Part shown: positions 1 to 64,000 of the stretch, piece after piece
Position numbering within the stretch: position 1 is the first letter of the stretch
How the letters are laid out: each line of letters starts with the position of its first letter
Assembly (NCBI GenBank): GCA_029964075.1
Contig: CM057142.1
Coordinates: 1,069,770-1,133,769 of the forward strand
Source: Patiria pectinifera
Taxonomy: Eukaryota; Echinodermata; Asteroidea; Valvatida; Asterinidae
Length of the DNA stretch: 64,000 bases
Reading direction: 5' to 3'
The notes under the pieces: model-generated
Told to the model about the DNA's origin: nothing
Seen by the model: only the letters and a program-made list of their open reading frames with translations
The model's database searches: none
Program-made: the position numbers and the translations under genes

Positions 1-2
1 CG

Positions 3-275
3 AGGAAAAATTATCGTTGAATTCCGGATTTCTGTGATTAATTATCACGGTAATGCGGTATCGCGGAAGGCAATTCAAGCTTCCGTAATTCTGGCTAGAC
101 CGTCCGAGTTATTCCAACCAAGATGATCTGGGACGGCCACGGGGTTTCTTCCGGCAGGGAGTTGGCGGTTGACCTTTCCCGGAATTGATAGCGATGCCTA
201 GAACATTTTTGGCTAGCGGGGACATTGTCAGCCAGGCGAGCGACGTGACCAAATAAGGCGGTTATTGTGTGTATA
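3..275 (-). mobile_element. Non-LTR retrotransposon (LINE) 3' relic
   Basis: The minus strand reads LFGHVARLADNVPASQ and, after a one-base shift, GKGQPPTPCRKKPRGRPRSS WLE. This is the familiar FGH(V/I)AR ... RGRP ... W tail that follows the reverse transcriptase in CR1/Jockey-like LINEs. It is frameshifted and has an in-frame stop, so it is dead. Confidence 0.6.
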
Positions 276-509
276 CCCACACACACTTACATAGGCATAG
301 AAGTGGGGTACTTCCTTTGTTTTGGTGTACTAAAATTTTGCAACGTCGCACACTTATGTCAAAATGCTCTTATTTTAGCCATAGTTATTTTCCTGGGCTG
401 AAATTCGGACTTAATATCCCTTTTCAAAAACTCTTCCATTTGCGACGTATCAACCCACGTTGGAAATTCCTAGGTTTTTTTAAGTAACATCCATATATCT
501 ATTTCGTGA

Positions 510-600
510 AAAACTTGTGGGGTACCTAAACGGTACCCCGCAAGTCGGTGGGTATTCCTTGTGGGGTACCTCCCATTGTTCCGGTACCCCACAAGGCAGT
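510..600. repeat. Short palindromic repeat with GGTACC cores
   Basis: CTTGTGGGGTACC occurs at about 517 and 559, and its reverse complement GGTACCCCACAAG at about 581. It can form a hairpin. No coding is seen. Confidence 0.5.
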
Positions 601-640
601 GTTTGTACACGCACTCATACTCGTCGAAAGTAGTGCGCGT

Positions 641-781
641 ACTTACACTGCAAAAACTGTAGGGTTGATTTAAAACCATTCGGTATCTATACAGGACAAC
701 ACCAGTAAAATTTAACACCAGATTGTCCTGCGTAGATACCAATGGTGTAAATTTAACACTCCAGTTTTTGCAGTATAATAC
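641..781. mobile_element. MITE with terminal ACTGCAAAAACTG inverted repeat
   Basis: ACACTGCAAAAACTG at the left is matched by CAGTTTTTGCAGT at the right; nested inside are the inverted pair TATCTATACAGGACAA / TTGTCCTGCGTAGATA and repeated AATTTAACAC words. It is about 140 bp with no coding. Confidence 0.65.
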
Positions 782-999
782 TCTTACTCGTGCTCAACAC
801 TCACAATCGTTTTGAAATGTGTAAAGGTCAACTTTTAAGCGAAACGTGTCTCCCGAATGGGCAAGTTGAGTGATTTGTCCATACTTTTTGGAAATGCTTT
901 GTACTGTGCCTAGGCCCACATGCATTCAAGGTATGCTTGTATAGGATTGATTCAACGTAAGACTACCTAACACCCATGTTGTTTGTCTATCTTTCTTAG

Positions 1000-1140
1000 G
1001 ATGTGCAGGAGATTGATCGCATCGAGAACGAGATCAAGGATATCCTCGTAGTAATGCGTGCCGCGGTTCCCACCGTCGACAAGTACGAACACATCCTGCC
1101 GGGTTTGTCCCTAAAGATTCCAGCTCGCGCTCTTAACGTG
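1000..1140 (+). CDS. Subtilase exon A: start of I9 propeptide
   Basis: Acceptor TTCTTAG lies just before the exon and donor GTAAGT just after it. The exon is 47 codons, phase 0 at both ends, and begins [16 protein letters not shown]. It resembles the first helix and strand of an I9 inhibitor domain. Confidence 0.82.
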
Positions 1141-4100
1141 GTAAGTCGCTGGTTTGGTTCCCTGACCAGACGATCGGTGACATTTCACAATGGATTGAAA
1201 TTCTCGAATGTCTTGAGTTTAAGAATTCTACAATTTTAGGACTGATAAGCACTGCAGATATTTTTATGGAAATAAAAACATTTCACACCTGGAAATACCC
1301 GAGCTACCCGAACATATTCGAGTGTCATTGAAACGTATTCTGAACATGTCAGACATGTTCGGGCATGGGCAGGTTCCTGACCATTTTGATTCGAGCCGTG
1401 GCGCCCACCTGACCTAGAAGATTGTTTTCAGAAGTTTGTAAGGATTGGTCTGGGAATTAAAAGGTACCCACATAGCAGCCCCTTATTACACTTGTACCCA
1501 GCGCCCAGTCAAAGGCATTCCTCATACTCTGTCTTTGACTTAAGTGTCTGGCAGTGATTGCCCCTTGCAAGTTGATTGGCCCATCAGGCCTGACGTTGCC
1601 GAGCGGCCATTTTAGTTCACCCAGCAGCGTGTTGTGAGCTGCGTTTCGGCCCGCTTGGTATGTCGTGCAAAGTTAACATTTTTCCCCATATAGAGATAAA
1701 TAATTATCTAATTTTCAATCGAGACTCCTTTGTTTTAGGCCTAAAGGCCTGAACGTGTAAAGGTCACTCCTCTCAAGCCGAAACGAGAGACATCTGTATT
1801 AGATTAAGAGAAACGCCTATTAGAAAGGAGACATGTCTATTAGAATTAGAGATGAGTCCTTTGAAATAGGGATTTGGGATTAAATGTTAAATTTGCACGC
1901 CATACTAGCTGGGTGGACTACTATAGGGGCATCAGTGACAGCACCCTAGCTGCCTATCCAAGTCGGTAATGGAGATCAGGGGTCATTACCTATTTTGTTC
2001 AGGTGCGTGGTATTGAAGGCATCGAGTACATTCATGAGGACGTGATCGGAACCATCTACGGCTCGCAATCCGGCGCAACGTGGGGCATCGATCGCATCGA
2101 CAGTCGCACTGGAACCGATGGTGTCTTCAAATACAACGATAATGGTAGGCCTATACCGTGCGGCAGGATACCATGCAAATAGCTCCATCAGCTTTTTGGG
2201 GGTCTTCTTTGCCCCACTTAATTTTTACAATTGAATGTACACAACCACCTATAAAATTATTCCAGCATTAATTCCAACACTATGTGCAACATATCCTTAT
2301 TTTTTAGCACCGCAATCATGTCACTGTAGGTACAAGTTGAAAAGGGAAAATATGAGAGAAAATTGGGAAGAGAAAAGGATCAGGAATCAGGCAAGCATCA
2401 CTGCCACTCTTGCAAATACTATTCTAATTTTATGAAAATGGCATTTTGAATTATATGAAAGTGCAGATGTGTAGGCGTGCACATATTTTCACATACATTG
2501 CATTGTCATTAAAGGTGGCAGTCGAGGATGCAAGTTTGTTTAAAGTTAAATTATACTTACTTATATTCCTAGATACAAGTTTTACCATGTGTAAGATGGT
2601 GCACAACCATTCCTTTTCAAAATTGCTGCAGCCCACGCTAAGAGTTCGTGACACCCCATCCAAATTGTTTCATTGACGCCTATGAAATCAAGGATATCAT
2701 TTTGATTGTCTCTGGATACATTTTCCTCTTCCTCAATAGCTCTTGGCAGCGGGGCGAGGTTTTTCATTGTGGATACTGGAATCCGCACAACTCACCAAGT
2801 GTTCGGTGGACGAGCCTCCAGAGTCTACGGAGCTACTGACGATCATGGGCACGGGACCCATTGTGCCGGCACTGCTGGTGGTGACGTCTACGGTATCGCG
2901 CGTAAAGCCAATGTCTACAGCGTGAAAGTCTGCAACTCCTGGGGAAGCTGCCCAACTTCAACGGTCCAAGCTGGTAGGTCGTCACCCGCTAAACGTTTGC
3001 TCCTTTGATTCACACAAAGAACTCATTTCCTCGCTGAAATGCTCTTTTCCAGATTACGTTTCTTTGTCGATCAGTCCATCAGATCAGTCTGTCGGTCTTG
3101 ATATGCTCCCTCCTTGCAGTTTCTGAAAAATTTGGTGGAAAAGTTGTCCATTGCTAGACCGACGGATGGCATGACGTCATACCTGGGTCTTTTCTTGGGG
3201 CCTCCCTTTTTCACTTCTTAGTTCTCATTTTCGGCCGACTCTATGTTGGGTTCCTGACGAAGAAAAACAAAACTTTTTTTCATTACCGCCAACCCTACTA
3301 ACGAAACGAAGCAACATTTATGTATCATTTATTAGATAATTTCTCAGGAACGACACAATTGAAATATAAAAATATAAGACAATTTCAAAATTCAATTACA
3401 TAAAAATTAACAATGAAGGAAATCAGGCTCCGCGTTATTTGAAATGTTATTGAAAATGAATATCAGATTATTACGCGACGTATAGCAACCAGTGTAATCC
3501 CAGAAGATGATAGGATATGTTGCCTCTCATCATATTAGGTGTCTATAATATACACTGAACTTTACCGCTACAGTATGTTATGGCTGTCACTACAGCAAAA
3601 ACATTAGTGAGCTTCTTGGCGCAGATAAGTCAACTACATCTTACCAAATATTGTTTTATTCAATGATTATTCATTGCAATTTTCCCAAAGAAGACAATTT
3701 TTTCACATTTTTTTTAACAGACCGAACCTACCAAAAGATATATCAACCCTTACAGAAATATAAGAACCTAAGATAAAAAGAGATGCTCTTGAATGAGTAT
3801 TATGCTTCATATTAGATTTGTTATTACCTTTAAGGTATTATTTAATCTGCATGTTGAGGTTAGTCACTATACTTGGAGCTGAACAAAATGTGTGTCTCAT
3901 TGGCTATCCTAGGCCTGGTAAAAAGTTAAGTCAAAATGTCTGTTGTGTTTCCCTACAAAAGGCTTGAATAAGATCGTGAGCCAGTTTGGCACGGGCAACG
4001 GCAAGGGAGTGGTGTCAATGTCTCTTGGCTTTTCGAAGAACACCCAGATGGACAATATGGTCAACGACATGCTTAACAAAGGCTACACTGTGTCCGTTGC

Positions 4101-5478
4101 TGCTGGCAACGAGAACTCCAATGCCTGCAACGTCTCCCCCGCCAATGTTCCTGGGGTGAGTTGTTCAAAAGGACGAAAATTATAATAAAACCAAATGTCT
4201 TGAATCTGGTCATATTTTTCGGCAAGGGAGTGGTGACGGGATGGCCACTGACATGCTAATAACAAAGGCTACACCGTGTCTGTTGCTGCTGGCAACGATA
4301 ACGCCAATGCTTGCAACACCTCCCCCGCCTATGTTGCTTGGGTGAGTTGTAATAAAGGACCAAAATTATACGTCCAAACTACTTGCTTAAATCTGGTCAT
4401 AATTTTCAAAGTCGAACTACCCATACTTTCTTGCGCGGGCGAAAGTCGATATTGAATGTAAATACGGACTGGGGGTGTTTAACCGGTTTAGCCTTTCAAA
4501 TAAAGGGGTCAAGTAATGAAAAACAATTATCCTAAAAGCTAAATCAATAACGAGGAGAAATGGTCAACAGCTATGTTGCTCCATCAGACTTAAGCCGTTC
4601 TTTTAAGAGTGACCTAGCAGAAAAAAAAGGATTCGATCGATCAACCTGTGGCTCATCAAGAATCTGTCCATGGTGATAGCTCAACAACCTCGAATTTTGC
4701 GAGGGTCCTCATCTGGCGCAAGAGGGCGCTGTTCATTGAAATAAGATTGTGAATAGCCGGACAGATTCTATTGTAGAATTTAATCTGAATTCATATTTCA
4801 TTAACTCAGGGTTTCTTCTTTTGTTGTTCCTTTTTCCCCTTTTCATTTTTTTTTTGAGGGGGTGGGGTCTCGGGGAGAAACCTCCTCCTCCCCAGTGATC
4901 AACAGCCACTTCACCAAAGTTACAAAAGTTCATTATCAAAGTGATGCAAAACCATTGATTTATGACTTGGTTTGTTTTCAGTGCCTCACTGCTGGTGCCT
5001 CAACCTCCAGTGATTCTCGGGCGTATTTCTCCAATTGGGGCTCGTGCGTGGACCTGTTTGCTCCGGGCTATAACATTGTCAGTGCTAGCTACTCCTCTAA
5101 CACTGGAAGTGCAACCATGTCGGGAACATCCATGGCTTGCCCTCACGTGACTGGTGAGTTTTCCGACTTTTTTCCGATCGCAAGTACATACAGACGGTTT
5201 AGTTTTGTTGGGCGCTGTAATGACAACATCAATATAACAGAAGTCACGCAGTGATCATTCACACACACCGCCATGTCCTGATGATTACCAGTCCCTTGCC
5301 TAAATATTCACACTGCTTTTCATTTGCAGGTGCCGCCACTGTTTACTTGGGTTCGAACCCAGGTTCCTCCCCATCGGCCGTCCATTCTGCCATCGTGAAT
5401 GCTGCCACCAATGGCGTCATTTCTGACACCAAAGGGTCTCCCAACAAGTTGCTCTACGTCGCGGTAAACACTCAATAA
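1000..5478 (+). CDS. Proteinase K-like subtilase (S8 family), six exons, 5' incomplete
   Basis: Predicted secreted serine endopeptidase. Exons 1000-1140, 2003-2144, 2740-2973, 3962-4155, 4982-5153 and 5330-5478 join in one frame to give 343 residues and a TAA stop. Seen in the sequence: an I9 inhibitor-like propeptide (first about 75 residues), then the catalytic Asp in IVDTG, the His in [11 protein letters not shown], the oxyanion Asn in AAGNEN and the Ser in SGTSMACPH. Residue order and spacing follow proteinase K. In this family the propeptide assists folding and is then cleaved off. All introns have GT-AG ends and phases match at every junction. No signal peptide or start Met is visible, so at least one upstream exon is missing or lies before base 1. 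The product could be digestive or extracellular; the sequence does not decide. Decayed copies of its exons lie at 4196-4345 and 5678-5730. Confidence 0.9.
2003..2144 (+). CDS. Subtilase exon B: end of propeptide and start of mature enzyme
   Basis: Acceptor TTTTGTTCAG, donor GTAGGC. It encodes [16 protein letters not shown], the usual end of an I9 domain, then [13 protein letters not shown], the typical N-terminal strand of mature S8 proteases. It ends in phase 1. Confidence 0.88.
2740..2973 (+). CDS. Subtilase exon C: catalytic Asp and His
   Basis: Acceptor CCTCAATAG, donor GTAGGT. It contains [12 protein letters not shown] (catalytic Asp) and [15 protein letters not shown] (catalytic His). 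Both ends are in phase 1. The segment between the two catalytic residues is slightly shorter than in fungal proteinase K. Confidence 0.93.
2994..3950. other. Subtilase intron, nothing recognised
   Basis: AT-rich intron between exons C and D. I see no open frame, repeat or RNA signal in it. Confidence 0.6.
3962..4155 (+). CDS. Subtilase exon D: substrate-binding strand and oxyanion Asn
   Basis: Acceptor CTACAAAAG, donor GTGAGT. It encodes [13 protein letters not shown] and [19 protein letters not shown]; the Asn of AAGNEN is the oxyanion-hole residue. The last part of this exon is duplicated as a decayed copy just downstream. Confidence 0.92.
4196..4345 (+). pseudogene. Decayed tandem copy of subtilase exon D
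   Basis: The second half of exon D plus its donor and about 40 bases of intron are repeated here. The copy keeps GGCAAGGGAGTGGTG, the segment for AAGN and the donor GGGTGAGTTGT. It has lost about 40 bases in the middle and carries a 2-base insertion (CTAATAACAAA against CTTAACAAA) that breaks the frame. It is unlikely to be spliced in usefully. Confidence 0.8.
4982..5153 (+). CDS. Subtilase exon E: catalytic Ser
   Basis: Acceptor TTTGTTTTCAG, donor GTGAGT. It encodes [15 protein letters not shown] and [12 protein letters not shown] with the nucleophilic Ser. It starts in phase 0 and ends in phase 1. Confidence 0.94.
5330..5478 (+). CDS. Subtilase exon F: C-terminal helix and stop
   Basis: Acceptor CATTTGCAG. 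It encodes [17 protein letters not shown] and ends LLYVAVNTQ followed by TAA, the normal C-terminal end of a proteinase K-like enzyme. Confidence 0.92.
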
Positions 5479-5492
5479 CTTGTAACATAGAT

Positions 5493-5498
5493 AATAAA
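5493..5498 (+). terminator. Polyadenylation signal of the subtilase gene
   Basis: AATAAA lies 15 bases after the stop codon. Position and sequence fit a canonical poly(A) signal; cleavage would then fall near 5510-5525. Confidence 0.6.
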
Positions 5499-5677
5499 GC
5501 CTGCTAGTTACACACACACAAAAAAGGACAACGTATAGACCATTATCATGTTGCGGCCATCTTATTTTTTCTCCATTCAAATCAACATAACCAAAGCGAG
5601 GCTAGAAGGAAAAATAGTCTGGTTCCCTTTTGAACAAAAAAACATTATCATTCGGTACTGCTATTGGATACAACAGT

Positions 5678-5730
5678 AATGGTAGGCCTATACCGTGCGG
5701 CAGGATACCATGCAAATAGCTCCATCAGCT
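5678..5730 (+). pseudogene. Relic copy of the subtilase exon B / intron boundary
   Basis: These 53 bases match 2141-2193 essentially exactly: the last bases of exon B, its GTAGGC donor and the start of the intron. The bases just before are similar but diverged (TACAACAGTAATG against TACAACGATAATG). It may be the remnant of a tandem gene duplicate, or of a repeat that was copied along with the exon border. Confidence 0.7.
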
Positions 5731-5899
5731 ATCCCCGGCAAATATTTTAAAATGTATACTCTCGGTGAAAAACGGACGGGGATCCGACGGGCCACGCGTT
5801 ATTACTTTGAGGAAGAACAATCGTTCAAAAGGCGTGGCAATTTTCACGCACCTCCTAAGACTTTATGCGCGGGTTATGATGGCCTCACGATACGCGGAT

Positions 5900-6330
5900 A
5901 AACCAAGGTAAAACAAACTGTAGTGGAGTCTCATTTCGCGTTTTTCTTTTAGCGCGTCATGCGTCCATGAGACCTCACGCGGTCAACTGCCGCGTACAAT
6001 GCGTATGAAGTCAAACCGTTTTCACGCTCCGGGCTTGGTGACTAAACAAAATCAAACAATGGCCACTTCAGATTCTATTAAAACATGTTTCATGCCAGTT
6101 TGTCACACCCCCAAATATGCATCCGCTGCAGTAATGAAATATTTAAATTCATGTCAGTTATGTGACCGAGCGCAGAACAATTACAAATTATGTGCATGTT
6201 CTCAACTTTAGGCTTTGAATACAGAAGAAACTTCATGGGAGCAAGAGTATATAGGCCTATATCTATTTGAAACAAATGAAAGAAAATATCCCCTCATAAT
6301 TTTAAAAACTTCTGCTAAAACAATCAGGGG
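5900..6330. other. Intergenic sequence, nothing recognised
   Basis: No coding signal. Short dispersed words only. Confidence 0.4.
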
Positions 6331-6830
6331 AAAGTGGCCAGGAAACGCCTCAGATTGCACCACATAGCATCTGCGATCCAAAATTTCACGGGGCCCTTGA
6401 GCGGGCCCCGGATCCCACGCCGTAAGGGCTTCGCGCTCCGCGCTCGCATTAGTCCTCCGGCCAAATTTCCTATATGCTTTATTCACCCTAGCGGTGCCCC
6501 CACCTATTTGGAACCTTCAGCAGCGAATGGCTGAGGCTCGGACTACAAGTGGCCGAAATCCCTTTCCAAAATAAAAAGTTGTGAAAAAAAAACTTTGAGT
6601 ACATAACAAACTTTATAAAGAAGAAAAAATAACAAATTTTAATGGAATTTTCGATGTTTAAAACGTTTTCTAAACGGTGGAAAGTGGCCGGGAATCGACT
6701 CAGATTGCACCACAGAGCATCTAAAATCCAAGTTTTTCCGGGGCCCTTAAGCGGGCCCCGGGCGCCACGCCGTAAGGGCTTCGCGCGCTCGCAGGTCCAG
6801 TCAGTTACCGTGTCACGCGTAGCTCCTCTA
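6330..6830. repeat. Two diverged copies of a dispersed GGGCCC-hairpin repeat
   Basis: Copy 1 (6330-6450) and copy 2 (6660-6800) share GGAAAGTGGCC, CTCAGATTGCACCACA, GAGCGGGCCCCGG-type hairpins and CACGCCGTAAGGGCTTCGCG. A related inverse copy (GATGCTCTGTGGTGCGATTTGAG) lies near 44910. The family is unknown to me. Confidence 0.65.
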
Positions 6831-7231
6831 TTTTCTCGTCCACACAGGGCTTCAGAAAATTCGCAATTTTCATGGCAAACCATGACCGATCCAAACAAAC
6901 AAAGTTGTTTTGGGTAGTTAAAGAAATACTTCATACATCTATCAAGGTATTTTTTTCTCAAAGAAAGGATTTCGATGCATTTTGACGATATTGTTTCACG
7001 GACAAATCGACTAAAAATTAGGTCATGACATTTCCGGGTTTTTTTTCGAGAACGACGAAAGTCTCCCAAATGTTGAGGTAATCAAACGAAAGAGTGAACC
7101 TTCATCTACAAAAAAATCTCGTGAACGTGATGTCGTTAATATTTTAAGAATTCGATGTACACCTAAAGTTTCCAACAACTTCCATTTTTCACAACGCGAA
7201 AAGATCGTCGCCATTGTAAAGCATAGAGCGA

Positions 7232-7731
7232 NNNNNNNNNNNNNNNNNNNNNNNNNNNNNNNNNNNNNNNNNNNNNNNNNNNNNNNNNNNNNNNNNNNNN
7301 NNNNNNNNNNNNNNNNNNNNNNNNNNNNNNNNNNNNNNNNNNNNNNNNNNNNNNNNNNNNNNNNNNNNNNNNNNNNNNNNNNNNNNNNNNNNNNNNNNNN
7401 NNNNNNNNNNNNNNNNNNNNNNNNNNNNNNNNNNNNNNNNNNNNNNNNNNNNNNNNNNNNNNNNNNNNNNNNNNNNNNNNNNNNNNNNNNNNNNNNNNNN
7501 NNNNNNNNNNNNNNNNNNNNNNNNNNNNNNNNNNNNNNNNNNNNNNNNNNNNNNNNNNNNNNNNNNNNNNNNNNNNNNNNNNNNNNNNNNNNNNNNNNNN
7601 NNNNNNNNNNNNNNNNNNNNNNNNNNNNNNNNNNNNNNNNNNNNNNNNNNNNNNNNNNNNNNNNNNNNNNNNNNNNNNNNNNNNNNNNNNNNNNNNNNNN
7701 NNNNNNNNNNNNNNNNNNNNNNNNNNNNNNN
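7232..7731. other. Assembly gap, 500 N
   Basis: Exactly 500 N, a placeholder length. It lies where the missing POMT2 3' exons would be expected. Confidence 0.99.
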
Positions 7732-7835
7732 TGGAGGACACCAATGTACATGAGGACACCAAAAAAGCAAAATAATACCCACCTTGTCTGTACAATCCAA
7801 GCTTGAAAAAAAGACACAAAAAAAACAAAAAAAAG
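7732..7835 (-). repeat. Dispersed repeat with CTTGTCTGTACAATCC
   Basis: The segment is an inverse copy of 51980-52070: GGTGTCCTC, ATGTACAT, a shared CCACCTTGTCTGTACAATCC word and an A-rich or T-rich end. It may be a retroposed or MITE-like family; no termini are clear. Confidence 0.55.
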
Positions 7836-7915
7836 CCGAGGCCGAGGCCACAACCGCGAGGCCAAGGCCAAGGCCGAGGCCACCACCTCTGAGGCCAAGG
7901 CCGAGGCCGAGGCCA
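7836..7915. repeat. GGCCAAGGCCGAGGCC minisatellite
   Basis: Short array of 6-base units (GGCCAA / GGCCGA). It is one of five such arrays in the window. Confidence 0.8.
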
Positions 7916-7919
7916 GCTA

Positions 7920-10180
7920 TCAAAACACGTAATAAAATATAAATCACTAAAACATGGCTAAGATCATTATGTTGGAGTTTTAACATCTTTTTAGTTGAAT
8001 TCACTGAGTTTTGGAGTGCCTGGCCTACAAATTTACAGCTTGCAATGGGTTTCCTTTTGTAGGGAGTCCGTCAAATTTTTTTTTTTAAAGAAAGAAATCT
8101 CAAGTTTTGTATCACTGAAAGCAAATTACACAACAAAATCAATGGCGTTTGAATCAGGCTCATAGGTGTTTGCCCTTTGGAGATACAACAATTTAAATGG
8201 CCAAATTTTGAGTTTCGAGGCTATTCTGTAAGATTTACATTATTTACTTTTAGCATGTTTTATCAATCTTATTTTCAAAACCTATCAAAATGCTTAATAT
8301 CAAAGGAATTCCCATTAAATAAACAACAACTTGATTCTTTGAATCAGGTTTTTACCACTCATAACCAAAAAGTTACGACCCCCCCCCCCCCGACCTTCGC
8401 ACTGTCCAAGAGCGCGCCGAGCAAACACCGCGATGCGACCAGACAATGCCAGACGGCCCGCCGTTACACACGGGCAAAGCATAGTTCCAATCCCGCTCCA
8501 CATAATGGGATAAGACTTCCATGCATAATCACTGTTAATACCGCGGTACCAGACAAAGTCTGGCAATGGCCAATCCCGCTCCAAACAACACGGAAACACG
8601 GAACATGCGTGCATGATTTCACTCAGTCCATCAAAATGATCATGAATTCTCGGAACATCCGATTTGAATCCAATGGCTTCGAAGAATTTTAAGATCATGG
8701 AAAGAGGTAGGGAGTCCAGAGGTTTTGGCCGTATTTCTGTAACCACGCAAAATTAGTCAATTTCAAAACGTGCTTATACATGTAATAAGTATCAACATGG
8801 CTCTAAAAATACAAAAAAGTATCCTGGTATCACGAGGAATACTGACTCCTGTTATTAAAACATTCATTCAGAACTTTGCATTCATTTGGATGGAAAAATG
8901 AATTCTGAAATCGCGCTTTCCATATCGACCATTTGCGCCAAACATTACCGTGTGAGCCGGAACTTTCATTTAAATCACCTTGTAAAAATAAAATCTACTT
9001 GATAAATCGTAATTGATTTTATCATATCTTTATGAAAAAAAATGGTACGGACTAGTACACTCGATCGTACCCAGAAAGTTCAGACTTTTACTTAAACAGT
9101 GGCCTATAAAAAGAAATGATTAAGCTAGCCGCACCTTGCCGCAAATCATTTTTAAAGGTCGGGTACAGAGGCGAAACGAGAAAATTTTGTACAACACTGC
9201 AACCAGAATAGTCTACTACCACATGTTATTGTACGCAAATGGGATTGGTGCCAGACTTAAGTAGTCTGGCACGCGGTAACAGTTACAACGCTTGCACGCA
9301 CGTGGAAAGCTGAAGCGCAGGCTAGGCGAAGATGCTACGTACGTGAGTACGTTCAATGCAACCATTTCCAGTTCATTCGTGCGTTCGTTTCACGGAACCC
9401 ACTGCGGCAGAATCTCGAGGGTTTGATACGGTAAAAAATTAAAATTAATTAGAATAGAAAACACATCAAAATGGGCGGCCTCAAGCCGGCCTCGACCGAT
9501 TCGCCGAGGCCGGAAGGCTCCGAGGCCGAGGCCAAGGCCGAGGCCTTGCACCTCCGAGGCCAAGGCCGAGGCCGAGGCCATGAAAATCGGCCTCGAGGCC
9601 GGCCTCGAGGCCGAGGCCGGCCTCGAGACCTTCAACACAGATAAAATCCACTTTTGTTGAACAATTTAAACTTTTAAACTAAGGTTTTATCGCTGGTGAT
9701 GTTTGAAGACAATTGTGACAACGATTCTTGAAATTGCATTTTTGGACGAAAGAGGTTTTAGGGTCATTGTGTTTAAATGGTGATATTCTTTCAACGGATT
9801 GAGCAATTTCAGTATTTTTTTTCAACTAAAAGTACCTGATAAAATTGACTTTCCAGTCATGATTATGTTTGGTGCTACATATTTTCTTAAATATGAGATA
9901 TAATTTTTAGGGTTTGGGTTCCGCTTTTTTTGACTCGCCCTGTGCAAGTGCAAGTACGAGTATTAGTTCTTAACACTGCGCTTGAAAATGTTTGCATATC
10001 TGTAGGTTCCAAACCTGAACTCTTCCCATTCACAATAACCCAATGTCCATGTACACACACAAGGGTCTGGTCCAAGGGAGGGGGTTGGGTTGACTAACCA
10101 TAGACCAATATTAATTATTTGCATAATGAAAACAATCCTCAATATTTCTTTTAACTTTTCACACAACCAAGGCATCAATG
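7920..10180. other. Region expected to hold POMT2 3' exons; none found
   Basis: Apart from the minisatellite at 9478 I see no splice-flanked POMT2-like peptide. The region carries a poly-C run near 8380 and no convincing coding signal. Confidence 0.5.
9478..9630. repeat. GGCCGAGGCC minisatellite
   Basis: Array of GAGGCC / AAGGCC units, partly self-complementary (GGCCTCGAGGCC). The apparent open frames over it are repeat artefacts. Confidence 0.8.
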
Positions 10181-10187
10181 GCACTAA

Positions 10188-10346
10188 GCTAACCTTTTTG
10201 AGTGGTAAGACATCTGCACTAGAAAGCAGGATGTCGTGGGTTCGAGTCCCACCCGAGTGATCTTTTCCAACTTTCACTCGGGAGGTAAAACACTGAGTAT
10301 ACAGTGTTCAAACGTCGGTGAAGGGCAAAAATCTAATTTGATTTAA
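10188..10346 (+). mobile_element. tRNA-derived SINE, copy 1
   Basis: Box A-like GAGTGGTAAGAC and box B GGTTCGAGTCC (about 10239), followed by the shared body CCAACTTTCACTCGGGAGG, ACTGAGTATACAGTGTT and GGTGAAGGGCAAAA and the tail TTTGATTTAATTTGATT. Confidence 0.8.
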
Positions 10347-10523
10347 TTTGATTAACCTTTTCCAGAAAGCCACACTGATTCATAGAAATGTTGCTTTACT
10401 CTAAGCTTTATCCCCATTTTGACTTTAATTTAATTCATGTCTTTTATTCATCAATCATAAATAATAAAAAAAACGACATGGAGGAAACTTAGAACATCAT
10501 GAACATGAACAAGAAATTGCAAT

Positions 10524-10621
10524 GCTTACTTCTGGGGTTGCATTGATATTTCACATCCCGTAAACTATTGGTAATATCTCTAGTGTTTGGATGTAACCTT
10601 GCTCTGTTAAAAGAAAACCCC
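10524..10621 (-). pseudogene. Decayed tandem copy of POMT2 exon 13
   Basis: The exon 13 region, including about 15 bases of flanking intron (AAATTGCAATGCTT), is repeated here with about 80 percent identity. The copy has many substitutions, an altered acceptor side and small indels, for example CCAAACACTAGAGATATTACC against CCAGACACTAGAGATTCC. It is probably not an alternative exon because the frame is damaged. Confidence 0.75.
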
Positions 10622-10689
10622 CGAAAATGACGATAATTTACTTTTCAGGAAATTGCAATGCTTGCATTTGAAAACGAGTAATAACTTAC

Positions 10690-32446
<21,757 letters not shown>

Positions 32447-32479
32447 CTTTAATACCGGAATACAAAATGTATTTTATAT

Positions 32480-35400
32480 TCATATCTCACCGCACCATTC
32501 ACGCTTACAATGTCACATGTAGCGCCCTCTGGAGTCACTCTTTATTCTTTCGCCAGAGCTCAGGACAGTAGGGGGCTATCCAGTCAGTGCAGAGCAATGG
32601 TAAATGCTCCCACTTCAGAAATTCGGGAAAAATACTCACAACTCTCCAAGGTGTTCGAGACACACATCAAAATAAAGCTTATCTTTCATTTTCTTTTCAA
32701 TTTTCGGGGGGTCAACTGATGACTTTTAGAAGAAATTTCCATCCGAATATGATCACCCCTGAAAATAGTCCTGAAGCCCATTGTCATTTTGAAAAAAACT
32801 ATGGGCATTAAAATAATGATAGATAGAGGGCTCACTGACGTTTTCGATACTGCAAAAGTCCAAAAAGTATTTTTAACACTAAAAAGTTACTTTTTTTCAA
32901 AACATACATTTTTCAAACTGGAGCCTCAGTAGAAATACCATGTTGTAGTAATTACTATATTGTCAATTAATTTTGTTTCACTTCATTTATTCTTTTCTCT
33001 ATTAATTGACAAGTAAAAAGTGTCATCTATGAGATTAGATGTATTCAAAAGAATGTGAAACGCAGCGGCGGTGATTACAACGATGGGTAGGGTAGGGGGA
33101 CACTGACAGTGGCCCCAACCAAATTGAAAAGGTTGCCCATAGTTAATTTTGTTATGCCTATAAAATATTTGTTGTTTATCCCCAATCTTTTTTAAGCCTG
33201 CAAAATGTTTCAAAAAGGTTTACCCATTATTTGCAAAAAAAAGGTTACCCATTTTTTTTTTACTCCTATGGATCATGGAGCTACTAAACACATGTGTTTA
33301 ATAGCTCCATGCATGGATTAACCCTGTTGTTCACTGATAATGTGAACTAATCTGATAAATAAATCCTGCCCCGTTGAAGAAATATAAAAATGTAACTCAA
33401 AGGGGAAATATTTTTGACAATTCCCAACTGTTGTATGGTAAATTAATTCATCAGAAAATTTGAGACCACTGATTAATTGGTCTAAAGTGTCTTGTAACTC
33501 AAATGGGAAATATTTTTGACAATTCCCAACTGTTGTATGGTAAATTAATTCATCAGAAAATTTGAGACCACTGATTAATTTTTCCAAAGTGTCTTGAGTG
33601 TGCTTCTTGAGAAATTGTCAATTCAACTGGATGTTACGTCATACAAACACCCCTTAATGTATATCAGAGAGAGGGGGGGGGGGGTTAAGGAAAGAAAAGG
33701 GGACATCACTTTAGGCATCCCAGCCTCCCATGGAGAAATGGCATGAACTATTCGGCGGGTCAGCGCACCGGGCGTTTAGAGCAGCGATTGTTTTGCAGCC
33801 CGAAGGCAGGCTGAAATTCTTGGTTTTTTTCATGCAATACATCACGACACGAAAAAGATTCAAACAACATGTTCGTCTTGGAGTGATCTATGATGACTGG
33901 GAATGGTTGGGGCCTATTAATTAAGGGGCCCCTGCCCTAAAATTGCCCACTTCGGACGGTACGACTGACCTTATACTGCTCAGTGATATCGACATCACGG
34001 GTCCGTCTTTAAACAGAAATAAGTCTTCGAAACAGACAGGATCGACACAAAGTAGTATTTGGTTTTACAATCATATTAATTTATTACAAACAACTGTATA
34101 AAGCACTGGTATTAAAAAGCTTGCCTGGATTTTGCATTCTCATATTAAGAAAGAATGACTACTTGTTGATTGTCTAACTGATTTTTTTTGTTTTGAAAAT
34201 CATGCCAGAGCAAATGGACATGTAAAGGGTATGGAAGTGGCGAGGGGGAAGGTGAATTGGCCTCTAATTTTTCCTTTTGGGTAGTCACTTTCTCTCCACA
34301 AAATGACACATTGAAAAACAGCGCCTTAAACCCAACTATACCAAATAAATTCTTGAATAAATCCTCCCATATATCTTTCTTCCATCCCCAAGGAAAGGTA
34401 CTCAATTGTTATGATGTTAACTATATGCATTGCATGTGCAGTAATATGTTTTTCTTTCTTTCCATTTTTCTTTGTGTAAAGAGAATTATTTATCATTGCA
34501 GTTTTCCATTTCATTTTATGCTGTTTCATAAAAAGTGTGGAAGAAACTTATTTGACATAAGAGAATATGTGACAAAAAAATTTGTGTCCCCCCCAAAAGG
34601 ATTTGTTTTGACCCACAATATAATTTGGTTCTTGATCTGCCCATCAAATCATGCTCGTGTCCTACTCCCCAACCACTTGTGCAATTTTTAAACAATAAAA
34701 TGTATGCACAACAGTTATCTGTATGAGTCACCAAACAATTTCCTTAAAAAGCTTACCTGTGATTACGCAGCCAAATAAGGCAATTCCAGTCACGTAATTG
34801 TTTTACTTTACATAAGTTTGAATTTGCAGAAGCTGGGCTAATCAATTGCACAGGCTTTTAAAAGTCATCTTAATATCGGCTGATCATACTTTTCTTATCT
34901 ATAGGTAATAAGAGAAACAAATGAAATTTGAGGTAAAAGGGAATAATTGCCTTAATCCTGAAAAAACCCAGTAATTACACACAGCTGTGATGTTGCCGCG
35001 TGTGTTAATTTCTGGGCAAACAACTGTCCTTACATAAATTCTCTTCAAGTTGCAAACAAGAAAGCTGCAAGGTGTAGTATCTAATTCAGATTAAATCCCT
35101 CCCCATTATAAGCCGCACCGTCCGCAGCGGTTTCAATTTTGTAAGGCCTCCAAATTCTAGTCAAAATGTTCTGAACCAGTTCCATTTACACTACAGAGCT
35201 ATAAAAAGGGCCACAAAAGTTATATCAAATCATTAACAATCGATACTCTTACAAACAAATATGGAAATTGATGATGAGAAATAAACTACGGGAATTACTG
35301 CCGGCTGTTCCGTCCGGTCCCCGGCCTTAAAAGTTAATGCATGGCCCGGAAGCCTGCGCCGGTGAATGACAACATTTTCCTGCAGCATCTGAGAGAGTAT

Positions 35401-36600
35401 GCAACCCATCGTGTGTTGTCTGTGTTCCTTCCTCCATGTCTAACTGGAGCGCTACAAATCTTGCTTTTGTGGAAAGAGTTGCTGATTTGTTTTGCCCTAA
35501 GACTAAACAGGTCCCGTTTTACCTCAAAACTTATCAAATTTGTGTGATTACTAGCAAGTAATTACGTTGAAAGTTCAAGTTTCGATCGTAACTTTCTTAA
35601 AAAAATCAAAACCAAAGATTTTGTCCTGTAGCGCCGTAGGGATAGATGCTGACATTTTCATGGGCGAATCCATTAATTTTGCAAGGGGTGATTCAGTCCC
35701 CTTTTTTCGTTCTACATCGTTTGTTGAATACATTTCAAGAAAAAAAATATATATTGTGATGTTGAACAACTTATTATCTAATAAAGAAATATTTCGAACA
35801 CCATAACAGGTATTAGTCGTCATTTTTCTTTTTTTAAGCAGCTGAAATATTGATAATTATTGTTCCCAAGAAAGAACACCACCCCTTCATTACCACAAAT
35901 GGTGTGGTCCGCTGGGGGTATTAAGCATGCCGCATAGCAGCAGCAGGCTGCCAGCAGCTGCACTAGTATCACGATGGAGGAATCCTCCATGGTATCTACG
36001 GCTGGTCGCAAGCGTCTAAGACAGCTTTCACCGTACTTTTTACCGCTCGGTTTTGGTTTCGGTTTGTTAATAACTTTATTAATTGATAATTCATTTCAGC
36101 AACACATCTCTTCTTGTACCAGCTAGTACATTAAATACACATGTGAATCTTATTTTATTCTTTGCATTATTATTTTTACATTTCGTGCTTCTCATTCATC
36201 GCAGTTGCTTGCAATTTTCTTTCGGTGCACTGCCGCTGTTATTTATTATATTATTATTAAAAATATCGATATCAAACATTCGTACCGATATATCGTATCG
36301 TGAACGAATGTATCGCGATGCACCGATATATCGGTGTATCGTTTCAGCCTTACGTAAATCTGCCTTATATCCATGCTAAACTAAAAGCATCATGGCTCCA
36401 GCTGTCAAACTGCATAAATCTCATTCACCGGTGGCAATTCCTATATAATTACCAAAAATGTTTGCCCCCCAAAATAGGAAAAAAGCTGGCGTATCCTAAC
36501 GTTAGACATTGCCATGATTACTAAGGTTAGTATGCAATATCATAATGACCACGGAGCATGCCAGACCGATTCCCGTTTCTGTTTTGAACTGATGATATCC
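32480..36600. other. Between POMT2 and the last WD40 exon found
   Basis: The 3' end of the WD40 gene is expected here, but I recognise no convincing exon. Contents seen: a tandem duplication at 33391, a G run at 33674 and short AT-rich repeats. A plus-strand frame at 35341-35547 was considered and rejected. Confidence 0.4.
33391..33594. repeat. Tandem duplication, 102-bp unit, two copies
   Basis: GTAACTCAAA.GGGAAATATT, TTGACAATTCCCAACTGTTG and TTCATCAGAAAATTTGAGAC occur twice, 102 bases apart, almost identical. Confidence 0.92.
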
Positions 36601-36628
36601 TTCTATTTGAAAACAGGTTGTGACATAC

Positions 36629-36688
36629 CTCAAAAGTGGATCGACGTCTGGAAAAATTTTCGCTATCCGTACATTCAGAGCCTGACAT
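36629..36688 (-). CDS. WD40 gene exon 21: last exon found
   Basis: Acceptor TTTCAAGCAG, donor GTATGT. It encodes MSGSECTDSENFSRRRSTFE, 20 codons, phase 0 at both ends. It lies 43 bases below the 500-N gap, so other exons could be missing between it and exon 20. Confidence 0.7.
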
Positions 36689-39600
36689 CTGCTTGAAATT
36701 TTGGAAAAGAAAATGTCTCCCACGATGGTAANNNNNNNNNNNNNNNNNNNNNNNNNNNNNNNNNNNNNNNNNNNNNNNNNNNNNNNNNNNNNNNNNNNNN
36801 NNNNNNNNNNNNNNNNNNNNNNNNNNNNNNNNNNNNNNNNNNNNNNNNNNNNNNNNNNNNNNNNNNNNNNNNNNNNNNNNNNNNNNNNNNNNNNNNNNNN
36901 NNNNNNNNNNNNNNNNNNNNNNNNNNNNNNNNNNNNNNNNNNNNNNNNNNNNNNNNNNNNNNNNNNNNNNNNNNNNNNNNNNNNNNNNNNNNNNNNNNNN
37001 NNNNNNNNNNNNNNNNNNNNNNNNNNNNNNNNNNNNNNNNNNNNNNNNNNNNNNNNNNNNNNNNNNNNNNNNNNNNNNNNNNNNNNNNNNNNNNNNNNNN
37101 NNNNNNNNNNNNNNNNNNNNNNNNNNNNNNNNNNNNNNNNNNNNNNNNNNNNNNNNNNNNNNNNNNNNNNNNNNNNNNNNNNNNNNNNNNNNNNNNNNNN
37201 NNNNNNNNNNNNNNNNNNNNNNNNNNNNNNNGGGACCAAAATTTCTTTGCCCCCCCCCCCAAATTGTGTTCTGGATCCGCCCTTGCGTGATGATGTGTCA
37301 CTCATGTGACTATAATTAGTTCTATATCAGTGGTCATTTCATAAAACAGGGCCTTGGCCTTGGCCTTGGCCTTGGCCTTGGCCTTGAGGGTTAAGCCTTG
37401 GTTTTGGCCTCGAGGCTTGAGGGTCAAAGCCTTGGCCTTGGCCTTGGCCTTGAGGGTCAAAGCCTTGGCCTTGGCCTTGGCCTTGAGGGTCAAAGCCTTT
37501 GCTCCAACACTGGACTGAACACCCACCTTGTCAACGGCTGATTCATGTTTCTTCGTGTATTCCTTTGAGTCTTCTACGTCTACATAGAACGACTTCCTAC
37601 TCGAACTAGCAGTACGTCCACTAGGAGCCCTCTGCTTGAAGTTACTCATACTCTCCGTGAAGAACGTCTGGGAATCCTCTTTGACTCCCTCGGATCGCTT
37701 CTGACTGGTATTTACGAAGCTAGCCTTCGGTGTGCCGATAGCAGGGAGACTGGTCCTTCGGTAGCTCGGCTCGTCTTCGGAATCGTTGACTGCTTTGGAT
37801 GTCTCAACAGGGTCGAACAAGGCCTTAGTACTTTGACGTTTTAGGAGAGTCTTGTGAGAGCTTGCTTTGTGTTTTCCTATTACACCGTCTGAGCTATCTG
37901 CATCAGACGCTGAGCTGGCATTGGATGCCGCACTTCTTCGACGTGTCAGCCGCGTCACGTCTGCTGATTTGGTACTACTACCTGCAGTCTTAGAACTGTA
38001 ATTGATTGTCCTGCTACCGGTACGCGGACTGACACCATCACTGGCATTGAGTCTACACAGTGGCTGGGCGGTCTCTAAGGACCATATGATGATGTCGCCG
38101 TCGTATGAAGACGTTGCAATGATACTTGTGTCGTATGCTGCAAGGGACAAAATGTCCTCGTTGTGTTTGACCATCCATTGACGCGAATCATCGTCATCGT
38201 CAGAGTCACTGTTGAAAATAAGAAATTGCGAGTTAAATGAAAAATAAAATATTAATTTTTGTTTTGCAGAAACTAATTATTATGTAGATAAATGCAAAGA
38301 GCGGTTCTGGTAGTAACAATGTGAAGTATTTCTCCAGTTTTCTTTAGAAAAGTTTAACGAACAGTTTTTAGCAGTAACACATTGAAACTTGTAACCATTT
38401 TAAATTTTATTGGATTAACCATGTGGATCGCTTGTGATTTTGTTTTTATTCGTCTGAGGATAACACTGATTTGCGCTTAACACCAAATTAAAAGCTCAAG
38501 GTCTACTTTTAATTAACCTAATTACAAATGCAATAAAGTAAATTCACAACGTGTTTATATCACATAGAGTTTCTTTAGAATTCTCGGTAATTTTTATCTT
38601 GTGTCATCTGCATCAATTAACTTACATGTAGGAGGTTACTCGTCTATTCCATCCGGCAGTCACAATGCGCTGCTTTGGGCAAACTATACCTGTTACCTGT
38701 TCAAAAGTATATACAATGAAACTATTGTCAACGTTAGTACATGTATAGGCCCTATCACGTTGCAACTTTTTTCTGCCTTTTGCACGCACCACCTATTCCC
38801 TGAACACATTGAGATTCTACGGACCCCGTCTTTGGAATAAACATTGATGGTAACATTCAGTCATGGTCATCGGTGGGATGTTTTAAGAACTTCTACAAAA
38901 CAACACCTTGTCTCCAATTATCCAACGCAGCTCCTTCTCTTTTATCGTTCTAATTTTTTTTATCCTCTTTCTCTTCTGAGAGTTTCAAGTATTTCAACTT
39001 CTAGCTTTTTAATACATCTCAGTCACTTGGTTCGTTTTTGTTTTTGTTCGTTTTGTCTGTCCTATTCAATTCTGTCTTTCCTTTGTACAATCTATTCAAT
39101 TCAATTCAATCCAAGAAGACATTTATTCCACACTCCTTTAGAGAATACATCCATAAATAAAAAAAAGACTGGTAAATAGCAAAATAAAAAAATCAATAAA
39201 TTTGTCTCAAAAAATAATAAAAGTAAAATGCGTTTTGAAGAAATGATAAACTTATTTCAATTTATGCACAAGAGAAAGTAAGGAGTATGGGGCTGTTTAA
39301 GTAAGCCAAGGCTTGTAAGAAACAGGCCTCAAAGACAACAATAACAACAGAAAAACAACATGATAACGACACACGGACGAGACAGACTATTGTAAGTTCT
39401 GTATGTCATTTTTTGTCTTAAAAAGGCATTTCTATATAAGACGTTCGTCTTTTGAATTTGCCTTTATTATTGCCCTTTTTTTCTCATTTGTGTTTTACAT
39501 AATTATCCATCTTGTATTTTTTCAAACATCTTTCGTATATTGACCTTTTGTATAATTACCTGAATGTTCTTCGCAATACGGAAATAAATGTTGAGATGAA

Positions 39601-42600
39601 TTGAATTGAATTGAATATTGCTTCAACTCCGAAAAAAGTACATGTATCTTCATGTGTTCCTAGCAATAATCACATTCAAAATGGCAATCAATATTGCCTT
39701 CATTGAGAACAAAAAAAAAAAAAAATGAGATCTGGACAATTCCTGCATAATATATCATAAATCAGGTGATTGTTTGTTTTAACCGTGCTTTTTTAAACAG
39801 AATTTCAATCAAAGTTTTACCTCCATCGTGTCAAATGTCTCCAACTCTCTCAAACAAGCGCCATTGTTAAAGTTCCAAATCTTCACAGATCCATCACGTC
39901 CACCCGTCACTAGTCTCCGGTACGATGGGTCAAAGGTCATGGCTGTTATCTCAGCACACTTCTCAACACCTTTCTCCATGTATTTATGAGCCTGTAAGAA
40001 CAAGGAACAAATACATTGAAAACAGTTCTTTTGTATAGTTTATTCGGACACAGAATTATCCATACATTCTGTAACACTTCTGAAGAGCACCTCAAAGCAT
40101 TTGATACTTGATGATACAACCATGGTACCAGGGAAGGGTCCAGGCATTTTTGCAGGGGGTGGGGGGGGGGGTCAGGACCGTCAGACACAGATAATAGCCC
40201 TGCAGAATGTCATCTTATTTCTTGAGAGCTGTTGCTAAATAGTTAAGAGTACAAACAAAGGAATGAGGACTGGGGACAATAGGTCGTCCACGATTGCTGA
40301 TGTTTACAAAGATGGTTGTGTGTGTGGGTAGAACAATTATAACCAGACAGCATTTTATGTACTTTTTACATTTTTGTACCAAAAATATACATTCACAAAT
40401 ATAAATATGTCTTAGGTACATGTCGCATGCCGCCTGAAGTATATACATGTTAAACAAAAGGCTTCATACGTTAATATATCTTAATAGATTCTGCACATTC
40501 AGCAGCCGATGTTCTTCGAGGTCTAATAATGCGTATCCGTGTGGACAAACACACGAGCCTCATAGATGGCTGCAATGTAAAGGGTCTGTAGGCCTATGCC
40601 AACCAATCAGTTGACCTTTTATATACCTTAATTAAGTAGGGGATATCCTATCAAGGACTTTGCATAGTATTCTACAGCTAGCCTGCGAAACCTATATTCG
40701 TGCTATTAGATTCAGTTTTATTTCCATACTTTTGAGAACATGATCGTCTTGGTGCCGGTGGCTAAATCCCAAACACTGACGACAGAATCATGGCATGCAC
40801 TGACCACCTGATTGAACAGGTGATTATAGATCGCTGCTGTGATTGGTCGGTTATGAGACGTCACATCGTCGTCTTCAGCATCAGCATCCCATTTGTGTTC
40901 CAAAAGTGCAATCTGTATAGAATGAAAGCATAGGACCACTTATTGCCAGCAAACATATAGGTACTCCGTAACAACATATACAGGCCTATGTGCCGACATT
41001 AAAGATGTTGAGGAATTTCGTATAAATTGTTATTGATAATTGATTTGAGTTCGACATGTCCACTTGAGCGTGTTTATAGTTGGCGATGCTCGATACACCG
41101 CTAATGAGTGACAAATTCACGAAGTGAAACAAGGAAAAAATCGGAATCGTTGCTTATAACTTACATCCTTTGAAATTATACTAAAAATATGAAATTGAAA
41201 CTCGCTAATGCAGATTTCCCATCTAATTTGGTTGCTATTTTTAAACGAATATGAAAATAATGATGTAAAGATTTACCTGATTAGTACCCAGAATGAGTGA
41301 TCCTGTCTTAGCATGGAAGCACACTGTACTTATGGAATGAGGTCCCATGTTGATACTACGCGGATTGATATTCTGCATACAAGTCTGGTCTCTCATATCC
41401 CACACTTTGATACCCTGAAACAAATGACACATAAGACAACATCACGTGAATAGTTTATTACACTAGCTAAGACAGAATGTTAAAAAAACTGTTTTCTCTC
41501 TCCAGGAACGATCTGAAGCCAGTTTTGTCTGCTTTATTCCAAATGAAGTGCCAGGGATACGTTGTTAAAATTGCCTCTTATATAACAATGTAATGAGACC
41601 ATTATAGTAATACAGGCAAAAATTAATGACAATAATGGGGGGTTTCAATCTGAACTTATCATATTTGAAAAATGGAAAGTCCCAAACATCAAAACATTGA
41701 TTATTCTCTTTGGCTGGTGTAGGCTTCATGATTCAGTAAACGAATTGTTACAATATCAGAATTTGAGACACCATCTCGTTTCCCCCAATGTTCGGAGGTA
41801 TGTAATGAATGTTTTCTGTATTCGGCAGCAATGCTTCAGGTTTTCTTTATATTCAATTCAGAAACAATAAAGACACAACAGGTCTGCTCGTGTACATCTC
41901 TACGGAACAAAAGCACGCAACTCAGAGATGGCTGCAAATACGAAGAATATTTCCATGTTATAATGAGCTTGGATGAGTTGTACGGTATAATTAATATACC
42001 TTATCCTTGCCAACGCTAATGATCTGCCCATGCGTACTATTGACAACAATGTGTACGACAGCTGACGTGTGACCTTTCATGACGGAGGTCGCTTTGGTAG
42101 TCACGTAGGGATTCCATGTCCGTACAGACCGATCCATTCCTCCGGTAACTACACATTAACAAAATGAGAATTTGTTAATGAGACTTTTCTATCGAAAACA
42201 ACAGAAATTTCTCAAAAGACAAATTACAATTCTAAAATTATGGAATGATGAGTATTGATGGACTCTGTATGCCATATCGTTTTAATTCTGCAGTTGGAAT
42301 CATTTGACGCAAAGAGTCATGTGGGAGCGGGATAAGCCTAAAGTTTGGACCTTGGAGTTTTTTGTTCCTCACTGCCCGTATCTTCTTATTCTATACAATA
42401 AAGAGATAACATGGGAAACTCTGTATGCTTTGCTACTGTGCTAACTGTTGTCCTCTTACATTCAGATCAATGTGATACTTACCAATCATGTTTGTTTCTT
42501 TGCAGTAGTCAAAACAGAGAATACCTTTCCTGATTTTGAAAAACGACCCACTGAAAAAAGGGAAACAAAAGAACAAATTAATTCGTCGTAATTATATAGA

Positions 42601-45600
42601 AAAGACACAGATTTCAATTCCGTGCCCTATTTTCATGATTATTGAGTTAGATCCTGCGGATAATAACAGCTGTCAGTGTTAAGCTCATTTAATGTTAATT
42701 GATGACCACAGACATCTGCTTCTGAACGGAAATGAAGTTTGAGGAGTTTAAAACGGATTATATTTATCTGCTTTTATTGATGTTGACATTTTATTTCAAA
42801 GGGATGTTGACATTTTGTTTCAAAGGGAGATTTCTAAACAAGTCCGTATTATTGTCTCGAAATAGAGCCAATAATTATTAATTGACGGGCTTGCATTTCT
42901 GATAAGAAGATTTGCCCTGAAGTTTTAGATCGTGAATTGACGGTAATTCATAGAAAGGTTGATTTATCTATGGATGATTCTGAACTTTCAAGTCTGGTAT
43001 TTTTTTTCTAATAATCTGTATAATTTCATCTCTTCCCTTTAATTTACGAAGCAGTGTCATGCATGGCTTGTCACTTTGTAACTTACGATTTCTTTCTGCT
43101 CAGATCACCAATGTAGATGGAGGATTCGTTGGTCGTAGCGCATGAGATGAATGAGTTCAGATTGCTACAGTATTTGACCTTCCGTACCCAATCCTCATGA
43201 AGGGGCTGTCAAACCATAATGATCAAAATTAAAAACATTGTTTCTGTGATTTTTATTCGGATCTTATAATCTAGTGAAGAAAATGCACAAGGCCCAGTGG
43301 TCTATCGGTATTTTTTTTTATACAACGTAGCCACAAACTGAAATTGTGCATTTACGATCCCTGCAATCTGTAAAAATTATCTTGCTTTGTGTATATCTAA
43401 TTTTTCGATACATTCCGATATTTATAGAAATAATACACATCAACTTTACATTTACTACACAGTGCTGGTAATCTGATTTCCATCTATTTAAAATGTAGCA
43501 CACTTTACGACTTAATTTTCTGTTTAGAAAAAAAAAACGATTTCATGCGGCGGCAAATTAAAGGTCTGACGTCATAGTAGAATGGTAACAAGTTAATAAG
43601 AAAACTGTCAATCCTCCATTGAACTAATCTTACATTTGTGCTACTGAAATAAAATGACAGAGGTTCGTGGACTGGATTCAATCTATCATTATAGTCCTGT
43701 AGTAAAGAGCAGATGACGGGGTTCATCATACACCGTAATACTCATTCAAGGAATAGATATGATATATTCATGTAAATTAATACTGAAGCAATAAACTGAT
43801 ACATACCGAGAATTTCATAGCAACCACTCCCTTGACACTCCCTTTGAGAAGTTCCGGAAAGGGAACCCTCCTGGAACCAACTATCGAATGAAAATATGAT
43901 TATTTTAATTTCCGTTTAATTTTAGAAAAAAAATATCATGACGAAGTAAGTTGTGATTGACGTGTATACTTTATTTGGTTTCTTTTCTAGTAATGTCATA
44001 ATCGTGCGAAATCCAATTGTTTGTTCAGCAATAGACACGATCAGAAAATACTAATGTGAGAATGGCATTAAGCCCGGTTCATTCTTCTCGGCGCAAAAGC
44101 CAAAGCGAACGCGAATTTGGCGAATTTCGCAGCGAGTTTCATGATGTCAAATTCGCTTCGCATTTGCATTCATGGGGAGTATGAACCGAGCTCTACACGT
44201 GAAATAATCGTCTGACCTGATTTTGCATTCTGTGAACCAAAGAGCGCAGACCCCATTGCTTCTGTGAAGACGATACAGCACACATTACCTCCTGCATCAC
44301 CGAACACCAACACCGCTTTGTTCATGTTACGAGGATCAAACCTGTTCAGAAGAAAGGAAAACGGTGCGCCATGACGGAGAACTTTGAATAACTCAATATT
44401 CCTCCGCGATCTTGAAATCCAGGTCTGTTTTATGACTTTTGTTTACAATGAAAATTTAGTTCAGTGAATGTACATGTATCCGCTTGGTCAAGGAAGATAG
44501 AATTACGTTAAATGTAAGCGACCTACCAGAAGTCCATCGTCAGCGCGCAGTTATCAAGTCCAGAGACTTGAAAACACCGATCAAATTTGGTCGCATTGAC
44601 ATCGTAAAAACCTGCATTTATTGTGAAAGGACAAATAATCGGTATACAGTTAGCAGTGTTGGAGCAAAGGCTTTGACCCTCAAGGCCAAGGCCATGGCCA
44701 AGGCTTTGACCCTCAAGACCAAGGCCAAGGCCAAGGCTTAGACCCTCAAGCCTCGAGGCCAAGGCCAAGGCTTAACCCTCAAGGCCAAGGCCAAGGCCAA
44801 GGCCCCGTTTTATGAAATGACCACTGATATAGAACTAATTATAGTCACATGAGTGACACATCATCACGCAAGGGCGGATTCAGAACACAATTTTTAATTG
44901 TTTGGCTTCGAGATGCTCTGTGGTGCGATTTGAGGCAATTTCTGACCATTTTAACCGATGTTTTTTGAGGAAAAGATGGTGGTGTACTCATTGCCTGCCT
45001 TTATTACGACGTCACATAAAAAAAAATGGTTTCGGGGTTTTTTTTGGGGGGGGGTGGGGGCATGGCCCCTTTTGGCCCCCTGGATCCGCCCTTATCATCA
45101 CGAATTGCTCGTTTTAATTGCAATCAACATGCTCGCATAGGCCTACACCGTTTTATGACTGCACTGTATCTATTAAAGTATAAGTTCAGGTCTTCAATAT
45201 GGTTTAACTAAACAAATTAACGATTTACTTCTATATTGACACACAATTCTCCCAAGTGTAACAAAATAAACTGATTTGGGAATTTTTTATTTGCTGGCCC
45301 AACATGGTCAGAAATATCAGCATTATCTAAAACAGATACATGCAAATCTTTAGCACTTATCAGGGAGACATATACAACCAATCAGATCTATTCCATAGTT
45401 ATATGCAATTTAAGTGATCATCTCATTAGCCCCACAAGTGTACGGAATATTTTTGCAGCAAATCTACTACAATGGTAACAAAATGTGATGCTATAAAAGT
45501 CTCCATGGTAATACGATTAAAATGGTAACAGCAAAATTTCGAACAGATTTATCTGGAAAATGCTGAAGAGCCTTGACTCAAAATTGCAAGGCCCTGAACC

Positions 45601-48600
45601 CTCAAGGCCAAGGCCAAGGCTTTTGACCTTAAGCCTCGAGGCCAAGGCCAGGCACTACATCACTGACAGTTAGACAATAATGAGTCCCACAAGTCATTGA
45701 TATAAGGTATTAAGTGTACACTTTTATGATCACTGTGTTTGGATAACATGCATTTCAAAAGCTAAATAAATATTCGTCAAATTTCTTTCAGCATCCCCTC
45801 TGTTTTTTAAATCATATAAACTGCAACAGGGAACCAATAAGGTTGAAATCTTAAAAAGAAAACCGGATGAACAATTAATTGTCTGAATCTGGATTTTAAT
45901 CTGCGACAAACTGTACAGACACTCAACCAACTAAGTTGCAGTTCAGACATTTGTTTTGTCTCCTATTACTGAAACTGGTAAGAATTTAGAAAGCTATAAA
46001 TCCGATAATCACTTACTGATATCTCTCTCTGTAGATGACACAGCGATCATGTTCACGTTAGGCATGCAGACCATGTCTGTTAACCACATAGGCTTCGTCT
46101 TCTCCCGAGGTTGCTCTATCTGTAAAATTAATAAGAAAACGAATATAGAACAAAATTAATCAATGAAAGCGTCGGCCCATTTCAAATCGTTGTTTTTTTA
46201 TAAGTGTATATACACTTATTAAAAAACAACGATTTGAAATGTTTATAAAATGTTTTAATTGTAAATAAAAACATTCATTCTAAATTTTCATTGTAAATGT
46301 TTATGGAAAAAAACCAATGATCTTAAATGATTTCAAATGAAATGAAACGATTTTGGGGAACTGTGGTCCAGTGGTTACGGTGTTCGACTCGTGTGCCGTG
46401 GTACATGGGTTCGAAATCCTGACGGGGAACATGGTGCTTGTACACTTAAGCAAGGCACTTTACCATTATTGCATCGTCCTTTGGATGGGACGTAAAGCCG
46501 TAGGTCCCGTGTGTTGTGTAATGCACGTAAAATAACCCAGTAACACATATCGCGAAGAGAAGGGGTTTGCCCCGGTGTTTCTAGCAGTGGCTGTAATATG
46601 CGCCGCATCACCTTGTTAACAATTATAAAGGCTACATAATGGGTCTCATATTTCTCATAAACTTCATTTACCTGTCCTTAAAAATTGACATGATATTATT
46701 ACCAGCGCCTTGAGTACCTAATTGTTGTTAGATACGTGCGCTATAAGACTCCGGTATTATTATTTCTCTTTTATAGAATCAATACAACGAGATACGATTG
46801 CACTGCCCTGATCATAAGTTACAGTCAGTTGGGGAGTCGGGGAGTAGGTCAGTGAGTCGGGGAGTCGGGGAGTCAGTCAGTCAGTCAATGGAATAGGTAC
46901 AAGTGGACTTTAGCCGTCCTCTTGGACCTGCAAATATCCATCTACAAATCTGCATGCTCACGGTGAACAATTTAGAAACATAAATTCCGAAGCCCAATTC
47001 ATTTTTTTTTTCTCACCGCGACTGAGCGCTGTAAGTGCATGTCCATGCTCCAGAAGTTGATAACACCTTCTTTGCTGACTGATATATAGCGGCCTCCATG
47101 TTCTCCCTCCTCATGCAGGTTACCATGGCGAAGGTTAAGGTTTTGATAGAATCCAACCTTTGTGAGCATGTCACGATGGTTACTGCAGCAGCAAATCAAT
47201 CATAGGATAAAATGAAAGATTTATAGACTCAGTAAGAAGTTGTAGGTAATTACTGTGGCGTTGGCATAAGTGACGGTTCAGTTAACTTTGCCGTAAGCAA
47301 AGTCTGGATCCTACAACACTATCGTTGCAGAGCTTCCAGTATATGTTCAAATATTTTTGAAATGTCATGAAAGCTCGCGTGCAGCTTCATTCATCTTGCT
47401 TGTGTGTTTCAAGATCCATCCACTGATCCTAGACACCAGATAAACGACTGTTCTGAGCTCTAGTACAAAATGCACTGAGCGGACTTGCCTTAATTGGTTA
47501 GACGCGTGATAACGGGCATTAATACCCGTTGGCGCGTAATCGCGACTTTTCCAGATGTGCCATTGTGTAGGGTTTTTGCCCGACATCTAAAACGGAAATA
47601 TTCATAAAACTGTAAGTAAAACTACTTCTTATTTAAGATATAATTGTTCCAAATAATTTTAAAAAAATAAATACTTCAGGATATAACAGATGCATGTGCA
47701 GTTTTTGTCGTCATAGATGAAGTATTTACCCGGGAAATAATCGTCAAATTTCGAGAAGAACACCGTTTACCCAAATTTTGTTTTTTATTAGGCTTTTATT
47801 AAAAAGTTTTAGAGAGATAGGATGCTGAACCGATGAAACAAAAGCGACATTTCATTGTTCATCTTAAAGCTAAAGATATTGTGCTCGGCATTACCATGGT
47901 TATGTAGTTATCACTTATCACAATTCAAACATACAGACCAAAAACGTAGACTCATGAATATTCAAAAATATAATTCGCTGGCTTGACAGACTTCGAGGTC
48001 AGATCGGGCGAAGAGCCTTGCAAATCTGAAAGCCACCGCGCGTAGTGGTCTTTGTTGAAATTATTCATGGTATTTGCCACCAGTAGAGGCCGTTATCACG
48101 CGTCTAACCAGGAGTTGGGCCGAGTCGTTCATCCTTGTGTGTAGGATCCGTGATCCATCCTACCTTGTAACATTGTTATTGAACTATTCGCTCGTGACGA
48201 TGCAATTCCCCAATAAAATACTACAAAGGAAATTAATTTTAGTTTTGGAATAAGCATACCTGTGGATTTCTCTTAGCGGCTTCGGGAAGGGTATCTGTGA
48301 TAAAATAGACGTGAAATTCAAAGACGTCAAATGTTTAGGCTTGTTCTCATGATTCAGTATGGGTTTCCAAAACCGTTGAAAAGGCCACTGCTTTTGGTCA
48401 ATATGCGATAAACCCAACACACGACGGCTGACAGAAGAGCTTCCTCCTGAACAAAACGGTCATTGCAGACAAACTTGATAAAAAAAATCCACCTCCTCCT
48501 AGCCTATGCGACTTCCACAAATGCACAACAAAATGGTGGAATTATGTCCTTCTTGTTCTCATGTATTCGATTAATTGTTCACAACAACAATATCTAATGA

Positions 48601-51600
48601 CAATTTAATTATATCTTTGTTAATAGGTGTAGTTTAGAAGTACTCAATAGTTTTAAGTGTATTTATATATGTACCAGTTTAGAGTGCAAACCAAACCGTT
48701 ATTGTTGTGTATACATGCTCCACATAGCATTTTGTATTAACCATGCGGGGATGTCTTGTTTTCTCATCAAGTGCTTTGGTAAGGATTATGATCAAATTAA
48801 TAACTAGGGGCTGAAGTAAATAATTAATATCACAAAACAGCAATAGGAGGAGTAAAAACAGAGGAAGTAATAATGAGTGTCATTTAAAGTAAGTTGTGCT
48901 GAAGCAGTTAGTTATCACGCCACCTCTTTATAACTTACTCTCTATTCGGACGTCCAGAGCGAGAGATTGGTGGGGGAAAAGGGGAAAAATCATTAAATTA
49001 AAACATGAAATACATGGCCTATCTATTTGTTTCGTCGGGCAAACATGGAGGTAGGCAACTCTTTGGCTAGACCGACTTTGTGATACAATTGCAATTATCT
49101 CGCATACATTTTAACATGTGTGACTGACGGGTGTATCAATTTGTAGGCAACCTACCTCTTTAAATAGATTACTCATGTGATCTCGTTCCTGATACTCCAT
49201 CAGCATGTACGACAGATATTCATCCTGGGCGGGGAAGACAGAGTATACATAGTTAGTAATTTAAAATCATAATTATTCATCAAATAATTAAATGCTAAAA
49301 TTATGCTTTGAATATTAATCAGACATGAGTTACATGTCAGCAAGTGTGAAACCTGCAAACACAGCGGTGTGTAAATTGTAAAGTATAACATCAATTTTCG
49401 GATTTCCATCTACAATCTTTGAATTGCATTTCCCAAGTCATTTGAACTTAGACATGAAATGTATTAGAAACAATCATTCTGAGGTAACACAAACAGAAAT
49501 CATTACAAACGTTGACAACAAAATTCGTACACTTGAACCCTGTCGCAACCAATCATGTTAAGCGCACTGCTGATCCGATTGTTTTGTGCAACATGAACAT
49601 CGTCATGTCGTGTTTACACAAAGAGCGCTCGTTATAATTTAATATTTCAAGGTAAAATCGATTACAATGATCGCTTTTTTTGAGGAAAGACGGACTGCCG
49701 ATGAGAAAAAAGGGCTCAGAGATCTATAGAAAGACCTCTATGTGACGCGTGTCATTGTCGGCATATAGGCGAACATATGCTGATATGACAGGGTAATTTC
49801 GCTTGAAAAATCACAACATGTATAATTCGTACAAAACGTTACAGTTCCGACAGAAACACATAGATTGATAGACGTAGGGACGGCCTTACCCAGTCCACTG
49901 TTCCGTCACAGTTTGCATCGACCTTCATGAAGACAATAGCCAGCTCTTTATCATCAACCTTTCGTAATTAAAAAAGTACGAGTTGACATGAAAACTATAA
50001 ACAATAACATTTGATATTAGACAGAGACTTTCACCCCAATCATGAACAGCATAACAATCGATTAGGTATCATTCGATCCGCTTGATGAATATTTTGCAAA
50101 TAAAGGGAAAATCTGTCTCCAGCACCAGACGAACACTTATTAAAATGTTGGCATTTTGTTTTATTGGTGCACTTGGTGAAATGCTGCGTTAATGTATGTG
50201 TTTCAAAATCGGTTCTATTTAGAAAATGATATATATTAGTCCCGTTTACCTGGCTAAGCCTATTGTTGTTAGTCATGTCACACCAATTGTATCACCATAT
50301 TAGTAACTACCTAGCAGATATTCAGTTCAGCAGGGACGTAAATCCGGGAAGCATGGGGGTATATATCCCCCTCCCCCACTTTTTGACCGGGGGAGATGGG
50401 CTATTGGACCCCCCCCCCCCTTCGTGGTTAGGAAAAAAGGCTGATTTAAGGTTTAAAAAAAATGTGTTGAGTCAAACCATGCAGAAGTATTCTCTATTGT
50501 GAGTGGTTCACCTCTGATTTTTGCTGAGGAGAAAATTAGTTATGCTGAACAGTATTTTCTGCTAAGCAGCTCCATGAAATGTGACCATGGAGACGGCTGC
50601 CCTCACCGGGCACCTTGCTCTATGGTTTACGAGGCATTGCAATTCTAATTTCATACAAAAGGTCAATTGAAACGAAACTGTTTGTTTGTAAACCCTCCAC
50701 CTCCTAATTACGTGCAGTGCATTTGTGCAGTGCATTTGTGTCTGATTGCCAGACCAAAGGATTCTGACCATTCCTCATTAATCTTAGGTCCGGTAGCCTC
50801 CGGTAATACATTGTATTACAATTTACGTCACGTGACTAAAACGGGAGGAATTCCTCCTTTTTCCGAAAATTTTCGAAGTTTGCCGAATTCGTTTCGTCGA
50901 CAATCGGATAGCGCCCAAGTATTTCCGAATATAATATAGGTTTAATTAACTGCTAATTGCTTATTAATTTATTTTTTAAATGAGTTGATAATTAATATTC
51001 ATTGCTTTCATTTAGAAAACTTGAAATTCAACGACGATTTTGTGCATCAAATATACTCGGATCGCATGGGCGAACTTTTTGCTGCATCATGTACAATTTT
51101 TAATTTGACGACCGTTACTGAGATTTTCCAAAACTCGGTCTTCATTCGGCTCCTCCTGCTAACAGTGTTGTTTGGGTGCCTACTTTTGAAGATTCCAGAT
51201 CAACATTAGTCAATGTTATCTTACAGAAACATCAAACTGTATTATCATAACTGTATGATATTACGAAGCAAGTGATTTACTTAAAAATTTGATCAGATCG
51301 AACATTAAAAGGTAAAAGTGATAAAGCAAAATCGGAAACGAAGCCGAGCTTTGAAAAAGGGCCATCAATGTCGTCATGTTTATTTTTAGCCACGGAGGCT
51401 GCCTGACCTAAGATTCATCAGGAATAGTCAGAATCCTTTGGTCTGGGAACCAGACTATTGTGTAAAGCTCATTTTTGTTTGTTATTCAGTGCAGTAGTGG
51501 TACATGAACCTCATAGGAGGGCGCCATTTGCTTTGGGTTAAACTCGTAAATAGCGCCCTTCTATCGTGTCTACCATAATCAAAAGGGCTATGCCCTATAC

Positions 51601-54600
51601 ATGTACAGTGACTACAATCGAGACTATAGGATTTTTCGAAACATTGGCTTTGTCTCAAGGTCGGCTTCAGGAAATTTCAGGTCGCTGACTAGGGGGCTCC
51701 GGCTCAATGTGTGCCTGATTTCAAGAACCCTGAACAAATCCTATGTAGCGCTAAAGTTCGGAGTTTTTCTTTTTGGTTTAAACACAAACAGGAGCCAGAT
51801 ATGAAGCCGAACCGGAGACGAAGCCACCGTTTGAGGAAAAAACGTTCTCTCCATTGTCATACGCCGTGGTTTATTGTCAACTTTGTCAACTGTCATGTTA
51901 GGCCAAAAAAAAAAATATTCGGTCTCTGGTCAGACCAAAGTTCCGGAATTGACGCGGGGAAGCGGCATTTTTGGGGTTTTTTTTTTTTTTTTTAAGCTTG
52001 GATTGTACAGACAAGGTGGGGTACTATTTTGCTTTTTTGCTGTCCTCATGTACATTGGTGTCCTCCATAATTTGCCTTGGTGCTCTCGATCATTTGCCTT
52101 GGTGCAATTTCCCATTCCTTGGTGCTCTTTGGTAAAAAAAAAAATGGAGGAGGTGCGGCAATAGAGGCGCTGTTGGAGCTACCGCGGAACATTTTGGGGG
52201 AAAAAAGATTGACGCGCATGATTAAAATCGACGCGCGCGCTGACCAGAGACCGACTTTTTTTTTTTTTTTTTTGCCTTAGGCAAATATTTTATTTAGTAC
52301 GTTCTTTCGATAAACCAAATACGTTATTAGGGAGGTTCAGAACTATTTCACGAGATACTCGTAGTGTTTTAAAGTACAATTATACAAGAGGAACCGACAT
52401 AGTTTGACCTATGAGAATAACATCCACTTTTGGCCTATCAGTGAAAAGAACAGTGTCTTTCTGCGCGATATAATGTAATTCCATAACCGAACTAATGCAA
52501 TTGAGATGGGTCCAATACATTTGCCATATACAAACTGTATTGAATTAGTTGTTAGTCGAGAGGGTATGCGGTGTTGTTAATAGCATCTTTTAAAATATTG
52601 TTTGTTTACTTACTTCTTCCATCTATCGTCCACAAAGGTAACGATAACAAATATACAAAGGTTATACATGTTTTAGAAAAACATTTTTCAATTCACAACA
52701 AAATAAAATGTCCATTACTTGAAAGAAAGCACTAGTAAGAACAACTAGCAAGGGGCTTACAAACGTTCTTCGAGGAAGTTTCATGACTACCACACCCCAT
52801 TGTACGGCCAAGTGAACAATTCATAAACAAATGGAAGGTTAATGTGTGTTACGGAAATTATGTTAAGTCTGAAACAAATTAAGTGATTCGTTCAAAGTAC
52901 ACTTGGCCAAACAAGCTTTAGAATATTACATGCAATATTGATAATGCAACTAACCTTCACAGAATGGTCACTTTTCTTCGTGTACATACACAAATGCCTC
53001 GGTGTTATGTCAAAACTAAACAGTTTGAGATGCTATAACTTACCATTCCTTCTCCCATAATTTTCCTCATTGCTTGACGAAACTCATCGATGTCCAGGCC
53101 TCCTCCTCCATCTTCATCTGCCTCCTTTGATGATGAGATTGGGATGGATGATGAAGATCACACGGAGATGCAAATGTTAGACAAAATTGAAAGTACAAGT
53201 ACTTACCATTTTTGGAACGTTATTGTATATCATTTTCAGAACCATTCTATACACGTCGAGATAGAGAATTCTAACACAAACATAGTTACAGGTAAAGAGG
53301 ATCTTGTCGGTAAATTTTACTATATGTATGTGTGCTTGAATGCTATAAACTTTGTTTTAATTTGACAGAACGTTGTTTTTCAATTTGTTGCAATTTTTTA
53401 ATTTACCAAGATTCAAACTAACCCTTTTTTTTGGGGGGGGGGCGGGGGGTAGGAAAATGTAAGTCTATCTGCAAACTTAGTTGTCTCTGTATTAAATGCA
53501 GAGAGTAAACTCCATTCTTATTCTTCACTAAGTCGTTCCGTCTTAAGGCTTAGTGCCATGTTTTCAAACATTTCTTCCATTAGTTATAATAGTAATTCTT
53601 TTCCCGGGATTTTGTTTGAAAACTTCGATAATCGGATGACACTTGGTCTAAAGCCCGATGGGGCGATGACAGCGGTGTTAAGGACCGGGGGTAAAGGCTC
53701 TTTTGTGACGGTGTTTATGCTTACTGCCGAGGTCAAACTAAGGAGATTTGGGGATTAAGGATTGGGATAAAAAGCGCTGAGAACCCTTGAAAACAAGTTG
53801 AAACTCCTCCGTAAACATTTGTACGTGTATGGAGCATATTACCTCAGTTTCTTATTAGCCGATATGATCGTCTGATGTTTTGTTATAAAAAAGGTACAAA
53901 AGAACCCTTTCCGGGAAAAAATGAATGCATTCTTCTTCTCTTTTGTGGTGTATAGATTTACAGTGAAGCAGTAAAAGAAGCTCGTTGTAATCAATCTGTT
54001 GAGTTAACACCAAAGCGATTGGGTGTGTGTTGTTCCCATATACACGGGCCAATATACAGGCTATTTTAACCCAGTTTTGTAGCATTTTTTAATGTTACAT
54101 TTGGTTTTTCTTTGTTTTAAGTTTACCTCAAAAATTTCCTGCAACTTCTGTAAGTGATCATTGTTCATCTCATCCTCCAGTCTAGCACCCATACTGCCTG
54201 CTTGAGAAGCCTGGTCACTCTGATGCTTGCCAGCCATGGAACCTTTTGAAACCTGTTACATGACACACCCATCAAAGTGTATGCTTTTTATTTCTTAAGA
54301 TCAAATAAACTATTATTTGTGTCATTGCATTATTGTCGTCGTCCTCGATGCACGTAATTGAATTCATGTCATTGATTCTGTTGTACATATCGTTATAACC
54401 ATGGGCGTCGCTGGGGGGAGGGAAGAGGGGCACTTGCCCCCTCTGGAAAACCAACAAAAGGGGGGAAAAAAAGACGAAAAAAGAAAGAAAGTAAAAGAGA
54501 CGCGGAGTCATATTGCTATTAATGTATTAGGTAGGGGGTTAAATGTCGCTGCCCCCCACGAAAAATGATCAATCGAAAATACGCTAGAAAAGTACAGGGA

Positions 54601-57189
54601 TTTCGGGGGGCATGTGCTTTGCCCCCCTCTTTACAAAAAAATCCTGGCGACGCCCGTGGTTATAACCATCTTGTCAGCATCCATGGGTATCATTACCCCA
54701 GGTAATTTTCATCATTCCCGTCACCATAAATAATTCAACATGAGTTTCACCATCGCTACTTCACAGTTCTCACCGCTTTTGCAACAAGCGAAACCTTCAT
54801 TATCTACCATTACTGACGCTACAAACACGTTCCAATTCATCCACAAATTTAATGTTTCCCCTCAACAGCATCGTCCATCCACTTCAATGTGGTGATTATT
54901 AATATTGTTAAATGACTCAAATTATGTTTACAGGAATTTGATATAATCATTTTTTACCGGGTCATGATCAGTTTTTAATTACTGTTCTTTAGTAGACAGA
55001 TCAGCTTTCAGTCATATTGACCTATATTTGGACTGGAGAGTATCCCACCTTTTTTACCCAACCACACCGAACCTACCTGAGGATACGGAGAAAACGCTGC
55101 TGACGACCCGGTAAACGCACTTCTCTGTGAATTCGCTGACTTCATCCCTGATGACCGATGTTTTCGGTTTGGTGTGAGCAGATCAGCAGTGCGTTCAAGT
55201 GGAATCTTCCCTGGAGAACCAGGGGTCGCAAGACTGTCTCTCATCATCGTTAGGGGTCTCAAACTCAGTGAATAAAGAAATCCCGTGGAGAAGCCGTAGC
55301 CAGGAGTCTTTTGTGGTTTTTAAGATGTATTTAAGCTGCTCTATTAGCTAGGGGGAAATGCCGTGACAGTGCTCATTCAAACCCATACCTCCGTAAAGAC
55401 TTAGACAAGTTTCAGATAAGTCTCATCAAAGTCTTGATGATATAGTCTTATCGTGTCTTATATTTACGAAGAGACATCACAACATGAACACATAATCATC
55501 GCTTCTTATTCACTTTGGTAACCAACGCTCGGTCGTCATTCAGATGTCGCCGCTCAATAACTCATTTGCATAATCTCTTAACAAGTTGATATTGATTATC
55601 TTATTAACGGACGACCTCCATTGTGCTATCTCCGTCTTCATCGCTATCTTCATTGTGTATAGGTTCCCGTTATATGTTTATACCTGATACACAACATTGC
55701 AACTTAATCTATAAAGTCCTTTCCGTACACCGACGGTACAGCATCACGCTTTGTAATCATACACCTTTAAATGCGGCTTGAACAAAATAACCATGTACTA
55801 AGAAATGATTGAAGGATAATTGTTCTGGCAAAGTATAGTCAGTGGTCGCTTGGAAGCAAAACATCTCGTCGTATAATGTATGCAGATGCATTAATAACCT
55901 TTCTCCAATACAATAATCATTTGGCCGGGAAAACATGAAAGAACATTACCCGTCACAAATTGTATCTTATGAATACATAAACTCAGGAAAACAAACCTTT
56001 TTAATATGACATGGCGTATCTAGCGGAACTGACCCGAACGGGATACCTGCCCTTAAAAAAGTGCCAGCCGAAAGGGGAAATTGATTGGGGTTTTTCTTGT
56101 TGTTTTTCATATTCTTGATACGCCCGTCCATGCCTGTCCCATGCATTACATGCGCTCCGCACACTCTCCTCGTTCTGTCTCTGTCACTATTATTTTGTTA
56201 TTTCCTTCAACCTCAGCATCTCATACATCTTCGTAACTTCTTCGCATCCATTTCTGTCAAGTTTATTAACTTAATCATTACAATTATCAACCGCAGTGAG
56301 TTTCATTATCATCTCAAAATGCATTATAAGTCATTACGGTCGTCGTCACCGTTTCATTGTCGTCAATGCCAAACTTGTTTTTTAAAAAAATCATTTTGTC
56401 ATTAACTGCATATCAAAGGGAAATAGGATTATTTGTTTTTCATGTAGTTTGTTCGTTTTCACCAATAACACCGGCACTCAAATTCTAAATAAGAATGTTT
56501 ACAATCAGTGGCGCACCCAGGATTTGGTTTGGGGTGTGCTCAAAAAAGTTCAATTTTGAAAAAAAATTGGGGTTTTTTTTTAGGGGCGGCCTATTTTGAC
56601 GTTGGTGGCGCCACTTACACCCCTATTATACTACTCGAAAACAGGCAACATTCACATCACCAAGGCCAAATGCCTTGGACTAAAAATAAATACAAAAATA
56701 CACGTGCACAACCTTTTGATCACGAAACATGCACGATTTTATTCCCAAAAAAATGACTGATCATTGGTTATTACCTATAATCATGGGCGTCGCCAGGATT
56801 TTTTCCGGTGGGGAAAGCAAATTTTTACCCAAAATTCCTTAACTTTTTCATTATATTCTCAATTGATCATTTTTCCGAGCGTGAGCTCGTATGGCTTCGC
56901 ACCTCTTTTTCCTTTCTTTTTTTTCCCCTTTTTACTTTTTTTTTTTTTCGTTTTCGGGGGGGGGGGGGCAAGTGCATCCCCTCGCCTCCCCCTCGCTACG
57001 CCCATGCCTATAATCACCATATAGCCTACCTATTGCTCAAGTATTTATATTTTTTAACAATAATTAAAAGCACATAATTTAAACATATACCTTCCTATCC
57101 CCAGCATGGCTATCTTCCGACCTGGAGATGACCAAAGAATCTCGTCTTGGCTCAAAAATTGTCTTGCGTCGAACGTTCGTCTTACTCAT
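36629..57189 (-). CDS. EF-hand / WD40-repeat protein, WDR49/WDR64-like, 21 coding exons, 3' incomplete
   Basis: A paired EF-hand module (DEDGGGGLDIDEF loop, then DANCDGTVDWDEY loop) is followed by many WD40 blades (for example GRYISVSKEGVINFWSMD, VTGGMDRSVRTW, GIKVWDMRDQ, VVSACHDSVVSVWDL, LVTGGRDGSVKIWNF, ATSSYDGDIIIWSLE) and then a Ser-rich disordered tail. This layout is that of WDR49/WDR64-type proteins; members are linked to ciliary axonemes (known of the family, not shown here). Twenty-one exons give about 950 residues. Phases match at every junction except between the first exon and 55077-55263, where a small exon may be missing. The end of the gene lies below 36629 or inside the 500-N gap. 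A repetitive Ala/Lys-rich reading frame that appears to extend exon 20 is intronic repeat. Confidence 0.9.
36732..37231. other. Assembly gap, 500 N
   Basis: Exactly 500 N, inside the WD40 gene between exons 20 and 21. Order and orientation across it rely on scaffolding. Confidence 0.99.
37255..37511 (-). repeat. Dispersed repeat with GGCCTTGG minisatellite, in WD40 gene intron
   Basis: Inverse copy of 44651-44893. It shares AGTGTTGGAGCAAAGGC, the 6-base array, TTCATAAAACAGGG / TGAAATGACCACTGATAT and CATCACGCAAGGGCGGAT. The array (37347-37500) reads as ALTLKAKAKAK in one frame and falsely extends the neighbouring exon. Confidence 0.88.
37527..38208 (-). CDS. WD40 gene exon 20: last WD blade and Ser-rich tail
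   Basis: Acceptor TTTTCAACAG; donor GTGGGT after GTTGACAAG. It encodes the acidic DSDDDDSRQW, then KHNEDILSLAAYDTSIIATS, SYDGDIIIWSLETAQ and about 150 residues rich in Ser, Lys and Arg with possible phosphosites (TRRRSAASNASSASD). An open frame continues past the donor into repeat DNA encoding ALTLKAKAKAK; the consensus donor and the repeat boundary at 37511 indicate that this extension is intronic. Confidence 0.88.
38626..38696 (-). CDS. WD40 gene exon 19: short exon found by phase
   Basis: Acceptor ACTTTTGAACAG, donor GTAAGT. It encodes VTGIVCPKQRIVTAGWNRRV and TSY, then ends in phase 2, which exactly supplies the phase needed by exon 20. RIVTAGWNRRVT is typical of the WDR49/WDR64 group. 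Confidence 0.88.
39821..39991 (-). CDS. WD40 gene exon 18
   Basis: Acceptor TGTTCTTACAG, donor GTAAAA. It is 57 codons in phase 0. It encodes ITAMTFDPSYRRLVTGGRDG and SVKIWNFNNGACLRELE. Confidence 0.93.
40730..40912 (-). CDS. WD40 gene exon 17
   Basis: Acceptor TTCTATACAG, donor GTATGG. It is 61 codons in phase 0. It encodes NRPITAAIYNHLFNQVVSAC and HDSVVSVWDLATGTKTI. Confidence 0.93.
41277..41414 (-). CDS. WD40 gene exon 16
   Basis: Acceptor TTTGTTTCAG, donor GTAAAT. It is 46 codons in phase 0. It encodes GIKVWDMRDQTCMQNINPRS and GSLILGTNQ. Confidence 0.92.
42000..42148 (-). CDS. WD40 gene exon 15: canonical WD blade
   Basis: Acceptor TTAATGTGTAG, donor GTATAT. It encodes TGGMDRSVRTWNPYVT, then the GHTSAVVHI turn and IISVGKDK. 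It ends in phase 0. Confidence 0.92.
42483..42550 (-). CDS. WD40 gene exon 14
   Basis: Acceptor CCTTTTTTCAG, donor GTAAGT. It encodes GSFFKIRKGILCFDYCKETN and MI. It ends in phase 1. Confidence 0.88.
43087..43205 (-). CDS. WD40 gene exon 13
   Basis: Acceptor GGTTTGACAG, donor GTAAGT. It encodes PLHEDWVRKVKYCSNLNSFI and SCATTNESSIYIGDL. It ends in phase 2. Confidence 0.9.
43807..43880 (-). CDS. WD40 gene exon 12
   Basis: Acceptor CATTCGATAG, donor GTATGT. It encodes GSRRVPFPELLKGSVKGVVA and MKFS. It ends in phase 0. Confidence 0.86.
44068..44193. mobile_element. Small MITE-like inverted repeat
   Basis: GCCCGGTTCATTC at the left is mirrored by TATGAACCGAGC at the right, with GAATTTGGCGAATTTCGC inside. 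It is about 125 bp in a WD40 gene intron. Confidence 0.5.
44217..44341 (-). CDS. WD40 gene exon 11
   Basis: Acceptor CTTCTGAACAG, donor GTCAGA. It encodes FDPRNMNKAVLVFGDAGGNV and CCIVFTEAMGSALFGSQ. It ends in phase 1. An internal GTAATG could act as an alternative donor. Confidence 0.87.
44527..44611 (-). CDS. WD40 gene exon 10
   Basis: Acceptor ATAAATGCAG, donor GTAGGT. It encodes FYDVNATKFDRCFQVSGLDN and CALTMDF. It ends in phase 2 inside a Trp codon. Confidence 0.88.
44651..44893 (+). repeat. Dispersed repeat with GGCCAAGGCC minisatellite, second copy
   Basis: Same element as 37255-37511, other orientation, upstream of WD40 exon 10 in the intron. The array is at 44666-44808. Confidence 0.88.
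45596..45652. repeat. Short GGCCAA minisatellite fragment
   Basis: CTCAAGGCCAAGGCCAAGGC and CCTCGAGGCCAAGGCC; a fragment of the same family in a WD40 gene intron. Confidence 0.75.
46017..46119 (-). CDS. WD40 gene exon 9
   Basis: Acceptor AATTTTACAG, donor GTAAGT. It encodes KPMWLTDMVCMPNVNMIAVS and STERDI. It ends in phase 1. Confidence 0.88.
46184..46240. repeat. Near-perfect 50-bp palindrome
   Basis: AAATCGTTGTTTTTTTATAA is mirrored across TATATACACT-type centre sequence, so that TTATTAAAAAACAACGATTT closes it. It could form a cruciform. It lies in a WD40 gene intron. Confidence 0.85.
46355..46768 (+). mobile_element. tRNA-derived SINE of a second family
   Basis: Box A TGGTCCAGTGGTTACGG, box B GGTTCGAAATCC (about 46410), then GCAAGGCACTTTACCATTAT, TGGGACGTAAAGCCGTAGGT and CGCGAAGAGAAGGGG; the 3' end is GCGCTATAAGACTCCGG plus ATTATTATT. 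It is nearly full length. Confidence 0.82.
46832..46888. repeat. GGGGAGTC / CAGT simple repeat
   Basis: Tandem GGGGAGTCG followed by CAGTCAGTCAGTCA in a WD40 gene intron. Confidence 0.75.
47017..47182 (-). CDS. WD40 gene exon 8: first WD blade
   Basis: Acceptor TTGCTGCTGCAG, donor GTGAGA. It encodes HEEGEHGGRYISVSKEGVIN and FWSMDMHLQRSVA. It ends in phase 0. Confidence 0.9.
47494..48109. mobile_element. Inverted-repeat element with TGGTTAGACGCGTGATAACG ends
   Basis: TGGTTAGACGCGTGATAACG at 47495 is mirrored as CGTTATCACGCGTCTAACCA at 48090. No target duplication was recognised. It is about 615 bp in a WD40 gene intron. Confidence 0.7.
48260..48294 (-). CDS. WD40 gene exon 7: 35-base linker exon
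   Basis: Acceptor TTTATCACAG, donor GTATGC. It encodes IPFPKPLREIH and ends in phase 2, which matches the next exon. It is too short to show as an open frame. Confidence 0.8.
49156..49224 (-). CDS. WD40 gene exon 6: EF-hand 2, second half
   Basis: Acceptor CCCGCCCAG, donor GTAGGT. It encodes DEYLSYMLMEYQERDHMSNL and FKE in phase 0. An intron therefore splits the calcium-binding loop. Confidence 0.9.
49890..49958 (-). CDS. WD40 gene exon 5: EF-hand 2, first half
   Basis: Acceptor ACGAAAG, donor GTAAGG. It encodes VDDKELAIVFMKVDANCDGT and VDW in phase 0. The 38-residue distance between the two loops is normal for a paired EF-hand. Confidence 0.9.
50330..50430. repeat. Dispersed C/G-rich repeat fragment
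   Basis: CCGGGAAGCATGGGGGTATA, TATCCCCCTCCCCCACTTTT and a long C run. It is similar in style to inserts at 13916 and 40140. Confidence 0.45.
50740..51457. mobile_element. Inverted-repeat element with GTCTG...CCAGACCAAAGGATTC ends
   Basis: About 65-bp arms: CAGACCAAAGGATTCTGACC and ATCTTAGGTCCGGTAGCCTC at the left are mirrored at 51390-51457. A fragment of the same arms occurs at 28484. It lies in a WD40 gene intron with no coding. Confidence 0.78.
51970..52275 (+). repeat. Dispersed repeat, partner of 7732-7835
   Basis: AAGCTTGGATTGTACAGACA, GTGTCCTCCATAATTTGCC and runs of T; the flanking words GGTCTCTGGTCAGACC (51920) and CTGACCAGAGACC (52240) are inverted. Confidence 0.6.
53044..53124 (-). 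CDS. WD40 gene exon 4: EF-hand loop 1
   Basis: Acceptor CATCAAAG, donor GTAAGT. It encodes EADEDGGGGLDIDEFRQAMR and KIMGEGM. Loop residues D1, D3, G6 and E12 fit calcium binding. Confidence 0.92.
54127..54252 (-). CDS. WD40 gene exon 3: lead-in helix of EF-hand 1
   Basis: Acceptor CATGTAACAG, donor GTAAAC. It is 42 codons in phase 0 and ends DHLQKLQEIFE, the first helix of the EF-hand. Confidence 0.88.
54400..54658. mobile_element. hAT-like MITE, CATGGGCGTCGC ends, copy 1
   Basis: Termini CATGGGCGTCGC and GCGACGCCCGTG; 8-bp duplication GTTATAAC at 54392-54399 and 54659-54666. It is 259 bp, with CACTTGCCCCCTC and TGCTTTGCCCCCCTC inside. An 8-bp duplication with CA...TG ends fits hAT. Confidence 0.85.
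55077..55263 (-). CDS. WD40 gene exon 2: disordered N-terminal segment
   Basis: Donor GTAGGT, probable acceptor TTTATTCACTGAG. It encodes DSLATPGSPGKIPLERTADL and SAFTGSSAAFSPYPQ. Its start phase does not fit the end of exon 1, so an unseen small exon, a different acceptor or an alternative first exon is likely. Confidence 0.65.
56505..56622. mobile_element. Short MITE-like element with AGTGGCGC ends
   Basis: CAGTGGCGCACCCAGG at the left and GGTGGCGCCACT at the right, with a T run inside. No clear target duplication. Confidence 0.45.
56783..57006. mobile_element. hAT-like MITE, CATGGGCGTCGC ends, copy 2
   Basis: Termini CATGGGCGTCGCCAGG and CGCTACGCCCATG; 8-bp duplication CCTATAAT at 56775-56782 and 57007-57014. 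It is 224 bp and lies 85 bases from WD40 exon 1. Confidence 0.85.
57091..57189 (-). CDS. WD40 gene exon 1: start codon
   Basis: Acceptor TTTTTTTTTCAAG lies one base before the ATG at 57189-57187; donor is GTATAT. It encodes MSKTNVRRKTIFEPRRDSLV and ends GDRK in phase 0. It is basic and probably disordered. Confidence 0.7.
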
Positions 57190-57613
57190 TCTTGAAAAAA
57201 AAAAGTATATTATCTGATGGATATATCAGGTTTACTTTATTTCGTTTCAAGTTTCCTTTGCTAATTCATTTCTCAATCAACTAAAATGTCCGCTATTTCT
57301 AATATATACATGTAATAACTAATACATCATTTCAAAATTTATCTCAGATTAACGGTCTTAAAACCATTTGTAGAGCCTACACTTTAAAAACCGTATAAAG
57401 TTATATTTCTGTAAAACAAATATATTCTTATCAAAAGAACGAGGTGTTCATTAACGCGGCCAATATTGCAAATGAGCACATGAATTCTTCAATTATGTGT
57501 GTATATGGGCTATAGCAACAAAGTGTTTTTAAGAGCAAACATTAACACAATTCAGGACAAAGAACAAAGTCGACCCCAAAATACGTTTTCTATAATGATT
57601 AATTTCAACTTAC

Positions 57614-57806
57614 CTTATTGGCACAAGCTGTCCGTTCAAACATGAATGCAATTTCGTTGTTCATTCGGATAATGATCCTTCTACTTCAATTTTTCAATGT
57701 TATTTTGAAGACTTTTGCACAATTATTACAAACTATTTTTTCATTGATTTCACTATGCATAGGCAGTATAACCATAGTGATAAACTGCACGCGCGCCCCA
57801 CAATAG
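57614..57806 (-). promoter_or_regulatory. Possible 5' untranslated exon of the WD40 gene
   Basis: On the minus strand CCAATAAG is followed by GTAAGTTG, a strong donor, about 420 bases upstream of the acceptor that precedes the start codon. No coding is seen. The 5' limit given is only a guess. Confidence 0.35.
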
Positions 57807-57814
57807 CCCCTTTA

Positions 57815-58560
57815 CGCCTTTGACGTCATAATACGGTGTATCGAATTCCTTTCATTTCAACTATTTTTTAGCATCAGAAGATAAATTTGGTGGTAGAATC
57901 ATTTCGCATTCTCAATAACTGACAAACTTCTAGATCCTGGACTGAATAAGGAAGGAGTTTTGGATTTCTTTTAAAATTTTGATTATCATGCACATATTGC
58001 GGCAGTGGCAAATTCAAAAAGCAAGGGGTGTCCTATTTCATTGCAGCAGCTATTTAAAAGTAGAATTCCACAGTATTCTGGTTCTTTATTGTTCAGCCGG
58101 GGGAAAATGGCATCTTTTGGCGCCGGGATTTTTGAAAGGTGACATTCCGGCCCAAAAAGCCGGAATAGGCCTAGTTGTTTTATTATGAGTCCAATAGCCT
58201 AAAATTGCGACCGAGAAATGTAAACAGCGCCCTCAAAATTGCGTCCTAAATTGCGACCGAGAAATGTAAACAGCGCCCTCAAAATTGTGTCAGGAAAGCG
58301 GAGGAACCAAAGTCGGATCCCAAGACGTCGCCAGGTAAAGTTGAAATTTGAAGGACCATAGGTGCCCGACTGCATTATTTATCCATGTATTTCGACATAA
58401 GCAACCAAATCTGGCTAAGTTTTCACAATCTCTAATAAAGCTCTAGTCGTGTTCGGGATAGAAAATGGAATACAGTAATAAGCTTTGAGAGAGATGCTGC
58501 TGTAAAACTGTCTGTGAAAGAATTAGTTGTCGCACTTCGTATATGATTTCGTAAGTAAAG
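57815..58560. other. Upstream of the WD40 gene, no gene seen
   Basis: Contains a 45-bp tandem duplication near 58205-58285 (AATTGCGACCGAGAAATG and AACAGCGCCCTCAAAATTG twice). Otherwise nothing is recognised. Confidence 0.5.
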
Positions 58561-58614
58561 TTCTACGGTAAGGCTAGCCCCACTAGTGTGGCCGTCGGTA
58601 TGCTGCGCTGAACC

Positions 58615-59481
58615 TAGCTCTACTGAGTGGAGCGTTGAATTACGGGTACCCCTCCATACAAACGCTCCACCGATTTGCCATACTTTGGTAGCACTTACAC
58701 GGTCGTCATGACGGTATGCATTTTGTGCATGCCCTCGCGAGGACAAGGCCCAAAAAAACTGATAAAGAAAATACAAATGAGGAAGACAGTAACCCTGGAT
58801 AGATCCACACATTCATGACATTCCATAAGACCCCTCAAATTGTTTCAAACAACCGGTAATTTTGAAAAAAGAACAAAATAGTCTGAACTTACCGCTCACA
58901 ATTAAATGTGTCTGCCGAGTTGCACAGTCTATTTCACTGACATGACTGATGCATAATTCATCGCGCGCGTGTGACGTCACTATTGAAGAAAAACAAGTCG
59001 CGCTTAATCAACGACTGTTTCATGTACTGATATGTGCCCCGCACCAAAAACCCACAGTCAGACGGCGCGGGGCACATATGACTACATGAAACAGCTATTG
59101 AGTAAGCGCAACTTGTTTTTCTTCAATAGTGACGTCACACACGCGCAATGAATTATGCATCAGTCATGTCAGTGAAATAGACTGTGCAACTCGGCAGACA
59201 CATTTAATTGTGAGCGGTAAGTTCAGACTATTTTGTTCTTTTTTCAAAATTACCGGTTGTTTGAAACAATTTGAGGGGTCTTATGGAATGTCATGAATGT
59301 GTGGATCTATCCAGGGTTACTGTCTTCCTCATTTGTATTTTCTTAATCAGTTTTTTTGGGCCTTGTCCTCGCGAGGGCATGCACAAAATGCAAACCGTCA
59401 TGACGACCGTGTAAGTGCTACCAAAGTATGGCAAATCGGTGGAGCGTTTGTATGGAGGGGTACCCGTAATTCAACGCTCGA
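58615..59481. mobile_element. Foldback element, family B (B3)
   Basis: Left end TAGCTCTACTGAGTGGAGCG. The arms mirror across a centre near 59055 with inverted GACTGTTTCATG (59013) and CATGAAACAGCT (59085). The right end stops at TTCAACGCTC, about 13 bases short, where it joins C2. It shares outer arms with B1. Confidence 0.9.
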
Positions 59482-59485
59482 GACC

Positions 59486-60465
59486 TAGTCCGAGTAACTT
59501 GGACCCAACTTATCGCCTTTTTTAACATTTGGACATGGTCTGGCGATAGTAAGGTCCAAGCTAATACCGAGACCTAGACAACACAGTCCCCAAAACGATC
59601 AAAAACCAACATTTTCCAACAAAAAACATCAGATTTCACCTTCAAAACGGCCTCCAAATTACTAGATATGTCACCTGAGGTACAAGTAGACATAGATGAT
59701 TAAGATGGTTGTACTTAAGTTTACTTACAATCCGAAAAAAAAGTGAAATTTTCCGTTCAATTCCGTTCAATTCTGAAGACCCCCTCTGCCTAGGTTGTCG
59801 TTGTTGCTCACGTTCAAAACTGCATGATAATGGCGTCTGACCTCGACCTCATGCAAATGTCGTGACGGCGCGCTTGCGCATAATGCACTGCATGCGCGGC
59901 AGATCAGATTCCCCTGCGCCGCGCCGACGACTGTTTCCTGATGTAGAGTGCTGTGTAAGTTCGCGGTACGCCTAGGAGTCGCGCTGGCTAGCCAGGCGCA
60001 TGGCTGGCGCTCTACATCAGGAAACAGTCGTCGGCGCGGCGCAGGGGAATCTGATCTGCCGCGCATGCAGTGCATTATGCGCAAGCGCGCCGTCACGACA
60101 TTTGCATGAGGTCGAGGTCAGACGCCATTATCATGCAGTTTTGAACGTGAGCACAACAATGACAACCTAGGCAGAGGGGGTCTTCAGAATTGAACGGAAA
60201 ATTTCACTTTTTTTTTCGGATCGTAAGTAAACTTAAGTACAACCATCTTAATCATCTATGTCTACTTGTACCTCAGGTGACATATCTAGTAATTTGGAGG
60301 CCGTTTTGAAGGTGAAATCTGATGTTTTTTGTTGGAAAATGTTGGTTTTTGATCGTTTTGGGGACTGTGTTGTCTAGGTCTCGGTATTAGCTTGGACCTT
60401 ACTATCGCCAGACCATGTCCAAATGTTAAAAAAGGCGATAAGTTGGGTCCAAGTTACTCGGACTA
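59486..60465. mobile_element. Foldback element, family C (C2)
   Basis: Ends TAGTCCGAGTAACTTGGACC and GGTCCAAGTTACTCGGACTA. The centre lies near 59979 with inverted GACTGTTTCCTG (59929) and CAGGAAACAGTC (60018). The outer arms match C1; the inner arms differ completely. No duplication at its borders. Confidence 0.92.
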
Positions 60466-62287
60466 GGAGTTACCCAGCCCTGAGTTTTATCATTGGGTTG
60501 TCATCTAGGGCTGGAGCTCATTTTTCTCGAAAACGATAGTATAGGCAAAACAAATTTGGAAAATGTTTAATTTTGTCCCCGTTAAACACTAATTGCAACT
60601 GCAACTCACCCCAAACTTGCCTGGAATAACCATTACACAGGTCCTTGAAGTAAAAAACGATCCACGATGAAGATTCAGCCTACAATTGCAGTGAAAACAG
60701 GAGGAATAACCGCTAACCTGACAACCTTGCGAGCATGGCCAGGATCGCCAATGGTTTGTGCACAAAAAAAAATTGTGTACGATTGAATGGCGGTCGGTTA
60801 CCGGTGTCACGCCCCAACTATCGCATCGGTCCCAACTATAGTTGGGACTGTCCCAACTATAGTGCGGCAGTTGGGTCGGCCCAACTATAGTTAGGACTGG
60901 AGTTGCGCCGGATGCTTCATGCTTGATAGATCTTGTTGGATTAAATGTTCCGTGGCGCTGGCACCGTGTATTCGTCGTGCATGCATGCCGCAAGGCTGGC
61001 CGGTCACGTGGTACTGCCTAGTTGGATGAGTTGTCCAGCTGCTGGTTTTTTTTATCCAGCAACATTTTGCAAAATTCAAAGATTGCCATGGCCGGCCAAC
61101 TATAGATGGGCCCCACTCATAGCTAATGTCAAAGGTCCCAAGTCGGACATGTAAGCAGAGCTGTAGGGAATGTTTTATAGTCGTACATCAATGTAAACTA
61201 TAGTTAAGACTGCCAAATAAAAATATTGTGGTGGCCCAACTACAGATGGTCCCCACCCATAGATCATTTCATTGGTCCCCAGTAAAGTCAGATGTGTATT
61301 ACTAGAGTTGTAGGGAATGTTTTATAATCGTACAACAATGTACACTATAGTTGGGACCGCAAAATAAAAAGATTGGGGTGGCCCAACTATAGATTCGCCC
61401 CATCAATAGCTAATTTCAGTGGTCCCCAATAAAGTCAGACGTGTATCAGAGCTGTAGGGAACGGTTTATGGTTATACATCAATGTAAACTACAGTTGGGA
61501 CACCGCAAAATAAAAAGATGGGAGTGGCCCAACTATAGATGGGCCGGCCCAACAATGGAAGTAACAGGTGGGACCGTCCCAACTATAGTTGGGACAGGCC
61601 CAAGTATAGTTGGGCCAGCCCAACTGTGGAACTACAGTTGGGACAGGCCCAACTATAGTTGGGACCGATGCGATAGTTGGGGCGTGACACCGGTACCAGG
61701 CTGTCAACTAGTCGTTTTTGCCGGCTGGCGATTGGCTGTTGGCGCATGACGTCGCGCGGAAGCGTAACACCCGATGACTGTTTCATGCACTATCGGTTGC
61801 GGTTTCAGTACCGCAGCTGTGATGCGAGTGGTAAACTTAATATGAGTGCATGAAACAGTCATCGGGTGTTACGCTTCCGCGCGACGTCATGCGCCAACAG
61901 CCAATCGCCAGCCGGCAAAAACGACTAGTTGACAGCCTGGTACCGGTAACCGACCGCCATTCAATCGTACACAATTTTTTTGTGTGCACAAACCATTGGC
62001 GATCCTGGCCATACTCGCAAGGGTGTCAGGTTAGCGGTTATTCCTCCTGTTTTCACTGCAATTGTAGGCTGAATCTTCATCGTGGATCGTTTTTTTACTT
62101 CAAGGACCTGTGTAATGGTTATTCCAGGCAAGTTTGGGGTGAGTTGCAGTTGCAATTAGTGTGTAACGGGGACAAAATTAAACATTTTCCAAATTTGTTT
62201 TGCCTATACTATCGTTTTCGAGAAAAATGAGCTCCAGCCCTAGATGACAACCCAATGATAAAACTCAGGGCTGGGTAACTCCAGCTA
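60466..62287. mobile_element. Foldback element, family D (D1), containing insert F
   Basis: Left GGAGTTACCCAGCCCTGAG, right CTCAGGGCTGGGTAACTCC then AGCTA. The centre lies near 61818 with inverted GACTGTTTCATG (61776) and CATGAAACAGTC (61849). The left arm is interrupted by F (60806-61688). Without F the element is about 0.93 kb, similar to B3, C2 and A2. Confidence 0.9.
60806..61688. mobile_element. Insert F: CCCAACTATAGTTGGGA element inside D1
   Basis: Ends GTCACGCCCCAACTATCGCA and TGCGATAGTTGGGGCGTGAC; ACCGGT on both sides (60800-60805 and 61689-61694), or CCGG if one more base belongs to each end. Inside, GTCCCAACTATAGTTGGGAC and GGCCCAACTATAG recur, and a block with GAGCTGTAGGGAA and CAATGTAAACTA repeats about three times. 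Confidence 0.85.
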
Positions 62288-62491
62288 CGCTGAACCTAGG
62301 TTCAGCGTAGCATACCGACGGCCACACTAGTGGGGCTACGGTAAGGCCTACTTCCAGACCAGGGGTCCTAGACCTAGTAACATCACTAATGCACCTGTCA
62401 ATTGTAAGACGCACCCTCGGACCCTGGGGGCATGTGCGTCAATGTCCACAGGACAGTCAAACTTTGGGGTCCAATGACGCACCCTTGCGTC

Positions 62492-63310
62492 TAGCCCCAC
62501 TAGTGTGGCCGTCGGTATGCTGCGCTGAACCAAAGGCCACACACCGTGGTACCGCGTGCTACTGAGGACGAAGTTTCCTAAAATCTGCGGTCCGTTTCTT
62601 ACATTCTCGGTTTCTTACTTTCTTATGATTGTATTCTATGATGTCTCACCTATCACTTCTGGGATGCTTCGGTCGAATGATGTTCCATTTTCCGAGATAT
62701 TCTTCAATCTTTCTGGAGCCCATATCAATATGCACTCGTGAAACGTCTGGCGGTGATGGCAGCCATTTTGAATGTGACAAGAGATGACCTCAAGCTGTGA
62801 CGTCGCGTTTATGCAAATTGCTTGTCGAGCGCGCGGCGCGAGGGCGCGAGTTGCAAATGCGACGGCTGTTTCCTGTGCCGTAGATCCTGAATAGAGATCA
62901 GTGCACGTGGCCCCCTGACGATAAATGCATGGTACAGGAAACAGCCGTCGCATTTGCAACTCGCGCCGCGCGCTCGACAAGCAATTTGCATAAACGCGAC
63001 GTCACAGCTTGAGGTCATCTCTTGTCACATTCAAAATGGCTGCCATCACCACCAGACGTTTCACGAGTGCATATTGATATGGGCTCCAGAAAGATTGAAG
63101 AATATCTCGGAAAATGGAACATCATTAGACCTAAGCATCCCAGAAGTGATAGGTGAGACATCATAGAATACAACCATAAGAAAGTAAGAAACCGAGAATG
63201 TAAGAAACAGACCGCAGATTTTAGGAAACTTCGTCCTCAGTAGCACGCGGTACCACGGTGTGTGGCCTTTGGTTCAGCGCAGCATACCGACGGCCACACT
63301 AGTGGGGCTA
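62492..63310. mobile_element. Foldback element, family A (A2)
   Basis: Ends TAGCCCCACTAGTGTGGCC and GGCCACACTAGTGGGGCTA; perfect 9-bp duplication CCTTGCGTC at 62483-62491 and 63311-63319. It is an 819-bp palindrome with its centre near 62905 and inverted GGCTGTTTCCTG (62864) and CAGGAAACAGCC (62935). Open frames inside are mirror images of each other and not genes. Confidence 0.94.
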
Positions 63311-63319
63311 CCTTGCGTC

Positions 63320-64000
63320 TTGTTCATGACGAACCATTCACGCATTTTGACGCTATTTATAACGAATTTTTGACGCACCATTTCTGGATATCAACTCACC
63401 AATGACGCACGTATGACGGACATAATAATCGACGAATGAATCTCGATAGCACGGCATGGAACACGCACACTTTGTGTAATAACGATGTTTAATTTCCGAA
63501 TGCACCTCCAGCTGAGTTGAGAAGAGGAAACCAGCGAATCAATCGTGGCGATGGCTACATGTGTACCGCAAGCGCTGCCATGCCAGGCAGGGCGAAATTG
63601 CGAATTGTGTTGCGATGCTGAAACTTGATGATCGTTGGAAGCTAAACAAATATTTTGTTTGCAATATTTTGTACACCGAAAAAATGGGATGTTAGCCGGG
63701 CCTTTATGATCATGGTCTATGGGTTGGCCATAGGGTTAGGAACGTACATAACGTAGGCCCACGAAAATGTTCGCTTTGGGGAAAAACAATGTTATTTAGC
63801 TTGTGACTTTTCGGGACAAAGTTTAGAATATTGTTTAATTTTGAAAACTTATTTAATTGGAACTTATTTAATTGGCAACAATTAAAATAGAAAATGTTAA
63901 TATTTTTTGCTCACACTAATGAAATGAATAAATAAATGGAGATAGACGATCGGCCTTGGCAAGTCGGCTAGGATTCCAGGAGGGTTGTGACGATTGGGAG
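63320..64000. other. Right flank, nothing recognised
   Basis: No gene, splice-flanked exon or clear repeat is seen. Confidence 0.5.

Follow-up and report, generated by a model that had tools for sequence, protein, structure and literature searches.

A shared inverted core at the centres of palindromic, probably Mutator-like elements in Patiria pectinifera and its possible promoter-proximal role

Known foldback systems and the class of the palindromes

The closest described systems are outlined here from the available parts of the cited papers. In maize, MuDR carries promoters inside both inverted repeats, which transcribe convergent genes inward (PMC3310237). The palindromes analysed here, in a stretch of 64,000 nt (the window), share with MuDR/Mutator the long inverted repeats and MULE-class target duplications, but no genes lie between their repeats, their arms come close to meeting head to head, the host is not a plant, and their promoter activity is putative. 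Tm1, a Mutator/Foldback group of root-knot nematodes, is similar in its foldback shape, mostly 9-bp duplications, short motif and many non-autonomous members (PMC3169594); however, its repeats are 13-15 bp tandem units and its inner motif is a histone hairpin, whereas our arms are not tandem repeats and hold a different motif within them. Galileo (P superfamily) likewise has long inverted repeats that vary while their ends are conserved, and has recruited internal sequence into them (PMC4168063), but its duplications are 7-8 bp and ours mostly 9 bp. Plant MULEs with multiple long inverted repeats also have two or more repeats at one end and are mobilised as units (PMC3310237), although their internal repeats are described there as lacking duplications of their own, which the nested elements here mostly have.

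Six families were found with TA-starting long inverted repeats, with TAG or TAC termini flanked by mostly 9-bp target duplications (for a few, 10 bp fits best). In the DNA retrieved for analysis, 36 end pairs had a common flanking 9-mer (≤1 mismatch) and 33 of them were same-family; the ends were matched at ≤3 mismatches without a shuffled control, so a few may be chance. The arms were about 350-500 bp in families A-E and only about 60 bp in F. Intact A-E copies were palindromic over 716-1007 bp, so that the repeats make up nearly the whole element, as in foldback elements. Foldback repeats are also built of short tandem units, and no direct repeats (E ≤1e-4) were detected in the window's A-E arms. 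MULE terminal inverted repeats usually exceed 100 bp, as do the A-E arms. The hAT superfamily makes 8-bp duplications and was set aside, as was the P superfamily (7-8 bp in Galileo), because the duplications here are mostly 9 and sometimes 10 bp. This size falls within the 8-11 bp stated for MULEs in the available part of PMC6446971. These results indicate that the palindromes are probably non-autonomous cut-and-paste, Mutator-like (MULE) foldback elements.

An autonomous core-bearing element was sought at three loci, A and F being the families whose end pairs were listed genome-wide, and none was found. The MULE transposase domain PF10551 had 30 matches in the genome, and the one locus read (L072) had ends other than A-F and no core. 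A 7.7-kb pair of A ends proved to be two separate A copies. An F-ended element of 6.5 kb (L088) had a clean GGTAACGGT duplication and only one core-like site, with one mismatch; no Pfam domain was found in 8 scanned of its 9 ORFs of ≥90 aa (a PcF match, E 0.091, was below the cut-off). A search of the palindrome A2 against a phage collection gave no match.

Core copies and palindromes in the window

The first-pass annotation had described mirrored GRCTGTTTCNTG pairs at the centres of five palindromes, with 83-102 bp between mirrored edges. All ten positions were correct, and the measured spans from outer edge to outer edge agreed (B1 102, B3 84, C2 101, D1 85 and A2 83 bp), leaving 59-78 bp between paired cores. 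The spelling was exact in nine of the ten copies, the remaining one having a single mismatch. The features are as follows.

28926..30541: B1, palindrome with E1 inserted; B end complete on the left, degenerate on the right
29107..29838: E1, palindrome inserted in B1, duplication GGATTGACC, without core
30003-30010: CRE TGACGTCA of B1
30055..30066, + strand: B1 core, left arm
30145..30156, - strand: B1 core, right arm
30993..31088: mini-B, 96 bp, B ends only, back to back, duplication CATCATGAC, without core
31246..32252: C1, palindrome, duplication GCTTGAAGC, without core
58575..62338: composite, a small A-ended element with duplication CGGTAAGGC, enclosing the B3-C2-D1 block
58615 to 62287: B3-C2-D1 block, from B left end (58615) to D right end (62287), 9-bp duplication CGCTGAACC
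58615..59479: B3, palindrome, B-type left end TAGCTCTACTGAGTGGAGC, right end truncated
58972..58979: CRE TGACGTCA, 41 bp outside B3 core
59013..59024, + strand: B3 core, left arm
59085..59096, - strand: B3 core, right arm, one mismatch (AGCTGTTTCATG)
59486..60465: C2, palindrome, TIR TAGTCCGAGTAACTTGG; 9-mers on its two sides differ
59929..59940, + strand: C2 core, left arm
60018..60029, - strand: C2 core, right arm
60466..62287: D1, palindrome, right end intact (..CTCCAGCTA)
about 60806-61689: another repeat inserted in D1 left arm
61747..61754: CRE-like TGACGTCG, 29 bp outside D1 core
61776..61787, + strand: D1 core, left arm
61790..61799, + strand: CTATCGGTTG in D1, second short block common to D, I, J and G centres
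61849..61860, - strand: D1 core, right arm
62483-62491 and 63311-63319: A2 9-bp duplication CCTTGCGTC
62492..63310: A2, 819-bp palindrome, TIR TAGCCCCACTAGTGTGG
62798..62805: CRE-like TGACGTCG, 66 bp outside A2 core
62811-62818: octamer ATGCAAAT of A2
62864..62875, + strand: A2 core, left arm
62935..62946, - strand: A2 core, right arm

The core forms the innermost portion of the arms, and arm pairing often runs a few bases further inward. The window has seven TA-ended palindromes >500 bp; five of them carry the core, which is absent, even at two mismatches, from C1 and E1. The motif therefore does recur at palindrome centres, as had been noted, but at the inner arm ends and not in every palindrome. 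The arms had also been called unrelated between families; this held for A, B, C and D, but B1 and B3 belong to one family, so the window contains four unrelated families and not five. At ≤1 mismatch the window had 11 matches to the core, against a mean of 2.46 and a maximum of 8 in 100 dinucleotide shuffles; at ≤2 mismatches there was no excess (38 matches, shuffle mean 32.75). The core extends outward to ACGRCTGTTTCNTG in A, B, C2, F, G and the arrestin genes described below, and in family D ATG replaces ACG of this extended motif.

We compared the left arms of two B representatives, L036 (B1-type) and L006 (B3-type). Overall identity was 73.6%. It reached 96-100% in the outermost 39 columns and 92% in the 25 columns ending at the core, with 36-88% in 25-column windows between; since four mid-arm windows also reached 84%, the peak at the core is modest.

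Genome-wide contexts and host arrestin genes

In the 613.5-Mb source genome, GRCTGTTTCNTG had 3,520 matches, compared with 503 for its reversed control. The extended ACGRCTGTTTCNTG, which was derived from the genome in which it was counted, had 1,465, compared with 31 for the reversed pattern, 39 for a scrambled pattern and 43 for the reverse of the latter. Inverted core pairs with a 55-85 bp gap numbered 450 (control 0), against 10 with a gap of 86-116 bp.

One contig (contig C1) carried 65 extended-core sites, 33 in palindromic families (A 21, B 11, C2 1) and 32 outside them. The latter comprised element F plus one F-related site (14), G (4, two of which form one short inverted pair), arrestin genes (4) and others (10, with 1.5 expected); seven of these ten had no promoter-like feature by eye. 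F is non-palindromic with a single core copy. The proviso of the first-pass annotation, that the motif might be no commoner at palindrome centres than elsewhere, was thus borne out in part (33 versus 32 sites). L031 and L032, two large inverted elements whose arms each hold a core-like 12-mer, were attributed to chance: the ACG extension was missing, the 12-mer lay mid-arm, and the ends were different (GGTCCGTG, with an apparent 6-bp duplication by eye).

Four core copies lay in an arrestin-gene cluster of the host, each 91-100 bp before the ATG of a likely first coding exon and facing it, with a CRE-like TGACGTCT 39 bp upstream (-39). In all four loci an Arrestin_N exon followed 2.0-2.6 kb further on the same strand. 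The 46-residue first exon had no Pfam, PDB or plasmid match; we take it to belong to an arrestin gene from the downstream Arrestin_N exons. These four copies are mutually related and count once.

Families A, B and D and the arrestin genes have a CRE match of at least seven successive bases outside the core, at a distance of 29-66 bp. Among eight contexts (A, B, C2, D, F, G, H and K), four had a CRE match (p about 2e-6, assuming equal base frequencies and with the site picked after looking). After exclusion of the spellings of A, B, C2, D and G, TGACGT N18-48 CGGCTGTTTCATG had six matches genome-wide (control 0): the four arrestin loci and two others, at C6:10393054 and C499:49394, with a perfect TGACGTCA. 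No CRE was found within 120 bp of the core at one mismatch in C2, F, G and K, and bare-12-mer contexts had one in 2 of 10 by the same measure. F has CRE-like and CCAAT-like sites on the inner side of its core. Of nine factor patterns tried in 12 sequences, GABPA, SP1, E2F and TATA had no match, and G matched none of the nine. The factor names for the A2 sites (CRE-like, octamer) are putative.

To our knowledge, the core matches no known core-promoter element. We considered an ETS site, since GGAA occurs in the A/C2 spelling (CAGGAAACAG); GGAA is missing from the ATG/GTG spellings, which occur in B, D, F, G and the arrestin genes, and ETS therefore cannot account for the shared core. One study used GGCTGTTTCCTG and GCAGGAAACAGCC stretches of an enhancer as ETS probes (PMC8026812). 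A translation start was also rejected: ATG ends many of the cores but is replaced by CCTG in A and C2, and the frames after single-copy cores are short and mutually unlike. A literature search with the core spellings as strings returned, judging by titles and the beginnings of abstracts, no transposon motif of this kind, which is no proof of absence.

Candidate origins and functions of the core

The first-pass annotation had proposed a functional site distinct from a transposase-binding end, and a site that looks functional in this sense is supported: the element termini are the TAG/TAC ends, located elsewhere, and the core recurs in unrelated contexts far above controls. Its suggestion of a recombination or replication signal that creates the palindromes fared differently. 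A break, recombination or fold-back priming site would explain cores at the inner arm ends of A, B, C2 and D, and 10 of 15 fetched paired sites (L037-L051) lay within palindromes of ≥700 bp. However, C1 and E1 are palindromic without the core, F and the host genes have the core without a palindrome, and five paired loci have no long palindrome: three A copies with shortened arms (L042, L043 and L045), one with D similarity on one side only (L039) and a 195-bp palindrome (L048). The core is neither necessary nor sufficient for a palindrome, and a palindrome-creating role, which we consider very improbable, is largely refuted. We are equally doubtful about a stem-loop reading, in which the core would sit at the top of a hairpin recognised in RNA or DNA. 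Two core copies can pair below a loop of 59-78 nt, and Tm1 elements have a histone-hairpin motif between their ends (available part of PMC3169594), but F, the host genes and the ten other sites have single unpaired cores, and all four Rfam matches at E ≤1 in positions 58000-64000 scored below their gathering thresholds; the highest-scoring, MIR2646 (121.9 bits against 245), was a match to a long hairpin shape.

A serious rival, if on balance a rather unlikely one, is that the core-bounded centres descend from one ancestor without common function, the outer arms having been replaced by recombination between families. CTATCGGTTG occurred 11 times in 308 kb, all ≤69 bp from a core, in D, I, J and G, with 0.59 expected, although the DNA scanned was mostly fetched through the core. 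CAGTATGGGC is common to B and J, a relative of A by its arms, and C1 and C2 are alike only in the outer ~280 bp of the arm, their inner arms differing, which suggests that inner arms were swapped. From the short blocks shared by some centres, partial common ancestry is likely. Such a mosaic leaves the arrestin genes unexplained, and also the excess of other sites on contig C1, though these may be unrecognised repeats; the C2 loop shares no block with other centres at p <0.05. The loops of A, B, C2 and D differ, and recent conversion of one longer central segment, which the first-pass annotation had named as a counter-explanation, was not seen. It is improbable, in our assessment, that a protein of the element itself uses the core, as a second transposase site or an accessory-factor site, for transposition or hairpin upkeep. 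The narrow gap range of the inverted pairs and, in B, the conservation of the core alongside the outer ends would fit, but the coreless C1, E1 and mini-B have clean 9-bp duplications, and host genes carry the core; the fixed spacing may largely reflect the predominance of a few loop types (A, D) among the listed pairs.

Our tentatively favoured reading makes the core a promoter-proximal element of host type, which lies at the inner end of each long repeat and faces inward like the promoters in MuDR repeats, with transcription predicted from sequence. Each arm would be one long terminal inverted repeat, with its outer end (TAG.. or TAC..) used in transposition and its inner end a promoter-like block, in which CRE, octamer or other factor-like sites are followed by the 14-bp ACGRCTGTTTCNTG, directed inward. 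The core likewise stands before the host arrestin-domain genes. The palindrome may then be a remnant after loss of everything between two inward promoters save the 59-78 bp between cores. On this promoter reading the arms would drive transcription, the core would bind a host factor, the ancestor would have had genes between the cores, and a MULE transposase would be the mobilising enzyme. A more specific proposal, possible but doubtful, is that ACGRCTGTTTCATG is an unnamed host promoter-proximal element, bound by a putative factor and taken up or kept by at least four unrelated families at the inner repeat end facing inward, so that these families would have a captured host switch, not a sequence ancestor, in common.

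If the promoter reading is true, a core that marks the inner repeat end would explain the motif at palindrome centres without making palindromes. The short palindromic transposons would be more than dead remnants, each spreading two host-type promoter blocks as a source of new promoters, and the 14-bp core may offer a handle on the factor driving MULE transposons in animals.

Core copies in the window and the genome

The first-pass annotation described five unrelated palindromes sharing an inverted core, the 12-mer GRCTGTTTCNTG, and suggested that it might be a functional site such as a palindrome-creating signal. We confirmed the core at all 10 of its positions (nine exact, one with a single mismatch), forming five pairs that span 83-102 bp, with the core as the innermost part of both palindrome arms. 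The sharing of the core thus held, but B1 and B3 proved to be a single family, so that the window contains four unrelated core-bearing families. The proposed role as a palindrome-creating signal was not supported, since palindromes C1 and E1, both TA-ended and longer than 500 bp, exist in the window without the core even at two mismatches.

With at most one mismatch, the core matched the window 11 times, compared with an average of 2.46 in 100 shuffles, none of which exceeded 8; at two mismatches there was no surplus in the window (38 versus 32.75). In the 613.5-Mb assembly, where counts of repeats are lower bounds, the 12-mer had at least 3,520 matches, versus 503 for the reversed pattern. 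Inverted core pairs numbered at least 450 at gaps of 55-85 bp and at least 10 at gaps of 86-116 bp (control 0 for each); by eye, the latter had the loops of A, D or B, and in several of them parts of the loop were repeated. Comparison of unrelated contexts yielded an extended form, ACGRCTGTTTCNTG, with at least 1,465 matches genome-wide versus 31 (reversed), 39 (scrambled) and 43 (scrambled reversed) for the controls, the extension having been picked from part of the same genome in which it was counted. Family D, with ATG at that place, falls outside the extended form.

Element ends, insertion and nesting

In the palindromic families A-E the first three bases are TAG or TAC, the other end is the complement, and the flanking duplications are mostly of 9 bp. 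In the window and collected loci, 36 end pairs had at most one mismatch in the flanking 9-mer (33 same-family, 3 mixed-family); ends were accepted at up to three mismatches without a shuffled control, so a few could be coincidental. The 22-base A end had at least 402 exact genome copies, and the 18-base end of F, which is not palindromic, measures about 747 bp and has a single core, at least 927. The duplication size and long repeats of the palindromes fit the Mutator superfamily, for which PMC6446971 gives duplications of 8-11 bp. The genome had 30 matches to MULE transposase domains; the one locus of these that we looked at (L072) codes for a MULE protein that also has a sub-threshold PHD-finger match, and its ends differ from those of A-F. 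None of the elements shown is autonomous.

On contig C1 (29.8 Mb, not to be confused with palindrome C1), a 6.47-kb element (L088, G000:C1:1734275-1740741) bounded by F ends and flanked by the duplication GGTAACGGT has an interior unlike other F copies, with no recognised protein domain in the 8 ORFs scanned, and possibly carries captured DNA. A mini-element at window 30993-31088 consists only of two ends back to back with a clean 9-bp duplication, and elsewhere in the genome pairs of A or F ends separated by 47-148 bp are, by position, probable ends-only mini-elements. Two inverted-arm elements of ~7 kb (L031, L032) did not match any window family at E 1e-6; their arms contain tandem repeats, their ends are GGTCCGTG and, by eye, they have an apparent 6-bp duplication.

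In the window, a small A-ended element with duplication CGGTAAGGC encloses a block with a B left end and a D right end, which has CGCTGAACC at both flanks and B3, C2 and D1 inside. Either this block moved as a single unit with unlike ends, or D's left end was replaced by B3. The stretch 28926-30928, where a B left end has ATAAAGGCC and an E right end CAAAAGGCC, with two mismatches in the duplication, is possibly a unit with unlike ends. Inside the D1 left arm (~60806-61689) lies another repeat, rich in CCCAACTATAG and starting near GTGTCACGCCCCAAC, which matches locus L073 twice (685-1586 and 1732-2413), beside or inside an A copy. A tandem repeat with units of ~104-110 bp occupies 14501-15162. 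An Rfam MIR2646 match at 58902-59207 (121.9 bits, below the gathering score of 245) cautions that long palindromes may be mistaken for microRNA precursors.

Elsewhere, an array of an F end, F, B, and F with nested C (L034:689-4136; G000:C1:6885188-6888635) has the identical 9-bp GGCCTAGGC at all F and B junctions, and looks as if insertion had recurred at exactly the same duplication. At L050:637-1955, A lies beside E, inserted one base off the older element's target duplication, and at L053:437-897 an inserted element overlaps the end of an older one, which suggests that existing element ends are preferred targets.

The core outside palindromes

On contig C1 the extended form occurs at 65 sites, which were all assigned to a context: A 21, F 13, F-related 1, B 11, C2 1, G (a further core-bearing context) 4, arrestin genes 4 and other 10. 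The last class, sites without a match to families in the comparison set, may include further repeats (two are copies of one repeat), and compares with an expectation of 1.5 sites based on the reversed control. By eye, three of these ten had a promoter-like feature: a CRE, a factor-like site, at +97 (L054), GGGGAAATCCCC, which we take to be a Rel-like site (L066), and AAAATGGCGG, presumably a YY1-like site (L067). Nothing promoter-like was seen by eye in the other seven.

The cores in host arrestin genes were the following.

Arrestin-gene cores on contig C1
C1:3,572,842, core directed at the ATG
C1:3,578,770, core directed at the ATG
C1:3,928,087, core directed at the ATG
C1:3,934,019, core directed at the ATG

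The four copies are related and are counted as a single independent case. In each, the ATG lies 91-100 bp downstream, at the start of what is probably the first coding exon (MGKLK.. in L012), and TGACGTCT occurs at -39. Another 2.0-2.6 kb downstream, on the same strand, is an Arrestin_N exon. The presence of arrestin genes, together with the genome size, suggests that the genome is that of an animal. Perfect TGACGTCA paired with CGGCTGTTTCATG was found at two further genome places besides the arrestin copies, where about 0.1-0.2 would be expected by chance if such cores number 200-400, as assumed.

Probable place of the core in the terminal repeat

We tentatively favour the reading that the core is a promoter-proximal element. 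In four of the eight contexts compared (A, B, C2, D, F, G, H and K), namely A, B, D and the arrestin genes, a CRE match of at least 7 successive bases stood 29-66 bp outside the core. Pattern matches also gave what we take to be octamers (A and C2), an NRF1-like site (C2) and CCAAT boxes (D). Against this reading, the CRE-like and CCAAT-like sites of F lie inward of the core; GABPA, SP1, E2F and TATA patterns had no match in the sequences tested, and none of nine factor patterns matched in C1, E or G. Across 28 contexts, a CRE at one mismatch also occurred within 120 bp in 2 of the 10 holding only the bare 12-mer. Between B1-type and B3-type arms, identity was 96-100% in the outer 39 columns, 36-88% in windows between end and core (four at 84%) and 92% in the last 25 columns at the core. 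The core-ATG distance measured in all four arrestin copies offsets this weaker conservation peak in B, leaving our estimate unchanged.

The strongest rival, serious but in our view less likely, is that the core was inherited with palindrome centres of mosaic ancestry. The centres of D, I, J and G have CTATCGGTTG in common, and those of B and J CAGTATGGGC, indicating that they are partly mosaic relatives and weakening the case for independent uptake of the core. All 11 copies of CTATCGGTTG lay within 69 bp of a core, versus 0.59 expected, in 308 kb collected mostly through the core rather than genome-wide. The arms of D, J and G nevertheless differ although their centres share this block. The C1 and C2 palindromes have only the outer ~280 bp of the arm in common, which indicates that core-bearing inner arms are exchangeable parts.

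Under the promoter-proximal reading, the arm is most likely a long terminal repeat whose outer end serves transposition and whose inner end carries a promoter-like block facing inward, with the core as the innermost fixed part of that block. The layout would resemble that of MuDR, whose two convergent genes are reported to have promoters in the repeats (PMC3310237). Transcription would start from the arms, factors may bind the core, and genes may once have lain between the blocks; loss of everything between the two blocks would leave a palindrome with a core pair at its centre. The core would then mark palindrome centres because of its place in the repeat, and not because it makes palindromes.
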